The position numbers and the translations under genes are program-made. This document shows, piece by piece, positions 1-64,000 of a stretch of 64,000 nt of DNA. The DNA is from Zymomonas mobilis subsp. pomaceae ATCC 29192 (GTDB lineage: Bacteria; Pseudomonadota; Alphaproteobacteria; Sphingomonadales; Sphingomonadaceae). Numbering within the stretch: the first letter of the stretch is position 1; each line of letters starts with the position of its first letter. The notes beneath the pieces were generated by a model. It searched no databases, was not told the DNA's origin, and was given only the letters and a program-made list of their open reading frames with translations. The stretch is taken from positions 62,001-126,000 of the forward strand of contig NC_015709.1 in assembly GCF_000218875.1 (NCBI RefSeq), read 5' to 3'.

Positions 1-197
1 ATTTCTGCGAATCGTTCTAAAATATGAATACGTTCTTCAAGTGTGGTTTTAGACCATGCCTTCAAGGCAAGACGCGCCTTTTGAACAGTAGGCTCTATAG
101 TACCGATCGGTCCCCTCCACAAAACACGTCCGGTTGCTGGCTCTTTAGAAATTATTTCATGCACAGTGTTGGTTTCCTTCCCCAGATAAAACCACAT
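1..197 (-). CDS. Aldehyde dehydrogenase, N-terminal fragment (succinylglutamate-semialdehyde dehydrogenase-like)
   Basis: Only the first 65 or so codons lie in the window; the gene runs off the left edge. The minus-strand frame reads EPATGRVLWRG followed by a helix ending LEERIHILERFAE. This is the N-terminal pattern of NAD(P)-dependent aldehyde dehydrogenases, closest by eye to AstD-type succinylglutamate-semialdehyde dehydrogenases. An in-frame TGA precedes the ATG at 197. A GTG at 164 preceded by GGGGAAGG is an equally reasonable start. Catalytic Cys and Glu are outside the window, so the substrate cannot be judged. Confidence 0.7.
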   Translation of the reverse strand, partial: MWFYLGKETNTVHEIISKEPATGRVLWRGPIGTIEPTVQKARLALKAWSKTTLEERIHILERFAE

Positions 198-449
198 TCA
201 ATATCTTTGTAACGCCTTTTTAAAAAAGAACAGCTTAAAACGAAGCTTGTTCAGGCTATCGTAAACAAAAAAAACGGACAGTTAAAAATTGCTCTGCCCT
301 GTTTTAGAACAAACTAATATAAAAGAGAGGATGGTTGTCTTTCAGACTAAAAATTTTCCAATCATTCATCCTTTGTCTAAAGTTTATCTAGGATAGTGAA
401 AACAAGGGATGGTTTGTAAAAAGGTCAAAAAGACAGGCAAAAGATTATT

Positions 450-1262
450 ATGACTAGCTTGCTTGATCCTGAAGCTCGGGGACGGGTTATCCTCGTAGGC
501 GCAGGCCCCGGAAATCCGGAGCTTTTAACTTTGCGGGCTGTCGATGTTCTTCGACAAGCTGATGTTGTCGTTTATGATGAAGAGGTCGACGCTCGTATTT
601 TATCCTACGCCCCGAAAACAGCCCAATGTATTGCGGTTTCATCTTCGCAAAAGGAAGGTAAGAATAACCGCAACCCCTTATCGCAGGGGGAAATCAATGC
701 TCTTGTTATCGCCCATGTAAGAACGGGTTCTATCGTGGTTCGTTTAAAAGGCGGCGATCCCTTTGTCTTTGGGCGAGGGGGAGAAGAAGTTGAAGCCGTA
801 AGGGCGGCGGGTATGCCAATAGAAGTTGTCCCGGGTGTTTCCGCGGCACTGGGCTGCGCTGCGGATGCCATGCTGCCGTTAACTCATCGTAATTTATCAG
901 ATGTGGTTAGCTTTGTTGCCACTTCTGAAAATGGCAATGCCCCTACTGTTAACTGGAAAGGTCTCGCTGGCCCGGGGCATACTCTGGTTGTCTATATGGA
1001 TGTGAAAAAGGCACAGCATACCGCTAATTGTTTGATCAATGATGGGGTCGATCCCCATATGCCGATTGCCATTATTGAACGGGGAACTTGGGCAGACAGT
1101 AAGGTTATCCGTTCTGTACTTACAGAACTCGAAAACGCTATTCAGTCCGAAAAAATTATTGGCCCGGCTATTTTAATTGTCGGGGAAGTGGCCTTGTTAG
1201 CCGATGCCAAAGATCTTCTGGAAAAAGGCGCTGCTCATCCCGCAATGATGGTTGGATTATAA
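450..1262 (+). CDS. cobA: Uroporphyrinogen-III C-methyltransferase (SUMT)
   Basis: This 270-aa enzyme uses S-adenosylmethionine to methylate uroporphyrinogen III at C2 and C7, giving precorrin-2, the branch point to siroheme and cobalamin. The tetrapyrrole methylase signatures are clear: VGAGPGNPELLTL near residues 16-28, the SAM-binding GGDPFVFGRGGEE at 101-113, and VVPGVSAA at 127-134. Its length matches stand-alone SUMT rather than the three-domain CysG, so the dehydrogenase/chelatase step must be encoded elsewhere. The RBS is weak. No other cobalamin gene lies nearby, so siroheme for sulfite reduction is the likelier product (inference). Confidence 0.93.
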   Translation: MTSLLDPEARGRVILVGAGPGNPELLTLRAVDVLRQADVVVYDEEVDARILSYAPKTAQCIAVSSSQKEGKNNRNPLSQGEINALVIAHVRTGSIVVRLKGGDPFVFGRGGEEVEAVRAAGMPIEVVPGVSAALGCAADAMLPLTHRNLSDVVSFVATSENGNAPTVNWKGLAGPGHTLVVYMDVKKAQHTANCLINDGVDPHMPIAIIERGTWADSKVIRSVLTELENAIQSEKIIGPAILIVGEVALLADAKDLLEKGAAHPAMMVGL

Positions 1263-1266
1263 AAAA

Positions 1267-1297
1267 TATGTCCGGTCAGAAAATCTGGCCGGACATA
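1267..1297. terminator. Bidirectional terminator between cobA and spt
   Basis: Arms TATGTCCGGTCAGA and TCTGGCCGGACATA form a 14-bp stem (one G-T pair) with a 3-nt loop. On the minus strand it is followed directly by a run of six T, so it should stop transcription from the serine palmitoyltransferase gene. It sits just after the cobA stop and probably serves both converging genes. Confidence 0.85.
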
Positions 1298-1318
1298 ATC
1301 TTTGTCACCTTGATTTTT

Positions 1319-2521
1319 TTATGCCAAGACGCCGGTTTGCTTTCCCGCTTCTTTGAACATAGCCAGAATATCAGTGACTTGATCATCGCTATGTTCCGCA
1401 CAAAGTGAACAACGCAGTAAAAACATCCCTGCCGGAGTAGCGGGCGGGCGTGCCAAATTGACGTAAAGGCCAAGCTCTAACAAGGCTTGCCACATCGCAA
1501 CCGCTTGTTCCTGATCCGGTAAAATAATAGCGATAATTGCTGACTGGGCGGTTTCGGTCCCCAGTTTAAAGCCCATTTCTTTTAAGCCGCTATGCAACCG
1601 ATGGGAATTTTTCCAAAGATGTTCACGCTTATGTTGGGATTTTTGCAATTTGCGAATAGAGGTCGCCGCCGTTGCGACAACGCTGGGCGGTAGCGAAGCC
1701 GTAAAGACATAGGGCCGACAAACCAAGCGTAACACTTCAAATTTAGGATGATTGGAAACGCAAAATCCACCAACGGTGCCCACCGATTTAGAGAAGGTAC
1801 CGACAATAAAATCAATTTGCCCGTCTAATCCTAATTCTTCGAAAACACCGCGACCATTTTTCCCGAAAAATCCCATGCCATGGGCTTCATCATCAAGAAT
1901 AACCGCATTATGCCGTTTGGCGATTTCTACCATCTCTTTCAATGGGGCAATATCACCCAACATCGAATAGACGCCTTCTAAAACAACTAACTTACCGGCA
2001 TCTTTGGGAAGCCGTCCGAGTCGCCGGTCTAAATCTTCTGGAGAATTATGACGAAAACGGATGATTTCTGCATTACCCAATCGGCAACCATCATAAATGG
2101 AGGCATGACTATCGGCATCAATAATAACATATTCATCTTTACCTGCTAATGTAGAAATCATTCCCAGATTAGCTTGGTATCCCGTGGAAAAAACCATAGC
2201 ATGTTCAGTGCCATAGAAATCTTTTAATGCGTCTTCACAAGCCTTGTGCCCTTGATAAGTGCCATTTAATACGCGAGAGCCTGTCGTCCCAGCCCCAAAT
2301 TGTTGTAAGGCCTCAATTCCGGATTGAATGACATCGGGATCAAATGTCATCCCCATATAGTTATAGGTGCCAAGCAGGATAACCGGCTTGCCTTTGATGA
2401 TAGCTTTTGTAGGCGATAAGACCTTTTCCATAACGACGGAAAAAGGGTCTCGACCGCCATGGCTTAACATTTCTGTACGGATAGCAATTAGCGGTTCAAA
2501 TTTTGAAAAAAGATCAGTCAC
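1319..2521 (-). CDS. spt: Serine palmitoyltransferase (alpha-oxoamine synthase family)
   Basis: This 400-aa PLP enzyme condenses L-serine with an acyl thioester to give 3-ketosphinganine, the first step of sphingolipid synthesis. The sequence closely follows sphingomonad SPT: substrate-pocket motif LLGTYNYMGMTF at 49-60, cofactor-stacking His139 in DADSHASIYD, DDEAHGMGFFG at 210-220, and Schiff-base Lys245 in GTFSKSVGTVGG. It is about 20 residues shorter at the N terminus than the Sphingomonas paucimobilis enzyme as remembered. The ACP gene lies immediately upstream on the same strand, a pairing typical of bacterial SPT loci. Other family members (KBL, BioF, HemA) are less likely because the GTYNYMGM and TFSKSVGT segments are SPT-like. 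Confidence 0.9.
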   Translation of the reverse strand: MTDLFSKFEPLIAIRTEMLSHGGRDPFSVVMEKVLSPTKAIIKGKPVILLGTYNYMGMTFDPDVIQSGIEALQQFGAGTTGSRVLNGTYQGHKACEDALKDFYGTEHAMVFSTGYQANLGMISTLAGKDEYVIIDADSHASIYDGCRLGNAEIIRFRHNSPEDLDRRLGRLPKDAGKLVVLEGVYSMLGDIAPLKEMVEIAKRHNAVILDDEAHGMGFFGKNGRGVFEELGLDGQIDFIVGTFSKSVGTVGGFCVSNHPKFEVLRLVCRPYVFTASLPPSVVATAATSIRKLQKSQHKREHLWKNSHRLHSGLKEMGFKLGTETAQSAIIAIILPDQEQAVAMWQALLELGLYVNLARPPATPAGMFLLRCSLCAEHSDDQVTDILAMFKEAGKQTGVLA

Positions 2522-2586
2522 CTATTACACACTTTCAGTTCATAGCTATTTATAAGAAACGCTCGACAGATCATAAGACTCGGAAA

Positions 2587-2841
2587 TCAATTGTTTTTTT
2601 CTGTAGTTAACTTTTTAATAACTGTGGCAAGTTGCCCCACAGTTTCGATCTCGGCCTGTAAATTCATCGAAATCGAAATATCAAAATCGTCTTCCACAGC
2701 CGCCACAAAATCCATAACCGTCAAGCTATCCCATTCCAGGCCGGTCGCGAAACTCGTCTCTTCCGTCAGAGGAATAGCCTTTTTATTAAAAGGCTCAATA
2801 AGGGCGACAACACGCTGCCAGATTTCATTATTTTCCGTCAT
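2587..2841 (-). CDS. Acyl carrier protein associated with serine palmitoyltransferase
   Basis: An 84-aa acidic carrier protein. The phosphopantetheine attachment serine is Ser39 in the motif LEWDSLTVMDF, and the surrounding helices (AAVEDDFDISI) match the ACP fold. It differs from a fatty-acid AcpP: WDSL replaces the usual DSLD context and the pI-lowering acidic stretch is shorter. Its position directly upstream of spt on the same strand (65 bp apart) suggests that it presents the acyl chain to SPT, as proposed for AcpR-type proteins in sphingomonads. That function is inferred from the pairing. Confidence 0.85.
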   Translation of the reverse strand: MTENNEIWQRVVALIEPFNKKAIPLTEETSFATGLEWDSLTVMDFVAAVEDDFDISISMNLQAEIETVGQLATVIKKLTTEKNN

Positions 2842-3108
2842 GAAGTGTAATTCCTTAGTTCTAAAAAAGCAGTTTTGCCACGCAAGGCCAATTATTAAAC
2901 ATAAATATTTCTGATTTCCCGTATTTATTCAGGAAATAGAGAAGTCATTATCACTATGCTCCAGATATAAGGCACTATCATGAGCAGAACATGTCTCCGT
3001 TATGGAGGTGGTTAATCTATGAATGCTCCGCTTTGATAGAGAAGATAGATACGGACATCAAATATTAAAGCGTATCCGCGAGAGATTGCCAGATAACAGG
3101 GAGTATGT

Positions 3109-4122
3109 GTGATGATGGGAATAGAAAAAACGACAAATATCAGCGCTTCACTTTATAACGCGGAAAAATCTACCAGTAACTTGGTCTATAAGAATACGTC
3201 TCAAATTCTGATTGTTGCCTTTGACCCTAAACGACAGGCTTTATTAGAAAAATCGGTTTTAAATTTGGGCTTAATGTCTCGAATATTTCCGATTTACGAA
3301 GCCGCCGATATGGTTGCTAATGGTATGGCAGGCGATGCTATTTTATTGGATTTAACCTCTATTAAAGATGAATCTTTGGCCGAATCTTTATTGGATGCGG
3401 TCATGACCCGAATATCGCATGATATGATCGGGGTCGTTATTAACTTGCCCCTGTCATTAATAGATAATGCTTATAATCGTTTTTTTGAAACAGACGTGCA
3501 ATTGCTAATCGAAAGCGATGAAAGCAGCTGGTATTCGGCTATTGAAAAAGCCATAAAAACATCTCCGCTTACTTTAAATGATGTAGTTGCCGATACAAGA
3601 ACGCCCCCTTTGAAAACAATCAGCGAGGAAGTGAACCGCATTGCCAAGATGTTGGCTTCGCTCTCTAACGAAGAAGGTCGAAATCGGGAATATAGTTTGC
3701 CCCAATCCCTTTTAGGGGATGAACGAAAAAATGAAATTGCACGGCCAGAATTAAAAGCTGAAACGAAAAAAATCAGCATTAATGCAGCTGTTGTCAGAGC
3801 GATTATTCGTGCCCACCGCTTGCGGGATCAATATTTTTCTTCTTGTCTTTTTGCTGATCCTGCATGGGATATGCTTCTCGATTTAACGGCGGCAAAACTG
3901 GAAGGACGTCAGGTCTCTGTTTCCAGTTTATGCATTGCCTCTGCCGTTCCACCAACGACGGCTTTACGTTGGATTAAGTCTTTAACGGAAGAAAAAATAT
4001 TTATCAGAATTGCAGATCTCCGCGATGGACGACGTGTTTTCATACAGCTTTCTGACATGGCCATGGATGCGATGATCCCTTATCTCGCTGCTTCGCTTAG
4101 TTTAATAACGCGCGCTCTCTAA
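3109..4122 (+). CDS. MarR/winged-helix regulator with an N-terminal receiver-like domain
   Basis: A 337-aa protein of two parts. Residues about 30-160 (SQILIVAFDPKRQALLEKSV, then AILLDLTS and VVINLP) have the alternating beta-alpha rhythm of a degenerate response-regulator receiver. Residues about 240-335 form a winged helix: DMLLDLTAAKLEGRQVSVSS, the recognition helix PPTTALRWIKSL, and the wing IRIADLRDGRRVFIQLS. The winged helix resembles MarR-family regulators seen in sphingomonads. The target is unknown. It is divergent from the sphingolipid pair across 267 bp, so control of that pair is possible but unsupported. ATG codons at 3109 and 3112 are both usable starts. Confidence 0.7.
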   Translation: MMMGIEKTTNISASLYNAEKSTSNLVYKNTSQILIVAFDPKRQALLEKSVLNLGLMSRIFPIYEAADMVANGMAGDAILLDLTSIKDESLAESLLDAVMTRISHDMIGVVINLPLSLIDNAYNRFFETDVQLLIESDESSWYSAIEKAIKTSPLTLNDVVADTRTPPLKTISEEVNRIAKMLASLSNEEGRNREYSLPQSLLGDERKNEIARPELKAETKKISINAAVVRAIIRAHRLRDQYFSSCLFADPAWDMLLDLTAAKLEGRQVSVSSLCIASAVPPTTALRWIKSLTEEKIFIRIADLRDGRRVFIQLSDMAMDAMIPYLAASLSLITRAL

Positions 4123-4135
4123 ATTTGAAATAATA

Positions 4136-4176
4136 AAGCCAGTCCCAAGGGAAGGGGACTGGCTTATTGTTTTTTT
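4136..4176 (+). terminator. Terminator between the MarR-type gene and guaA
   Basis: AAGCCAGTCCC (4136-4146) pairs with GGGACTGGCTT (4155-4165), followed by ATTG and seven T. It lies between two converging genes. The AT-rich left flank means it may also work for guaA on the minus strand. Confidence 0.85.
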
Positions 4177-4196
4177 GTATTCTCTTGGAATAGATT

Positions 4197-5777
4197 TTAT
4201 TCCCACTCGATCGTTCCAGGTGGCTTGGACGTGAAATCATAGGTTACACGATTGATGCCTTTGACTTCATTCACAATTCGGGTGGCAACATTGGCCAAAA
4301 ATTCTGCCTGAAAGGGATAAATTTCAGCGGTCATGCCATCTGTAGAAGTAACGGCTCGTAAAGCACAAACGGAATCATAGGTGCGACTATCGCCCATAAC
4401 ACCGACAGTTCTTACGGGTAATAACACCGCAAAAGCCTGCCAAATGGCATCATACAAACCAGCATTACGAATTTCTTCAAGATAAATGGCATCTGCCTTA
4501 CGAAGAATATCACAACGTTCTTTAGTCACCTCACCCGGAATACGAATGGCTAAACCGGGGCCAGGGAAGGGGTGACGATCAACGAAAATATCGGGCAATC
4601 CTAATTCTCGTCCGAGATTACGCACCTCATCCTTGAACAATTCCCGTAAAGGTTCGACCAACTGCATATTCATGCGTTCGGGTAAACCACCGACATTATG
4701 ATGACTTTTAATAGTGACCGAAGGGCCCCCTTGGAAACTGACACTTTCGATCACATCAGGATAGAGGGTACCTTGCGCCAAAAAGTCAGCGCCCCCGATT
4801 TTTTGGGCTTCTTCTTCAAAAATTTCGATGAAGGTTTTACCGATAAATTTCCGTTTAGCTTCAGGATCGGTGACGCCTTTTAAACCCGAAAGGAATAACG
4901 CTTCTGCATTTACATGAACGAGGGTAATTCCATAATGTTCACGAAATAGAGAAACGACCTCTTCGGCTTCCCCTTGTCGCATCAATCCGTGATCGACAAA
5001 AACACAGGTAAGTTGATCGCCGATTGCTTCATGAATTAAGACGGCGGTTACCGATGAATCAACCCCACCGGATAAGCCACAAATAACGCGCCCCTTGCCA
5101 ACTTGTTTTTTAATCTCGGCAATTTTGGTGTCACGAAATTCGGCCATGGTCCAATCACCGGCAAGACCACAGATGTTGTGCACAAAATGGGCAATAAGCT
5201 TGGCACCATCAGGGGTATGCACCACTTCAGGATGAAATTGCATTGCGTAAAAACGACGTTTTTCATCCGCGACTAAGGCAAAAGGCGCCCCTTCAGAAAC
5301 CGCAATCGGTTTAAAGCCTTCGGGCAAGGCTTCCACACGATCGGCATGGCTCATCCAAACTTGATGCTTTTCCCCGACCTTCCATAAATTTTCAAAGAGC
5401 GGTGAGGCCGATTTGATTTCTATGAAGGCACGGCCAAACTCGCCATCGACGTCATTGGCGGTTACTTTACCCCCTAATTGATGGCACATGACTTGCTGAC
5501 CATAGCAAATCCCAAAGATCGGAATACCCGCCTTAAAGAAAGCTTCTGGTACGCGAGGACTTCCCTCTGCCACAACCGAAGCGGGGCTACCGGAAAGAAT
5601 AATGCCTTTTGGTTTTAACCGTAAAAAGGCTTCCTCTGCACGGTTAAAAGGAACAATTTCGCTATAAACACCCGCTTCGCGAACGCGGCGGGCGATAAGC
5701 TGGGTTACCTGACTTCCGAAATCGACAATGAGAATCGATTCAGAGACAACTTTATCGGCGATTGAAGAAACGGACAT
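4197..5777 (-). CDS. guaA: GMP synthase (glutamine-hydrolysing)
   Basis: This 526-aa two-domain enzyme converts XMP, ATP and glutamine to GMP in purine synthesis. Residues 14-205 are a class I glutamine amidotransferase with nucleophile Cys91 (GICYGQQV) and triad residues His182 and Glu184 (FHPEVV). Residues from 225 are the ATP pyrophosphatase domain with P-loop SGGVDSS at 236-242. The C-terminal dimerisation domain ends in the family signature PPGTIEWE. Length is normal. It stands alone, with no guaB beside it. The start at 5777 gives [10 protein letters not shown], slightly longer than in many homologues. Confidence 0.97.
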
Positions 5778-6215
5778 AAAGCTTTCGATAGGGAGGGATA
5801 AGCATCCTGTCCAGATGCTTCCTTTAAGAAGGCGCTTTATCTTAAAAAATCTGTAAAAATTTTACGAAGGAAAGCCTTATTATTTTTACTTTTAACCTTT
5901 TTTAAAATTATGCCCAAATAAATTTAAACTATTTTAACATTTTGGCAAAAATCTCCAAAATGAAGATTTCATATCCTTGGAAAGGATAATAAGTCCGCAT
6001 CGGTGCTTCATCAACAGGATAGTGATCGTTGATCGCCTATTCAAAAAATATTGATTTCAAAAACTGATAAGGTCTCTTTTTTGACAGAGAAATACCCAAG
6101 AAATTCCTGTAAATGATAATTTTTAACCTGATTAAAGACGGTTTAGTATCATGAAAAATTCCAATCTGGATATCTATGCTTTTTAAAAGGACATGATCTT
6201 GTTACGGATAAGGCT
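5778..6215. other. Intergenic region between divergent guaA and the ccm operon
   Basis: 438 bp without a gene, strongly AT-rich in its middle (about 5840-5960). It must carry the promoters for guaA (leftward) and ccmC (rightward). A TTGACA hexamer lies at 6081-6086, but no convincing -10 box follows at the normal distance. No tRNA or riboswitch is recognised, and there is no ORF for ccmA or ccmB. Confidence 0.5.
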
Positions 6216-6941
6216 ATGATGAGACTTGCTAATCCCCATTATTTTCTGTCCTTTTCCAAAAAATTAACGCCATGGCTTGCGATTATCGGCATTTTATCGA
6301 GTTTAGCAGGTATAATCGGCGGACTGTTTTTTACGCCGCCTGATTTTCTGCAAGGGGAAACCGTTCGTATCCTTTATATCCATGTCCCAACTGCATGGTT
6401 GGCGATGGGGGGATGGAGTTGTATTGCGCTTGCCTCTTTTGTTCAATTTGTCTGGCGACACCCGCTCGCCGGCATCGCGGCAAAGGCTATGGCTTTACCG
6501 GGCGCTGTCTTTACAGCCCTTTGCCTGATGACTGGGTCGATATGGGGACGTCCGACATGGGGAACATGGTGGGAATGGGATGGCCGATTAACCTCGGTAC
6601 TTATTTTGTTTTTCCTCTATCTTGGCTATATTGCCTTATCGCGTTCGGTTAGTTCGGTTAATAGCTTTAGTAGCGTTTCACGATTACCGGCTATTTATGC
6701 CTTGTTGGGGGCTATTAATCTGCCCATTATTCATTATTCGGTATTATGGTGGCGCACGCTTCACCAAGGACAAAGCCTTGGTCTTACGCATTCGGCTATT
6801 GCCCCTTCTTTACTTTGGCCGCTGCCTTTGACTTTATTGGGGTTTTCCTGCCTTTTTGCCTTAATCACTCTTTTTAGGATGCGTTATTTGCTCGCTCATG
6901 CGCAATATGAAGCCCGCCTCCAGCGAATGGCCTCGCTATGA
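6216..6941 (+). CDS. ccmC: Heme exporter protein CcmC
   Basis: A 241-aa integral membrane protein with about six transmembrane helices that hands heme to CcmE in the System I cytochrome c maturation pathway. It carries the tryptophan-rich WWD signature WGTWWEWDGRLTS near residues 108-120. It also has HVPTAWLAMG at about 50-59 and a histidine in the periplasmic loop of each half, as expected for heme binding. It is the first gene of a run of seven overlapping or nearly touching genes. Either of the first two ATG codons could serve as start. Confidence 0.93.
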   Translation: MMRLANPHYFLSFSKKLTPWLAIIGILSSLAGIIGGLFFTPPDFLQGETVRILYIHVPTAWLAMGGWSCIALASFVQFVWRHPLAGIAAKAMALPGAVFTALCLMTGSIWGRPTWGTWWEWDGRLTSVLILFFLYLGYIALSRSVSSVNSFSSVSRLPAIYALLGAINLPIIHYSVLWWRTLHQGQSLGLTHSAIAPSLLWPLPLTLLGFSCLFALITLFRMRYLLAHAQYEARLQRMASL

Positions 6942-7102
6942 GCGGAGGCTATAATCAGTGGCTTTTTGTCATTTCCGCTTATACTGTCGTCATTCTGGCT
7001 ACCGTTGGGATATTGACCACTTCGTGGTTACAGATGCGCCGCGCAGAACAACGCCTTCCTTCTCGTAAAATATCCAAAAAAGATCCGCCTCGCGCGCATT
7101 GA
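6938..7102 (+). CDS. ccmD: CcmD-like heme exporter small membrane protein
   Basis: A 54-aa protein overlapping the ccmC stop by the usual ATGA arrangement. It starts MSGGYNQWLFVISAYTV, has one hydrophobic helix (about residues 9-30), then an arginine/lysine-rich cytoplasmic tail (MRRAEQRLPSRKISKK). Size, single helix, basic tail and position between ccmC and ccmE fit CcmD, which holds the CcmC-CcmE complex and helps release holo-CcmE. Sequence conservation in this family is weak, so identity rests partly on position. Confidence 0.85.
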   Translation: MSGGYNQWLFVISAYTVVILATVGILTTSWLQMRRAEQRLPSRKISKKDPPRAH

Positions 7103-7112
7103 CGGAGAAAAA

Positions 7113-7550
7113 ATGCAGCCTAAACATCAACGGCTTATCTTGGGTCTTGTCGCGCTTGTGGCTGTAATCGGGGCAGGGTTTCTGGCCCTGATCGCTTTTC
7201 GACATCAGGCCGCTTATTTTTATACACCTGTTGAAGCGATCAAGGCCCATCTACCGGTTGATCGTAATATCCGATTAGGCGGCATGGTCGAAAGAGGTTC
7301 GCTAACCCATGAAAAAGATGGCGTGACAATCGGTTTTAAAGTGACCGATGGTTATCAATCCTTACCGGTTTCTTATCGGGGCATTGTACCCGATCTTTTC
7401 CGTGAAGGCTCGGGCGTGGTGGCCGATGGTCATTTCGAAAAAAATGGCCTTTTTATCGCTGAAACTATCTTGGCCAAACATGATGAACGCTACATGCCGC
7501 CGAATATGCCTAATAATCCTGCCAACATGACCACGCCTCAGGGAAATTAA
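7113..7550 (+). CDS. ccmE: Cytochrome c-type biogenesis heme chaperone CcmE
   Basis: This 145-aa periplasmic heme chaperone is anchored by one N-terminal helix (residues 8-28). It binds heme covalently and passes it to the CcmF/H ligase. The heme-attachment motif is present as LAKHDERYMPP, with His123 as the covalent ligand and Tyr127 as a heme contact. The beta-barrel (OB-fold) segment runs from about 35 to 122, including RLGGMVERGS. The gene starts 10 bp after ccmD with a GGAGAAAA ribosome site. Confidence 0.95.
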   Translation: MQPKHQRLILGLVALVAVIGAGFLALIAFRHQAAYFYTPVEAIKAHLPVDRNIRLGGMVERGSLTHEKDGVTIGFKVTDGYQSLPVSYRGIVPDLFREGSGVVADGHFEKNGLFIAETILAKHDERYMPPNMPNNPANMTTPQGN

Positions 7551-7551
7551 T

Positions 7552-9510
7552 GTGATTGCTGAATTGGGTCTTATCCTTTTATGGCTGGCGGCCATGATGG
7601 CCTTGTTACAGACAGTTTTCGGGCTGTCCGTTTTGAATAATCGAATGGAAAGGGCTTTTTATAAGACGGTTAAACCAATAGCGATTATGCAAGCCTTACT
7701 GTCTAGTATGGCATTTTTGGTATTACTTTGGCTTTTCTTGCGGGTGGATTTATCGGTTACTTTAGTTGCTGAAAATGACCATATTGCAAAACCTTTTCTA
7801 TATCGCTTGGCTGCCAGTTGGGGCAATCATGAAGGCTCTATGTTGCTATGGGTGACCATTCTTAGTCTTTGTGGTGCTTTACTCGCGTTATTAAGTAAAT
7901 CGGTTGAACCGAAATTATTATCACTCGCTCTAGGGGCTCAAGGTAGTCTGGCTTTAGGCTTTTTTGCCTTTTTACTCTTTGTTTCCAATCCTTTTTCTCG
8001 ACTAAACCCGCCGCCATTAGAAGGCTTGGGCCTTAATCCTTTATTGCAAGATCCGGGATTAGCTTTTCACCCGCCTACGCTTTATCTAGGATATGTTGGC
8101 CTATCCGTTGCCTTTTCTTTTGCCGTTGCTGCTCTGTTGCAGGGCAAGGCCGATCCTTCTTTTGCCAAAGCTATGCGCCCTTGGGTGATCGGGGCATGGG
8201 TATTTTTAACGATAGGAATCGCGGCGGGCAGCTATTGGGCTTATTACGAATTGGGCTGGGGCGGTTTTTGGTTCTGGGACCCTGTAGAAAATGCGGCACT
8301 AATGCCATGGCTGGCAGCGACTGCGTTATTTCATTCGATTTCAGTCCTTGCCAAAAGAGATGCCTTGCGCGTTTGGACGCTTGTTTTAGCCGTTACCGCC
8401 TTTTCCATGAGCATGATCGGCACTTTTCTTGTCCGTTCGGGTATTCTCGTCAGTGTCCACGCCTTTGCCGTCGATCCATGGCGCGGCAGCTTCATACTTG
8501 GATTACTGGGGCTTTATATCGGCGGTGCCTTAATGCTTTTTGCGCTTAGAATTGGCAAAATCCATCAAGGCAGCCAGTTTAATATGCCTAGTCGTGAAGC
8601 CGGATTGATTATCAATAATCTGTTATTGGGGGTAATATTGGCGGTAGTGCTGATCGGCACGCTTTATCCTTTATTTTCCGAAGCGCTTACCGGCGATAAA
8701 CTGTCGGTCGGACCACCCTATTTTAATATGATAGTCAGTCCCTTGGCGTTAATTCTGTGTTTGGTCATGGCATTTGGGCCTTTTTTCCGCTGGCGTCAGG
8801 ATCACTGGTCAAAAATACGTTGGCCTATGGTGATCGGTCTTTTGGCTTTTTGTCTGACAGAAGCTAGTCTTTGGGGGGCTGATATTTCTTTTGCAGCGTT
8901 AAGCTGGATAGCTTTTGGTATAGCCACCGCCACAGCTTTACTCAGTCTATGGCCTTTGTTTTTACAGAAAAAAAAGCTGTGGCACCTCCCACTCAGTCTA
9001 TGGGGAATGGTTATGGCCCATCTGGGTATAGCCCTCACTTTGGGCGGGATCGCCTCAAATGATCTTTTTTCCAAGGAAGTCTTAACCGCTTTGGAACCGG
9101 GGCAGCAGGCAACGCTTGGCCCTTGGCAGCTTCACTTTAACAATGTTATGCCTGCATTGGGTTCCGACTGGAGTGCGATTGTTGCGGACATAACATTGGA
9201 ACGAAAAGGACAATCCGTTACCTTAAATCCTGAACTTCGCCATTTTACTAACCCTGTAACGGATGTCAGTGAAACAGCCCTCAAGACAACCAGGGCAGGC
9301 CAGCTCTATCTTGTTTTGGGACAGCAAGGGGAGGATGGGCGCTGGCAAATACGCGGTTGGTGGAAACCCATGATAACCTTGATCTGGATCGGCGGATTTT
9401 TATCAGCGGCGGGAGGACTTTTGGTATTATTGGACAGGCTAATTAAAAAACTAAGGCAGTCTGTATTTTTTTCTCATCATGCTTATGAGAGAGAAAGGCC
9501 CAATTTATGA
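7552..9510 (+). CDS. ccmF: Cytochrome c heme lyase subunit CcmF
   Basis: A 652-aa polytopic protein that, with CcmH, ligates heme to apocytochrome c. It contains the WWD-type heme-binding segment WGGFWFWDPVENAALMPW near residues 235-252, many transmembrane helices, and the conserved SVHAFAVDP region (about 300-308). The start is a GTG at 7552: the ATG at 7550 is followed at once by a stop in its own frame, and GTG follows the ccmE stop by one base. The end overlaps ccmG through ATGA. Confidence 0.95.
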   Translation: MIAELGLILLWLAAMMALLQTVFGLSVLNNRMERAFYKTVKPIAIMQALLSSMAFLVLLWLFLRVDLSVTLVAENDHIAKPFLYRLAASWGNHEGSMLLWVTILSLCGALLALLSKSVEPKLLSLALGAQGSLALGFFAFLLFVSNPFSRLNPPPLEGLGLNPLLQDPGLAFHPPTLYLGYVGLSVAFSFAVAALLQGKADPSFAKAMRPWVIGAWVFLTIGIAAGSYWAYYELGWGGFWFWDPVENAALMPWLAATALFHSISVLAKRDALRVWTLVLAVTAFSMSMIGTFLVRSGILVSVHAFAVDPWRGSFILGLLGLYIGGALMLFALRIGKIHQGSQFNMPSREAGLIINNLLLGVILAVVLIGTLYPLFSEALTGDKLSVGPPYFNMIVSPLALILCLVMAFGPFFRWRQDHWSKIRWPMVIGLLAFCLTEASLWGADISFAALSWIAFGIATATALLSLWPLFLQKKKLWHLPLSLWGMVMAHLGIALTLGGIASNDLFSKEVLTALEPGQQATLGPWQLHFNNVMPALGSDWSAIVADITLERKGQSVTLNPELRHFTNPVTDVSETALKTTRAGQLYLVLGQQGEDGRWQIRGWWKPMITLIWIGGFLSAAGGLLVLLDRLIKKLRQSVFFSHHAYERERPNL

Positions 9511-10037
9511 AGCCTTGGATAAAATGGTTGCCCTTTTTGGCCTTTGTCGCGTGCTTTTTACTCTTTCGCTTTTCGTTGATGCACCCCACAAATTCGACAG
9601 TACCCTCAAAACAAATTGGCCGCGCTTTACCCGATTTTCATTTAGAACCGGCCTTATCGGACATGGCCGGTCTGTCAACGACAGATTTTAAAGATGGCCA
9701 TCCCCATTTTCTGAATATATTTGCCAGTTGGTGCCTCCCTTGTGCTGAAGAGGGCGCTTCTCTCATGGCGCTTCACGATGCAGGTATTCCGGTTATGGCG
9801 ATTGCTGTTCGTGATCGCGCAGAAGATATTACCCGTTTTCTCAACCGGCACGGTAATCCCTATCAGGCTATCGGTCAGGATCAGGGCAGTCATGTTCAAA
9901 TTGCCATTGGATCATCCGGTGTGCCTGAAAGCTTCCTTATAGATGGTCAAGGCATTATTCGCTATCAGCATATCGGCCCTATTACAGAACAGGATTTACC
10001 GCAACTGATGACGATCTGGAGACAGTTACCGTCATGA
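9507..10037 (+). CDS. ccmG: Thiol:disulfide interchange protein CcmG/DsbE
   Basis: This 176-aa membrane-tethered periplasmic thioredoxin keeps the cytochrome c CXXCH cysteines reduced for heme attachment. It has an N-terminal signal anchor (residues 6-24), the active site ASWCLPCAEE near residues 72-81, and the cis-proline region SSGVPESFLID near 139-149. The typical CcmG sequence has W-C-x-x-C with a downstream acidic residue, as here. It overlaps ccmF and ccmH at both ends. Confidence 0.93.
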   Translation: MKPWIKWLPFLAFVACFLLFRFSLMHPTNSTVPSKQIGRALPDFHLEPALSDMAGLSTTDFKDGHPHFLNIFASWCLPCAEEGASLMALHDAGIPVMAIAVRDRAEDITRFLNRHGNPYQAIGQDQGSHVQIAIGSSGVPESFLIDGQGIIRYQHIGPITEQDLPQLMTIWRQLPS

Positions 10038-10468
10038 AACCTTATTCGTTTTTCAAAAATATAGCGGTTATCATAGGTATTTTAAGCCTGTTCGTAGGCG
10101 GCACCTCCTTTGTTATGGCCGATCAACCCCATGATCCTTATGCCGATCGGCCTCTTAAAGAGGCGGCACAGGAGGATAAGGCGCAAAATTTAATGACCTC
10201 TTTACGGTGCCTCGTCTGTCAGGGGCAATCTATTGCCGATTCTAATGCAGCGATGGCCGCTGATATGCGGGCTATTGTCAGACATGATATTGAACAAGGG
10301 CAATCTCCTGAAGCTATCCGGCAATGGTTCATTGATCGTTATGGTGACTGGGTCAGTTATAAACCGACATGGTCAAAACGAAATTGGCCTTTATGGCTAT
10401 TTCCCCTTTTTGTACTACTAGGCGGTCTTCTTTTGTTACGGCGCTTATTCAGGAAAGAAAAACCATGA
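10034..10468 (+). CDS. ccmH: Cytochrome c-type biogenesis protein CcmH
   Basis: A 144-aa thiol oxidoreductase subunit of the heme ligase. Following a signal peptide (about residues 1-32) is the signature LMTSLRCLVCQGQSIADSNA with the CxxC pair (LRCLVCQ), and the helical motif MAADMRAIVRHDIEQGQSP. A C-terminal transmembrane helix follows (LPLWLFPLFVLLGGLLLL region) and the protein ends with a short basic tail. The usual length is about 150 aa. It overlaps the next gene by ATGA. Confidence 0.94.
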   Translation: MKPYSFFKNIAVIIGILSLFVGGTSFVMADQPHDPYADRPLKEAAQEDKAQNLMTSLRCLVCQGQSIADSNAAMAADMRAIVRHDIEQGQSPEAIRQWFIDRYGDWVSYKPTWSKRNWPLWLFPLFVLLGGLLLLRRLFRKEKP

Positions 10469-11109
10469 ATGGCTGGATTATAGCAGCCCTGCTATCGGCA
10501 CTTGTTTTTCTCTCCCTTTGGAAGATAGGCCGCTTACCTCTTATAGCTTTACAAGCGGTTGCCGCCGTTTTGTGTTTCGGTCTGGCTGGCTATGCTTGGC
10601 AAGGACAGCCTTTCTTAAAAGGCCATCCGGCAGAAAATATTCCGAAAAATAATCAGCAAAATGATCCGTTTATCCAGGATCGCTGGATGCTGTTTCCCCA
10701 TTATGGCGAAGATTCACGCGCCTTGATTACTTCTGATGCCTTCATTAAACAGGGACAATATGCCTATGCTGTCGGGTGGTTAAAAAGCGAAATTCGCCGC
10801 CGCCCAAAAAGTGCTATGCTTTGGACAGCTTTAGGGGATGCCTTGGTTCAGGCTTCTGATGGACGGGTTGTCCCTGCGGCTAAATTATCCTTTGAACAGG
10901 CTGAAAAACTGGCCCCTAAGTCAGCGGCTGGCCCTGCTTATTTTTATGCCGTTGCCTTGCTAGGGGAAGGACATTTAGACCAAACCCTTGTTATCTGGCA
11001 TCATTTACTAGACGAAGCCCCAGAAAAAGCCCTCTGGCGTCATAATATCGAAGAACGCATGGCTATTCTCGAAAGACTGAAAAACAGTCTATCCGATGAA
11101 AGTCATTGA
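10465..11109 (+). CDS. ccmI: CcmI/CycH-like cytochrome c biogenesis TPR protein
   Basis: The start at 10465 (MNGWIIAALLSALVFL) is chosen because it overlaps the ccmH stop like its neighbours; the frame is open further upstream, but that would overlap ccmH heavily. The 214-aa product has two N-terminal hydrophobic helices (about 3-18 and 27-44). The C-terminal part carries TPR-like repeats (QGQYAYAVGWLKSEIRRRPK, AMLWTALGDALVQASDG, AYFYAVALLGEGHLDQ). In CcmI such repeats bind the C terminus of apocytochrome c and deliver it to CcmH/F. It is shorter than full CcmI and lacks the long loop domain. It closes the operon. Confidence 0.85.
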   Translation: MNGWIIAALLSALVFLSLWKIGRLPLIALQAVAAVLCFGLAGYAWQGQPFLKGHPAENIPKNNQQNDPFIQDRWMLFPHYGEDSRALITSDAFIKQGQYAYAVGWLKSEIRRRPKSAMLWTALGDALVQASDGRVVPAAKLSFEQAEKLAPKSAAGPAYFYAVALLGEGHLDQTLVIWHHLLDEAPEKALWRHNIEERMAILERLKNSLSDESH

Positions 11110-11149
11110 ACAATAAATTATTTACCCTTGTTTTTCTTAAGAGGATGCT

Positions 11150-11635
11150 ATGAAAAAATATCTTATTTGTTGCTTGCCGCTTTTGATCGCGGCAGCCCCA
11201 TCATCGGACAAGTTGAAAACAGGACAATGGGAAGAAGTTGTCCAGAATATGGTTGTTCATGTCGATGGCCAAACCCATCCCACGGGCAAGACCGAGCGTA
11301 CTCTTCATTGTGTGAAGGAAGAAGATAGTGATCCTCGGGTCGTTTTCTCAAAAACCCAAGAACATTGCACAGTTTCTCAGCTTGACATCAAAAACGGCAA
11401 TTTTACTGTAAAACAGGCCTGCTCTTCCGAGGCGCAAGTGCCTTTCCGTGAAATGACGGTTAAGGGGAGCTATACCCCTGAAAATTACAAAATGACCTAT
11501 ACTATAGTCAGTGGTACGCCAGACCGTCCGGCCATTATGACGGCTGATATTTCTGCTCATTATATAGGCGTCTGCCCAGCATCCACCGATGCATCCCATT
11601 CTTCTTCAGGCAGAGCACCCGCTAACCCGCAATAA
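11150..11635 (+). CDS. Secreted DUF3617-type protein (first of a tandem pair)
   Basis: A 161-aa exported protein with a short cleavable signal (MKKYLICCLPLLIAAAPSS, cut near residue 16-17). The DUF3617 pattern is visible: an N-terminal GQWEEVVQNMVV strand, a cysteine in TLHCVKEED, a second cysteine in EHCTVSQLDIKNGNFT, a third in KQACSS, and the ending HYIGVCPAS. The family is periplasmic and of unknown function. The RBS (AAGAGGA) is good. It lies 40 bp after ccmI, so it might be read through from the ccm operon, but there is no evidence of a link to cytochrome maturation. The next gene is a paralogue. Confidence 0.75.
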   Translation: MKKYLICCLPLLIAAAPSSDKLKTGQWEEVVQNMVVHVDGQTHPTGKTERTLHCVKEEDSDPRVVFSKTQEHCTVSQLDIKNGNFTVKQACSSEAQVPFREMTVKGSYTPENYKMTYTIVSGTPDRPAIMTADISAHYIGVCPASTDASHSSSGRAPANPQ

Positions 11636-11749
11636 AATTTATTCTTTTCTTTATGTTAAGCCTTCGGCTTTTATAAAAGAACCTGAATTTTAGGATAGCA
11701 CTCGGCTGCCACATCAACAGTTCAACAGAATATGGTAAAGGAAAGATGC

Positions 11750-12241
11750 ATGAAAAGACTTTGGCTTCTCTCATGGCCTCTGCTGCTAGCCGCAGCGCCT
11801 GCCGATTCTGATTATCTAGCGGCTGGTCAGTGGCAGTCCTCAATTGATATTGAAACTGTGACCTTGGATGGTAAGCTGCTGCCGGATAAAAAACCTGCAA
11901 CATTACAGCCTGTCCGTTGTGTCAAAAATACCGAAAATAAACCCATGACCTTCTTTGCTTATTCTGATGATCCCGAATGTCAGATCATTTCTTTGGTCGC
12001 AGGGAAGGGGCATGTGGCTATGAAAGGTGTATGCAGTCGAAACGGTAAAAATTTGACGGGGATTGAAACAGACGGCAGCTATCATTTGCGTGATTATGAT
12101 ATGGCTTATATTCTGCACAATGATGAATCCGGCCATAATATGGAAATAAAAGGCCATATGACCGGCCATTATTTGGGGCTTTGCCCTGCGAGTGACAAAA
12201 ACTCAGGCGAGATTACACTACCTAAAAAAACTATACCCTGA
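11750..12241 (+). CDS. Secreted DUF3617-type protein (second of a tandem pair)
   Basis: The 163-aa product starts MKRLWLLSWPLLLAAAPADS, again a signal peptide. I place the start at 11750 because AAAGGAAAG precedes it; an in-frame ATG at 11732 would add six residues. It shares the whole pattern of the upstream gene: AAGQWQSSI, PVRCVKN, PECQIISLVAGKGHVAMKGVC, and the ending HYLGLCPASDK. The two genes are therefore a diverged tandem duplication. Function is unknown; a periplasmic or envelope role is inferred from the signal peptide. Confidence 0.72.
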   Translation: MKRLWLLSWPLLLAAAPADSDYLAAGQWQSSIDIETVTLDGKLLPDKKPATLQPVRCVKNTENKPMTFFAYSDDPECQIISLVAGKGHVAMKGVCSRNGKNLTGIETDGSYHLRDYDMAYILHNDESGHNMEIKGHMTGHYLGLCPASDKNSGEITLPKKTIP

Positions 12242-12475
12242 CTAAGAAACTATACCTTAAAAAAAGCTACCGGCCTTTTTTAATCAAAAGGGCAATTTTT
12301 GATGAAGGTTATAATCTGAGGTCTTAAACCTACGGATTGCCTATAGGACGCTTTATCCAATAGTCCAATAGCATGCCTTTGATGCTCTGTCTTACGGTTA
12401 CGGCGCGCCGCTTTTCGAGGCGACTATTCTTGATACAGGGTGTATTTTTCCTATTTTTCGGACAGTTTCAGACAG
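12242..12475. other. Intergenic DNA downstream of the DUF3617 pair
   Basis: About 230 bp between the end of the second DUF3617 gene and the rpmJ terminators. I see no ORF, tRNA or clear promoter. It contains a short GC-rich stretch around 12400-12425 in otherwise AT-rich DNA. Confidence 0.4.
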
Positions 12476-12508
12476 AAAAAAAGGCCAATGGAAAACCATA
12501 GGCCTTTT
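12476..12508 (-). terminator. Rho-independent terminator downstream of rpmJ
   Basis: On the minus strand AAAAGGCCTATGG pairs with CCATTGGCCTTTT around a TTTT loop and runs into a stretch of T. It lies beyond the rpmJ stop and a second palindrome (12537-12560), so rpmJ appears to have two hairpins in series. Confidence 0.8.
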
Positions 12509-12536
12509 AATAAAGCATCTGTTTAAAAAAACAGAC

Positions 12537-12560
12537 AAGCTATAGCCTAGGCTATAGCTT
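12537..12560. terminator. 24-bp perfect palindrome after rpmJ
   Basis: The two 12-base arms AAGCTATAGCCT and AGGCTATAGCTT are exact inverse repeats with no spacer. In the rpmJ direction it is followed by GTCTG and seven T, so it can act as a terminator. A perfect spacerless palindrome can also form a cruciform or bind a dimeric protein. The terminator reading is favoured by position. Confidence 0.6.
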
Positions 12561-12571
12561 CATCATCTGCA

Positions 12572-12697
12572 TCAACCTTGACGGGCTTTAAAACGACGCA
12601 CCGTCTTATTGATGATATAAGTGCGGCCACGCCGGCGAATCACCCGATTGTCGCGATGGCGCTCTTTTAATGATTTGAGCGAATTGCGGATTTTCAT
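12572..12697 (-). CDS. rpmJ: 50S ribosomal protein L36
   Basis: A 41-aa basic protein: [20 protein letters not shown], then [21 protein letters not shown]. This is the long alphaproteobacterial form of L36, which lacks the four zinc-binding cysteines and histidine of the short form (no Cys in the sequence). It binds 23S rRNA in the large subunit. It is easy to miss because of its length. It is monocistronic on the minus strand with its own terminators. Confidence 0.95.
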
Positions 12698-12937
12698 GGC
12701 CGGACTACCTGCCTTCATCTTGAATTAGGAAAAATGAGGCCTCTGCCTATTCGTTGAAAGACGGTAAGTCAAGGGGATAAGCTATATATTCCGATAGAAA
12801 GCCCGTATTTTTAAAGAATACGCTCTGCCTATCTCTTCCATCATGAGGTCTCATTCATAAAATAGGCATGTTTTTTCTTTATGATTTTAAAAAATTTCTC
12901 TTTCTAGGGTGACAGCCTGATAGAGAAGGCGTTGTTC

Positions 12938-13813
12938 GTGTGGATGGAGACTATGTTGAGGCCTTTAATGATAAAATCCCAAAAAACAGGCGATAAGGTT
13001 ATCCAATCGGCCTTGCGGCACAGTTTTCAGAAAAAACTAACAGCCAAGCTAGTGCGCTACAAATCTAAGATGCTCTTTTCTTGTCTGCTCTCAGTTACCT
13101 TAAGCGGCAGTATGTTTCTTTCTGCCTGTGCAGGGGGCAAGCACATGCCCGTCGAGGTCACACGATTTCATACAGCCCAACTTGTAGCGGGGGGCAGTCT
13201 AGCGATAATGCCACATGATCCGACGATGAAAAATACGTTTGAATATCAAAAATACAGTGCAAGTCTGGCGACAATCCTGACACAGGTGGGCTTTCAGGTT
13301 GTTCCCAATCCCCAACAAGCTGATTTTATCCTGACATATGATGTCATGCGCGGCACGCGGTATCAAAATAATGCCATTAATGCCGGAGATAATCGTCCCC
13401 ATGGGGGCATCAGCATGGGCGGTGGTTACGGTAGCGGTGGCGGCGGCTTTGGGGGCGGTTTTGGCGGCGGCGGCATCGGCTTCGGTGGGGGATGGGGCGG
13501 TGGTGGCACCGGCGGAATTAGTATTGGCGGAGGCGGCGGAGGTGGCCGTTATGGTGGCGGCGGCGGCGGGATCAGCACCGGATTTTCTATTCCGGTTGGT
13601 AATGGTTATCGTACAAGCCCAAGAGTAGAAACCATGCTAACAGCCCAACTTAGCCGTCATGATACGCATCAGGTTATCTGGGAAGGCCATGCCAAAACGC
13701 AGGCAAAAAGTAACGCACCAGAAGGCAATCCTGATTGGGCGGTCAATCGGTTAGCTACGGCTATGTTCAGTAATTTCCCCGGCCCTTCAGGCGAAATGGA
13801 AAAAATAAAATGA
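12938..13813 (+). CDS. Glycine-rich DUF4136-like lipoprotein
   Basis: The likely start is among TTG 12932, GTG 12938 and ATG 12944, all just after AGAGAAGG; 12938 is given. A shorter start at 13070 ([13 protein letters not shown]) would place the signal peptide right at the N terminus. The lipobox LSAC follows ([10 protein letters not shown]), so the mature protein should be a lipoprotein. Then comes a DUF4136-like segment ([48 protein letters not shown]). A stretch of about 55 residues, mostly glycine (13400-13570), follows, and then the closing strand region ([26 protein letters not shown]). The gene overlaps the next by ATGA. Function is unknown. Confidence 0.72.
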
Positions 13814-14952
13814 CTATTCACATAAATGCTGCTTTTGATGGTGGTAATATTTATGTTCTCAATCAGAACGGCGCTCAATTTGATCTGGAGATTATAAAAG
13901 ATAATCAATCAGATTTTTATCAGTGGTTTTATTTTAAAGTAACGGGTGCCAAGGGGCAGCCCTTGGAATTAGCTATCCATAATTGCGAGTCTTCCGCATT
14001 TCCAGCGGGTTGGGAAGATTATAAGGCGCGGGTTTCGGAAGACCGTTGTGATTGGCATCTGGCAGATACACACTATGAGGACGGGATATTAACGATCCGT
14101 TATACGCCCAAGCAAAATATTGTTTATTTTGCCTATTTTGCTCCTTATTCCATGGAACGCCATCATGATTTGATTGCCCGTATTTCGGGTTGTTCTGGGG
14201 TCGGCTATGAACAATTGGGCACTAGTCTGGATGGCCAGAGTATTGATTGCCTGACAATGGGGGAGGGGCAGCGTTCAATATGGCTTATGGCACGCCAGCA
14301 TCCGGGTGAAACCATGGCCGAATGGTGGATGGAAGGTGCGCTTGAACGATTGACCGATGAAAATGATAGTGTCGCACGTCTTTTGCGTCAGAAAGCCCGA
14401 TTTCACATCGTCCCTAATATGAATCCAGATGGGTCTAGCCGTGGTCATCTGCGTACAAATGCCGCCGGTGCCAATCTTAACCGCGAATGGGCAGAACCGA
14501 CTAAAGAACGCAGTCCTGAAGTTTTGGCTGTCCGCAATCATATGGATAAAACGGGCGTTGATTTTGTGATGGATGTTCACGGGGATGAAGCTATTCCGCA
14601 TGTTTTCCTTGCCGGTTTTGAAGGTATTCCCGACCTCAAACGTGAACAGGACAAGCTATTCAGACGTTATCGGAATAAACTGGCTAAATATACGCCCGAT
14701 TTTCAGAGGAGTTTTGGCTATGGTGAAGATGCTGCGGGACAGGCCAATCTTGCCTTAGCTACTAACCAATTGGCTTATCGTTTTAAGGCTATTTCGATGA
14801 CTCTCGAAATGCCCTTTAAAGACCATATCGACGTAGAAGACCCCAAAAGAGGTTGGTCACCGGAAAGATCCAAACAATTGGCAAGAGATTGCCTGGCAGT
14901 TTTAGCCGATTTTATTGATAACTTGCCCTTCTCTGGAAATGATCTTGCGTAG
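13810..14952 (+). CDS. M14-family zinc carboxypeptidase (cytosolic carboxypeptidase-like)
   Basis: A 380-aa protein with no signal peptide. Residues 1-120 form an N-terminal beta domain like that before bacterial CCP-type M14 peptidases ([28 protein letters not shown]). The catalytic domain has zinc ligands His164 and Glu167 in [16 protein letters not shown], substrate-binding [23 protein letters not shown] (about residues 205-227), third ligand His257 in MDVHGDE, and general base Glu333 in TLEMPF. All key residues are intact, so it is probably active. The substrate is unknown; related enzymes trim C-terminal residues from proteins or peptides. It overlaps the lipoprotein gene, suggesting co-translation. 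Confidence 0.88.
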
Positions 14953-14978
14953 CGAAACTATTAGGGGCAATCGTAATT

Positions 14979-15134
14979 TTGCTTCTGATAGCAGTTTTAA
15001 TAAAGACGATAGCCGCTATTAGTAAAAGTCGTTGGTCTGCATCATTTTCACGAAAGTTGATGGCATTTTTGCTGACCATGCAGGCTGTCGGCGTTAATTA
15101 TGCATGGCTTCTGTTGTTGATTCGGAAATTGTAA
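14979..15134 (+). CDS. Possible 51-aa membrane peptide
   Basis: A short open frame from TTG at 14979 to TAA at 15132. The product reads roughly LLLIAVLIKTIAAISKSRWS, then SFSRKLMAFLLTMQAVGV, then NYAWLLLLIRKL: two hydrophobic stretches joined by a basic loop. The GGGG at 14964-14967 lies about 11 bases before the TTG. The frame follows the carboxypeptidase stop closely and ends 49 bp before gpmA. Composition favours a small membrane protein, but length and start codon leave it uncertain, and I recognise no family. Confidence 0.35.
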   Translation: MLLIAVLIKTIAAISKSRWSASFSRKLMAFLLTMQAVGVNYAWLLLLIRKL

Positions 15135-15183
15135 CGGTTTACCGAACTAACAAATAACGAAGAGATATTGAAAGGAGTGGAAT

Positions 15184-15870
15184 ATGCCCACGCTCGTTTT
15201 GTCCCGTCACGGACAGTCCGAATGGAACCTTGAAAACCGTTTCACCGGCTGGTGGGATGTTAATCTGACTGAACAGGGTGTTCAGGAAGCTTTGGCCGGC
15301 GGTAAGGCTCTTGCTGATAAGGGTTTCGAATTCGATATCGCTTTTACCAGTGTGCTTACCCGCGCTATCAAAACGACCAATCTTATTCTTGAAGCCGGTA
15401 AAAGCCTTTGGGTCCCGACTGAAAAAGATTGGCGTTTGAATGAACGTCACTATGGTGGTCTGACTGGCCTTAACAAGGCCGAAACGGCTGCCAAGCATGG
15501 TGAAGAACAGGTTCATATCTGGCGTCGTTCTTATGACGTTCCACCGCCTCCGATGGAAAAAGGCGATAAATTCGATCTTTCCGGTGATCGTCGTTATGCT
15601 GGTATTCCTATTCCAGTAACCGAAAGCCTGAAAGACACTGTTGCTCGCGTGCTGCCTTATTGGGAAGAACGCATTGCTCCCGAACTGAAAGCCGGCAAGC
15701 GCGTTTTGATCGGTGCTCACGGTAACTCATTGCGTGCTCTCGTTAAGCATCTGTCGAAGATGTCGGATGATGAAATCGTGAAGTTCGAACTGCCAACGGG
15801 TCAACCTTTGGTTTATGAACTGAATGATGATCTCACGCCGAAGGATCGTTATTTCCTTAACGAGCGTTGA
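15184..15870 (+). CDS. gpmA: 2,3-bisphosphoglycerate-dependent phosphoglycerate mutase
   Basis: The 228-aa glycolytic enzyme interconverts 3- and 2-phosphoglycerate in the lower part of the Entner-Doudoroff route. Phospho-acceptor His9 sits in [10 protein letters not shown], with Glu87 in [10 protein letters not shown] and the second histidine His179 in [14 protein letters not shown]. The length is that of a short dPGM. A strong RBS (AAAGGAG) precedes the ATG, and codon choice (CGT, GGT, AAC) differs from neighbours in the way expected of a very highly expressed gene. Confidence 0.97.
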
Positions 15871-15899
15871 TTATAAGTCCTTATTTATAAGGCTTTTCA

Positions 15900-15945
15900 T
15901 TTCCGGTCAGGGAGAAATCCTTGGCCGGAAAGTCGTTTTAGGCCT
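15900..15945 (+). terminator. Terminator after gpmA
   Basis: TTTCCGGTCAGG (15900-15911) pairs with CCTTGGCCGGAAA (15919-15931), with one mismatch or bulge, followed by GTCGTTTTAGG and then a run of six T. It stands 30 bp after the gpmA stop. Confidence 0.75.
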
Positions 15946-16190
15946 TTTTTCTAAAAATTAATCTATTTGTTTAGACCTCTTAGAATTGACATTTATTTAT
16001 AATTTAAAAAATAAAATAACACTTCTTATAAAAAATTATTCCCCTCTTTATGGAACATAAAAATTAACAAAATGTTCTATATATAGACAATAAATTATCA
16101 TAAAATTTAGACTATTCTATTTTCTTCTTAAAATTTTAAGAAATTTAATTTTCTAAAAAGATAATAATTTGTTTTCCAGAGAGGAATTCT
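15946..16190. other. AT-rich upstream region of ldhA
   Basis: About 245 bp of AT-rich DNA between the gpmA terminator and ldhA. It must hold the ldhA promoter. TTGACA at 15987-15992 followed by TATAAT-like AT-rich sequence is a plausible candidate (the TTATAATTT at about 15999-16007 is too close for an ideal spacing). No ORF or structured RNA is recognised. Confidence 0.4.
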
Positions 16191-17186
16191 ATGCGCGTCG
16201 CGATATTCAGTTCGAAAAACTATGATCATCATTCCATTGAAAAAGAAAATAAGCATTATGGACATGATCTTATCTTCCTGAATGAACGACTAACTAGAAA
16301 AACAGCGCCCAAAGCAAAGGGCTCTCAAGCTGTATGTATTTTTGTCAATGATGAAGCTGACGCCGAAGTTCTCGAAATTCTCGCTGAACTAGGTATCAAA
16401 TTAATTGCTTTACGCTGTGCCGGTTATAATAACGTTGATCTAGAAACTGCTAAAAAATTAAATCTTAAAGTCGTTCGTGTTCCAGCCTACTCTCCTTATT
16501 CAGTCGCTGAATATGCCGTTGGAATGTTGCTTACGCTTAATCGACAGATTTCACGTGGTCTACACCGTGTCCGAGATAATAACTTTTCTCTGGAAGGTCT
16601 AATCGGTCTTGATATCCATAAAAAGACGGTCGGTATTATTGGGGTTGGCCATATCGGAAGTGTCTTTGCCCATATTATGAAGCATGGCTTCGGGGCTAAT
16701 GTTATTGCCTATGCCCCCCGTCCTAAGCCAGAGCAGGCAGAGAAGATCGGTTTTCAGCATGTTTCTTTGGAAGAACTTATTGAAACCAGTGACATTATCT
16801 CGCTTCATTGTCCTTTAACCCCTGAAAATCATTATATGATTAATAAAAATACCTTAGCTAAAGCTAAAAAAGGGTTTTATTTGATTAATACGAGCCGTGG
16901 GGGGCTGGTAGATACGAAGGCTGTTATTCATGCCCTAAAGTCTAAACATTTAGGCGGTTATGCTGCGGATGTTTATGAAGAAGAGGGGCCTTTATTTTTT
17001 GAAAATCATGCCGATGATATTATTGATGATGACATATTGGAACGCCTGATTTCATTTCCTAATGTAGTCTTTACGGGCCATCAGGCCTTCCTGACAAAAG
17101 AAGCGCTTTCGAATATTGCTCATAGCATTTTACAGGATATTTCGGATGCAGAAGCCGGTAAAAAATTGCCGGATGCTTTGGTCTAA
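16191..17186 (+). CDS. ldhA: D-lactate dehydrogenase
   Basis: A 331-aa member of the D-2-hydroxyacid dehydrogenase family that reduces pyruvate to D-lactate. The Rossmann motif GVGHIG is at 151-156. The catalytic residues are Arg236 (NTSRGGLVD), Glu265 (DVYEEEG) and His297 (FTGHQAFLT). The extended LFFENHADDIIDDD loop is typical of fermentative LdhA. At the end of the second Rossmann strand it reads AYAPRP where NAD-specific homologues have a DP pair (E. coli FDPYP). The usual ribose-binding Asp is thus Ala175 and is followed by Arg177. A GAGAGGAATT ribosome site precedes the ATG, and the gene appears monocistronic. Confidence 0.95.
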   Translation: MRVAIFSSKNYDHHSIEKENKHYGHDLIFLNERLTRKTAPKAKGSQAVCIFVNDEADAEVLEILAELGIKLIALRCAGYNNVDLETAKKLNLKVVRVPAYSPYSVAEYAVGMLLTLNRQISRGLHRVRDNNFSLEGLIGLDIHKKTVGIIGVGHIGSVFAHIMKHGFGANVIAYAPRPKPEQAEKIGFQHVSLEELIETSDIISLHCPLTPENHYMINKNTLAKAKKGFYLINTSRGGLVDTKAVIHALKSKHLGGYAADVYEEEGPLFFENHADDIIDDDILERLISFPNVVFTGHQAFLTKEALSNIAHSILQDISDAEAGKKLPDALV

Positions 17187-17297
17187 TATCTGAAATTATA
17201 ATTTTAATCTAAAAGGCAAGGTTAAGTCGTTCTAGGAAATTTAAAGCTGTTTTTATAAAAGCAGTCCTTATATTAGAAACAAGATTCTCTCCTTAAC

Positions 17298-17807
17298 ATG
17301 CTTTCAAGAGGAATTTCAGCCTTGGGCGGAAATGCTTTTCCTATGACATATCATTCCCATGTTCAACATAGCGGTGTTGAGTTATTAAACGCTGCAAAAA
17401 CCGCTTTATTAAAAGCAGGAGAACAATGGACTGCTATGCGAAGCGCTGTTTTTGAGGCGTTATCTCAATTTAATACGCCTGCTTCTGCCTATGACATTGC
17501 TGATATTGTCTCAAAATCACAGGGCCGTCGAGTTGCAGCCAATAGTATTTATCGTATTCTCGATATTTTTGTCAGTGCGAATCTAGCTCATCGCGTAGAA
17601 AGCGCTAATGCTTATATCGTTAATGCCCATCCAGAATGTCGGCATGACTGTATTTTTTTGGTTTGCGACCAATGTAATCGGGTTGTTCATATTGATAATG
17701 ATCAAATAAGTACTTCGCTGCATGAAATTGTGACAAAAAATAACTTCAAAGTGGAGCGATCTGTTATCGAAATAAGAGGGCAGTGTGCTGATTGTTCAGT
17801 AGTTTAA
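17298..17807 (+). CDS. zur: Fur-family regulator, probably Zur
   Basis: A 169-aa metal-dependent repressor. The winged helix spans about residues 25-95 (QWTAMRSAVFEALSQF, SAYDIADIVSKSQGRRVAANSIYRILDIFVSANLAHRVES), with the ANSIYRIL recognition helix typical of the family. The dimerisation domain has two zinc-structural pairs, CDQC and CADC, plus HPECRHDCIFLVC. The general make-up (long N terminus, C-terminal CxxC) is nearer Zur than Fur, but the regulatory metal cannot be proved from sequence. An in-frame ATG at 17343 (MTYHSH) is an alternative start. Confidence 0.8.
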   Translation: MLSRGISALGGNAFPMTYHSHVQHSGVELLNAAKTALLKAGEQWTAMRSAVFEALSQFNTPASAYDIADIVSKSQGRRVAANSIYRILDIFVSANLAHRVESANAYIVNAHPECRHDCIFLVCDQCNRVVHIDNDQISTSLHEIVTKNNFKVERSVIEIRGQCADCSVV

Positions 17808-17962
17808 TCTGTTGCAATGACTCTTCGCCCCAAAAGCTTTTGTAACTTTTATGTCGCAGTTTTTGGTTATATTCTCTGACTATCTATCCAAGCTGTTCAC
17901 CTTTGGGACTAATTGATTTAGTTAAAGAGCTTAATTTCGGTTTGATTTAAGGCCTTAAGCTT

Positions 17963-19912
17963 ATGTTCCCGAACAATAAGACGCCATTGCTTGATACCAT
18001 AAAGACGCCTTCAGACTTGCGTCATTTAGAGCGCATGGAGCTGAGGCAATTGGCGGATGAGTTAAGGAAAGAAACAATATCCGCTGTCGGTGTAACGGGT
18101 GGACATTTGGGTTCAGGCTTGGGTGTTATCGAACTGACGATAGCGCTGCATTATGTTTTTGATACACCCAAAGATGCATTGGTATGGGATGTAGGTCATC
18201 AGACATATCCGCATAAGATACTGACAGGGCGTCGGGATCGCATACGCACGCTGAGGCAACGGGACGGGTTATCGGGTTTCACGCAGCGGGCAGAAAGCGA
18301 ATATGATGCGTTTGGGGCCGCGCATAGTTCGACCTCTATTTCTGCGGCGTTAGGTTTTGCGATGGCCAGCAAGTTATCCCATAAAAAGGATAAAGCGGTT
18401 GCGATCATCGGTGATGGTTCGATGACAGCGGGCATGGCGTATGAGGCGATGAATAACGCCAAGGCAGCCGGAGAGCGTCTGATTGTCATTTTGAATGACA
18501 ATGAGATGTCGATTTCCCCGCCCGTTGGTGCGCTTTCTTCTTATTTAAGCCGTTTAATTTCGTCTCGTCCCTTTATGAACCTGCGGGATATTATGCGGGG
18601 GGTGGTGAACCGGATGCCGAAAGGGCTGGCGATAGCCGCCCGTAAAGCGGATGAATACGCGCGGGGTATGGCAACCGGCGGCACCCTGTTTGAAGAGCTA
18701 GGTTTTTATTATGTTGGGCCGGTAGATGGTCATAATCTGGATCAGCTTATTCCGGTTCTTGAAAATGTGCGCGATGCCAAGGATGGCCCTATTTTAGTCC
18801 ATGTCGTGACAAGAAAAGGGCAAGGTTATGCGCCAGCGGAAGCCGCCGAAGATAAATATCATGCGGTGCAACGGTTGGATGTCGTTTCCGGTAAGCAGGC
18901 CAAGGCGCCTCCGGGGCCTCCCAGCTATACTTCAGTGTTTGCAGAACGCCTTATCAAAGAAGCCCAAGCAGATGATAAGATTGTAGCTATCACGGCTGCG
19001 ATGCCAACCGGCACGGGTCTCGATCGCTTCCAACAATATTTCCCCGAACGGATGTTTGATGTCGGTATTGCCGAACAACATGCCGTCACCTTTGCGGCCG
19101 GTCTGGCGGCTGCCCATTATAAGCCTTTTTGTTGTTTGTATTCGACCTTCCTGCAACGGGGTTATGATCAGCTGGTGCATGACGTAGCGATCCAGAACCT
19201 CCCAGTGCGCTTTGCGGTGGATCGGGCGGGCTTGGTTGGGGCTGATGGCGCGACCCATGCCGGAAGTTTTGATCTCGCCTTTATGGTCAATCTTCCCAAT
19301 ATGGTGGTAATGGCCCCTTCCGATGAAGCCGAACTTTCCAGTATGGTTCATACCATGGCACAATATGACAAAGGCCCCATCTCTGTTCGTTACCCGCGCG
19401 GAAACGGTATCGGGGTGACCTTACCGGAAAATCCAGAAACGCTTACCATTGGTAAGGGACGTCTGCTCCGTCGCGGTAAAACGGTCGCCATCTTATCCTT
19501 GGGCACCCGTCTTGAAGAATCTTTGAAAGCGGCTGATCGCCTTGATGCACAAGGCCTTTCTACCTCTGTTGCAGATATGCGCTTTGCCAAACCCTTGGAT
19601 GAAACCCTTACCCGTCATCTCCTGAAAACCCATAAGGTCATCGTTACAGTTGAAGAGGGCGCTCTTGGCGGCTTCGCTACCCAAGTCCTCACTATGGCTT
19701 CCGATGAAGGTTTGATGGATGAAGGCCTTAAAATCAGAACCCTGCGGTTACCTGATCGCTTCCAACCTCAGGATAAACCCGAAATCCAATATGCCGAAGC
19801 CGGTCTTGATGCCGATGGTATTGTCGCCGCCGTTATCTCTGCATTACATCGCAATGCTAAACCTGTCGAACTCGTTGAGATCGCTAATCTCGGCAATATC
19901 GCTCGTGCTTGA
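17963..19912 (+). CDS. dxs: 1-Deoxy-D-xylulose-5-phosphate synthase
   Basis: The 649-aa thiamine-diphosphate enzyme joins pyruvate and glyceraldehyde-3-phosphate in the first step of the MEP pathway to isoprenoids (hopanoids, ubiquinone). The domains are in order. The ThDP/Mg motif [17 protein letters not shown] lies near residue 150, the transketolase-type catalytic Glu in [10 protein letters not shown] near 370, and the C-terminal transketolase domain covers about 510-630. Length is normal. Z. mobilis is known to carry two dxs genes, so this is probably one of the pair. Codon choice differs between the 5' and 3' halves (see findings). Confidence 0.96.
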
Positions 19913-20017
19913 GAATAATGGGATAGATGTTTTTGATTTTATAAATCATTTCTTGAATAAAGTTTTATACAAGTTAGTTAATTTTAACTGTCTTAATAAA
20001 TAAAAAGAGATCTGATA

Positions 20018-21433
20018 ATGCTGCATCCCGTTGTTCTGTGTGGTGGTTCCGGAACGCGCTTATTTCCTTTGTCGCGTCAGAGTCACCCTAAACAGTTACT
20101 CTCCCTCACGGGTGAAAGTAGCCTTTTTCAGGATGCTGTGAAACGCGTTGTTGATCCCGAGATTTTTACAGAACCACTTATTATTTGTAATAATGAATAC
20201 CGTTTTACAATCGCAGAACAACTTCAAAATATTAACGTAAAAGCCCAAGACATTGTGTTGGAGCCTGAGGGTCGTAATACAGCACCCGCTATCGCTTTAG
20301 CCGCTGAGATTATAGCCGCTAAAGATCCCAATGGGTTAATGCTTATTCTACCATCAGACCACGTTATTCGTGATATTATCGCTTTTGGAAAAGCTGTCAG
20401 GCAAGCAGAAGTTATCGCCAGCCAAGAAAATGCTCTCGTGACCTTTGGGGTTTGTCCCGTGGCGCCTGAAACGGGATATGGATATATTGAACTAGGCGAA
20501 TCCCTACCCTCAGGTGGTTACAGCATTGAAAGTTTTCGGGAAAAACCTGATTTAGCTACAGCTGAAAGTTATCTAAAAAATGGTCATTTTCTTTGGAATA
20601 GTGGGATGTTTTTATTCCCCGTTCAAAGAATTTTAGAAGATTTTGCTCTTTATCAGCCCGAAATTTTAGCAGCTGTTCGTATCGCTCTTCGAAAAAGCAA
20701 AAACGATCTCGATTTCATGCGGATAGATGAAGATGCTTTTTCTAAAGCGCCTTCTATTTCTATTGACTATGCGATTATGGAACCTGCTAAAAATTTGGCT
20801 GTTATCCCCGTTGATATTGGGTGGAGTGATGTGGGTTCGTGGTCTTCTCTTTGGGCTATTAGTGACCAGGATGACGATGGTAATGTGTTAATGGGCGATG
20901 TCGTGGCGGAGGAATCCTCCAATTGTTTAATTCGTTCTGAAAATGGACTGGTTGCTACCATAGGGGTAGAAAATCTAACTATTATCAATACCTCTGATGT
21001 AACCTTGGTGGTTAATCAGGATAAAGCCCAATCCGTAGGGGCGTTAGTCAAGCGGATGATCAAATCGGGCCGTCTTGAGCCTTTAAATCCGAAGCAAGTA
21101 GCCCGTCCTTGGGGCTGGTATGAATCTATCGCTTCTGGTCAACGATTCCAGGTTAAGCAAATCATGGTTAAACCTGGCCGACGGCTATCGTTACAGAAAC
21201 ATTTCAATCGTGCTGAACATTGGATTGTTACGCAAGGAACGGCCCGCGTTACTGTAGGTGAGCATGTAGATCTTGTCCGTGAAAATGAATCTATTTATAT
21301 TCCGATGGGAGAAATTCATCGTCTCGACAATCCCGGTAAAGTCGACTTACTTCTGATTGAAATTCAGACGGGATGTTATCTGGGTGAAGATGATATTGTT
21401 CGATTGGAAGACGATTACAAACGAGAATTATAA
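20018..21433 (+). CDS. manC: Mannose-1-phosphate guanylyltransferase / mannose-6-phosphate isomerase
   Basis: A 471-aa bifunctional type II enzyme. The N-terminal nucleotidyltransferase (about 1-340) has the pyrophosphorylase signature VVLCGGSGTRLFPLSR at 5-20 with PKQ at 24-26 and the sugar-binding FREKP. The C-terminal cupin (about 350-471) holds the isomerase motifs (ARPWGWYESI, GRRLSLQKHFNRAEHWIV, YIPMGEIHRLDNPG). It makes GDP-mannose for polysaccharide or lipopolysaccharide. AAAAAGAGA precedes the ATG. It lies next to a glycosyltransferase and an exporter permease. Confidence 0.94.
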   Translation: MLHPVVLCGGSGTRLFPLSRQSHPKQLLSLTGESSLFQDAVKRVVDPEIFTEPLIICNNEYRFTIAEQLQNINVKAQDIVLEPEGRNTAPAIALAAEIIAAKDPNGLMLILPSDHVIRDIIAFGKAVRQAEVIASQENALVTFGVCPVAPETGYGYIELGESLPSGGYSIESFREKPDLATAESYLKNGHFLWNSGMFLFPVQRILEDFALYQPEILAAVRIALRKSKNDLDFMRIDEDAFSKAPSISIDYAIMEPAKNLAVIPVDIGWSDVGSWSSLWAISDQDDDGNVLMGDVVAEESSNCLIRSENGLVATIGVENLTIINTSDVTLVVNQDKAQSVGALVKRMIKSGRLEPLNPKQVARPWGWYESIASGQRFQVKQIMVKPGRRLSLQKHFNRAEHWIVTQGTARVTVGEHVDLVRENESIYIPMGEIHRLDNPGKVDLLLIEIQTGCYLGEDDIVRLEDDYKREL

Positions 21434-21442
21434 CAAAAAGTA

Positions 21443-21469
21443 AAGCGCTTTGACAGGTTCAAAGCGCTT
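21443..21469. terminator. Bidirectional terminator between manC and the glycosyltransferase gene
   Basis: AAGCGCTTTGA pairs with TCAAAGCGCTT around a 5-nt loop. AAAAAG lies on the left and AACTTCTTTTTC on the right, so it can serve both converging genes. Confidence 0.8.
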
Positions 21470-21485
21470 AAACTTCTTTTTCAAA

Positions 21486-22796
21486 TTAAATTGAAAAACC
21501 GAATTCCTGATAAAAGTCTTTTAAGCGGTTTTTATAATTTTCCATTGAAAATTGCTCTGCCTGTAATGGGCCACGTTGCCGTAACGTTTTTACTAGATTA
21601 GCATCTTCTGCGATAGCACTTATCGCTTCTGCTAACGCATCAACGTCATAAGGATCAACTAAAAGCGCTGCCTCTCCAGCAATTTCCTGAATAGCGGGAT
21701 GGGTTGAACTGATGACAGGCGTACCCAAGCTCATTGCCTCGGCGACCGGTAACCCGAAACCTTCAGCGATAGAAGGAAAGACTAAGGCCCGTGCGCCTTT
21801 AACGACACTGACAAGCTGGGAACGAGACATATAATCTAGCTGAATAATTTTTTTCTTTCCTGGTAAATCCCGATCCTTTAATTGTTCGATTAAAGCATGA
21901 TCCTGTTCAGCACTCCAGCTCCGTCCGCTGACGATTACTAAAGGATATCCTGGACAATCCGCCGCCATATACGCTTCAATAAGACGCTTTACATTTTTCT
22001 TAGGCTCAATCGCTCCATAAAACAGAAAGTAATGGCCATATTCTAGGCCAAACAACCCATTTAAATCTCTCTCGACTAAATGTTCAGGACGATTTTTGAG
22101 AGCGTCTTCAAACCCTACTGCTTGATATAAATTGGTAACCTGGTTTTCTGGAGCCTTAAATAAACGGAGAATGTCTTGTCTAGAAGCTTCGGACACCGTT
22201 AAAATATGATCACCATTTTCAATAATTTGGCGAATAATTTGCCAATTCATGACTTTATCACTTCTATCCGCATAAGGATGGGTAAAAGGTACTAAATCAT
22301 GAATGGTATAAAAATTGATGCTGCCAACAGATCTTATAGGAATAAGATGTGTCCAATGCATAATTTCTGGTTTATCTTCTAGGTCTATGGAAAGAAATTT
22401 ATGAGAAGATTTGAAATAAGTCTTAGAAAAATTAAATATATTAGGGTAATTATAAATATAATTTAAATTATTATTAAGGTAGCTTAAGTTTCTTTTGTCT
22501 ACAAAATCATTATCTGTAATTTTATATGGTACCGCATTATTGTTTTTATACTGATTAAGTAGACGATTAATAGTAGAAAATATTTTTTTTATTTTTTTGT
22601 TTGGTGTTTCTTCACAATAAAATAAAATTTCTTGAAGAATCTTGTTGTCTGAATTGTCAACATTTCTACCATATACGGCCCCAGTTTGATAACCTAAATT
22701 TTTTGCGGCTTCTAATAGTGAACGCGTATAAGACGCAATACCTGTGCCATGTTTTATCGCTAAATTAAGCCCATCCACAAAAATTTTATAAGTCAT
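21486..22796 (-). CDS. GT4-family glycosyltransferase
   Basis: A 436-aa GT-B glycosyltransferase. The C-terminal donor-binding half is clear: YFLFYGAIEPKKNVKRLIEA, LVIVSGRSW, MSRSQLVSVVKGARALVFPS, and EGFGLPVAEAMSLGTPVIS with the EX7E-type glutamates. The N-terminal half contains an insertion-like stretch of about residues 45-125, rich in Asn, Lys, Ile and Tyr, where base composition drops sharply in GC. The function is probably addition of a sugar (possibly mannose, given manC) to an exported polysaccharide. Acceptor and linkage are unknown. Confidence 0.85.
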   Translation of the reverse strand: MTYKIFVDGLNLAIKHGTGIASYTRSLLEAAKNLGYQTGAVYGRNVDNSDNKILQEILFYCEETPNKKIKKIFSTINRLLNQYKNNNAVPYKITDNDFVDKRNLSYLNNNLNYIYNYPNIFNFSKTYFKSSHKFLSIDLEDKPEIMHWTHLIPIRSVGSINFYTIHDLVPFTHPYADRSDKVMNWQIIRQIIENGDHILTVSEASRQDILRLFKAPENQVTNLYQAVGFEDALKNRPEHLVERDLNGLFGLEYGHYFLFYGAIEPKKNVKRLIEAYMAADCPGYPLVIVSGRSWSAEQDHALIEQLKDRDLPGKKKIIQLDYMSRSQLVSVVKGARALVFPSIAEGFGLPVAEAMSLGTPVISSTHPAIQEIAGEAALLVDPYDVDALAEAISAIAEDANLVKTLRQRGPLQAEQFSMENYKNRLKDFYQEFGFSI

Positions 22797-23073
22797 TCCA
22801 ATGAGACCTTCGTGTTTATATATTATAGACTAGTATGTAAAAGTAATATACTTATAATTTGTTTTAATTAATGATATTAGTTTAGCCAAATATTTAATAG
22901 CTTAAAATAAAAAAATGATTCATGTATATAACAAATCTTCTTAATAATAAGATGCATCTTTATTAAAAGATAACCTTAAAAAAATATTTATTTAAATTTA
23001 CATTAAAGTTATCTTTGTAAAATAGCAAAATTTAGAATGTAATTCTAAATTTTTGATATTAAGAGTAGGATAT
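22797..23073. other. AT-rich divergent promoter region
   Basis: 277 bp between the divergent glycosyltransferase and permease genes, almost entirely A and T. It must contain both promoters, but the composition makes individual -10 boxes impossible to pick with confidence. Confidence 0.4.
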
Positions 23074-23871
23074 ATGATAACAAACAGCCAATTATTTCGT
23101 GGATTACAAATACAGTGTCGTGTGATTGGAGCTCTTATTCTTAGAGAACTTCATACCCGTTATGGTCGAGAGAATATAGGATATCTATGGATAATCATAG
23201 AACCTATGCTTTTTGCTTCAGGTATCGGAATATTACATGCTGGGGCCGGTGGTTCAGAATTTGCGATGACGGATATCCGTCCTATCCCTTTTGCTCTTGT
23301 AGGTTATGGCACCTTTATTATTTTTAGAAATGTCGTGGGCCGAGCAGGGGGTACGATTGAAGCAAATGCACCGCTTCTTTACCATAGAATGGTAAGTATA
23401 TTCGATATGTTGGTAGCGCGCACTTTACTTGAAGCTGCAGGTGTTATGAGCAGTGTCTTTATTTTATTATTTTTTACCTATTGTTTAGGGCTAGGTACTT
23501 TGCCAGCAAGGCCTGCTATACTTATTATTGGACAAATTTACATGACTTGGCTCTCATTTAGTCTAGCCATGATAGTTTGTGCTGCTACCCACGAGAATGC
23601 CACGCTAGAACGCCTGTTGCATCCGCTTATCTACTTTGCAATGCCGATATCAAATATATTTATTATGATGGAATGGATACCTAATCCTTATCGTGAGTGG
23701 ATTGATTGGGTACCTATGGCGCAATGTGCAGAAATTGTGCGCTATGGACAATTTGAATCTGCTAGCAATAAATATTTTAGTTATGGATATATGAATTTAG
23801 TATGCATGACACTCACCTTAATCGGATTGTTATATTTACGATTAATTCGTAGACATGTCGTGCTTAATTAA
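23074..23871 (+). CDS. ABC-2 type polysaccharide export permease
   Basis: The start at 23074 (MITNSQLFRGLQIQ) follows TAGGATAT; an upstream in-frame TTG (23053) is less likely. The 265-aa protein has about six hydrophobic helices and the ABC-2 permease features of the KpsM/Wzm group: the amphipathic N-terminal helix RVIGALILRELHTRYGRENIGYLW, VNP-like IEPMLFA, and the ending LYLRLIRRHVV. It would move an assembled polysaccharide across the inner membrane with an ATPase partner. No ATPase (KpsT/Wzt) is adjacent, which is unusual because the two normally form one operon. Confidence 0.85.
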   Translation: MITNSQLFRGLQIQCRVIGALILRELHTRYGRENIGYLWIIIEPMLFASGIGILHAGAGGSEFAMTDIRPIPFALVGYGTFIIFRNVVGRAGGTIEANAPLLYHRMVSIFDMLVARTLLEAAGVMSSVFILLFFTYCLGLGTLPARPAILIIGQIYMTWLSFSLAMIVCAATHENATLERLLHPLIYFAMPISNIFIMMEWIPNPYREWIDWVPMAQCAEIVRYGQFESASNKYFSYGYMNLVCMTLTLIGLLYLRLIRRHVVLN

Positions 23872-24010
23872 AATTAATAGCTCAAAATTTAAAAGTTATT
23901 CTTAAATAGAATAGCTTTTAAATTTAGCAGATATTGGATAAATAAATATAATTTATTTTTAAGGAGATAGAAGCCTAAAACGACATTTGGCTTGTAGAAA
24001 TAGCCTTGAT

Positions 24011-24086
24011 TGGCGACCCCAACGGGAATCGAACCCGTGTTTTCGCCGTGAAAGGGCGATGTCCTAGACCGCTAGACGATGGGGTC
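24011..24086 (-). tRNA. tRNA-Glu (TTC)
   Basis: On the minus strand, GACCCCA pairs with TGGGGTC, followed by G and encoded CCA. The D arm is TCTAGCGGTCTAGGA, the anticodon stem-loop CGCCCTTTCACGGCG gives anticodon TTC, and the T loop is GGGTTCGATTCCC. All arms pair well. Confidence 0.97.
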
Positions 24087-24205
24087 GCTCGCGGCGTGAG
24101 GCGGTTGATATGGAGTTTATGGAATAAGGTCAAGAAGTTTTTTTTAAATTTTCTACTTTTTTTCAAAAACTTCTCGCCTATCCCTTATCATAAGACAAAA
24201 TAGCC

Positions 24206-25969
24206 TTATTCCCATGAAACATCCTCTATATGAAACTGAACATCCTTGCGGCCATTCCATTCATTTGATTGCACTTTACCCGCTACCCATAAGTTTTTCT
24301 CCTTACCTGCCGATATTACAGCATGGGCAAGGGGGGTATCCATGACATTAAAGGCAATCCCTTTAAAACTTTTACCTTCGCGACCGACAAAAATAGCGGA
24401 AAGGTGTTTTTCTTTCAAAATTTGATAACGGATAACCCGAACCGGTCCGGTAACAACATGCGGCGAGGGCCAACCTGCCCCATAAGGCCCTCCCACTTCT
24501 AACGCGTCCACCAAAGATGTATTGATACCGCCAGCCGCTAAAACATCATCTACCAGCAAGGCTTTTTCCATTTGTGCCTTTTCGACCGCCTTTCGTAATC
24601 TTTCGATTAGAAAAGAGGTGAATGCTTCCAATTTATCTTTATGGACACTTAATCCTGCTGCCATAGCATGGCCGCCGCCATTAATAAGTAATCCCGCCTG
24701 CTTGGCTTCAAGAACCGCTGCGCCCAAATCTACCCCTGTAATCGAGCGGCCAGAACCTTTTCCTATACCTTCTTCATCCAAGCCGATGACGATAATAGGA
24801 CAGCCGTGTTTTTGTTTTAAACGTCCTGCGACAATACCGATAACACCGGGATGCCATCCTTCCCCTGCAACAACGATAACAGGCTGATCACGTTGTTCTT
24901 CGCATAATATTTGCGCGGCCTCTGTGACGGCCTGTTCTATATCGCGTCTTTCCTGATTAAGGGTATTAAGTTCCTTGGCCAATTTTTGGCATTCTAGCGT
25001 ATCAGAACTTGTCAGCAAGCGAACGCCCAAATCGGATTGACCGACACGCCCCCCCGCATTGATGCGAGGGCCTAAAGCAAAACCTAAATCATAAGGGGTA
25101 GGGGCATTGGAAACAGCTGCGACATCCAAAAGAGCCACTATCCCAGGACGCAATCTTTGCGCCATGACTTTTAGCCCTTGTGTAACAAAAGCTCTATTCA
25201 ATCCATGAAGCGCCGCAACATCGGCAACCGTTCCCAGCGCGACCAAATCTAACATAGAAACTAAACGGGGTTCTGGACGGTCTAAAAAGTAACCTTTATT
25301 GCGCAAATACCTTAATAAAGCCGCCCCCAACAAAAACGCCACCCCCACAGCTGCCAAATGGCCATAAGCAGCGCCTGTCGTTTCTTCATCAAGCCTATTA
25401 GGATTAACAACCGCATAGGCCTTGGGTAATTCTGCCTGACATTGATGATGATCGACTACCAAAACATCAACACCAAGCGCTTTTGCCTCTTCCAAGGCTT
25501 CATAAGCTTGGGCACCACAATCAACGGTTACAATGAGCTGCGCCCCTTTTTGGGCTAATTTCTGCATAGCCCCAACCGACGGGCCATAGCCTTCTACAAG
25601 ACGATCAGGAATATAATAGGCCGCTTCAACGCCTAATTGACGTAGCAGATCAATCATAAGGGCAGAAGAAGTCGCCCCGTCCACATCATAATCTCCGAAA
25701 ATGACAATGGATTCTTTTTTATAAATGGCTAAAGCTAGACGTTCTGCCGCCCGATCCATATCCTGTAATAAAGAAGGGTCAGGCATAAATTCCCGAATAG
25801 TAGGATTACGATAAGCCTCTAATCCTTCTCGGGGACAACCCCGGGTTAAAAGTAATCGATCCACTAAATCTTCTAGTCGATTTTCCCCTATCCCCCCCAT
25901 TCTTTGACCCCGCCACTGCCATGACTGACCTAAAACTGAATGAGAAACGCCACAGACTGGATTAGCCAT
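24206..25969 (-). CDS. recJ: Single-stranded-DNA-specific exonuclease RecJ
   Basis: A 587-aa 5'-3' exonuclease of the DHH phosphoesterase family used in RecF recombination, mismatch and base-excision repair. Motif I GDYDVDG places metal ligands Asp93, Asp95 and Asp97, and motif III is VDHHQ at 172-176. The DHHA1 domain follows (GEGWHPGVIGIVAGRL, SGRSITGVDLG, GGHAMAAGLS), then the C-terminal OB domain ending in HIEDVSWE. Length is typical. It sits alone, divergent from folE by 50 bp. Confidence 0.96.
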   Translation of the reverse strand: MANPVCGVSHSVLGQSWQWRGQRMGGIGENRLEDLVDRLLLTRGCPREGLEAYRNPTIREFMPDPSLLQDMDRAAERLALAIYKKESIVIFGDYDVDGATSSALMIDLLRQLGVEAAYYIPDRLVEGYGPSVGAMQKLAQKGAQLIVTVDCGAQAYEALEEAKALGVDVLVVDHHQCQAELPKAYAVVNPNRLDEETTGAAYGHLAAVGVAFLLGAALLRYLRNKGYFLDRPEPRLVSMLDLVALGTVADVAALHGLNRAFVTQGLKVMAQRLRPGIVALLDVAAVSNAPTPYDLGFALGPRINAGGRVGQSDLGVRLLTSSDTLECQKLAKELNTLNQERRDIEQAVTEAAQILCEEQRDQPVIVVAGEGWHPGVIGIVAGRLKQKHGCPIIVIGLDEEGIGKGSGRSITGVDLGAAVLEAKQAGLLINGGGHAMAAGLSVHKDKLEAFTSFLIERLRKAVEKAQMEKALLVDDVLAAGGINTSLVDALEVGGPYGAGWPSPHVVTGPVRVIRYQILKEKHLSAIFVGREGKSFKGIAFNVMDTPLAHAVISAGKEKNLWVAGKVQSNEWNGRKDVQFHIEDVSWE

Positions 25970-26019
25970 AAATATCCCGAACTACTTTCATAAGACAAGA
26001 TAACCATCATTGCCCCTCT

Positions 26020-26691
26020 ATGCATGACATGATAGCGCAACAGGACTTATTAAGCCACAACCCCGAAATAGGACAAAATACGACAATGAAAGATAAACAA
26101 GATCTGGCGACCTTACATCCAGATCAGAACGTACCGGAAGAAATACAGGAGGCTATTCGTAGCCTAATCCGGTGGGTAGGTGATGATCCAGAACGGGAAG
26201 GCTTACTGGATACCCCAAAACGTGTTGCCAAGGCATGGAAAGCTTATTGTCGCGGCTATCAAGAAAATCCGGTCGATCATTTAGGTACCGTATTTGAAGA
26301 AGTCGGGGGTTATGACGATCTGGTTTTGTTAAAAGATATTCCTTTTTATTCCCATTGCGAACATCATATGGCGCCGATTATCGGTCATGCCCATATCGCC
26401 TATCTTCCTGATAAAAGAGTAGTGGGTATTTCTAAACTGGCCCGTGTTCTCAAAGGATACGCCCAACGTCTTCAAATTCAAGAGCGTCTCACGACCGAAG
26501 TTGCAGACTGCATCTGGAATGGCCTCCATCCTCATGGCGTAGCGGTTGTTATCGCCGCTACTCACAGTTGTATGTCTGCAAGAGGGGTAGAAACACCAGG
26601 CGTCTTGACGGTAACGAAGACAATGCGGGGCGTGTTTAAAACAGATATAGAGCGTCAAAAAATAGTATTAGGTCTAATGGGCGTCTCTTAA
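26020..26691 (+). CDS. folE: GTP cyclohydrolase I
   Basis: The 223-aa enzyme opens GTP to 7,8-dihydroneopterin triphosphate, the entry to folate (and in many bacteria queuosine) synthesis. The zinc ligands are intact: Cys113 and His116 in SHCEHHMAP and Cys184 in THSCMSARG. GISKLARVLKGYAQRLQIQE is the family signature (about 136-155). The first 22 residues are not conserved; the ATG at 26086 (MKDKQD) is an alternative start. Confidence 0.95.
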   Translation: MHDMIAQQDLLSHNPEIGQNTTMKDKQDLATLHPDQNVPEEIQEAIRSLIRWVGDDPEREGLLDTPKRVAKAWKAYCRGYQENPVDHLGTVFEEVGGYDDLVLLKDIPFYSHCEHHMAPIIGHAHIAYLPDKRVVGISKLARVLKGYAQRLQIQERLTTEVADCIWNGLHPHGVAVVIAATHSCMSARGVETPGVLTVTKTMRGVFKTDIERQKIVLGLMGVS

Positions 26692-26795
26692 TCTTTAAAG
26701 ATAAAAGAAACTATCCTGCTTTTATTGGGAATTTTTTTCTCATAAAGTAGAAATAGTGATATGATGTTATAGCAAACAGCTATCGGGAATAGATT

Positions 26796-27791
26796 ATGAC
26801 AGCTATCCGCAGCCTTTCCATTATGGGTGAAAGCCTGCCGCTAAAAGCGCCTTTCCGGATTTCCCGTGGTGTTAAAAATGCGATTGATGTTATCGTAGCC
26901 AATATCAGTGAAGGCGGAATGACCGGGCGGGGGGAAGGTATTCCCTACGCCCATTATGGTCAAACAATTGAAAGCACTCTTATAGAGGCGAATTCAATCA
27001 GCCATAAAATCACTGAACATTATGGACGAGAGGCCATTTTATCCATGTTACCGGCAGGCCCTGCCCGTAACGCGATAGATTGTGCCTTATGGGACATCGA
27101 AGCCCGCATTTCAGGGCAAAGTGTTGCTGAAATAATGGGTATTCCAGAACTCAAACCCTTGGCGACGGCTATGACTGTTAGCCTTGATGATCCTGAGGTT
27201 ATGGCCAGGGCAGCGGCCAAGCTAGCCTATTGTCCTGTTATAAAAGTAAAAGTGGATGCCCATAATCCGCAAGAATGCATTAAAGCTGTTCGCGATCAGG
27301 CACCCTCTGCACGTTTAATTGTTGATCCCAATGAAAGCTGGTCTTTTGAACTTTTAGAAAAGATACAGAATTTTCTAGCCGATGCCCGTGTGGCTTTATT
27401 GGAACAACCGCTGCCTACAGGTGAAGACGAAGGTTTATCTAACTTTACGCCTGCTGTTCCAATCTGTGCCGATGAAGCTTTTCATTCGGCAGATGATTTA
27501 GAGCATATCGCCGGTCGCTATCAGGTTATCAACATAAAACTGGATAAAACGGGTGGCTTAACCGCCGCCATTGAAATCATGAAACAAGCCCGCAGCCTTA
27601 ATCTCAGCATTATGGTAGGCTGTATGGTGTGTTCATCGCTTTCTATTGCTCCTGCCTTTCATTTGGCCTCTCAGGCTGATTTCGTAGATCTCGATGGGCC
27701 GGATTGGTTGGTCCAAGATCGGAATGACGGTATGCTTATTGATAACGGCATTATTCATCCGCCAGCGCCTACTTTTTGGGGCGGCCCCTAA
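26796..27791 (+). CDS. L-Ala-D/L-Glu epimerase (enolase superfamily dipeptide epimerase)
   Basis: A 331-aa member of the muconate-lactonising branch of the enolase superfamily. It has the KxK pair Lys150 and Lys152 (VIKVKVDAH), metal ligands Asp177 (VDPNESW), Glu203 (LLEQPLP) and Asp226 (CADEAFH), and the second base Lys248 (NIKLDKTGG). The DPNE and KLDK pattern is that of AE epimerases, which recycle murein peptides. The substrate could also be another dipeptide. It appears monocistronic with a strong terminator. Confidence 0.87.
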   Translation: MTAIRSLSIMGESLPLKAPFRISRGVKNAIDVIVANISEGGMTGRGEGIPYAHYGQTIESTLIEANSISHKITEHYGREAILSMLPAGPARNAIDCALWDIEARISGQSVAEIMGIPELKPLATAMTVSLDDPEVMARAAAKLAYCPVIKVKVDAHNPQECIKAVRDQAPSARLIVDPNESWSFELLEKIQNFLADARVALLEQPLPTGEDEGLSNFTPAVPICADEAFHSADDLEHIAGRYQVINIKLDKTGGLTAAIEIMKQARSLNLSIMVGCMVCSSLSIAPAFHLASQADFVDLDGPDWLVQDRNDGMLIDNGIIHPPAPTFWGGP

Positions 27792-27812
27792 AATATATTA
27801 TTGGCTTGAACG

Positions 27813-27846
27813 AAAAAAACCGCCTGAATTTTTCAGGCGGTTTTTT
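27813..27846. terminator. Bidirectional terminator between the epimerase gene and rplI
   Basis: AAAAAACCGCCTGAA and TTCAGGCGGTTTTTT form a 15-bp perfect stem with a 3- to 4-nt loop. The A and T flanks let it work in both directions, ending the epimerase gene and the rpsF-rpsR-rplI operon. Confidence 0.95.
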
Positions 27847-27876
27847 AACAAGAAGATTAAAACTTTTCAGAAGATA

Positions 27877-28509
27877 TTAGAGTGACTCTTCTTCTGAATT
27901 CGTTTCTTCAGTATCGGCAGCATCAGCCGCTACTTCTTCCTCTTCCGTGACCAAACCCGGTTCTGCGTTTGGATCATAGTCTTCCGTAAAGCTTGCGCCA
28001 TCACGTTCAAACATCTGATTCATGACGTCAACACCTTCAGCCTGAAGCTCGGCTTCTTCAGGTGAACGGGCCACATTGACCTTGATCACCACAGAAACTT
28101 CAGGATGAAGAGCGATACGGATTTCAGAAATACCGATAGACTTGATCGGACGATCAAGAACAATCTGATTTTTCGTTACTTTGGCTTCCGGTTTCACTTC
28201 AACCAAAGCTTCAACCAGATCGCGCGCAGAAACAGAACCATAAAGATGGCCGGTATTAGAAGCCTGACGGATCAGGGTAACCGTTACACCATTAATAGAT
28301 TCTGATTCTTTTTCAGCATCCGTGCGACGGGCAGCATTTTCAGCTTCAATCTGGGCACGGTTAGCTTCAAAGATTTTACGATTGGCTTCATTAGCGCGTA
28401 AAGCCTTCTTCCGTGGAAGAAGAAAATTACGGGCATAGCCATTTTTTACGGCAACAACGTCACCGATATGACCGAGTTTCTCGATGCGTTCGAGCAGGAT
28501 AACATCCAT
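27877..28509 (-). CDS. rplI: 50S ribosomal protein L9
   Basis: A 210-aa protein, longer than the usual 150 or so. The N-terminal domain MDVILLERIEKLGHIGDVVAV followed by GYARNFLLPRKKALRA is the L9 signature, and the connecting helix and C-terminal RNA-binding domain follow to about residue 150. The extra 60 residues are an acidic tail (EEEVAADAADTEETNSEEES), a feature also seen in other sphingomonads. It is the last gene of rpsF-rpsR-rplI. Confidence 0.97.
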   Translation of the reverse strand: MDVILLERIEKLGHIGDVVAVKNGYARNFLLPRKKALRANEANRKIFEANRAQIEAENAARRTDAEKESESINGVTVTLIRQASNTGHLYGSVSARDLVEALVEVKPEAKVTKNQIVLDRPIKSIGISEIRIALHPEVSVVIKVNVARSPEEAELQAEGVDVMNQMFERDGASFTEDYDPNAEPGLVTEEEEVAADAADTEETNSEEESL

Positions 28510-28523
28510 GGATCGGGCGCTCC

Positions 28524-28748
28524 TTACTTAACGATGAAGGGCAGAAGCCCGATGTGGCGGGCGCGCTTGATAGCACGGGCCAGTTCACGCTGCTTTTTAG
28601 CGGAAACCGCCGTGATGCGGCTAGGAACAATTTTGCCGCGCTCAGAAACAAAACCCTGAAGCAAACGAACATCTTTGTAATCAATCTTCGGTGCATCTTT
28701 TGCAGCAAAAGGGCAGCTCTTGCGGCGACGGAAGAAAGGACGTGCCAT
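28524..28748 (-). CDS. rpsR: 30S ribosomal protein S18
   Basis: A 74-aa basic protein with the S18 pattern [30 protein letters not shown] and [20 protein letters not shown]. It binds 16S rRNA as a heterodimer with S6. It lies between rpsF (20 bp upstream) and rplI (14 bp downstream). Confidence 0.98.
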
Positions 28749-28768
28749 AATATTTTTTCCCTTCAGGC

Positions 28769-29143
28769 TCAGGCTGCATCACGATCGCGGCGGCGATCAC
28801 TGCGGTTCGAGCGATCACGCTCACCACGACGCATCATGGCTGAAGGACCCTGTTCATGTTCATCAACACGGACGGTCATGTAACGGATCACATCTTCGTT
28901 AATCGCCATCTGACGTTCCAGCTCGCGGATAGCATCGGCTGGGGCATCAATATCCAGCATCACATAGTATGCCTTACGATTTTTCTGGATACGATAAGCA
29001 AGATTACGCAGACCCCAAATTTCGGTCTTTACGATCTTACCTTCTTTTTCTTCGATGATAGCAGTTGCCGCACTGGCAAGCCCATCAACCTGGGCCTGAG
29101 CCAGATCCTGACGGGCAAGAAACACATGCTCATAAAGAGGCAT
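28769..29143 (-). CDS. rpsF: 30S ribosomal protein S6
   Basis: A 124-aa protein beginning [20 protein letters not shown], with the S6 core ([20 protein letters not shown] and [12 protein letters not shown]) and a short arginine/aspartate-rich tail in place of the glutamate tail of E. coli S6. First gene of the S6-S18-L9 operon. The leader has a hairpin (see findings). Confidence 0.98.
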
Positions 29144-29672
29144 AGTCTGTCCTTAAATATTGGCCGATCGCTGACGTGGCACCATGCCAACGCCCCTCCG
29201 ACTGTCGTTTACTTAATTTGGGCCATTAAAAATAACCGCCTCAAACTAAGACGATCATTAAAAGATCATTGTCTAAAAAAGTCTATAAAGACTCAATCAT
29301 CCAAAAACGTCAGGTATCAATAATGCCTGATAAGTCGGGGGCAATGGCCTATTCTTCGTATTTTTGCAAGATGTTTATGGCCTTGAAAAAACTTCATCTG
29401 ATAATAAAGTCTTTAAATAATCTGAAATTCTCCATAACAAGCCTGAAAAGCCGGTCTGCTTGATGGGTGGTCTTGTCAGTTTTATAACAGCAGGATAAGG
29501 CATTCTATCTTCGAGAGGCTTTTCCGGCTATCAATTTTTTTTAGCCTCTTAAGAGCCTACTCAAACTTAATTATATTTTATGCCCCTTGATGACAAAGGC
29601 TGGCATTTTCAAAAAACCGGCTCTTTATGCGGCCAAGATAACAAGAATTTATTGTAAGGGAACCCGAATATA
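29144..29672. other. Divergent intergenic region upstream of rpsF and fabD
   Basis: 529 bp without a convincing gene. Next to rpsF a hairpin (29175-29192; CG-TGGCA stem with a TGG loop on the minus strand) lies in the mRNA leader. The direct repeat GATCATT occurs twice near 29253-29270. Open frames on the plus strand here run across rpsF and have no family resemblance. Promoters for both directions must lie here. Confidence 0.45.
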
Positions 29673-30608
29673 ATGCGTGCCTTTATTTTTCCGGGACAAG
29701 GTAGCCAAACTGTCGGTATGGGAAAAGCGCTGGCGGATGCCAGTGTCGCTGCCCGTCATGTTTTTGAAGAAGTCGATGAGGCGTTAAAACAGAATTTATT
29801 TCGCCTGATGACAGAAGGGCCAGAAGAAGGGCTGCGCCTTACAGAAAATGCACAACCGGCTATCATGGCCAATGCCTTGGCTGTTTTGGCCGTTTTGGAA
29901 AAAGAAGGCGGAATTCGTTTGACTGATAAAGCGGATTTTGTCGCAGGTCATAGCCTAGGAGAATATAGCGCGTTAGCAGCGGCGGATGCTTTTGATATTA
30001 CGACAACAGCCCGTTTATTGAAACAGCGTGGACAGGCTATGCAGGCGGCTGTTCCTGTAGGTGAAGGCACGATGGCCGCTATCCTCGGTCTCGATCTGGA
30101 AGCGGTTGAAGCCATTGCCGCCGATGCAGCTCAAGGCGATGTTTGTCAGGCAGCTAATGATAATGCACCGGGACAAGTGGTTATCTCTGGCTCGGTTGCG
30201 GCTATCGAACGGGCGGTTTCACTGGCCAAAGAGCGGGGCGCGCGTCGGGCTGTCATGCTGGATGTTTCTGCCCCTTTCCACTGTAGTTTAATGCAGCCAG
30301 CTGCTGAAGTTATGGCTAAGGCTTTAAAAGCAATGCCGCCTCGGCAACCTGTCATTCCGGTTTTTGCGAATGTTTCGGCAACGGCTGAAAGTGATCCCAA
30401 AAAAATCACCGAATTGTTAATTGAACAAATTACAGGTCGGGTTCGTTGGCGTGAATCTATTGCGGCTATGGCTGAAGCGGGGGTGGATGAATTTGTAGAA
30501 TTCGGAGGTAAAGTTTTATCGCCGATGATTCGCCGTATCGCACCGGATAGCAAAGCCATCAGTTTGGTCACGCCTGCGGACATCGAAAACTTTGCTGCTC
30601 ACTTATAA
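29673..30608 (+). CDS. fabD: Malonyl-CoA:ACP transacylase
   Basis: The 311-aa enzyme moves the malonyl group from CoA to ACP for fatty-acid elongation. The nucleophile is Ser94 in the GHSLGEYSAL elbow. Arg119 (LLKQRGQAM) binds the malonyl carboxylate, and the general base is His203 in APFHCSLM. The oxyanion-region signature FPGQGSQ is at 6-12. Length is standard. fabG follows after 81 bp. Confidence 0.97.
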   Translation: MRAFIFPGQGSQTVGMGKALADASVAARHVFEEVDEALKQNLFRLMTEGPEEGLRLTENAQPAIMANALAVLAVLEKEGGIRLTDKADFVAGHSLGEYSALAAADAFDITTTARLLKQRGQAMQAAVPVGEGTMAAILGLDLEAVEAIAADAAQGDVCQAANDNAPGQVVISGSVAAIERAVSLAKERGARRAVMLDVSAPFHCSLMQPAAEVMAKALKAMPPRQPVIPVFANVSATAESDPKKITELLIEQITGRVRWRESIAAMAEAGVDEFVEFGGKVLSPMIRRIAPDSKAISLVTPADIENFAAHL

Positions 30609-30689
30609 TTACCCGCAAAAATAGCCTTATTTCTTTTGGAAAAAGCTGGAAAATAGCCAAAAAGCTCTTTTCTGGCAGGAGAATAGAGT

Positions 30690-31427
30690 ATGTTCAGTCT
30701 TGAAGGCATGACCGCGCTTGTAACCGGCGCTTCTGGTGGTATTGGTTCCGTTATTGCTCAAAAATTGGCCGAGCAGGGGGCGCGCGTGGCGCTTTCTGGC
30801 ACAAGAGAACAGGCCTTAGCAGAAGTCGCCGCCACTTTACCTCATGATCCGGCCATATTTCCGGCCAATCTTGGCGATAAAGAAGACGTTGAAAAACTGA
30901 TTCCTTCGGTTTTGGAAAAATTTGGTAAAATTGATATCTTAATCAATAACGCGGGCATTACCCGTGATGGATTGGCCATGCGGATGAAGGATGAAGACTG
31001 GCAGCAGGTTCTTTCGGTTAATCTGGAATCCGCTTTTCGTCTTAGTCGGGCAGCCATTAAGCCCATGATGAAGGCACGCTTTGGCCGTATTATCGGCATT
31101 ACCTCTGTTGTAGGCTTAACGGGCAATGCCGGACAGGCCAATTATGCAGCAGCCAAGGCCGGTATGATTGGTATGTCAAAATCATTGGCACGGGAAGTCG
31201 CCAGTCGAGGGATCACGGTAAACTGCGTTGCCCCCGGTTTCATTGCTACTAAAATGACAGATGCCCTTTCCGATCAACAAAAGGACAGCATCAAAAGCCA
31301 AATTCCGGCAGGCAAATTCGGAACCGGTGAAGATATTGCCGCGGCTGTCATTTATTTATCATCGCGTGAAGCCGGATATGTGACGGGTGAAACCCTGAAT
31401 ATCAATGGCGGCATGGCGATGATCTAG
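30690..31427 (+). CDS. fabG: 3-Oxoacyl-ACP reductase
   Basis: A 245-aa short-chain dehydrogenase using NADPH to reduce beta-ketoacyl-ACP. The cofactor motif TGASGGIG is at 12-19 and NNAG at 86-89. The catalytic set is Ser139, Tyr152 and Lys156 (NYAAAKAGMIG), and the ending GETLNINGGMAMI is typical of FabG. A GCAGGAGA ribosome site precedes the ATG. acpP, the usual next gene, is not here. Confidence 0.96.
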   Translation: MFSLEGMTALVTGASGGIGSVIAQKLAEQGARVALSGTREQALAEVAATLPHDPAIFPANLGDKEDVEKLIPSVLEKFGKIDILINNAGITRDGLAMRMKDEDWQQVLSVNLESAFRLSRAAIKPMMKARFGRIIGITSVVGLTGNAGQANYAAAKAGMIGMSKSLAREVASRGITVNCVAPGFIATKMTDALSDQQKDSIKSQIPAGKFGTGEDIAAAVIYLSSREAGYVTGETLNINGGMAMI

Positions 31428-31561
31428 GGCGGATATTAAAACCTATAAAAAGACAGGAAAAAAGGCGATTATATTCTTATTTTGCGCTCTTTTCTGGTCT
31501 TTTGGTATAATGTCCGTTATTTATCTTGGCGTTTTTTATCCCGTCGTTATCAGGGGGTCAC

Positions 31562-32224
31562 TTGTCTCTTTTTAAGCCTAGATCTGCACTTCTCCTAGCA
31601 ACACCGCTTTTTTCTTTGTTGCTGGGCGGTTGTGTCGTCCATCATGGTCAGTTTGATGAAATGGGCGCTATGACGGTAAAACGCAGCAGTTGTCCGGCCG
31701 TGGCGGTGCCTGATTATACGGGCGATATAACGCTGTTTGATCCACCGGATAGCCGAACGGCTTCTGCTTTGGATGTGGATGCCGTCATTACCCGTCTAAG
31801 GCCGCATTGTGATGAACCCCCTTATGGCGCGATTGTAACCCATTTAACGTTCACGGTTCAGGCGAGAAGGCGGCATGTCGGCGGCGCTCGGGATGTGACC
31901 TTGCCTTATTTCGTGGCCGTGATGCGGGCAGGGACAAGATTGCTTTCCAAACAAATGGGCAGTGTAACCGTTCATTTTGAACCCGGTCAGCTAACGACCG
32001 ATACCGAAGTGACGGCGACTTCTGCAATTGATCACGAATCTGCCACTTTACCACGCAGTATTCTTCATCAGTTAAATAAACCACGGCTGGCAACCGATTT
32101 AGATGCTTCCATTGATCCAACAAATGACCCAAAAGTCCGGGCCGCTATGAAAGAGGCTAGCTTTGAAATGTTGGTAGGTTTTCAGTTAACAGAGCCTCAA
32201 TTAGCCTATAATGCGACCAGATAA
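31562..32224 (+). CDS. Putative lipoprotein conserved in sphingomonads
   Basis: The start is set at TTG 31562 because AGGGGG lies just upstream and it places the signal peptide at the N terminus (MSLFKPRSALLLATPLFSLL). A TTG at 31526 would add 12 residues. The lipobox LLGGC marks the modified cysteine near residue 24. The 220-aa product continues with a beta-rich domain (TLFDPPDSRTASALDVDAVI, GAIVTHLTFTVQARRR, DVTLPYFVAVMRAG, QMGSVTVHFE). I recognise it only as a sphingomonad-type envelope lipoprotein; the function is unknown. Confidence 0.7.
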   Translation: MSLFKPRSALLLATPLFSLLLGGCVVHHGQFDEMGAMTVKRSSCPAVAVPDYTGDITLFDPPDSRTASALDVDAVITRLRPHCDEPPYGAIVTHLTFTVQARRRHVGGARDVTLPYFVAVMRAGTRLLSKQMGSVTVHFEPGQLTTDTEVTATSAIDHESATLPRSILHQLNKPRLATDLDASIDPTNDPKVRAAMKEASFEMLVGFQLTEPQLAYNATR

Positions 32225-32379
32225 CATTATTTTAGAATAATTCTCTGGCATTTTGCTCGGAAAGCGCCTGATAAAAAATCAGGCAAATAAAATGGGTATC
32301 TTCTGGTAGAAGGAAGCTTTTTCCTTCATTATAGAGTATAAGATTATTGCCCTGTTTAGGGGCTAGGGAGACATTCGCT

Positions 32380-32634
32380 ATGGGCGGCATGAGTATTACG
32401 CATTGGATTATCGTTGCAGTCGTCGTCATGATTTTATTCGGGAAAGGGCGCTTTTCTGATATGATGGGCGATGTTGCAAAAGGTATTAAAAGCTTCAAAA
32501 AGGGCATGGCAGAAGATGATTCTACGCCACCGGCCCCACCGGTAGCCCCTGCACCAAGATTGGAAAATCAACCCCTTCCACCTGAAACCAACAGCACGAC
32601 TACGGTTCAAGGTACCAAGGAAGAAAGACGATAA
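32380..32634 (+). CDS. tatA: Sec-independent translocase subunit TatA
   Basis: Start at 32380 ([20 protein letters not shown]) follows GGGAG. The 84-aa protein has one transmembrane helix (about 6-21), the conserved [20 protein letters not shown] hinge plus amphipathic helix, and a proline-rich acidic tail. TatA oligomers form the pore for folded proteins with twin-arginine signals. It heads tatA-tatB-tatC. Confidence 0.95.
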
Positions 32635-32739
32635 AGCTTTGTTACTATTTACATTCTGACAAAATTTATTTCTGAAAACGATCAGAAAGTCTGCATAATG
32701 GGCTTTCTATCCTTATTGAATGATCGTGCGGATTTTTAA

Positions 32740-33117
32740 ATGTTTGATGTCGCTCCCTCTGAACTTTTACTGGTAGCCTTGGTGGCCTTAGTGGTTATCG
32801 GCCCAAAGGATTTACCGCGTGCTATGCGTGTTGTCGGGCGTTGGATGGGGAAAGCACGAACGCTTAGCCGTCATTTTCGGTCTGGTGTTGATGAAATGAT
32901 TCGTCAGGCCGAAATGGAAGAGATGGAAAAGCGGTGGGCTGAAGAAAACGCTAAATTATTGGCCGAAAGTCAAAGTGAAGCGACCGAACCTCAACCTCAA
33001 CCCGCCGTCGTTGCTGAGACTGTGCCTGTTCCCGATCATAAAACCCCTGTTGTCTTAGAGAAAACTTCTGAAAATTCCTTGAAAGAAAAATCGGGTCAGC
33101 AGGAAAAACAATCATGA
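32740..33117 (+). CDS. tatB: Sec-independent translocase subunit TatB
   Basis: A 125-aa protein with an N-terminal helix (MFDVAPSELLLVALVALVVI), the TatB signature GPKDLPRAMRVVGRWMGKAR, a long charged amphipathic helix (EEMEKRWAEENAKLLAES) and a low-complexity tail. TatB works with TatC in recognising the twin-arginine signal. It ends in an ATGA overlap with tatC. Confidence 0.95.
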   Translation: MFDVAPSELLLVALVALVVIGPKDLPRAMRVVGRWMGKARTLSRHFRSGVDEMIRQAEMEEMEKRWAEENAKLLAESQSEATEPQPQPAVVAETVPVPDHKTPVVLEKTSENSLKEKSGQQEKQS

Positions 33118-33899
33118 GCGAAACAGAGGATATTATAGGCGTCGATGACAGTCGCGCGCCGTTGCTTGAACATCTGCTCGAATTACGTAAACGGCTATTG
33201 GTTAGTATCGTTGCCTTAGGGGCAGCCTTTCTGCTCTGTTTACATTTTTCTAGGTCTATTTTTGCGTTTCTGGTTCAGCCCCTCCTAAAGGCAGGACAGG
33301 GACGTTTAATCTATACCGATATTTTTGAAGCTTTTTTCGTCGATATTAAAGTAGCCTTTTTCGCCGCTATTATGTTGGCCTTTCCTATCATTGCCATGCA
33401 AATCTGGCGTTTTGTAGCGCCGGGATTATATGCCAATGAGAAAAGGGCTTTCTTGCCTTTTCTGATTATGACGCCCGTTTTATTTTTATCGGGTGCGGCT
33501 ATGGCCTATTATTTAGCTATGCCGATAGCTCTGCATTTTTTGTTGGGCTATCAAGGGAATATTGGTGGTGTCGAACAGACAGCTTTACCGGCTGTTGGGA
33601 ATTATCTTAATTTCGTTACAAAATTCATTTTCGGCTTTGGGGTGGCCTTTTTACTTCCACTTTTGCTGCTTCTTTTAGAACGCGCCGGTTTTGTCACGCG
33701 ACAACAACTTGTTGCAGGACGACGCTATGCGATTGTCGCGGCTGTAGCGATTGCAGCGGTTTTAACACCGCCGGATATTGTTTCTCAATTGTTATTAGGC
33801 GGGCCTTTAATCCTACTTTATGAAATGGCTCTAGTCGCTATGTGGTTTAGCGAGAAGCGACGTAATAAAGAAGATAAAGAGACCGCTTTGGTCGATTAA
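33114..33899 (+). CDS. tatC: Sec-independent translocase subunit TatC
   Basis: A 261-aa polytopic receptor of the Tat pathway. It begins with the conserved APLLEHLLELRKRLL signature (residues 16-30), has six transmembrane helices, and carries the periplasmic LAMPIALHFLLGY and the VLTPPDIVSQLLL motif near the end. It overlaps tatB and is followed by a strong terminator. Confidence 0.97.
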   Translation: MSETEDIIGVDDSRAPLLEHLLELRKRLLVSIVALGAAFLLCLHFSRSIFAFLVQPLLKAGQGRLIYTDIFEAFFVDIKVAFFAAIMLAFPIIAMQIWRFVAPGLYANEKRAFLPFLIMTPVLFLSGAAMAYYLAMPIALHFLLGYQGNIGGVEQTALPAVGNYLNFVTKFIFGFGVAFLLPLLLLLLERAGFVTRQQLVAGRRYAIVAAVAIAAVLTPPDIVSQLLLGGPLILLYEMALVAMWFSEKRRNKEDKETALVD

Positions 33900-33912
33900 C
33901 CCTAACATACAT

Positions 33913-33941
33913 AAGGCCGCTTCCTGTAAAGAAGCGGCCTT
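33913..33941. terminator. Bidirectional terminator between tatC and the entericidin gene
   Basis: AAGGCCGCTTC pairs perfectly with GAAGCGGCCTT around a 7-nt loop, followed by TTGTT. It separates the converging tatC and ecn genes. Confidence 0.9.
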
Positions 33942-33964
33942 TGTTATAATGAAGTTTAACGGAC

Positions 33965-34099
33965 TTATTTATGGCGTTCTGCACTATTAGCCATAGACTG
34001 CCCCGCCGAGGACATGTCCTGCCCAAAACCCTGAACTGTATTGCAGGCGCTCAAGCCTAAAAGGCTGGAAGCAATAAACAGACCTATAAGAACACGCAT
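33965..34099 (-). CDS. ecnA: Entericidin A/B-family lipoprotein
   Basis: A 44-aa protein: MRVLIGLFIASSLLGLSACN, then TVQGFGQDMSSAGQSMANSA and ERHK. The signal peptide ends in the lipobox LSAC, so Cys19 should be lipidated, leaving a mature peptide of about 26 residues. The NTVQGFGQDMSSAGQ segment matches the entericidin family (NTVxGxGxDIxxxG). GAGGAAAAG lies before the ATG. Entericidins are stress-linked small envelope lipoproteins, and in alphaproteobacteria they are often in the EcfG general stress regulon, which fits the neighbours here. It is too short for most gene finders. Confidence 0.9.
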   Translation of the reverse strand: MRVLIGLFIASSLLGLSACNTVQGFGQDMSSAGQSMANSAERHK

Positions 34100-34239
34100 T
34101 TCTTTTCCTCACAAAGCGTAGAGTTTTCTCTCTGCGCCTTCTTCCAAAAATAAATAATAAAAATCTCACAGGCTATAAAGCTGTAAGCCAAATATCATTC
34201 TTTACCAAAATTATATGAACAACGGATGATAAATGCAGA

Positions 34240-34338
34240 AAAGAGAGACCTGGAATGTCAGTGAGGGGGAGGGAAACATTCCAGGTCTTTAGCATCGGAT
34301 AGTCGGGCTAAGGGGGATAAGCCTACCAACCATCTTGA
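34240..34338 (-). ncRNA. Candidate GsrN-like general stress small RNA
   Basis: A minus-strand RNA of about 100 nt is predicted from a promoter and two hairpins. The 5' hairpin (34306-34323) is GGCT, loop TATCCCCCTT, AGCC, with an exposed run of five C. The 3' hairpin (34246-34288) has 13-bp perfect arms, AGACCTGGAATGT and ACATTCCAGGTCT, around a 17-nt loop containing CCCTCCCCCTC, and is followed by CTCTTTTC, which can terminate. An EcfG-type promoter lies just upstream. C-rich loops, EcfG control and a place beside nepR match what is known of GsrN in Caulobacter. The RNA ends are estimates. Confidence 0.6.
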
Positions 34339-34344
34339 TAAAAA

Positions 34345-34369
34345 AACTACCTTTCCAATAGAAAGTTCC
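34345..34369 (-). promoter_or_regulatory. EcfG-type (general stress sigma) promoter
   Basis: On the minus strand GGAAC (34365-34369) is followed after 16 bases by AGTT (34345-34348). The consensus for alphaproteobacterial EcfG sigma factors is GGAAC-N16/17-CGTT, so this differs at one -10 position. It lies between the stop of the histidine kinase gene and the C-rich hairpins, pointing toward them. Confidence 0.6.
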
Positions 34370-34408
34370 GTCAAAATATTTTTTAATGAAAATTATTATC
34401 AATAGTAA

Positions 34409-36058
34409 TTATGAAGGCAGAATATCAATATCATAGTGAAAATAGCCTTCATCTTCTTTGTCAGAAAATTTGCCGCCTAGTTGTCGACCAAAGGCATTGA
34501 TAATTCTTTTTATAATTTCACTATCTTTCGCTGTAGACAACTGCTTAATCGCCTCGGATTCTATGGTTAAAGTAGCCTTGGAAGAGGTCTTATCCTCTGA
34601 TGATTGGCGATGAAGCGTAATTTTCAAAGGCAAAATAATATCCAAGGATAACGCAAAATCAGCGATTTCAACTATGATAAAAGCAATAGGCATTGCCTTT
34701 TCCAAGGGAACCGAGGCATCGTCAATATCGGTTTCGACATGAAAATTTTTCGCTGTAGAAGGCAAGTTTGTTTGAAGACTGCGCACCAGATCCTTAATCA
34801 TTAAAGGAAGATCTAGGCCATAGCCTAAATCAAGCTGGTTATAATATTGCCTTTGAACAATAGCCAAAGCATCGACCCGCCTTTGAATGGCGGTATAAGT
34901 GGCCTTTTCTCGTGCCGATTGGGCTCTACGGCTATGAATACTCAGCAGACTAGCGACAACTTGAAGATTGTTTTTTACGCGATGGTGCACTTCTCGTGTC
35001 AGCATTTTTTGATGCTCAAGCGCTATTCTTAAAGCACGCTCATGAGAAGCAAGGCGTACAGCCACGTGATAGAATGCCTTGCTGACCTGCCTGATTTCTT
35101 TTGCTGCACCCAAAGAAGCCGGCTTTATTTCGCTAATTTCTCCGCTTTGTCCATAATCTGTGATGGCTTTTTGCATTCGGCGTAAAGGTCTGAGCAGCAT
35201 GTAATGCATAACGAGCCAACCGATAATAGCCGTCGAGAACCAGATAAGTATGGGTAACAAAATGAAAAATAAGTCTAATTCTCGAAAAGGGGGTAAATTA
35301 TTATCATAGATAAGGGTGGCCATACCGCCAAAAGTCGGGACAACAATAGGATGGCTATGTTTCAATAGGCGCTGTTCAGGATAAAGCAGCGGTAAAATCT
35401 GACTGTCCTTAGTCAGAAATAAGCCTGCGCCTTCAGGCGTAACCTTTTTATTTATCATCTGAAAAAGAGATTTTTGTCCGATTTCGCCAATAACAATATA
35501 TTTGGAAAGCGGGTATCGCCCCCCTAAAAAGGTAAATTGTAATTTACCTTCTTTCTCTAATATATCCACATTATAGAAATTAGCTTGGCTAGTCGGCTTA
35601 AACGGTAAGGCGATAGCCGTTTTCCCACTGAAATGCTCGCTTTTACAGACAATATGCCCAGAAGTGTCCATAAGGGCATAATCAACAAAGACAAAAGATA
35701 AACTGTAAAGATGGTTTATAAGTGGCGTGCACTGTACCGTATCGCCATAGTCGTAACTGCCTTCTTCATCCAAGGCATTACGGGCATCATATGCTAAGAT
35801 GTCGATCGCATCATCAAGCGTTCGGGCACTTTCCGTGGCGACGAGCTGCGCTTCTTTTTTAAGATTGATTCGGTACTGATGGGAAGAGGCAAAAAAAGCC
35901 TCTAGAGCGATAAAGCTGGGCGGCATTTGTGCCAGGCTCAAGACTATGAGCATCCGCAACCAAGTCGGCAATGCGACAAAGCGAAGAAATAACCTTCGGG
36001 TAAATTTCGGCCTTTTTAGTAGGATCTGCGAAGGCTTCTTGTTGAAAAATGCCTTCAT
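34409..36058 (-). CDS. HisKA_2 sensor histidine kinase with degenerate ATPase domain (PhyP-like)
   Basis: A 549-aa membrane sensor. Transmembrane helices are near residues 33-55 and 262-288 and enclose a periplasmic sensor domain of about 200 residues. A HAMP-like linker follows (PLRRMQKAITDYGQSG), then a HisKA_2 dimerisation/phosphorylation domain with EVHHRVKNNLQ at 356-366. The C-terminal ATPase domain is abnormal: the N-box reads FIIVEIADFALS (460-471), where active kinases have two Asn (here Val463 and Phe468), and G-boxes are hard to find. It may act as a phosphatase rather than a kinase, as described for PhyP, the negative regulator of PhyR in Sphingomonas. It follows nepR by 24 bp. 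Confidence 0.8.
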   Translation of the reverse strand: MKAFFNKKPSQILLKRPKFTRRLFLRFVALPTWLRMLIVLSLAQMPPSFIALEAFFASSHQYRINLKKEAQLVATESARTLDDAIDILAYDARNALDEEGSYDYGDTVQCTPLINHLYSLSFVFVDYALMDTSGHIVCKSEHFSGKTAIALPFKPTSQANFYNVDILEKEGKLQFTFLGGRYPLSKYIVIGEIGQKSLFQMINKKVTPEGAGLFLTKDSQILPLLYPEQRLLKHSHPIVVPTFGGMATLIYDNNLPPFRELDLFFILLPILIWFSTAIIGWLVMHYMLLRPLRRMQKAITDYGQSGEISEIKPASLGAAKEIRQVSKAFYHVAVRLASHERALRIALEHQKMLTREVHHRVKNNLQVVASLLSIHSRRAQSAREKATYTAIQRRVDALAIVQRQYYNQLDLGYGLDLPLMIKDLVRSLQTNLPSTAKNFHVETDIDDASVPLEKAMPIAFIIVEIADFALSLDIILPLKITLHRQSSEDKTSSKATLTIESEAIKQLSTAKDSEIIKRIINAFGRQLGGKFSDKEDEGYFHYDIDILPS

Positions 36059-36082
36059 ATATTATCCATCCGTGCCGATGCT

Positions 36083-36295
36083 TCAGTTTAGCTTTGCCAG
36101 AAGAGCCAGTAAATCTTCGGGAATGCTTTCTTCCACTGTTTTTTGGTAGGCATTCCGCAAAGCATAACCAATTGCATTTTTCCGGTCTTCTGCCGGTTTT
36201 GCCGATTCATCAGCATGCGAGGCATGGTCGGAAGAAGAAGGTACTTCCTCTGATACTGGCCTTTTATGTTTTTCTACTGTCATGCTGCCATGCAT
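36083..36295 (-). CDS. nepR: Anti-sigma factor NepR
   Basis: A 70-aa protein. Its second half carries the NepR core: IGYALRNAYQKTVEESIPED followed by LLALLAKLN, the two helices that clamp EcfG and are displaced by phosphorylated PhyR. The first half is a disordered charged region (EEVPSSSDHASHADES). In most relatives nepR is followed by ecfG; here it is followed by the histidine kinase, so the sigma factor must be encoded elsewhere. An ATG at 36283 (MTVEKHK) is an alternative start. No strong RBS is visible. Confidence 0.85.
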   Translation of the reverse strand: MHGSMTVEKHKRPVSEEVPSSSDHASHADESAKPAEDRKNAIGYALRNAYQKTVEESIPEDLLALLAKLN

Positions 36296-36689
36296 CTTGT
36301 TAGTGCGTATTATATCGGATTATATCGGATTTGGTTCAATTTTCAAAAATTCAGTCACTTCCTTCTTATAATATCTATCCCTGCTGTCTAGAATCATTAT
36401 AAAAGTTTTAGATAAGGGCATCTAAAAGATACTCTTATTAAAAAGCTATCAGAAAATGAAGAAAATCTGTTAGACTGAACAGTCCCCTTTGCATCGAAAA
36501 TTACCGATCAGCGATCTTATAAAAAAGATAACCAACCCATATAAAAGAAACAAAATATGCTAAAATTTGTTCCTCTCTTCTTCAATGAAGGGCACTGATT
36601 TTCTTTATTTTTTTTAAAATTTAACTATTCAATCCGTAAATTAGGAAAAAAATATTTTTTTTTAAAATTAATATAAAGTTAAAAAAAAT
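36296..36689. other. AT-rich intergenic region upstream of nepR
   Basis: 394 bp with no gene, holding the nepR promoter and the 3' flank of the helicase gene. A perfect tandem duplication of TATATCGGAT lies at 36311-36330, 16 bp upstream of the nepR start. I found no GGAAC-N16/17-CGTT on the minus strand here. The part from 36600 on is nearly all A and T. Confidence 0.5.
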
Positions 36690-38114
36690 TTATTTTTTTG
36701 GGGTTCTTGCGGTCGTTTTGGGAATAGCTTGCATTAAGAAAAGCGGAACCGGGCCATTCCATTCCATAATTGTTTCTATTTTAGTCAGTGATTTGGATGA
36801 ATTTTCCGAAAGAAGAGGTTGTTGCTCGGCAATACTATGTCCAACACTTGCCTTCTTTTCAAATTTTGGTGCTTTGGGCGGTAGGTTTTTAGAAATCTTT
36901 TCTTCGTCCTTGGGACGCTGAGATTGCGTTCTTGTCCTTGTTTTTCGTGTTTTAGCTGGTTCCGAATCGACTGCTTTCGCCGATGCAATTTCGACTTCTT
37001 TTTCTGATCCAGACCGCGGAATGGTGGTACCTATCAAGGCTTCAATCGCTTCAATCGCTTCTTTATCACTAGGTGTAACAAAGGTAACGGCTATGCCACT
37101 AGCCCCGCCTCGCCCTGTGCGCCCAATACGATGGACATAATCATCTGGATGAGAGGGGACATCAAAGTTAAAGACATGGCTAATCCCTTTGACATCCAAT
37201 CCACGTGCCGCAACATCCGACGCGACCAAGAGATTGATAGCGCCATTACGAAAGCGATCTAACTCACGGATACGTTCAGACTGATTCATATCCCCGTGAA
37301 TTTGACCAACTGAAAAGCCGTGTTCTTCCAAGGTGCGGGCCAGCTGACTAACGGTTGTTTTACGATTACAAAAAACAATCGCTGTATGGTCAGCGATATT
37401 ATCCAATATGTCACAAAGCTTCTTCTTTTTGGATCGAGAAGAAACTTCTACTATTTGTTGTTCTATCAGGCTGTTAGCCGTCGCCGGTCTGCTTATTTCA
37501 AGCTGACGGGGATTGGTCAAAAAGCGATCCGCTAATTTCTTAATAGCCGGTGGCATAGTAGCTGAAAATAGTAAGGTCTGTCGGGTAGAAGGAAGCTTGG
37601 TACATATCGTTTCAATATCGGGAATAAAGCCCATATCCAGCATTCTATCCGCTTCATCGATAACCAGCAGTTCACAGCTGGAAAGCAGAATTTTTCCTCT
37701 TTCAAATAAATCTAAAAGCCGCCCGGGGGTGGCAATCAAAACATCGACACCTTTTTCAAGCGCTGCTTGCTGATCCGCCATCGGTACCCCACCGATCAAC
37801 AAGGACATCGATAATTTGTGATACTTGCCATATTTTTCGAAATTTTCAGCCACTTGGGCCGCTAATTCACGGGTTGGCTCTAAAATCAAAGAGCGAGGCA
37901 TCCGTGCCCGACAACGCCCATGCGCCAGAATATCAATCATAGGGAGCACAAAACTAGCTGTTTTTCCGGTGCCTGTCTGTGCAACAGCAATTAAATCCCG
38001 CATCATCAGGACTGCTGGGATAGCGGTTTCCTGAACAGGGGTTGGCTCTTGATAGCCAAGATCTGCTACGGCTTGCAGGAGTTCTTTTGAAAGGCCGAGA
38101 TCGGCAAAGTTCAT
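36690..38114 (-). CDS. DEAD-box ATP-dependent RNA helicase (RhlE-like)
   Basis: The start is set at 38114 (MNFADLGLSKELLQAVADLG), where DEAD-box homology begins; the frame is open 41 codons further. The 474-aa protein has the Q motif TPVQETAIP (25-33), Walker A AQTGTGKT (45-52), DEAD at 153-156, SAT, and motif VI HRIGRTGRGG. After about residue 385 comes a basic, low-complexity tail (KTRKTRTRTQSQRPKDEEK) likely to bind RNA. Such helicases act in ribosome assembly and RNA decay. It is close to RhlE in the core; the exact subfamily is uncertain. Confidence 0.93.
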   Translation of the reverse strand: MNFADLGLSKELLQAVADLGYQEPTPVQETAIPAVLMMRDLIAVAQTGTGKTASFVLPMIDILAHGRCRARMPRSLILEPTRELAAQVAENFEKYGKYHKLSMSLLIGGVPMADQQAALEKGVDVLIATPGRLLDLFERGKILLSSCELLVIDEADRMLDMGFIPDIETICTKLPSTRQTLLFSATMPPAIKKLADRFLTNPRQLEISRPATANSLIEQQIVEVSSRSKKKKLCDILDNIADHTAIVFCNRKTTVSQLARTLEEHGFSVGQIHGDMNQSERIRELDRFRNGAINLLVASDVAARGLDVKGISHVFNFDVPSHPDDYVHRIGRTGRGGASGIAVTFVTPSDKEAIEAIEALIGTTIPRSGSEKEVEIASAKAVDSEPAKTRKTRTRTQSQRPKDEEKISKNLPPKAPKFEKKASVGHSIAEQQPLLSENSSKSLTKIETIMEWNGPVPLFLMQAIPKTTARTPKK

Positions 38115-38256
38115 GAAATATCCGACCAGAAACAGGCGATACCCTCCATGGATATCGCAGATTATCGAAGGGGTGCGGCAACTACTACGCCGCGTCAAGC
38201 GAAGCTTTGCTATAGCAACGGATATCCAACCCCGCAAATCAAAGTAAAATTTTATT

Positions 38257-38763
38257 TCAGTGTTTTAAGACACCTTCAACAAATCTGAAACGGTGAATCA
38301 AACATTCTCCACCCCATCTAGCATAAACGGGATCGCGTTTCGCGCATATTTGCCCATCCTGTCCAGCGCGCACATAAAAGCCTGAATAAAAATCTAATGC
38401 AGGACAGTGCTCCAGATGCGCCCTTATTCTATGCCCGCCCCGTAAAATCAAATCAACACTATCTCGTTCAGACATCGCCGCCGCCCCGACATCTTCCGGC
38501 GCAATACATTTTGGCCCTTTAGATTCTTTCCATATCGTTTCTGGCGGTGGAATCATTTTACCCTCTGGGGGTAAACCTCTTGGCGGACGATCCTTCATAT
38601 TGTGCATATTAAGATGGATTTCCATAATGCCGACAGGAGGCGCGTGATGAAGAGGGGTCGCTAATACTGAGAAAGGAAGAAAGAAGAACCCGAAAGAGAT
38701 AGGGCGGAACAAGTATCCTAATCCTTTCGTTATAAACGGCATAATATTGTCATAAGACCTCAA
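38257..38763 (-). CDS. Conserved sphingomonad periplasmic protein
   Basis: A 168-aa protein with a hydrophobic N-terminal segment (RPISFGFFFLPFSVLATP) that looks like a signal peptide cut near residue 36; a start at ATG 38742 (MPFITKG) would give a more normal leader. The mature part ends in a conserved pattern: GPKCIAPEDVGAAAMSERDS, VDLILRGGHRIRAHLEHCPA, LDFYSGFYV, QICAKRDPVYARWGGECLIH. Four conserved cysteines suggest disulfides. I recall similar proteins of unknown function in sphingomonads. It is 143 bp upstream of the helicase gene on the same strand. Confidence 0.65.
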   Translation of the reverse strand: MRSYDNIMPFITKGLGYLFRPISFGFFFLPFSVLATPLHHAPPVGIMEIHLNMHNMKDRPPRGLPPEGKMIPPPETIWKESKGPKCIAPEDVGAAAMSERDSVDLILRGGHRIRAHLEHCPALDFYSGFYVRAGQDGQICAKRDPVYARWGGECLIHRFRFVEGVLKH

Positions 38764-38997
38764 CGTTTCTCCTTACTCTTTCTAATATATGACCAATAAA
38801 TGATGAATTTTCGATGAATCTATTGGGCTCAATCCAGAAAATCCATGAAGCCGAAAGGCAACCTTTCTACGCGATTATTCTTTTCAGTTTTCGTGGTTCG
38901 TCTTACTATATACTTCCCTTTAATAGAGACGGCGTTTACACCTGTCTTTTGAAGAGGGATAAAAATATAGAAGTCTTCACTTTTAGGAGAGTGTATT

Positions 38998-40524
38998 GTG
39001 ACAAGAATTGCTAATAAAGCTGCCATAGATTCAGCTTGGAAGCAAATAAGTGATTGTCCGGAAAAAACTTTAAAACAGCTTTTTGAAGAAGACAGTAACC
39101 GCCTTGCTAGTTTGGTGGTAGAGACCGCAAGCTTGCGTTTTGATTTTTCTAAAAATCATCTCGACACGCCTAAGCTGACTGCCTTCAAAAAGCTGTTGGA
39201 AAGTTGTGATTTTGATGCAAGAAGAAAAGCTCTTTTTGCCGGTGAAAAAATCAATATCACAGAAAATCGCGCGGTAGAGCATATGGCCGAGCGCGGTCAG
39301 GGTGCCCCTGAAAGTGTTAAACGGGCTAAAGAATATCATGCCCGTATGCGTTCTTTGATCGAAGCGATTGACTCAGGTGCTTTTGGAGAGGTTAAACATC
39401 TTCTTCATATCGGTATTGGTGGTTCGGCGCTTGGTCCAAAATTATTAATCGACGCTTTGACGCGGGAAAGCGGTCGCTATGATGTAGCCGTTGTCTCCAA
39501 TGTTGATGGTCAGGCCTTAGAAGAAGTCTTCAAAAAATTTAATCCACATCATACATTGGTCGCGGTTGCCTCTAAGACCTTTACTACCGCTGAAACCATG
39601 CTGAACGCAGAATCCACCATGACGTGGATGAAAAAGCATGGCGTTGAAGACCCTCAGAGTCGGGTTATCGCCCTTACGGCTAATCCGGCAAAGGCTTCTG
39701 AATGGGGTATTGATGATACCCGTATCCTGCCTTTTGCGGACAGTATTGGCGGTCGTTATTCGCTGTGGTCTTCTATTGGCTTCCCTGCGGCTTTAGCGCT
39801 GGGTTGGGAAGGCTTTGAAGCCTTACTCAAGGGCGGTGCCGCTATGGATCGCCACTTTCTTGAAGCGGCTCCTGAAAAAAATGCCCCTATTCTGGCCGCT
39901 TTTGCCGATCAGTATTACAGCGCTATTCGCGGTGCTCAGACGCATGGCATTTTTGCCTATGATGAACGCTTACAGTTGTTGCCTTTCTATCTCCAACAGT
40001 TGGAAATGGAATCCAATGGTAAGCGCGTCGATCTGGACGGTAATCTGATTACGCATCCCAGCGCCTTTATCACATGGGGTGGGGTAGGTACTGATGCCCA
40101 ACATGCTGTTTTCCAGCTGTTACATCAAGGTACTCGTCTGGTTCCAATCGAATTCATCGCGGCTATCAAGCCGGATGATACCCTTGAACCGACCCATCAC
40201 AAAACCTTGCTGACCAATGCCTTTGCCCAAGGGGCCGCTTTAATGAGTGGTCGTGACAACAAAGATCCTGCGCGGTCTTATCCGGGTAACCGTCCTTCAA
40301 CCACCATTTTGATGGATGAATTAAGACCGGCTCAGTTGGGTGCTTTGATTGCCTTTTATGAACATCGTACTTTTGTTAACGGCGTAATATTGGGCATTAA
40401 CAGCTTCGATCAGTTTGGTGTCGAATTGGGCAAGGAAATGGCCCATGCCATTGCCGATCATCCAGAAGATGCTGAAAAATTTGATCCTTCAACGCGGGCT
40501 TTGATTGCCACCGCTTGGAAATAA
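38998..40524 (+). CDS. pgi: Glucose-6-phosphate isomerase
   Basis: A 508-aa enzyme interconverting fructose-6-phosphate and glucose-6-phosphate, which feeds fructose into the Entner-Doudoroff pathway. The family motifs are HLLHIGIGGSALGPKLLIDA near 137-156, SKTFTTAETMLN, GGRYSLWSSIG, the catalytic Glu region QLEMESNGKRVD, WGGVGTDAQHAVFQLLHQG, and the C-terminal lysine region. The start is a GTG at 38998, with TAGGAG 8 bases upstream. Preferred codons suggest high expression. A terminator follows. Confidence 0.97.
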   Translation: MTRIANKAAIDSAWKQISDCPEKTLKQLFEEDSNRLASLVVETASLRFDFSKNHLDTPKLTAFKKLLESCDFDARRKALFAGEKINITENRAVEHMAERGQGAPESVKRAKEYHARMRSLIEAIDSGAFGEVKHLLHIGIGGSALGPKLLIDALTRESGRYDVAVVSNVDGQALEEVFKKFNPHHTLVAVASKTFTTAETMLNAESTMTWMKKHGVEDPQSRVIALTANPAKASEWGIDDTRILPFADSIGGRYSLWSSIGFPAALALGWEGFEALLKGGAAMDRHFLEAAPEKNAPILAAFADQYYSAIRGAQTHGIFAYDERLQLLPFYLQQLEMESNGKRVDLDGNLITHPSAFITWGGVGTDAQHAVFQLLHQGTRLVPIEFIAAIKPDDTLEPTHHKTLLTNAFAQGAALMSGRDNKDPARSYPGNRPSTTILMDELRPAQLGALIAFYEHRTFVNGVILGINSFDQFGVELGKEMAHAIADHPEDAEKFDPSTRALIATAWK

Positions 40525-40616
40525 TATGCCTTGACGATGTCAATTCGTTCAATGGCTCTGATCGTGATCCTTAACTGGATTTCATAATCGGAAATGTTCA
40601 TTCTTTCCGTCATATT

Positions 40617-40660
40617 TAGTCAGTATCTGCCTTAAAAGTAGATACTGACTATTCGGTTTT
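40617..40660 (+). terminator. Terminator after pgi
   Basis: TAGTCAGTATCT (40617-40628) and AGATACTGACTA (40640-40651) form a 12-bp perfect stem with an 11-nt loop, followed by TTCGGTTTTC. Confidence 0.75.
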
Positions 40661-40715
40661 CTGATAGCAGATATATAATTTGCTATCAGAATTCTTTGAC
40701 AGAGAAAGAGCGATT

Positions 40716-42062
40716 ATGACGACTTATGATGTCGATCTGTTTGTTATTGGTGCGGGTTCCGGCGGTGTGCGGGCCTCTCGGGTGGCGGCTTCTTATGGCG
40801 CTTCGGTCGCTATCGCCGAAGAATATCGTGTAGGGGGTACCTGTGTCATACGGGGCTGTGTTCCCAAAAAAATGCTTTATTATGCAGCAGATTTTGCATC
40901 CGATGTTGCCAAGGCTGATCGGCTAGGCTGGCAATTTACAGATAAAAAATTCGATTGGCCTCATCTGCGCGATGTTATTCTTTCGGATGTTCAACGTTTG
41001 GAGGGTCTCTATACCCAGACACTGAACAATAATAATATCAAAATTTATCAAGAACGCGCTGTTATCGAAGGCCCCCACCAAATTGGCTTGGCAAGCGGTA
41101 AAAAAATTAAAGCGCGGCATATTCTTGTTGCGGTCGGTGCCGAGCCTGCACGTTTGGACATCCCCGGGGCTGAATTAGCGGTGACTTCCAATGAAATGTT
41201 CTTGCTGCCAGAATTACCCAAAAGGGCGGTTGTTATTGGTGGTGGCTATATTGCTAATGAATTTGCGGGGATATTAAACAGTTTTGGGGTTAAAACCGTC
41301 GTTGCGACGCATGGCGACATCATTCTGCGCGGTTATGAGCAAGAAATGGCGCAACGCTTGGTTGAAATCGGTCAGGCGCATGGCATCCATTATCAGTTTA
41401 ACGCAGCATTAAGCAGCATTGTCCGTGAAAATGATGGCAGTCTAACCGCTACCTTCTCGAACGGGACTAAAATCGAAACTGATCTCGTCTTATTCGCTAT
41501 CGGGCGTATACCTAATAGTAAAAATCTTGGATTAGAAGCCGCACATGTTGCCTTGGATAAAAAAGGAGGCATCATTGTTAACGAAGAAAACCATAGTAGT
41601 TGCTCTTCTATTTATGCGGTTGGAGACGTAACCGATCGTGTCCAATTGACACCGGTTGCTATTCGCGAAGGCCAAGCTTTTGCTGATCGCGTTTTTGGCA
41701 ATAAAAAAGCTTCGGTGGATTATACCACTATTCCGACGGCAGTATTCTCGCATCCCCCCTTGGCAAGCGCAGGTCTGACCGAAGAAGAAGCGCGGGCTGA
41801 ATATAAAAATATCAAAATTTATAAATCCAGTTTCCGCCCTATGCGCAATGCCTTAATAGGCAGCGATGATCGCGCGCTTTATAAAATGATTGTGGACGGT
41901 CACAGTGATAGGGTGCTCGGCTTACATTTAATTGGACCAGATTCGCCTGAAATCGTGCAATTGGCTGCGGTCGCTATCAAAGCGGGCCTAACAAAACAGG
42001 ATTTCAACGATACAATCGCATTGCATCCAACCAGCGCTGAAGAATTAGTTCTTTTACGTTAA
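40716..42062 (+). CDS. gor: Glutathione reductase
   Basis: The start at 40716 (MTTYDVDLFVIGAGSGGVRA) places the FAD motif GAGSGG at 12-17; the upstream in-frame ATG (40680) would add a non-conserved 12 residues. The 448-aa flavoenzyme uses NADPH to reduce oxidised glutathione. Redox cysteines are Cys43 and Cys48 in GGTCVIRGCVPKK. The NADPH fold has GGGYIANEFAG, and the C terminus carries the interface motif LHPTSAEELV with the active-site His. Length is standard. Confidence 0.94.
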   Translation: MTTYDVDLFVIGAGSGGVRASRVAASYGASVAIAEEYRVGGTCVIRGCVPKKMLYYAADFASDVAKADRLGWQFTDKKFDWPHLRDVILSDVQRLEGLYTQTLNNNNIKIYQERAVIEGPHQIGLASGKKIKARHILVAVGAEPARLDIPGAELAVTSNEMFLLPELPKRAVVIGGGYIANEFAGILNSFGVKTVVATHGDIILRGYEQEMAQRLVEIGQAHGIHYQFNAALSSIVRENDGSLTATFSNGTKIETDLVLFAIGRIPNSKNLGLEAAHVALDKKGGIIVNEENHSSCSSIYAVGDVTDRVQLTPVAIREGQAFADRVFGNKKASVDYTTIPTAVFSHPPLASAGLTEEEARAEYKNIKIYKSSFRPMRNALIGSDDRALYKMIVDGHSDRVLGLHLIGPDSPEIVQLAAVAIKAGLTKQDFNDTIALHPTSAEELVLLR

Positions 42063-42234
42063 TCATCTAAATTTCGGGCCTTATAACAGGCAAAAAAAGG
42101 CAGTTAAGAAAAAAAATTCTCTTTTTTATCCTGCTTTTCTGTAAATAGTCTTGACCTAAACCCCAACTCTATTTAATTGAGCCGGACATTCACGGACAAC
42201 CTTAAACCATCTGTTGTCCGGTTCAATGCCTTAT

Positions 42235-42312
42235 GGCGGTCGTAGCTCAATTGGTTAGAGCGCCGGTTTGTGGTACCGGAGGTTGCGGGTTCAATTCCCG
42301 TCGATCGCCCCA
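42235..42312 (+). tRNA. tRNA-His (GTG)
   Basis: A complete cloverleaf. Acceptor arm GCGGTCG pairs with CGATCGC, with the extra G-1 opposite C73 that marks tRNA-His. The D arm is GCTCAATTGGTTAGAGC, the anticodon loop TTGTGGT gives GTG, the T arm is GCGGGTTCAATTCCCGT, and CCA is encoded. Confidence 0.97.
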
Positions 42313-42533
42313 TTTTTATAATAATAACTTCTCTTTAATTGGCTAATTTAATAGTTGTTCCTTGCTGAACAAAGATAATTCTACTTGCAGAAATGATCAT
42401 ATCGTGATTGTTGCCAATATAGTAGAATATATCAATTTGGTTCTTCTGCTTTTGGTTCTTCTGCGGAGAATATTATCTTTAATTCTTTTTCGCAGAGTAA
42501 ACCTTTTTTCTTATCGGCAAAACGGAGATCGTT

Positions 42534-44483
42534 ATGAGTAACGATACTTCCCCGGCTACATCACCCGTAGATGTAAAATCTTCAGACACATCTTACGGCG
42601 TACCCGGTCATAGTCACAGTGATAAAGACCTTTGGAAATTATCGCTCGGCGCTATCGGTATCGTTTTCGGTGATATCGGTACCAGTCCTCTTTATGCATT
42701 AAAAGAATGTTTTAAAGGACATCATCAACTCCCTGTAGATGACTTTCATATTTACGGCATTGTCAGCCTTATCTTCTGGACAATGATGCTCGTTGTGACG
42801 GTCAAATACGTTTTCTTTATCATGAAGGCGGATAATAAGGGGGAGGGCGGCAGTATGTCGCTGCTATCTCTTATTATCCGCGGTGCCAGCCCTAAACTCA
42901 GCCGATGGCTCATTGTCCTCGGGGTATTTGCAACCGCCCTTTTTTATGGCGACAGCATTATTACACCGGCTATCTCTGTGCTTTCTGCTGTAGAAGGTCT
43001 TACAGTTATCGAACCTTCTTTTGATAGCTGGGTACCTCCGATTGCTGTTGTTATTTTGATCGGACTATTTTTCCTTCAGGCGCGGGGCACCGAGGCAGTG
43101 GGTCGTCTTTTCGGCCCAGTTATGATCGTCTATTTTGCTACGCTTGCTATTTTGGGAATTTTAAATATCGGGCGCAGTCCTATTATTTTACTGGCCTTTA
43201 ATCCCTATTATGCCATCCATTTCTTTGCCTCTGATACCTTACAGGCCTTTTGGGCCTTGGGTTCTGTCGTTCTGTCTGTAACGGGTGCTGAGGCGCTCTA
43301 TGCCGATATGGGCCATTTCGGACGGCAACCTATTTCCAAAGGATGGTATTGGGTCGTTTTCCCAGCTTTAACGCTGAATTATTTTGGACAATGTGCGTTA
43401 TTAAGCGTTGATCATTCCGCGATTGCTAATCCCTTTTATTTTCTGGCGCCGGGTTTTCTTCGTATTCCCCTTATTATCCTTGCTACTTTTGCTTCTGTTA
43501 TCGCCAGTCAAGCCGTCATTACAGGGGCTTTTTCGGTTACACAGCAGGCTATCCAGCTGGGATATATTCCAAGACTTCGGGTTAATCATACCAGCGCCAG
43601 TACAGTCGGACAGATTTACATCCCGTCTGTTAACTGGGCCTTGATGTTTATGGTCATGGTTTTGATCGGCATGTTTAAAACCTCAACCAACCTTGCCAAT
43701 GCTTATGGTATCGCCGTTACCGGCACCATGTTCATCACGTCTTGCATGATGGGTGTCTTGGTGCATCGTGTGTGGCATTGGAAAGCATGGCAATCCATTC
43801 CTCTGGTCACCAGCTTTCTTATTATTGATGGTGCCTTCTTCATGTCAAACGTCACGAAGATACCGGAAGGTGGATGGTTTCCGCTATTAATAGGTTTCAT
43901 TGTCTTTACCATGTTGATGACGTGGTCACGTGGACGTCATTTAATGGCAGAAAGAATGCGGCAGGTGGCTATGCCCATTCAACTCTTTATTCGTTCTGCT
44001 GCGGCCTCTGCGCTTCGCGTTCCGGGGACGGCTATTTTTCTAACGCCAGAAGATGATGGTGTGCCGCACGCCTTGTTGCACAATCTTAAACATAATAAAA
44101 TTTTGCATGATCGCGTTATTTTGATGACGATCAAAATTTTAGATGTGCCTTATGTCGATCCCCATTATAGATCGAGTATGAGTAGCCTTGAAGACGGATT
44201 TTATCGTCTCATCATCCGCTATGGTTTTATGGAAGAGCCTGACGTACCGTTAGCCTTAAACAAGATTGAACAATCTGGCCCCATGCTCCGCATGGACGAC
44301 ACCAGCTTCTTCTTATCGCGACAAACCCTAATCCCATCCTCTCACACAGGCATGGCAATGTGGCGCGAAAAAATCTTTGCATGGATGCTTCGTAACTCGG
44401 AAAGTGCCACCGAATTCTTCAAACTTCCCAGCAACCGTGTGGTTGAATTGGGTAGTCAGGTAGAATTGGTCGCAAACAAATAA
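42534..44483 (+). CDS. kup: Potassium uptake protein Kup
   Basis: A 649-aa KUP/HAK/KT family K+/H+ symporter. It has about twelve transmembrane helices between residues 35 and 470. The signature [20 protein letters not shown] is in the first helix region, followed by [36 protein letters not shown] and [14 protein letters not shown] soluble C-terminal domain of about 150 residues follows. An ACGGAGA ribosome site precedes the ATG. It lies between tRNA-His and tRNA-Met with its own terminator. Confidence 0.96.
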
Positions 44484-44497
44484 TATTTTAATTCTCT

Positions 44498-44537
44498 AAG
44501 GCTCGTTCTGATAGATTCCAGAACGAGCCTTATTTTT
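44498..44537 (+). terminator. Terminator after kup
   Basis: AAGGCTCGTTCTG (44498-44510) pairs with CAGAACGAGCCTT (44519-44531), loop of 8, followed by ATTTTTAAG and TTTTTT. Confidence 0.93.
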
Positions 44538-44683
44538 AAGTTTTTTCAGATTCTGAATAACTTAATCAAAAAAGAGACACATAAAAATAATCGCTCTTCT
44601 GAAAAAAACAGTTGACCGATTGCCTCAGTTAATCTTATACGCACGCCTCGTTAGCCAACACTTTTCATCAGTTAAGTGACCGT

Positions 44684-44760
44684 GGCGGAGTAGCTCAGCT
44701 GGTTAGAGCAGCGGAATCATAATCCGCGTGTCGGGGGTTCAAGTCCCTCCTCCGCTACCA
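44684..44760 (+). tRNA. tRNA-Met (CAT), elongator type
   Basis: Acceptor GGCGGAG pairs with CTCCGCT (one G-T), the D arm is GCTCAGCTGGTTAGAGC, the anticodon stem-loop GCGGAATCATAATCCGC gives CAT, the T arm is GGGGGTTCAAGTCCCTC, and ACCA is encoded. The stem is like elongator Met tRNAs of alphaproteobacteria rather than an initiator (no three G-C pairs in the anticodon stem). A lysidine-modified Ile tRNA with CAT cannot be fully excluded. It marks the left edge of an accessory segment. Confidence 0.9.
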
Positions 44761-45199
44761 TATTTCAGCGCTATCTATCTTAAAAATTGTTATACTTATT
44801 CAAGCGCTCTGCGACTTCCAGCGGATGGGCGCATTATCTAAATCTGCGCTCAATATCTTTTTGATTCAAATCACTATTGTTCAGTATAAACAGTATAAAA
44901 GCATCATTCTGAATAAGCAGCCCATAGCCGCGTTAGGTCTTGTTGATAAAAGGTCGTTTTAGATTGGCTCGGACGTGCTTCAAGACGGATCTTTGCGGAA
45001 AGCTTTGGATGGATAGCGATTTCATGAATAGGGCATCAGGGGCGTTTTATTCCGCCAGAATGTCGGCGGTATTCGTGACTAGGTTACTAGCGCAGAATAA
45101 TCATCTTTTTTCTATAGAGGTTATCCGTTGAGGAATCGGCATAAGCGCTATGGGCAAGGGAAATCAGTCTATATAGTCTCGCCGCTGGGCTAGACAGGG
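44761..45199. other. Decayed accessory DNA with an IS-end-like sequence
   Basis: No intact gene. At 44936-44952 the sequence GGTCTTGTTGATAAAAG resembles, at 14 of 17 bases and in the same orientation, the IS5-type end at 45203-45219. On the minus strand the frame that stops there ends in PFINKT, like the PSFVNRT end of the neighbouring transposase remnant. This suggests a second, more decayed IS copy running from about 44936 rightward, truncated by the first. Confidence 0.45.
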
Positions 45200-45612
45200 C
45201 TAGGTTCTGTTGACAAAAGAAGGTAGCCATAATCTGACGGCAGCGAGGTTAAGGAAGGCGAGGAAAGACTTCCTCATCTTGTCATCGCGCGTGTGGCGAT
45301 ACGGCGAACGGCTTTAACCTGTTGAACATTCACTCGATGCGATTACGGCCCCGATAAGGATAGAAATTTCAGGGAATCTTCTGTGCGGATAAGGCGCGGG
45401 CGGAATAACAGGAAGAATTCTCGAAAAGGCAGGTTCTCTCGTATCCTGTCGCTATCATACTCCTTGTCGGCCAGAAATCGGTGTGGTGTTACAACCGGCA
45501 GAGACATCAGGGTATTGGCACCGGAATAGTCAGAAAAAATCTCGCTGCCCATCAGTTCAAAGCCAAGAGGGGGTTCCTGGCCGGCAGCATGGGCGTGGAT
45601 CTTACGCGTAAA
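45200..45612 (-). pseudogene. IS5-family transposase remnant
   Basis: The minus-strand frames give pieces of an IS5-type DDE transposase. First comes KIHAHAAGQEPPLGFELMGS followed by EIFSDYSG and LADKEYDSDRIRENL (the second catalytic Asp region). After a frameshift comes RNRIE-stop-MFNRLK (with the third catalytic Glu in NRIE), and in yet another frame DDKMRKSFLAFLNLAAVRLW and LPSFVNRT before a stop. At least two frameshifts and an in-frame stop make it non-functional. The N-terminal half is not found. The end-like sequence GGTTCTGTTGACAAAAG lies at 45203-45219. Confidence 0.8.
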
Positions 45613-46142
45613 ACTACCGCAGCTTTATAAACAAGTTTTATATCCTGTGCTGACGATTAGGGAGGCTCTCTTTGTTTCTAGCTGACAGAAGAGAGGTGAA
45701 AAAATGTCTGGTCATTCCAATCCGCTATATACTCTGACATCCTGACCGGTCACTCCATCGTGCAGACTTCTCTCCAACAAAGGGTAATAGTAAATAGGGA
45801 CAGACTACGGAAAGGTCTGTTTTTTATAGCCTCTTGCCTATGTCCCACGATGATCGAACCAGACACAGAACATTTTCTATTATCAGAATATTCCCTACTA
45901 TTTTAGCCTATACCGGAACCACAATCCCATCGAAAATATCTAAGCAGGCTTAAGCCATTTCGACATATTGCCCCTTCCTTCGCCCCGTCATGATAACAGC
46001 AGACAATCTTTTTCGCCTTTCTCAATTTTACCGCTGCCCCATTGTGAAGCCTATTTTCCAACGGGCGCCAGTGCATCCTATACTTGACCCTTGTCGCTAC
46101 TAGGCCCAGTAAATAGCCACTAGCCACAACCAGAGATACACA
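45613..46142. other. Non-coding accessory DNA upstream of the nuclease gene
   Basis: About 530 bp. No intact gene is recognised. A hairpin with a T run (45800-45826) stands alone on the plus strand. A frame open on the minus strand (45903-46205) overlaps the next gene and shows no family resemblance. Confidence 0.4.
45800..45826 (+). terminator. Orphan terminator-like hairpin
   Basis: ACAGAC (45800-45805) and GTCTGT (45815-45820) pair around a 9-nt loop, followed by six T. No gene ends just before it, so it may finish a small RNA or the remains of a deleted gene. Confidence 0.5.
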
Positions 46143-47408
46143 GTGACGAACCTTATAACGACTTTGATTGACCGCTGGCGGACTGACCCCGATGCAACCT
46201 ATCAAAGTTGGTTTCTATGGGAAGAACGAATCAAAAATTTTCGGTCTATCCGACGGGGTATTCAGCAGGTTGTCTCTGAAATTAAGGCGGATAGTTTCGG
46301 GGTCGCTTATCGGGAGTCTTCATTGGAAACCGTCGTTCATTCGATTGCCGAACAACGTCAGATATTTAAAGGAGCGGATCACGCCTTTTTGTGGAAACCC
46401 AAATATCGTATCCCTGATATTTACGAAAATTCCGATAATCAGCGCGCCTTTGGGCATCTTTTGGATATTTGCCTGTGTCATAATACAGAAGAATATCTTC
46501 TAACCGCTATTCAGGATATTGATCGTCAGGCTATCAAAGGTCTAGGGCCTGCCGTCGCTAACCTTCTTTATTTTTTACATCCTACCCTGATGCCGCCTTT
46601 TAACACCGCTATTGTTAACGGATATAATGCGTTAACCGGCGCTAAGGTTAAATTGGCTAAATGGGATCACTATCTGGCGATGAGGCAGGGTATATTAAAG
46701 CTCAATAATCAATATCGCAAAAGGCTTTCTAACGATCTTGGTGCCATCGGCGGGTTACTTTTTGACATTGGCAGTAAACGCTATACTGCCCCCCCGTTAA
46801 CAGATGACCAAGAGGCGCAAGCTCTTTGGGCACAAGATCTTGGGCAAATCCGTGAAGAAAATGCCAAGGCGGCCAAGGCTTTGGCCGCTATCCGCGATGC
46901 AGATTATACTCATACAGAAATTCAAGGCTGGTTACGCGATTTAGGCTTTGCACTAGGCTATGATGTCTGGATAGCGGCGAACGACCGTAATCGGGCGTGG
47001 AATGGAGAAAGGTTAGGGAGCAGTTGTCTCGAGAGCTTACCGGGCTTTATATCACACACGGCAGCCGATGCAGTGCGTATGATTGATATATTATGGCTTG
47101 ATAAAGCCAATCATCATATCGTAGCCGCTTTCGAAGTTGAGCATACGACCTCAATCTATTCGGGTATTATGCGGATGCTGGATCTTGCTTTTGGTTCTGA
47201 AGTTCATGCCCTTGAAGGCCTATTTCTTGTCGCACCCGATAATAGGGAAGGGGAGGTTAAAGCCCAACTTATGCGTCCAGCCTTTCGCCATATTGCCAAT
47301 CTTAAATTACGCTATTTACCCTATAGTGAGCTGGCTTCTCATCGTGAAACGATTGCTCGCTTTGGACAGGGACTTAAACCTATCGAAGCTATTTCACGAA
47401 TAATCTAA
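46143..47408 (+). CDS. Putative PD-(D/E)XK-type restriction-like nuclease
   Basis: A 421-aa protein starting at GTG 46143. The middle has a helix-hairpin-helix-like segment AIKGLGPAVANLLYFLHPTL (130-149). After a helical linker (about 225-260) comes a C-terminal domain with VRMIDILWL (Asp315), then AAFEVEHTTSIYSGIMRMLD with Glu331 and Glu333, a layout like the acidic core of PD-(D/E)XK nucleases in which His334 could stand in for the lysine. It resembles solitary type II restriction-like proteins annotated in other genomes. No methyltransferase is beside it. It lies in a segment with IS remnants, so acquisition by transfer is likely. The nuclease call is an inference from motifs. Confidence 0.5.
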   Translation: MTNLITTLIDRWRTDPDATYQSWFLWEERIKNFRSIRRGIQQVVSEIKADSFGVAYRESSLETVVHSIAEQRQIFKGADHAFLWKPKYRIPDIYENSDNQRAFGHLLDICLCHNTEEYLLTAIQDIDRQAIKGLGPAVANLLYFLHPTLMPPFNTAIVNGYNALTGAKVKLAKWDHYLAMRQGILKLNNQYRKRLSNDLGAIGGLLFDIGSKRYTAPPLTDDQEAQALWAQDLGQIREENAKAAKALAAIRDADYTHTEIQGWLRDLGFALGYDVWIAANDRNRAWNGERLGSSCLESLPGFISHTAADAVRMIDILWLDKANHHIVAAFEVEHTTSIYSGIMRMLDLAFGSEVHALEGLFLVAPDNREGEVKAQLMRPAFRHIANLKLRYLPYSELASHRETIARFGQGLKPIEAISRII

Positions 47409-47908
47409 ATGATGGCTGTTAAAATAAATAGAAAAGACATTTTTTGTAAATTTTTACAAATATCAAAATAATGTTATAGTATTTTGTAAAAATTTTCTAA
47501 ATAATTATTTAATAAAAAAATTTTTAATATCTAAAAAAATCCATTTTGATCTTTTTATTGGTAGATATTTATATATTACTATTTTATATAATTAAAAATA
47601 TTGAAATTTAAAGCAATAAAAGGATTATTATTTAAAATAATTGGTTTTTATAAAATTTATTTTTATAATTTATATTTTATTTCATAAAAAATTCTATTTA
47701 TTGAATGATAAGAGATAACTCTTATCAAAATTATGTCTATATTGTAATATTATTTTAATATAATCAGTTTATCGATATATTTTGTAGTTTCTATCAAGGC
47801 TACCTATATTGATTTAGGCTCATAAATATAAGTATCCTACAGATTATCTCAAAATTAAGGGTAACGAAACTATCTCTAAAATCATTTCCAAGATGAAAGG
47901 GGCTAGAT
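47409..47908. other. Extremely AT-rich non-coding stretch
   Basis: 500 bp that are mostly A and T between the nuclease gene and a small unknown gene. It contains a perfect hairpin, TGATAAGAG-ATAA-CTCTTATCA (47706-47727), which could be a terminator or an operator. Minus-strand frames here have no family resemblance. The composition is like DNA silenced by nucleoid proteins or acquired from elsewhere. Confidence 0.5.
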
Positions 47909-48241
47909 ATGAGAATGATGAGAAGGATATTAAATTTCCTAGGAATAAAACAAGGATTAAGAGAGAATAAGAAGGTAAAAAAATCTCTTCCTGATAAGGA
48001 ATCGCGTATATCGCTATCGGATATAAATAGTTATACTTTTGATTTTCCACCGACTTTAATGCAAAATTTTGCCTTATTAGAAGATGCATGGAAAAAAGGC
48101 TTGCTGACCGAAGATGAATTTATAGAAGCTGAAGACAAAGCCGTTCAACTTTATCAGTCTATTATGAATACTAACGAAATCTTCTATGAATTATATCGTC
48201 TGGCTATTCAACGTGTAAGAGACCAACAGGTAGAAGAATAG
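47909..48241 (+). CDS. Small protein with a SHOCT-like C-terminal helix pair
   Basis: A 110-aa protein of unknown function. The N terminus is basic (MRMMRRILNFLGIKQGLREN, KKVKKS). The middle (LMQNFALLEDAWKKGLLTED followed by EFIEAEDKAV) resembles the short SHOCT-type pattern in which a leucine-rich helix is followed by KGLLTEEEF. The C-terminal part is helical and charged. AAAGGGG lies upstream of the ATG. It may be expressed, but no homologue comes to mind. Confidence 0.5.
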   Translation: MRMMRRILNFLGIKQGLRENKKVKKSLPDKESRISLSDINSYTFDFPPTLMQNFALLEDAWKKGLLTEDEFIEAEDKAVQLYQSIMNTNEIFYELYRLAIQRVRDQQVEE

Positions 48242-48279
48242 ATTAAAGCGTATTACTTAAACCTGTTAAGAAAGTAAAA

Positions 48280-48450
48280 ATGGAAAATTCAGCGACCGTA
48301 GTCACATCATCAGTTCAAAATGGAACCATAGAGCCATCTGATCCCTATGATCCCGCACCTCACCATAGTATGTCTCTACCCGTTGTACTATTGTTTTTCT
48401 TGTGTTTAGGTATTTGTATTTTTAACTATATACATAACAGAAAAAAATAG
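48280..48450 (+). CDS. Putative 56-aa single-pass membrane protein
   Basis: A short frame from ATG 48280 to TAG 48448. The product begins MENSATVVTSSVQNGTIEPS followed by DPYDPAPHHSMS, then one hydrophobic helix (LPVVLLFFLCLGICIFNYI) and a positive tail HNRKK. The tail suggests the N terminus outside and the C terminus in the cytoplasm. It starts 38 bp after the SHOCT-like gene and may be co-transcribed with it. No RBS is strong. Unknown function. Confidence 0.45.
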   Translation: MENSATVVTSSVQNGTIEPSDPYDPAPHHSMSLPVVLLFFLCLGICIFNYIHNRKK

Positions 48451-48497
48451 CCTCTATTCTATTCAAATAATTATAGATAACTTCATAATTCAGTAAT

Positions 48498-49235
48498 TTA
48501 TTTAATATGCGCTTGATGGCGTGGTTTCTCAAGGGTCGAAAGAATCCCTCTCAAGGTACGTATTTCCATCGTATTCCATGCCGGTTTCGTTAACAATGTG
48601 CGCAACGTCCGCTTTATAGTGGGTACTCGGTCTGTGGGGAAGAAATAGCCATTTCGGTCTAACATTGTCTCTAAATGATTAATCATACCCTCTAGCGCTT
48701 CTTGTGGGGCGGGGCTTTCCATCTCTACAACGGTTGGTTGCGCCAGCATAGAGCGGCACCCTTTAGACCATTCATAAGCGACCAAAATAACGGCCTGCGC
48801 TAGATTGAGACTAGAAAAATCAGGATTGACCGGCACCGTAATAATCGTTCTGGCAAGGGCGACGTCATCTGTTTCAAGACCGGCTCGTTCTGGCCCAAAT
48901 AAAATACCGACCTTACCCCTCTGTTTGTGAATGGTCTGGGCCGCGACTTCCGGCGTCATAACAGGCTTGGTAACGCCTCTTTTCCGAACAGTCGTCGCAT
49001 AGACATGGGGACAATCCGCTACCGCTTCTGCCACCGTTGAAAAGACGCGGGCTTTTTCCAAGACACTATCCGCACCACTTGCAGCGGGTCCTGCCGCGGG
49101 ATTGGGCCAGCCGTCACGGGGCACCACCAAGCGCAAATCATTAAGACCAAAATTCAGCATAGCACGGGCTGCTTTACCGATATTTTCGCCCAACTGGGGA
49201 CGAACTAAAATGATAGCAGGAACATCAGCACTCAT
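48498..49235 (-). CDS. trmJ: tRNA (Cm32/Um32) methyltransferase TrmJ
   Basis: A 245-aa SPOUT-superfamily RNA 2'-O-methyltransferase. It starts with [20 protein letters not shown] (residues 8-27), a hallmark of the TrmH group. The knot motifs are [19 protein letters not shown] and [22 protein letters not shown]-like ([16 protein letters not shown]). The C-terminal helical extension is typical of TrmJ. It overlaps the nrdR stop by ATGA and closes the rpiB-glyA-nrdR-trmJ series. Confidence 0.88.
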
Positions 49236-49693
49236 TCTCGGGCAGCCTCAATAACAGAACGGGCGAAATCTTCGAAGTCACGCGCTTCCGTAAAATCCTT
49301 ATAAACACTGGCAAAACGGATATAAGCGACGCTATCAAGCGTTCTTAATCCTTCCATCGTCATTTGCCCCAATCGAATAGCCTCTACTTCGTTTTCACCA
49401 GAGGTCTCGATTTTATGCTGAATAGAACTGACCAAAAGTTCGATCTGATCGGCGGTAATGGGGCGTTTTCGACAGGCAAGCGTAACAGATCGGGTTAATT
49501 TATGACGGTCGAAAGGTTGACGACGACCGTCTTTTTTCACCACGATAATATCGCGCATCTGAACACGCTCAAAAGTGGTAAAACGTGCACCACATTCTTC
49601 GCATTGCCGACGGCGACGAATAGCCGCCCCATCTTCTGTGGGACGGCTATCCTTTACCTGACTATTGTCGCAAGAACAAAAAGGGCAACGCAA
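49232..49693 (-). CDS. nrdR: Transcriptional repressor NrdR
   Basis: The start is a TTG at 49693, giving [18 protein letters not shown] read as MRCPFC; GGAG lies 10 bases upstream. The open frame extends further but into glyA. The 153-aa product has the zinc ribbon (CPFC and CEEC, residues 3-34) and the ATP-cone domain ([20 protein letters not shown] onward). It represses ribonucleotide reductase genes. It follows glyA by 4 bp and overlaps trmJ. Confidence 0.95.
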
Positions 49694-49697
49694 GAGA

Positions 49698-50987
49698 TCA
49701 AAGCTCCGGATAAATAGGGAAGCGATCACATAAAGCTTCAACCCGTTTACGGACATCGGCCTCTACAACAGGATCACCCGCTTCCCCTTTATGACTGAGT
49801 CCATCAAGAACATCAGCAATCATATCAGCGACCTGCCGAAATTCTTCGCTTCTAAAACCGCGGGTCGTTGCAGCAGGGGTGCCCAGACGAATGCCAGAGG
49901 TTTTGACAGGCGGTAACGGATCAAAAGGAATACCGTTTTTGTTGCAGGTGATGCCAGCCCGTTCCAAAGCACAATCCGCATCACGTCCCGTGATACCCAA
50001 AGGACGAAGGTCAACCAAGGCAAGATGGGTATCCGTGCCACCCGTCACCAGATCGCTGCCTCTTTCTTTCAGACGTGCGGCCAAAACTTTTGCGTTTTCA
50101 ACAACGGCTTTGGCATATTCCTTAAAAGAAGGCTGTAAGGCTTCCCCAAAAGCGACCGCTTTAGCGGCAATAACATGCATCAAAGGACCGCCCTGCATAC
50201 CTGGGAAAACAGCAGAATTAATCTTTTTCGCCAGCGCCGGATCATCGGTCAGGATCATGCCACCCCGTGGGCCACGTAACGTTTTATGGGTGGTAGTCGT
50301 CGTAATATGCGCATGAGGTACCGGCGAAGGATGAACACCGCCTGCAACTAACCCAGCGAAATGGGCCATATCGACCATGAAGATCGCGCCAACTTCATCC
50401 GCTACTTTACGGAAAAAAGCAAAGTCAATATGACGGGGGTAGGCTGAACCACCCGCAATAATAACCCGTGGCTTATGCTCTTTGGCTAAAGCAGCAACCT
50501 GATCATAATCAATTAACTGATTATCAGGATGAACCCCATATTGAACAGCATTAAACCACTTGCCCGACATCGCCGCTTTCGCACCATGCGTCAGATGGCC
50601 ACCGGCATCTAAAGACAAACCCAAAATGGTATCACCCGGTTTTGCGACCGCTAATAAAACGGCCCCATTTGCCTGTGCACCGGAATGCGGCTGTACATTA
50701 ACAAACGCGCTGCCAAATAATTTTTGAGCCCGCTCAATGGCTAAAGATTCGACTTCATCCGAAGGGGCACAACCCTGATAATAACGTTTACCCGGATAAC
50801 CCTCTGCATATTTATTGGTAAATACAGAACCTTGTGCTTCTAACACAGCGCGGCTGACAATATTTTCAGACGCGATCATTTCGATCTGTTTACGCTCACG
50901 GGTCAATTCATGTCCGATAGCCGTAAAAACATCGGGGTCAGCCGCCGTAAGGCGATCTGCAAAAAAAGAATGCATATTCTGGGTCAT
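49698..50987 (-). CDS. glyA: Serine hydroxymethyltransferase
   Basis: A 429-aa PLP enzyme converting serine and tetrahydrofolate to glycine and methylene-tetrahydrofolate. Signatures: [20 protein letters not shown] (about 27-46), [14 protein letters not shown], the PLP-binding [17 protein letters not shown], and the Schiff-base lysine in [14 protein letters not shown]. Length is standard. It is in one strand-wise series with rpiB upstream (14 bp) and nrdR downstream, the usual alphaproteobacterial order. Confidence 0.97.
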
Positions 50988-51001
50988 AGATTAAGGCCCT
51001 T

Positions 51002-51481
51002 TCAGATGTTGAAATTGGGGTTAGACAGTTTATTAATCCGGCGAACATGACGTTCACCACCAAAAGGCGTGGCAAGAAAGGCCAAAATACAATCTTTTGC
51101 TGTTTCAATGCCGATCAATCTTGCCCCTAAGGCAATGACGTTGGCATTATTATGTTCTCTTGAAAGACGCGCAGAAAGATTATCTGTAATCAAAGCACAA
51201 CGGGCTTCTGGATGGCGATTAACGGCGATAGAAATACCGATCCCCGAACCACATAAAGCAATGCCAAAATCACCCCGTTTTTCAGCCACAGCCTGAGCCA
51301 ATTTGTAGCCATAGTCAGGATAATCAACAGAATGATTTTCATGCGGGCCCAAATCTTCAACCTCGTGGCCAATTTCCTGTAGCCAGTTGATAAGAGCCGT
51401 TTTTAATTCAAAAGCCGCATGATCAGAGGCGATCACTAGCTTTTTTTTAGAAGATTTATTCGACGACACAGAAGAGGTCAC
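51002..51481 (-). CDS. rpiB: Ribose-5-phosphate isomerase B
   Basis: A 159-aa LacA/RpiB-family enzyme interconverting ribose-5-phosphate and ribulose-5-phosphate. The features are IASDHAAFELKTAL near residue 17, DYPDYGYKLAQAVA, the active-site Cys in GIALCGSGIGISIAVNR, and the ATDNLSARLSREHNNANV-like segment with the phosphate-binding residues. It heads the glyA-nrdR-trmJ series. Confidence 0.94.
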   Translation of the reverse strand: MTSSVSSNKSSKKKLVIASDHAAFELKTALINWLQEIGHEVEDLGPHENHSVDYPDYGYKLAQAVAEKRGDFGIALCGSGIGISIAVNRHPEARCALITDNLSARLSREHNNANVIALGARLIGIETAKDCILAFLATPFGGERHVRRINKLSNPNFNI

Positions 51482-51623
51482 CTATTTTCCCCAAGTCAAA
51501 CCTGTCTATAAAGAAAGCGAGAAACGCAAAATTTATAGAAAGCAAGCCCTTTCAGGCGGTAAAGCGGTCTCTTTCTAAGCGTTTGAATCAAGAATGAAAA
51601 CCGTTCTGCTGGGTATAAAAGAG

Positions 51624-51661
51624 AAAAAACCGACCTGATTGTTAAAAACAGGCCGGTTTTT
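51624..51661. terminator. Terminator downstream of hemA
   Basis: AAAAACCGACCTG pairs with CAGGCCGGTTTTT (one mismatch) around a loop of 12. T runs on both strands. It lies 40 bp past the hemA stop and upstream of rpiB, so it stops hemA transcription before rpiB. Confidence 0.88.
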
Positions 51662-51699
51662 ATCATTTTTGACAAAAATAAAGAGAAAAGAAAATAGGT

Positions 51700-52914
51700 T
51701 TAGGCTGCAAATCGCATATCAAGACGCTGCCAAATTTCAACCAAGGCTTGCGTTAAATCACGCATCATCGCTTCGGTATGGGTTGGCCCCGGTGTAAAGC
51801 GAAGCCGTTCTGTGCCTCTTGGAACTGTTGGAAAATTAATGGGCTGAACATAAGCACCATATTCATTCAACAAAATATCAGAGATGCGTTTAGTTTTAAC
51901 CGGATCGCCCACAAAAAGCGGCACAATATGGGTCGTTGTCTGCATCACGGGTAGATTGGCCTCTTTGAAAAGCTGTTTCAAAGTAGCTGCACTTTTCTGC
52001 TGTCCGTCTCTTTCTTGGGAAGAGGCTTTTAAATGACGGATACTCGCCAAGGCACCCGCTGCCAAAACAGGGGCTAACGACGTAGAAAAGATAAAGCCCG
52101 GTGCATAAGAACGGATGACATCCACAATCAATTGATCGGCAGCAATATAGCCCCCCATAACACCGATAGCCTTGGCCAAAGTGCCTTCAATAATCGTCAA
52201 CCGATCGGCCAAACCTTCACGATCGGCAATACCGGCCCCCCGTGGGCCATACATGCCAACAGCATGGACTTCATCAAGATAGGTGATCGCGTTATATTTA
52301 TCGGCAAGATCGCAAATCGCTTCGATGGGGGCAACATCGCCTTCCATCGAATAAACACTTTCAAAAGCAATTAATTTAGGAACATCTGGACTTTCAGCGG
52401 CCAATAATTCTTCCAGATGCTGTACGTCATTATGGCGATATATCCGTTTTTCGCAACGCGAATTCCGAATTCCGGCAATCATCGAGGCATGGTTCAATTC
52501 ATCTGAAAAAATAATACAGCCCGGTAATACCTTGGCCAAGGTAGAAAGTGTGGCTTCATTGGACACGAAACCTGACGTAAAGGTCAAGGCAGCCTCTTTA
52601 CCGTGCCAATCGGCTAATTCTGCTTCAAGGTCGCTATGGTAATGGGTGGTGCCGCTGATATTGCGTGTTCCGCCAGAACCGGCTCCCACATTATTAAGGG
52701 CTTCTTCCATAGCGCCGATAACTTTGGGATTTTGCCCCATCGAAAGATAGTCATTCGAACACCAAACGGCGATAGGCGTTGGCCCATTATGGCCGGCAAA
52801 ACAACGGGCGTTCGGAAAGTGGCCTTTATTGCGCAGAATATCGATAAAAACACGATAGCGGCCTTCTTTATGCAGGCGCTCAATCGCTTGGCTGAAGATA
52901 TGTTGATAATCCAA
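51700..52914 (-). CDS. hemA: 5-Aminolevulinate synthase
   Basis: A 404-aa PLP enzyme making 5-aminolevulinate from glycine and succinyl-CoA, the Shemin (C4) route used by alphaproteobacteria. The sequence is typical: [13 protein letters not shown] (51-63), [17 protein letters not shown] (77-93), His142 over the cofactor, [16 protein letters not shown] (213-228), and Schiff-base Lys248 in [24 protein letters not shown]. It is a paralogue of the serine palmitoyltransferase in this window. Confidence 0.97.
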
Positions 52915-53035
52915 AGGATTACTCCTTTTAACGAAAGAGGCCTTAGCCTAATTATAGAAGACGGTTTTTCTTTTAGCGCTCTAGAAAAGATCAGACCAGA
53001 GGAATTTTTAAAAAAACTAAAAGAACAACTCGATT

Positions 53036-53872
53036 TCAGAGAGAAATAATTTCACTTAATCCTCTTTTTTTCATTGCCTGTCTGAAAAAAGGAAGAACTG
53101 TAGTGGGCGCTGTAAAAACGAGTTTACCGCTTATCGTTTTTTTATCATCCTCTTTTTTTACCCATAATGATTTTAATTTATTCTTTACCTCTAAATCATC
53201 GGCTAACCAACGCACGCGTCGGGCTATACCTTCACTCCCGTCTATAAAAGATAACGAACGCGGTGAAACGGCTTCTAATTCTTCTTTAATCAAGGGAAAA
53301 TGCGTGCAAGCCAGTACAACGATATCTATTTTATCCCCACCCGATTGATTTAATAAGGCATCCAATTCTTGGCGATAAGCGGTTAGATCACTTTTTTCAC
53401 CTCGTAATTTAGCTTCTGCTAATTCGACAAGACGTGCAGAACCCTGTCGAATAACCAGACAATCTTTAGCAAATTTTTCTGATAAATGATTAACATAAGC
53501 CTGTCGCACCGTTGCTTCTGTACCCAATACCCCGATAACATGGCTTTTTGATTGCTCGGCTGCGGGTTTAATGGCGGGAACCGTGCCGACTACTGGCAAA
53601 TTTAAAGCTGATCTTATTACGGGAAGGGCGATCGTCGAGGCGGTATTGCAGGCAATCACTAACAAGGCTGGATGGTAACGTTCTACCAACCGCCCCAATA
53701 AAGCCGGAACCCGAGTCTCGATTTCTTTTTCGCTTTTGGTGCCATAGGGGAAACCGCCATTATCCGCTACATAGACTATTGGAGCCTCTGCCATCAGTTT
53801 TTTAATGGGTTCTAAAACGGATAATCCACCGATACCGGAATCAAAGATTAAAATAGGATTGCGATCAGACAT
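53036..53872 (-). CDS. murI: Glutamate racemase
   Basis: A 278-aa cofactor-independent racemase that supplies D-glutamate for peptidoglycan. The two catalytic cysteines lie in the ACNTAST and LACTHFP motifs. The N terminus has FDSGIGGLSVLEP, with YVADNGGFPYG following. Length is typical. It stands alone between hemA and plsY. Confidence 0.95.
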   Translation of the reverse strand: MSDRNPILIFDSGIGGLSVLEPIKKLMAEAPIVYVADNGGFPYGTKSEKEIETRVPALLGRLVERYHPALLVIACNTASTIALPVIRSALNLPVVGTVPAIKPAAEQSKSHVIGVLGTEATVRQAYVNHLSEKFAKDCLVIRQGSARLVELAEAKLRGEKSDLTAYRQELDALLNQSGGDKIDIVVLACTHFPLIKEELEAVSPRSLSFIDGSEGIARRVRWLADDLEVKNKLKSLWVKKEDDKKTISGKLVFTAPTTVLPFFRQAMKKRGLSEIISL

Positions 53873-54111
53873 AGGACATCTTTAATTCTTCCCTATTTAT
53901 TAGGAAATAATAATTATTTTTATTTTAAAAATCTAATTAAAGATATGTTTAATAATATAATTATGTTTATCAATAATATTAAATCTAATTTTTAATATAA
54001 AAACCACTCTGAAACAGTATAAAACAGACTTCTATCTTGCTTCCCTTTTTCAATTAGGCTTTATGCCCTCAACTTTATGTACATATTTTTTAATATAAAA
54101 GGGGAGTTACC

Positions 54112-54735
54112 ATGTCGCCCTGGCTGATTATAGCGCTGATTTTATTGATGGGCTATGGTTTAGGCTCAATTCCTTTCGGCTTGCTTTTCGCACGGCGTTT
54201 TGGGGCAATCGATATTCGTGCCGTTGGTTCTGGCAATATCGGCGCGACCAATGTGTTGCGAACGGGACGCAAAGATCTGGCCGCTTTGACCTTGCTTTTT
54301 GACATTGGAAAAGGGGTTGTCGCCGTTTTGCTGGCCCGTTGTGTTGGGCATCATCTTGCGGGCCATTACCTTCATTTTCCAGATTTGGTGCCTATAGCCG
54401 GTGGCTCGGCCTTTATCGGACATTGCTATCCGGTATGGCTTCGTTTTCGCGGCGGTAAAGGTGTCGCAACGATGCTCGGGGTTTCTTTTGCTACATGGTG
54501 GCTGGCCGGCTTTGCTTTTGCTTTTGTCTGGTTACTTTCAGCAAAGTTAAGCCGTTATTCTTCTGTCGGTGGTATGGCCGGCGCTATTGCAGCGACCGCT
54601 ACAACCTTATTTTTTGGACCAACCGCCTATATCAGCTTCTTTGCAGCCATGACGATTTTATTGTTATGGCGGCATCAAGATAATATTCGGCGACTGTTAT
54701 TAGGTAAAGAAACCCGTATCGGGGAAAAGAAGTAA
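54112..54735 (+). CDS. plsY: Glycerol-3-phosphate acyltransferase PlsY
   Basis: A 207-aa membrane enzyme with about five to seven helices. It uses acyl-phosphate to acylate glycerol-3-phosphate, starting phospholipid synthesis. Its three cytoplasmic motifs are present: GSIPFGLLFARRF, GSGNIGATNVLRTGRK and GHCYPVWLRFRGGKGVAT. GGGGAG precedes the ATG. dprA follows by 47 bp. Confidence 0.96.
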   Translation: MSPWLIIALILLMGYGLGSIPFGLLFARRFGAIDIRAVGSGNIGATNVLRTGRKDLAALTLLFDIGKGVVAVLLARCVGHHLAGHYLHFPDLVPIAGGSAFIGHCYPVWLRFRGGKGVATMLGVSFATWWLAGFAFAFVWLLSAKLSRYSSVGGMAGAIAATATTLFFGPTAYISFFAAMTILLLWRHQDNIRRLLLGKETRIGEKK

Positions 54736-54782
54736 GCACTATCGGGACGGTGATTAGAATAGAGGATTGAAAAAAGCGAATT

Positions 54783-55943
54783 ATGCAGAAAACTTCATCC
54801 TTTAAATTTTCATCTGATGATTACCGCGCCTTACTTCGTTTGATCAGAACACCCCGTATCGGGCCTATCGCTTGTCGTAATTTATTATCGCGTTATGTTT
54901 CACCCCAAGAAGCTTTGAAAGCGGTGCCCACCTTGGCAAGACGGGGCGGCGGCAATGCGCCGCCCTTGGCTTCGGAAAAAGCGATAGAAAGCGAAATTGC
55001 CAAGGTTAAAACGCTGGGCGGGCGCTATATTTTCCAAGGCAGTCCCTATTATCCGCCGCTTCTGGCACAGTTGGATAATGCGCCACCGGTTCTCATTGTA
55101 AAAGGTAATCCCAAATTATTACAAAAACCGGCCATTGCAATGGTTGGCGCAAGAAATGCGTCCGCTGCCGCAATGCGTTTTGCCCATGATCTCAGCCACC
55201 AATTAACAGAAAAAGGGTATCTTGTAATTTCGGGGCTGGCTCGGGGCATTGATACGGCGGCGCATCAAGGGGCCGGTACAAAAAAAACAATTGCGGTTAT
55301 AGCAGGCGGAATCGACAGTATTTATCCCCCTGAAAATGCGGATCTTCAGCAAAAAATAAGTGAACAAGGTTTATTAGTCAGTGAAATGCCGCCCGCTACT
55401 GAACCAAAAGCCCGTCATTTTCCGGCCAGAAATCGCATTATAGCGGGTATCGCGCTTGGGGTTGTCGTCGCAGAAGCCTCCCCCAAATCAGGCTCGCTTA
55501 TTACGGCCAAGTTAGCCACCAATATCGGACGCGAAGTCATGGCCATTCCGGGTTTTCCTATGGATTCCCGCAGTCATGGCTGCAATCAGCTTATCAGGGA
55601 AGGGGCAACTCTTATTCAGAGTAGTGATGATATTATCGAGGCTGTGGCCCTCTTATCAGAGGTTTACCAGACATCCCCCACTGAAAAAGAACAGTTTTCT
55701 TCTTCGGATCATCTCCATAGCAACCCGATCGCGTATAAGCCCCCCGCTATTTTGTGTGATATTAGAGAAAAAGACCGAAAGACTATTCAAAGCTTGATAG
55801 GATCAGCGCCGATTATCGTTGATGAACTGATACGGCAGTCGGGCTTAGAAAGCGCTATTATTCAGACGGTATTATTAGAATTGGAACTCGCAGGGCGGCT
55901 CGAACGTCATGCTGGTGGTAGAATTAGTCTTATTCTCGGCTGA
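54783..55943 (+). CDS. dprA: DNA-processing protein DprA
   Basis: A 386-aa Rossmann-fold protein that loads RecA on incoming single-stranded DNA. An N-terminal SAM-like helical domain (LLRLIRTPRIGPIACRNLLS) is followed by the DprA core: AMVGARNASAAAMRFAHDLS, ISGLARGIDTAAHQGA, FPARNRIIAGIALGVVVAEA, SLITAKLATNIGREVMAIPG. A C-terminal winged-helix domain (about 325-386, APIIVDELIRQSGLESAIIQ) follows. The plsY-dprA-topA order is usual in this lineage. Confidence 0.95.
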   Translation: MQKTSSFKFSSDDYRALLRLIRTPRIGPIACRNLLSRYVSPQEALKAVPTLARRGGGNAPPLASEKAIESEIAKVKTLGGRYIFQGSPYYPPLLAQLDNAPPVLIVKGNPKLLQKPAIAMVGARNASAAAMRFAHDLSHQLTEKGYLVISGLARGIDTAAHQGAGTKKTIAVIAGGIDSIYPPENADLQQKISEQGLLVSEMPPATEPKARHFPARNRIIAGIALGVVVAEASPKSGSLITAKLATNIGREVMAIPGFPMDSRSHGCNQLIREGATLIQSSDDIIEAVALLSEVYQTSPTEKEQFSSSDHLHSNPIAYKPPAILCDIREKDRKTIQSLIGSAPIIVDELIRQSGLESAIIQTVLLELELAGRLERHAGGRISLILG

Positions 55944-56090
55944 TTTTTTGTTGCTTTCAACGCCTACCCGCGAATAGAGAATAGTTTAAACATTGTTTCC
56001 CAATAATTTTTTCAGATGGTTCATACCACTTGACCATGAAAAAAAAGGCCCCACTCTCCTGCATAGTTGCGCGAGATGGTCAGGAGTATC

Positions 56091-58970
56091 ATGAAACTCG
56101 TTGTTGTTGAATCACCGGCCAAGGCCAAAACTATCGAAAAATATCTTGGGACGGGCTATCAGGTTCTGGCCTCTTATGGTCATGTCCGTGATCTGCCCGC
56201 CAAAGATGGCTCCGTTGATCCTGACAATGGTTTTTCCATGATATGGAGCAATTATGCAGATAAAGCTCATCGTCTAAAGGCAATCGAAGATGCGGCTAAA
56301 ACAGCCGACAGCCTAATCCTTGCGACTGACCCTGATAGGGAAGGGGAAGCTATCAGTTGGCATGTGCTTGAATTATTAAAAGCGCATGATCTGCTACCCC
56401 CGCATGTAGAACGGGTTACTTTCAACGCTATTACAAAACCGGCTGTGACCGAAGCGATGGCCCATCCGCGAGAACTCGATACAGATTTGATCAATGCTTA
56501 TCTGGCTCGTCGTGCGCTTGATTATCTGGTCGGCTTTACCTTGTCTCCGGTTCTGTGGCGGAAATTACCGGGGGCAAAATCCGCTGGTCGCGTGCAATCG
56601 GTCGCTTTGCGTTTGGTCGTGGATCGTGAACAGGAAATTGAAAGCTTCAAGCCGCAAGAATACTGGTCAGTCGAAGCGGCTATGGAAGCCGATAACATTG
56701 CCTTTACAACAAGACTTATTCATTGGCGCGGCCATAAATTAGACAAGCTTTCTATCAGCACTAAAGAGGAAGCTGAAGCCGCCAAGGCGGATGTCGAAGC
56801 CGGTCAATTTACGGTTTCCAAAGTGGAAACCAAACCTTTTTCCCGTAATCCGCAACCGCCTTTTACGACTTCTACCCTGCAACAAGAAGCCGCACGCAAA
56901 TTGGGCTTTGCGGCTAGCCATACGATGCGTCTTGCCCAAAATCTCTATGAAGAGGGGCTGATCACCTATATGCGAACCGATGGGGTTCAAATGGATGGTG
57001 ATGCGATCACAGAAGCCAGAAAAGCTATCACGCATCGTTATGAACCAAGCTATGTGCCGGATAAGCCACGCCAATATCAGGTAAAGGCCAAAAACGCGCA
57101 AGAAGCGCATGAAGCCATTCGTCCAACCGATTTCTCTCGCGATCAAGCTGCTACGGGTGATCAGGCTAAACTTTATCAGTTAATCTGGATACGCGCGATG
57201 GCCAGCCAAATGGCCTCTGCAAAGCTTGAACGAACAACCATTGATCTTGCTGATCAGACCGGACAGCATATGCTCCGTGTCACTGGACAGGTTGTTCTTT
57301 TCCCCGGATTTCTGGCACTTTATGAAGAAGGACGCGATGAAAGCCAGAATACGGCATCGGACCGTGGGGATGAAAAACAAGAGAGTAAGGATAACAAGAT
57401 ACGTCTGCCTTTGTTACGGGAAGGGGATAGTCCTGATAAAAAGGCCGTAAGCGCAGATCAGCATTTCACGCAGCCACCGCCACGCTACTCAGAAGCCAGC
57501 TTGGTCAAAAAAATGGAAGAATTGGGCATAGGCCGTCCATCTACCTATGCGTCTGTGCTTCAGGTTTTAAAAGATCGCTCCTATGTTACTGTAGAACGTA
57601 ATCATTTTATTCCCAGTGAAGGCGGGCGACTTGTTACGGCCTTTTTGGAACGTTTTTTCCTGCGCTATGTCAGTTACGATTTTACGGCGGGTTTAGAAGA
57701 AAGTCTGGACGATATTTCAGGCGGACGGGCTAATTGGCAAAAAGTGTTGGAAGCTTTCTGGCATGATTTTAAGCCCAAAACTTCAGAAGTCATGGAACAA
57801 AAACCTTCAGAGGTAACGGCAGCCTTAGATGAATTTTTAGGGCCTTGGCTTTTCCCTGATAAAGGTGATGGGCACGACCCGCGCGAATGTCCGATTTGTC
57901 ATACGGGACGACTGGCCTTACGTGGTGGTCGTTTCGGGGCCTTCATTGCGTGCTCCAATTATCCAGAATGTAAATACACACGCGGTTTCGGACAGGGGGA
58001 AGACGACGACAAGGACGATAATGAGCCGGTTGTTTTAGGATGGATGCCGGTTACGGATGAATCGGGTGAATCCGCAGATTCTGAAAAAAATCTATCACCG
58101 GCAACAACCGAAAACCTATCATCGGAAACAGCTTCTTCTGAAAAGGGTTTACCTTGGGACGCATCTTCAGAAGACGCCGACAGCGCAAAAACAGCTATCG
58201 AAAACAAACCTTCTGAGGATGACGAAAAGAAAGCGCGTGAAATTTCACGGCGCAAAGGACGCTTTGGTCCTTATATCCAGTTGGGTGAAGGCAAAGAAGC
58301 TAAACGCGTTTCAATCCCAAAAGATGTTAATCCGAAAGAAGTCGATTTAGCGCTGGCGCTGAAATTATTGGCGTTGCCGCGTGAAGTGGGCCTTCATCCA
58401 GAATCCGGTAAAATGATTATAGCTGGCACGGGACGCTATGGCCCCTATCTCAATTGTGACGGACAATATGCAAGACTTTCTTCAACCGAAGAGTTGTTGG
58501 GGACAGACATCAACTCGGCTGTTGTGAAATTGGCAGAAGCGGCCGAAAATAAAGGACGCTCCCGTGGGACACGTACCCGTGAACCCTTGAAGGTTTTAGG
58601 GAACAGTCCTGTCACAGAGAAGCCTGTTCAGATCATGGATGGTCGTTACGGGCCTTATGTTAATGACGGCGAGACGAATGCCTCTTTACCCAAAGATAGC
58701 GACCCCGAAAGCCTGACTTTAGAGGACGCTTTGGCGCTTCTTGAAGCACGCGCAAAAATGCCGAAAAAGACTAAGGCAAAAAAGACAGCAACGAAAAAGA
58801 CTACCGCCAAGAAAACGGCGGCAAAGAAAACAACCACGAAGAAAGCCGAGACAAAAACGCCTGTAAAAAAGGCTACAGCTAAAAAGGCAACGACCAAAAA
58901 AAGCACTGCAGTAAAAGCCAGCCCGAAAAAGGCTAGTGCTAAAACCGTTGATACATCCGAGGCTTCATAA
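56091..58970 (+). CDS. topA: DNA topoisomerase I
   Basis: The start at 56091 has AGGAG 6 bases upstream; an in-frame ATG 24 bases earlier is less likely. The 959-aa type IA enzyme relaxes negative supercoils. The TOPRIM domain opens with VVVESPAKAKTIEKYL (Glu8), with DPDREGE at 80-86. The catalytic tyrosine is Tyr293 in ITYMRTDG. One four-Cys zinc finger (CPIC and CSNYPEC, about 600-625) follows. Several repeated RFGPYI-type C-terminal modules come next, then a tail of about 70 residues made almost wholly of Lys, Ala and Thr (KKT/AKK repeats). Confidence 0.97.
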   Translation: MKLVVVESPAKAKTIEKYLGTGYQVLASYGHVRDLPAKDGSVDPDNGFSMIWSNYADKAHRLKAIEDAAKTADSLILATDPDREGEAISWHVLELLKAHDLLPPHVERVTFNAITKPAVTEAMAHPRELDTDLINAYLARRALDYLVGFTLSPVLWRKLPGAKSAGRVQSVALRLVVDREQEIESFKPQEYWSVEAAMEADNIAFTTRLIHWRGHKLDKLSISTKEEAEAAKADVEAGQFTVSKVETKPFSRNPQPPFTTSTLQQEAARKLGFAASHTMRLAQNLYEEGLITYMRTDGVQMDGDAITEARKAITHRYEPSYVPDKPRQYQVKAKNAQEAHEAIRPTDFSRDQAATGDQAKLYQLIWIRAMASQMASAKLERTTIDLADQTGQHMLRVTGQVVLFPGFLALYEEGRDESQNTASDRGDEKQESKDNKIRLPLLREGDSPDKKAVSADQHFTQPPPRYSEASLVKKMEELGIGRPSTYASVLQVLKDRSYVTVERNHFIPSEGGRLVTAFLERFFLRYVSYDFTAGLEESLDDISGGRANWQKVLEAFWHDFKPKTSEVMEQKPSEVTAALDEFLGPWLFPDKGDGHDPRECPICHTGRLALRGGRFGAFIACSNYPECKYTRGFGQGEDDDKDDNEPVVLGWMPVTDESGESADSEKNLSPATTENLSSETASSEKGLPWDASSEDADSAKTAIENKPSEDDEKKAREISRRKGRFGPYIQLGEGKEAKRVSIPKDVNPKEVDLALALKLLALPREVGLHPESGKMIIAGTGRYGPYLNCDGQYARLSSTEELLGTDINSAVVKLAEAAENKGRSRGTRTREPLKVLGNSPVTEKPVQIMDGRYGPYVNDGETNASLPKDSDPESLTLEDALALLEARAKMPKKTKAKKTATKKTTAKKTAAKKTTTKKAETKTPVKKATAKKATTKKSTAVKASPKKASAKTVDTSEAS

Positions 58971-58992
58971 GCCGATACGCTCAAGGATTCAT

Positions 58993-59028
58993 AAAGGGGA
59001 TGCCGTAAGAAAATTTAGCATCCCCTTT
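58993..59028. terminator. Bidirectional terminator between topA and moeB
   Basis: AAAGGGGATGC pairs with GCATCCCCTTT around a 14-nt loop between two converging genes. The T run is short on both sides. Confidence 0.75.
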
Positions 59029-59072
59029 CACTTTCAAGTTATTCTATTTTTAAGCCGAAACAGGTTTAACGA

Positions 59073-59834
59073 TCAGTCTTTTTTATGCCTGGAACACTGA
59101 CAGTTTGGTTCTTTGGCTAAACGCACCGTGCGGAAACGAAAATCTTTAGCATCAATTAATAACAGCTTGTCAGTATTCTCTTTTCCAAAACCTGTTAGCA
59201 ACCGGATAGCTTCCACGGCGGCCAAACTTCCGATCGTGCCTGTTAATGCGCCTAAAACGCCTTGAGCCGCACAGGTCATTTCTGGTTCACCCGGATCATC
59301 CCCGACGAAACAGCGATAACAAGGTTTATCGCTTTCATACCCTTTAAAGACAGCTAACTGTGCTTCAAAACGATGCACTGCCGCAGAGACCAAGGGAATA
59401 GCTAATTCGGTTGCCATATCACTGATAGCGAGACGCGTGCCAAAATTATCGCTACCATCGACGATAACATCAACCTTATCCAATAGATCCCTAGCGTTAT
59501 CCGAAGTTAACCGTTGGTCATAAGGTACTATTTTGACATCAGGATTAAGTCTTTGCACTACATTGGCGGCCATTGCCACTTTATGCGCACCGACATCGCG
59601 TGTTGCAAACAAAGTCTGTCTTTGAAGATTAGACAGTGAGACTTCATCATCATCAATGATAGTCAAACGGCCAACACCCGCGGCTGCCAGATATTGAATG
59701 ACAGGCGAACCAATACCGCCGGCACCCACGATCGCCACATGGGCCGCTAAAAGTTTCTTCTGACCTTTTCCGCCGATTTCAGGCAAAACAATATGGCGTG
59801 CGTAGCGATCAAGCTGTGTTTCGGTGAGGTTCAT
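59073..59834 (-). CDS. moeB: MoeB/ThiF-family adenylyltransferase
   Basis: A 253-aa E1-like enzyme that adenylates the C-terminal glycine of a small sulfur-carrier protein (MoaD or ThiS). ATP-binding [20 protein letters not shown] is at 36-55, with the Arg finger region [14 protein letters not shown] and GSDNFGTR. A candidate catalytic Cys lies in TCAAQGVLG (Cys188), and the zinc cysteines are in CYRC and CQC at the end. MoeB and ThiF cannot be told apart by motifs alone. It overlaps the dut stop by ATGA. Confidence 0.87.
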
Positions 59835-60271
59835 ATGCCCGTCGATCCAAAACCGTTATCACCGCGCTGCGTATCATCAAGATTTTCAGTTTCACGAAAG
59901 GTCGCCTGCGTCACAATAGCGGGCACCAATTGTGCAATCCGATCCCCCCGTTTGATCGTAAAGACTTCTTCACCCAGATTGATAAGAAGAATTTTTAATT
60001 CTCCCCGATAATCTGAATCAATAGTGCCGGGTGCATTGGGACAAGCAATGCCGTGTTTTAACGCAAGACCCGATCTTGCCCGCACTTGAATTTCATAGCC
60101 CGCTGGGATGGCAACGGCAAAACCGGTTTTGACAGGATAGCGCTGCATCGGCTGTAAAATAACATCCTCAGCGGCCACAACATCCATGCCCGCTGCGCCT
60201 TCACTCGCATAAGCAGGAAGCGGTAAGCCTTCACCATGGGGTAAGCGTTTTATATTAATGTCTATTTTCAT
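59831..60271 (-). CDS. dut: Deoxyuridine 5'-triphosphate nucleotidohydrolase
   Basis: A 146-aa trimeric dUTPase that hydrolyses dUTP to dUMP, keeping uracil out of DNA and supplying dTMP synthesis. All five motifs are present: [40 protein letters not shown] and the C-terminal [10 protein letters not shown] arm. It lies between coaBC and moeB. Confidence 0.97.
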
Positions 60272-60347
60272 GAAAAATTCCGGTATCCATTCAGGATAAA
60301 TAAAAAACGATAATTCAAACCTTCATCAGATATTGAGGTCTTTAAAA

Positions 60348-61571
60348 TCAAACCTTAAAATAATGCGTGATATAATTTGCTAATTTGCAGGCAACCGCTT
60401 TTTTAGACATTCTATCCCAGCTTTCGATACCTTTTTGTGTAATAAGGTGAACCCGATTGTCATCACCCCCCATAGCGGCAGGGGCCTCTTTCGTCGCCAC
60501 GATTGAATTAGCGATAATCCAGTCGCACCCTTTCTTTTTAAATTTAGTAACAGCATTTTCTAACAAATTATCAGATTCTGCTGCAAAACCAATAACAAGT
60601 CTAGGACGATTGGTTTTACGCTGCGATAGTTCGGCTAAAATATCAGGATTCTCAATCAAGGTTAGAGAAGGCTTGCCCCCCTCTTTTTTATATTTTGAAG
60701 TAGAAGGCTCAACCCGCCAATCCGCAACAGCCGCGGTTAAAATTGCCCCATCTGCGGGTAAGGCGTTTTCTACAGCGGCTTTCATTTCTAGCGCTGTTTT
60801 AACATCAATTCTTTCGACCCCCACAGGGGTAACGGCATCAACGGGGCCTGCAATCAAGGTAACTTGGGCACCATAACTATGCAGAGCTTCGGCAATAGCA
60901 AAACCCTGTTTACCTGAGGATCTATTCCCTAAATACCGGACAGGGTCTATAGGCTCATGCGTCGGCCCCGCTGTAACAATAAAATGACGTCCTTTTAAAG
61001 GAGAGCCGCCGCCCTCTCTTTCTGAAAGTAGCGATTGCACCGTTGCAACAATTCTTTGCGGCTCCGCCAAGCGGCCGACACCGCTTTCCCCACAAGCCAT
61101 CATACCTTCATCAGGATTTATGCATTGAATACCATCAGCACGCAGCTGGGCTAGGTTTCTTTGGGTGGCCGCATGGTGCCACATACGATGATTCATCGCG
61201 GGAGCGATCAAGACAGGGCTATCGGCAGCCAAGAGAACCGTTGATGCTAAATCATCAGCCAAACCAGTGGCCATTTTTGCTATAAAATTGGCAGAAGCGG
61301 GGGCGACTAAGATTAGATCGGCTTGTCGTGCTAGTCGGATATGACGAATAGAAGCCTCTTCTTCTTCATTCCAGATATCCTGTGCGACAGAATGACCAGA
61401 TAGGCTAGCAAGTGCCATCGGCGTTATAAAATGAGCTCCGCCTTGGGTAACCAAGCATTGCACTTCGGCCTTTTCTTTTCTCAGTAATCGTAAAATATCC
61501 GGTGCTTTTACGGCAGCAATACTACCTGAGATAACCAACAGAATTTGCTTTCCGTTTAAAGAAGAGGCCAT
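60348..61571 (-). CDS. coaBC: Phosphopantothenoylcysteine synthetase/decarboxylase CoaBC
   Basis: The start at 61571 (MASSLNGKQILLVISGSIAA) has AAAGGAAAA upstream; the open frame extends 22 codons into the ubiB end. The 407-aa bifunctional flavoprotein makes 4'-phosphopantetheine for coenzyme A. The decarboxylase half has the active-site PAMNHRMWHHAA and the substrate flap MACGESGVGRL. The synthetase half begins at ITAGPTHEPIDPVRYLGN and includes GFAAES and KKKGCDWIIAN. The gene order ubiE-ubiB-coaBC-dut is common in alphaproteobacteria. Confidence 0.95.
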   Translation of the reverse strand: MASSLNGKQILLVISGSIAAVKAPDILRLLRKEKAEVQCLVTQGGAHFITPMALASLSGHSVAQDIWNEEEEASIRHIRLARQADLILVAPASANFIAKMATGLADDLASTVLLAADSPVLIAPAMNHRMWHHAATQRNLAQLRADGIQCINPDEGMMACGESGVGRLAEPQRIVATVQSLLSEREGGGSPLKGRHFIVTAGPTHEPIDPVRYLGNRSSGKQGFAIAEALHSYGAQVTLIAGPVDAVTPVGVERIDVKTALEMKAAVENALPADGAILTAAVADWRVEPSTSKYKKEGGKPSLTLIENPDILAELSQRKTNRPRLVIGFAAESDNLLENAVTKFKKKGCDWIIANSIVATKEAPAAMGGDDNRVHLITQKGIESWDRMSKKAVACKLANYITHYFKV

Positions 61572-61605
61572 CAATTTTCCTTTAAGGGCAAAATCATAGT
61601 TGTGT

Positions 61606-63141
61606 TTAGCGATTCCAGAGATGGTTAATAAGCGCACCGATTACCAGAGAAACTGAAATTACAGCAATATAATGCCAAAATTTCATACCAGACTTAGCGG
61701 GTGCTTTTTCAAAGGGTAAAAAAGGTGCGGCTACTGTCAAAGGTGGATAATATTGCTCTATGCGCTGAATAAGATCAGGCAACTGCATAAAAATTTTCAA
61801 ATTTTTATGAAAATGTTCTGCAATATAAGCTTCAGGGCCTAACTCTGATCGTAACCACTCTTTGACAAAAGGCCCTGCTGTATCCCATAAATTAATATCG
61901 GGATATAAAGAGGTTGCGACCCCCTCTACTACTACCATTGTCTTTTGCAGCAGCAATAAATGAGGCTGTGTCTGCATATCAAATTCACGCGTTATCGCGA
62001 ATAATCCATCAAGCATGTGACTTATGGAAATATCCCGAACAGGCAAGCCTCTTATCGGTTCACCTATTGCTCTTAGGGCCGTGGTGAATTCTGCAATGCT
62101 ATGATGGGGTGGAACATAACCCGCTTCGAAATGAATCTCGGCAATGCGCGCATAATTACCCGTAATAAGGCCGTATAAAATTTCAGCAAGCCAGCGGCGC
62201 GCTTTGCGATCAATGCGCCCCATTATACCGAAATCGATAACAGCTAGGGTACCATCTTGTAAGGCGAATAAATTACCTTGATGAAGATCAGCGTGAAAGA
62301 AACCGTCTACAATAGCTTGTCTTAAAAAGCTTCTCACTAATCGGATAGCCAGTGTCTGAAGATTATGGCCAGATTCTATCAATCTTTGTCGGTCGGATAG
62401 CTTTATGCCATCGACCCATTGCATCGTCATCATCCGTCGGGATGTCCGTCCCCAGTCGATTTTAGGCACCAAAAAGTCAGGCTCGGCTTCCATATTTTCG
62501 GCTAATTCAGAAGCAGAAGCCGCTTCACGTCTAAGATCAAGCTCACGCGCTGTCCATTGGCGAAAAGTATTGACGACAAGGCGAGGGCGTAGGCGGGTTA
62601 ATTCTTTATTGAGAGATTCTATGCGGGTTGCAGCCCATTCATAAGTTTCGGTAGCCTCTTTAAAGGCTTGTTCTATGCCGGGTCGTAAAACTTTAACGGC
62701 AACCTGCTGCCCCTCTAGCGTTTCGGCCTGATACACCTGTGCAATAGAGGCTGATCCTATCGGCACTTCATTAAAAAAACGAAAAGACTGCTCAATAGGA
62801 CAACCAAGGGCTTTTTCTATAACTTTACGAATTTCTTTAAAAGCAACAGGCGGCACTGAATCTTGTAGAGAAAATAATTCATTGGCGGCTTTATCGCCAA
62901 TAATATCCGGTCTGGTCGATAAAGTTTGTCCAAATTTAATTGCAGCCGGTCCCAAAGCAACGAAGGCCGCCGCATAGGTTGGTTCTTTGGGTGTATGAAC
63001 CCCTAAACGGGCAATACGCATAATAAGACGAAGAGAAGTCGGCGTAGTTGGGTCAGTCTCGACTATTTTTAAGACCCCATGCCTTGCTAATATACGTCCC
63101 CAGCTGAGCAATCGGTAAAGATGAACAAAGGTTGCCGCCAT
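61606..63141 (-). CDS. ubiB: Ubiquinone biosynthesis regulatory kinase-like protein UbiB
   Basis: A 511-aa ADCK/ABC1-family protein needed for ubiquinone synthesis. The family's KxGQ motif reads IKFGQTLSTRPDI (about 72-84). The atypical kinase core has VAVKVLRPGIE, FHADLHQGNLF and AVIDFGIMGR (metal-binding Asp). A C-terminal membrane helix is present (WHYIAVISVSLVIGALI). It begins 4 bp after the ubiE stop. Confidence 0.95.
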   Translation of the reverse strand: MAATFVHLYRLLSWGRILARHGVLKIVETDPTTPTSLRLIMRIARLGVHTPKEPTYAAAFVALGPAAIKFGQTLSTRPDIIGDKAANELFSLQDSVPPVAFKEIRKVIEKALGCPIEQSFRFFNEVPIGSASIAQVYQAETLEGQQVAVKVLRPGIEQAFKEATETYEWAATRIESLNKELTRLRPRLVVNTFRQWTARELDLRREAASASELAENMEAEPDFLVPKIDWGRTSRRMMTMQWVDGIKLSDRQRLIESGHNLQTLAIRLVRSFLRQAIVDGFFHADLHQGNLFALQDGTLAVIDFGIMGRIDRKARRWLAEILYGLITGNYARIAEIHFEAGYVPPHHSIAEFTTALRAIGEPIRGLPVRDISISHMLDGLFAITREFDMQTQPHLLLLQKTMVVVEGVATSLYPDINLWDTAGPFVKEWLRSELGPEAYIAEHFHKNLKIFMQLPDLIQRIEQYYPPLTVAAPFLPFEKAPAKSGMKFWHYIAVISVSLVIGALINHLWNR

Positions 63142-63145
63142 TTAT

Positions 63146-63874
63146 TCAGACTTTCCACCCGCTATGCACCGCCACTAATCCGCCCAAAATGGGCCTTACG
63201 CGTATCTGGACAAAACCTGCCGCTTTAATCATATCTGCAAATTTTTCCATATTAGGAAAGCGCTGAATAGATTCGACTAAATAGCGATAACTATCTTCAT
63301 CTTTTGCTAATAACTGACCAATTTTAGGGACAATATGGGTTGAATAAAGAGAATAAAGATCTGAAAATCCGGGCCATTCAGTCTGTGAAAACTCCAGACA
63401 GAAAAAGCGTCCTCCGGGTTTTAAAACCCGTAAAGCTTCACTGAGCGCTTTTTCAATATGGGTAACATTACGAATACCAAATGCGATTGTATAAGCATCA
63501 AAGCTATTGTCTTTAAAGGACAAATGTTCAGCATTTTGTTCTTGCCAAACAAGGCCTGTAAGACCGCGACGATTAGCCCGTTTTTGGCCAACTTCAAGCA
63601 TGGCTGGATTAATATCCGCTACTGTCACCTCTGCGCCTGAGCGTGCCAAGCGAAAAGCAATATCACCTGTGCCGCCTGCCATATCAAGAATATGTTCTCC
63701 TTGGCGCGGTTGAACCAGACGAACAAAATCGTCTTTCCACAGCCGGTGGAGTCCGCCTGACATCGCATCATTCATTAAATCATAACGGGAAGCCACTCGT
63801 CGGAAAACATTTCCTACCAAATGAGTTTTTTCCTGTGGCGAGACGTCGGTAAAACCGAAAGAGACTTTTTCCAT
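63146..63874 (-). CDS. ubiE: Ubiquinone/menaquinone C-methyltransferase UbiE
   Basis: A 242-aa SAM-dependent class I methyltransferase making the C-methylation in ubiquinone synthesis. The family signatures are VFRRVASRYDLMNDAMSGGL (about 23-42), SAM motif I LDMAGGTGDIAFRLA, and the late motif RVLKPGGRFFCLEFSQ. Z. mobilis uses ubiquinone-10, so the substrate is a demethoxy-benzoquinol. It heads the ubiE-ubiB-coaBC-dut-moeB series. Confidence 0.96.
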   Translation of the reverse strand: MEKVSFGFTDVSPQEKTHLVGNVFRRVASRYDLMNDAMSGGLHRLWKDDFVRLVQPRQGEHILDMAGGTGDIAFRLARSGAEVTVADINPAMLEVGQKRANRRGLTGLVWQEQNAEHLSFKDNSFDAYTIAFGIRNVTHIEKALSEALRVLKPGGRFFCLEFSQTEWPGFSDLYSLYSTHIVPKIGQLLAKDEDSYRYLVESIQRFPNMEKFADMIKAAGFVQIRVRPILGGLVAVHSGWKV

Positions 63875-63971
63875 ATGTTTAAGCGTTTAATGCCTATTGA
63901 AACGACATTGAAGCTTAAACCGCTTTAATGTGCTTGTTTTTTCAAGATGTTTAAAAAAAAGCTATACAAAA

Positions 63972-64000
63972 TGGAGCGGATGAAGGGAATCGAACCCTCG
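63972..64000 (-). tRNA. tRNA, 3' part, probably tRNA-Gly
   Basis: The last 29 bases read, on the minus strand, CGAGGGTTCGATTCCCTTCA followed by TCCGCTCCA: a T arm, the 3' acceptor strand and an encoded CCA. The acceptor half TCCGC and discriminator T fit alphaproteobacterial tRNA-Gly. The anticodon lies outside the window. Confidence 0.8.

Follow-up and report, generated by a model that had tools for sequence, protein, structure and literature searches.

A predicted EcfG-type small RNA with two C-rich loops beside general-stress genes of Zymomonas mobilis and other sphingomonads

The promoter, the RNA and their neighbors

The stretch of DNA analyzed, referred to here as the window, comprises 64,000 nt of NC_015709.1 from Zymomonas mobilis subsp. 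pomaceae ATCC 29192. Along its minus strand lie, in order, nepR, a gene for a PhyK-like kinase, a predicted small RNA (sRNA) and an entericidin gene, with the promoter and sRNA together occupying positions 34369-34238. The features are as follows, R1, R2 and R3 being covariance models described below.

36083..36295, minus strand: nepR, anti-sigma factor, 70 aa (PF18557, 28.7 bits against a cut-off of 25.7; translation)
34409..36058, minus strand: HisKA_2/HWE histidine kinase, PhyK-like (PF07568, 63.5 bits; NF051872 PhyK, 93.2 bits against a cut-off of 750)
34345..34369, minus strand: EcfG-type promoter GGAAC-N16-AGTT (from sequence; a like promoter abuts 35 of 35 aligned copies)
34238..34340, minus strand: predicted sRNA of about 100 nt, ends estimated (fold z of -5.65; R2, E of 9.6e-8; R3, E of 3.9e-14)
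34298..34334, minus strand: hairpin 1, with C-rich loop TTATCCCCCTTA (fold; covariation; run of at least 5 C in 35 of 35 copies)
34246..34288, minus strand: hairpin 2, intrinsic-terminator-like, with C-rich loop TCCCTCCCCCTCACT (fold; covariation; run of at least 4 C in 33 of 35 copies)
33965..34099, minus strand: entericidin-family lipoprotein gene, 44 aa, 3' of the sRNA (PF08085, 30.8 bits)
33114..33899, plus strand: tatC, the convergent neighbor that marks the slot (PF00902, 233 bits)

An EcfG-like promoter had been proposed on the minus strand by the initial annotation and was found there, with GGAAC at 34369-34365, a 16-nt spacer and AGTT at 34348-34345. The exact form GGAAC-N16-AGTT occurs once in the 64 kb when both strands are counted, and the looser form GGAAC-N15-18-NGTT occurs eight times, the sRNA promoter among them. 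The Caulobacter consensus -10 element is CGTT; the window has AGTT and thus does not keep the C, but it otherwise agrees with GGAAC-N16-17-(C)GTT. In alignment A9, which comprises 35 copies, GGAAC-N15-18-NGTT lies directly 5' of the sRNA in every copy, against a background of about 0.2% of random 45-nt pieces drawn from the same loci. The only GGAAC-N16-17-CGTT of the window is at 38706 on the plus strand, about 290 bases 5' of the phosphoglucose isomerase gene at 38998, and through this predicted promoter general stress may feed into sugar metabolism.

The 5' end of the sRNA is estimated to lie near 34340, about 5 to 6 nt past AGTT, and the interval first annotated, 34240-34369, does contain the element but is made up of promoter plus RNA. 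The arms of hairpin 1 (34334-34326 and 34306-34298) enclose a 19-nt loop containing TTATCCCCCTTA, which includes CCCCC; this C-rich hairpin had been recognized in the initial annotation with a shorter loop. The second hairpin was described correctly, including its C-rich loop and T-rich end: its arms (34288-34275 and 34259-34246) form 13 Watson-Crick pairs and one extra G-U pair, its loop is CCCTCCCCCTC, and the T-rich stretch CTCTTTTC follows directly 3'.

A 110-nt stretch folds at -35.6 kcal/mol compared with a shuffle mean of -19.4 kcal/mol (z of -5.65), and none of 200 shuffles folded as well. In A9, 93.7% of the cells were paired (73.3% in shuffles), both-side changes were seen in 23 of 25 pairs, and the covariation score was 0.579 (0.201 in shuffles), with none of 500 shuffles as high on these measures. 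Helix 1 was 91.6% paired with both-side changes in 8 of its 10 pairs, and helix 2 was 95.1% paired with such changes in all 15. An earlier covariation test had one of five measures, that of further pair types, reached by 47 of 500 shuffles; in the A9 test none was reached. Fitting A9 to the structure of the model favors the counts of pairing and covariation, as does the relatedness of the aligned sequences; the safer evidence is the contrast with controls in which the pairing partners were slid, where only 26 to 41% of the cells were paired. The loops are kept along with the stems, loop 1 having its run of C in all copies and loop 2 in all but two.

The genes for PhyR and an EcfG-like sigma factor lie far from nepR and the kinase gene in this genome, at approximately 1941113-1942702 of the chromosome (G000:C1; 5114-6703 of locus L103). 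The PhyR assignment is based on NF006623 (358.6 bits against a cut-off of 240), and the ECF sigma factor gene adjoining it we take to be ecfG. The relatives keep these genes together with nepR and the kinase gene.

Distribution and genomic context of the copies

A BLASTN search of 59 relatives found clear orthologues only in three other genomes of the genus, which match at 73-75% identity and have the same neighbors. They retain GGAACTTTC, the two C-rich loops and the arms of the hairpins, which speaks against a chance occurrence. The four genus genomes served to build model R1, which matched 18 of 397 Sphingomonadaceae genomes at an E value of 0.5 or less. Fifteen of the R1 loci were fetched; seven of the matches lie beside an entericidin gene, and an eighth (L094) closely resembles one of these in sequence. 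The others (L091, L092, L093, L095, L097, L101 and L102) lie outside the slot and were left out before alignment A7. In several sphingomonads (L091, L092, L093, L097 and L102, near 8000-8160) C-rich-loop hairpins were observed between two genes which we take to be ahpC and ahpF; these are possibly another sRNA or a processing site in the peroxide-defense operon.

Model R2, built from eight sequences outside the genus, recovered the window RNA at an E value of 9.6e-8 in 494 kb. This is reciprocal support and not a fully independent discovery, since the eight sequences had come via R1. The second half of R2 is poor because RNAalifold mis-assigned hairpin 2 on alignment A6. Model R3, built from 14 sequences, finds the window RNA at an E value of 3.9e-14 and, at the family-scan threshold of 0.1 or less, matched 179 of the 397 Sphingomonadaceae genomes, representing 57 of 96 genera; the other 218 genomes had no match at this threshold. 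Opposite-strand matches in L089 and L154 were removed by a stricter cut-off.

Outside the family the matches are weak. A sample of the class gave matches in 10 of 385 genomes at an E value of 0.05 or less, of which three were Sphingomonadaceae and seven were weak (7e-4 to 0.034); as about 19 would be expected by chance, these seven are no more than chance. A scan of the order at 0.01 or less matched 44 of 147 genomes, 26 inside the family and 18 outside it, the latter all weak (1.6e-4 to 4.2e-3) and 16 of them in family f5. None of the five f5 loci fetched matches the stress-locus proteins, and the four in which the match was examined share another RNA that lacks a GGAAC promoter. In these (L414, L415, L417 and L418, near 5980-6160) an alike sRNA with two C-containing hairpins is seen, 3' of lepA in L415, so that the clustering of matches in f5 need not be chance. 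A scan for the promoter together with the loop gave at least 120 stretches; the 80 listed were from Sphingomonas, Sphingorhabdus, Stakelama, Pacificimonas, Hephaestia, Parasphingopyxis, Sphingosinicella and metagenome bins named only as sphingomonad, alphaproteobacterial, proteobacterial or uncultured. A search of 28 class-sample loci, two from Sphingomonadaceae, for C-rich RNAs behind GGAAC in the roughly 1.5 kb around nepR yielded no C-rich-loop hairpin.

BLASTN matches at query bases 36-61 in many genomes had suggested dispersed copies, but most of the loci inspected, with L007 and L028 as exceptions, read as antisense to DEPTNHLD codons. The 5' arm in the window (34340-34315) is itself nearly antisense, at 23 of 25 bases, to an ABC ATPase gene of its own genome (MDEPTNHLDLA). 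This resemblance is probably a coincidence, as the other RNAs of the genus lack it.

The context of the copies was tabulated for 34 loci, with L001 represented by the window and L003 left out as too short. The convergent tatC gene was present in 30 of the 34, entericidin was the next gene within 300 nt in 28, and the kinase gene lay upstream in 20; ecfG was within 6 kb in 17, every one of which also had phyR and the kinase gene. For L088 and L094, what was counted as PhyR is a match to the receiver domain. The usual order is ecfG, phyR, nepR, kinase, RNA, entericidin, tatC, from which the window retains nepR onward. Twelve copies had no match to kinase, nepR, phyR or ecfG within the distance searched. 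In this count the window was given and L117, L118, L120, L121 and L123 had been fetched around nepR, which biases it toward a stress context; in the 20 loci chosen by R3 score with their context unknown (L154-L173), tatC was found in 19, entericidin in 16, the kinase gene in 13 and ecfG in 13. The linkage to general-stress genes claimed at the outset for an sRNA gene with an EcfG-type promoter and C-rich loops is thus borne out, by NepR and the HisKA_2 kinase in the window and by ecfG, phyR and kinase genes beside 17 of the 34 copies. With the promoter abutting all 35 copies, 23 of 25 pairs covarying and half of the loci in a stress locus, we regard it as very probable, from these comparisons, that the conserved EcfG-type RNA element is real and widespread.

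The proximity of entericidin raises the question of whether the RNA is instead the 5' leader of an entericidin mRNA that starts at this promoter, with hairpin 2 acting as an attenuator or cis regulator. In L096, L099 and L173 the entericidin gene begins only about 25 to 40 nt past the matched RNA, and of 27 gaps between RNA and entericidin only 7 contained a consensus EcfG promoter, with none in the gap of the window, so that entericidin may use other promoters or read-through. However, the gaps are mostly about 90 to 180 nt, six of the 34 loci (L094, L118, L157, L167, L169 and L170) carry the RNA with no entericidin match within 300 nt, and an attenuator alone would need neither two covarying stems nor two kept loops. 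We therefore consider the leader explanation unlikely.

Relation to GsrN and other stress RNAs

The initial annotation had called the RNA a probable GsrN homologue. GsrN of Caulobacter crescentus pairs through its C-rich loop with a G-rich mRNA leader, that of katG; processing to a stable 5' isoform and an effect of Hfq are further features of it. This RNA depends on SigT, is about 106 nt long and has a C-rich loop in its 5' half and a 3' terminator; the gene is near ecfG, nepR and phyR in most Caulobacteraceae, BLASTn homologues were reported only from that family, and the sphingomonad out-group Erythrobacter litoralis had no apparent gsrN-like gene, according to the portions of PMC5869019 available to us. 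From the binding sites in Table 1 of that paper we deduced the motif CCCCCCGACTTGA. A gene of this type behind GGAAC...GTT was found once in 289 class genomes, in a Caulobacteraceae-type genome (L327), beyond phyR in the stress locus. It matches Rfam CC3552 (RF01529), a model of 106 positions, at 101.3 bits; judging from length, motif, promoter and place, we infer that CC3552 is GsrN. A query comprising this gene and 71 bases 5' of its promoter shares sequence with 37 of 60 genomes of its family, a count in which most, not all, of the matches fall on the RNA part of the query.

With L327 as the positive control, RF01529 (threshold of 50 bits) gave no match up to an E value of 10 on 34200-34400 of the window or on eight loci with sphingomonad copies, that of the window among them. 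Conversely, R3 found no match on the L327 GsrN gene and only a weak overlapping match, of 15.5 bits and an E value of 0.085, on the GsrN-like gene of L326. The two RNAs share their length of about 100 nt, a GGAAC...GTT promoter of the EcfG/SigT type, a C-rich 5' loop, a 3' terminator and a place in the stress locus, the nearness to core regulators being given here by nepR and the kinase gene in the window and by ecfG in 17 of 34 loci. They differ in fold and in position. The sphingomonad RNA forms two simple hairpins, each with an apical C-rich loop, and the second of these hairpins is the terminator. In GsrN there is a single C-rich 5' loop, which is internal, adjoins a small hairpin and is closed by a stem with the 5' end; its terminator is separate and has a tight loop. 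The sphingomonad RNA lies beyond the kinase gene and GsrN beyond phyR, and in both f70 loci a different C-rich hairpin follows entericidin. Because RF01529 has no match and the folds differ, homology to GsrN by sequence is unsupported, and the name given initially is not retained. A strongly diverged true orthologue, to which the shared length, sigma-factor type, locus and C-rich 5' loop and the overlap at L326 might point, is in our view quite improbable. Judged from sequence and predicted fold, the sphingomonad RNA is a family separate from GsrN, without an Rfam match, that probably works like GsrN.

Other RNAs with C-rich loops were seen in related loci. At 12318-12408 of L325 (plus strand) and 5223-5313 of L326 (minus strand), both from Caulobacteraceae-type genomes, a terminator hairpin with the C-rich loop ATCCCCCC or TATCCCCCC follows entericidin and gives weak R3 matches (23.1 and 20.7 bits). 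Another sphingomonad clade carries a different stress-locus RNA (L108 at 10136, plus; L109 at 10308, plus; L110 at 4005, minus; L111 at 4206, minus; L112 at 3742, minus), which has GGAAC 5' of it, a 5' hairpin with GAGACCCCCCTCCCGTCC and a tight-loop terminator, is divergent from phyR and has no R3 match. Putative GsrN-like RNAs of Rhizobiaceae, Brucella, Bradyrhizobium and Rhodopseudomonas were proposed from a sigma-EcfG site and nearness to the stress locus; compared by their description, they have an exposed C-rich 5' loop as here, and no sphingomonad is among them in the accessible text (PMC5869019). Membership in ErsA/Pseudomon-1 (RF01719) was rejected, the scores being 18.2 bits on the window and 22.4 bits on L042 against a gathering score of 50. 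ErsA is controlled by an envelope-stress ECF sigma factor.

These observations would be consistent with convergence, in which alphaproteobacterial stress loci carry unrelated sRNAs that came to share EcfG control and C-rich loops. The three RNAs of such a reading would be GsrN beyond phyR (Caulobacteraceae-type), the two-loop RNA beyond the kinase gene in many sphingomonads, and the third RNA divergent from phyR in the other sphingomonad clade; the two-loop form may grip two G tracts of one leader simultaneously, such as the two in the TonB-receptor leader described below. We put this forward tentatively.

The alternative raised with the initial annotation, that the hairpin merely terminates the kinase operon and has no transcript of its own, appears highly improbable. 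In its favor, the stretch from the kinase stop codon to the promoter shows no terminator, so that hairpin 2 probably terminates the kinase transcripts as well. Against it, the promoter stands directly 5' of all 35 copies, hairpin 1 covaries though termination does not need it, and in 14 of the 34 loci no kinase match precedes the RNA.

In the literature on GsrN, EcfG and the general stress response, Zymomonas mobilis and Sphingomonadales sRNAs, as far as accessible, we found no description of the RNA, although an unnamed transcript may exist in published tables. None of the accessible literature dealt with GsrN in sphingomonads or with CC3552 as the name of an sRNA. Two papers on sphingomonad EcfG do not mention an sRNA, small RNA or GsrN in the portions available (PMC6599016, PMC7083833), and the latter cites the non-coding RNA SuhB. 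The Zms sRNAs of Z. mobilis, some of which are tied to ethanol tolerance, number ten in Table 2 of PMC6970203, the supplement of which holds 679 candidate regions, as far as the available parts of that source go. TSS-seq and Term-seq data for Z. mobilis are named in PMC7566282 (GEO GSE139939). The sRNA is apparently undescribed so far.

Proposed function and candidate targets

We favor the view that the element encodes a trans-acting general-stress sRNA, transcribed by EcfG and pairing through its C-rich loops with G-rich translation starts, GsrN-like in action but of a separate family. In the established pathway, PhyR takes NepR off the sigma factor EcfG under stress. EcfG would then transcribe the sRNA from the promoter that precedes it in the gap between the kinase and entericidin genes, and transcription would stop at hairpin 2. 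Both C-rich loops, being exposed, would pair with mRNAs where G-rich stretches coincide with a translation start or lie close to one, with most of the paired mRNAs being repressed and some perhaps activated. Control in trans through the C-rich loops is likely, and under stress the sRNA probably adjusts how strongly other genes are translated.

To find candidate targets, AGGGGGA-N1-12-ATG was counted in the four genus genomes, giving 44, 30, 27 and 28 sites compared with 21, 7, 13 and 7 for the reversed pattern. This excess and the conservation of the sites need no RNA, because such sites are also ordinary Shine-Dalgarno sequences. Forty of the 129 sites were inspected, partly chosen for strings that recur between species; 20 of them open an ORF of at least 100 aa, several probably being internal, and five groups recur. 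One is a TonB-dependent receptor (TonB Plug domain, 82 bits), which starts with AGGGGGAATAATG in all four genomes; in the window's genome its start is near position 1842223 of the chromosome (G000:C1), minus strand. In each, loop 1 is complementary over 7 to 8 bases to the ribosome-binding site of the receptor, and GGGG lies 20 to 22 nt 5' of AGGGGGA in the leader. Duplex energies were taken from loop-only duplexes, the long-duplex calculation having given unnatural pairings, and in the window's genome the lowest-energy duplex of loop 1 on this leader is longer, interrupted and further 5' than the 7-bp site. The other recurring groups are PstB, an AaeA-like membrane-fusion protein, a protein of 253 aa and a methyltransferase-like site, the last named by reading and probably internal. 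From complementarity, the receptor is the best candidate target, and all of the named targets are to be taken as leads.

That an EcfG-type RNA with covarying stems matches 179 of the 397 family genomes suggests a post-transcriptional arm in the core general stress response of sphingomonads too, among them Zymomonas, in which stress tolerance is an industrial goal. The analysis provides a defined gene, a model to search with, a laboratory-friendly host and a first candidate for a target, and a single or repeated origin of such RNAs becomes a testable question.
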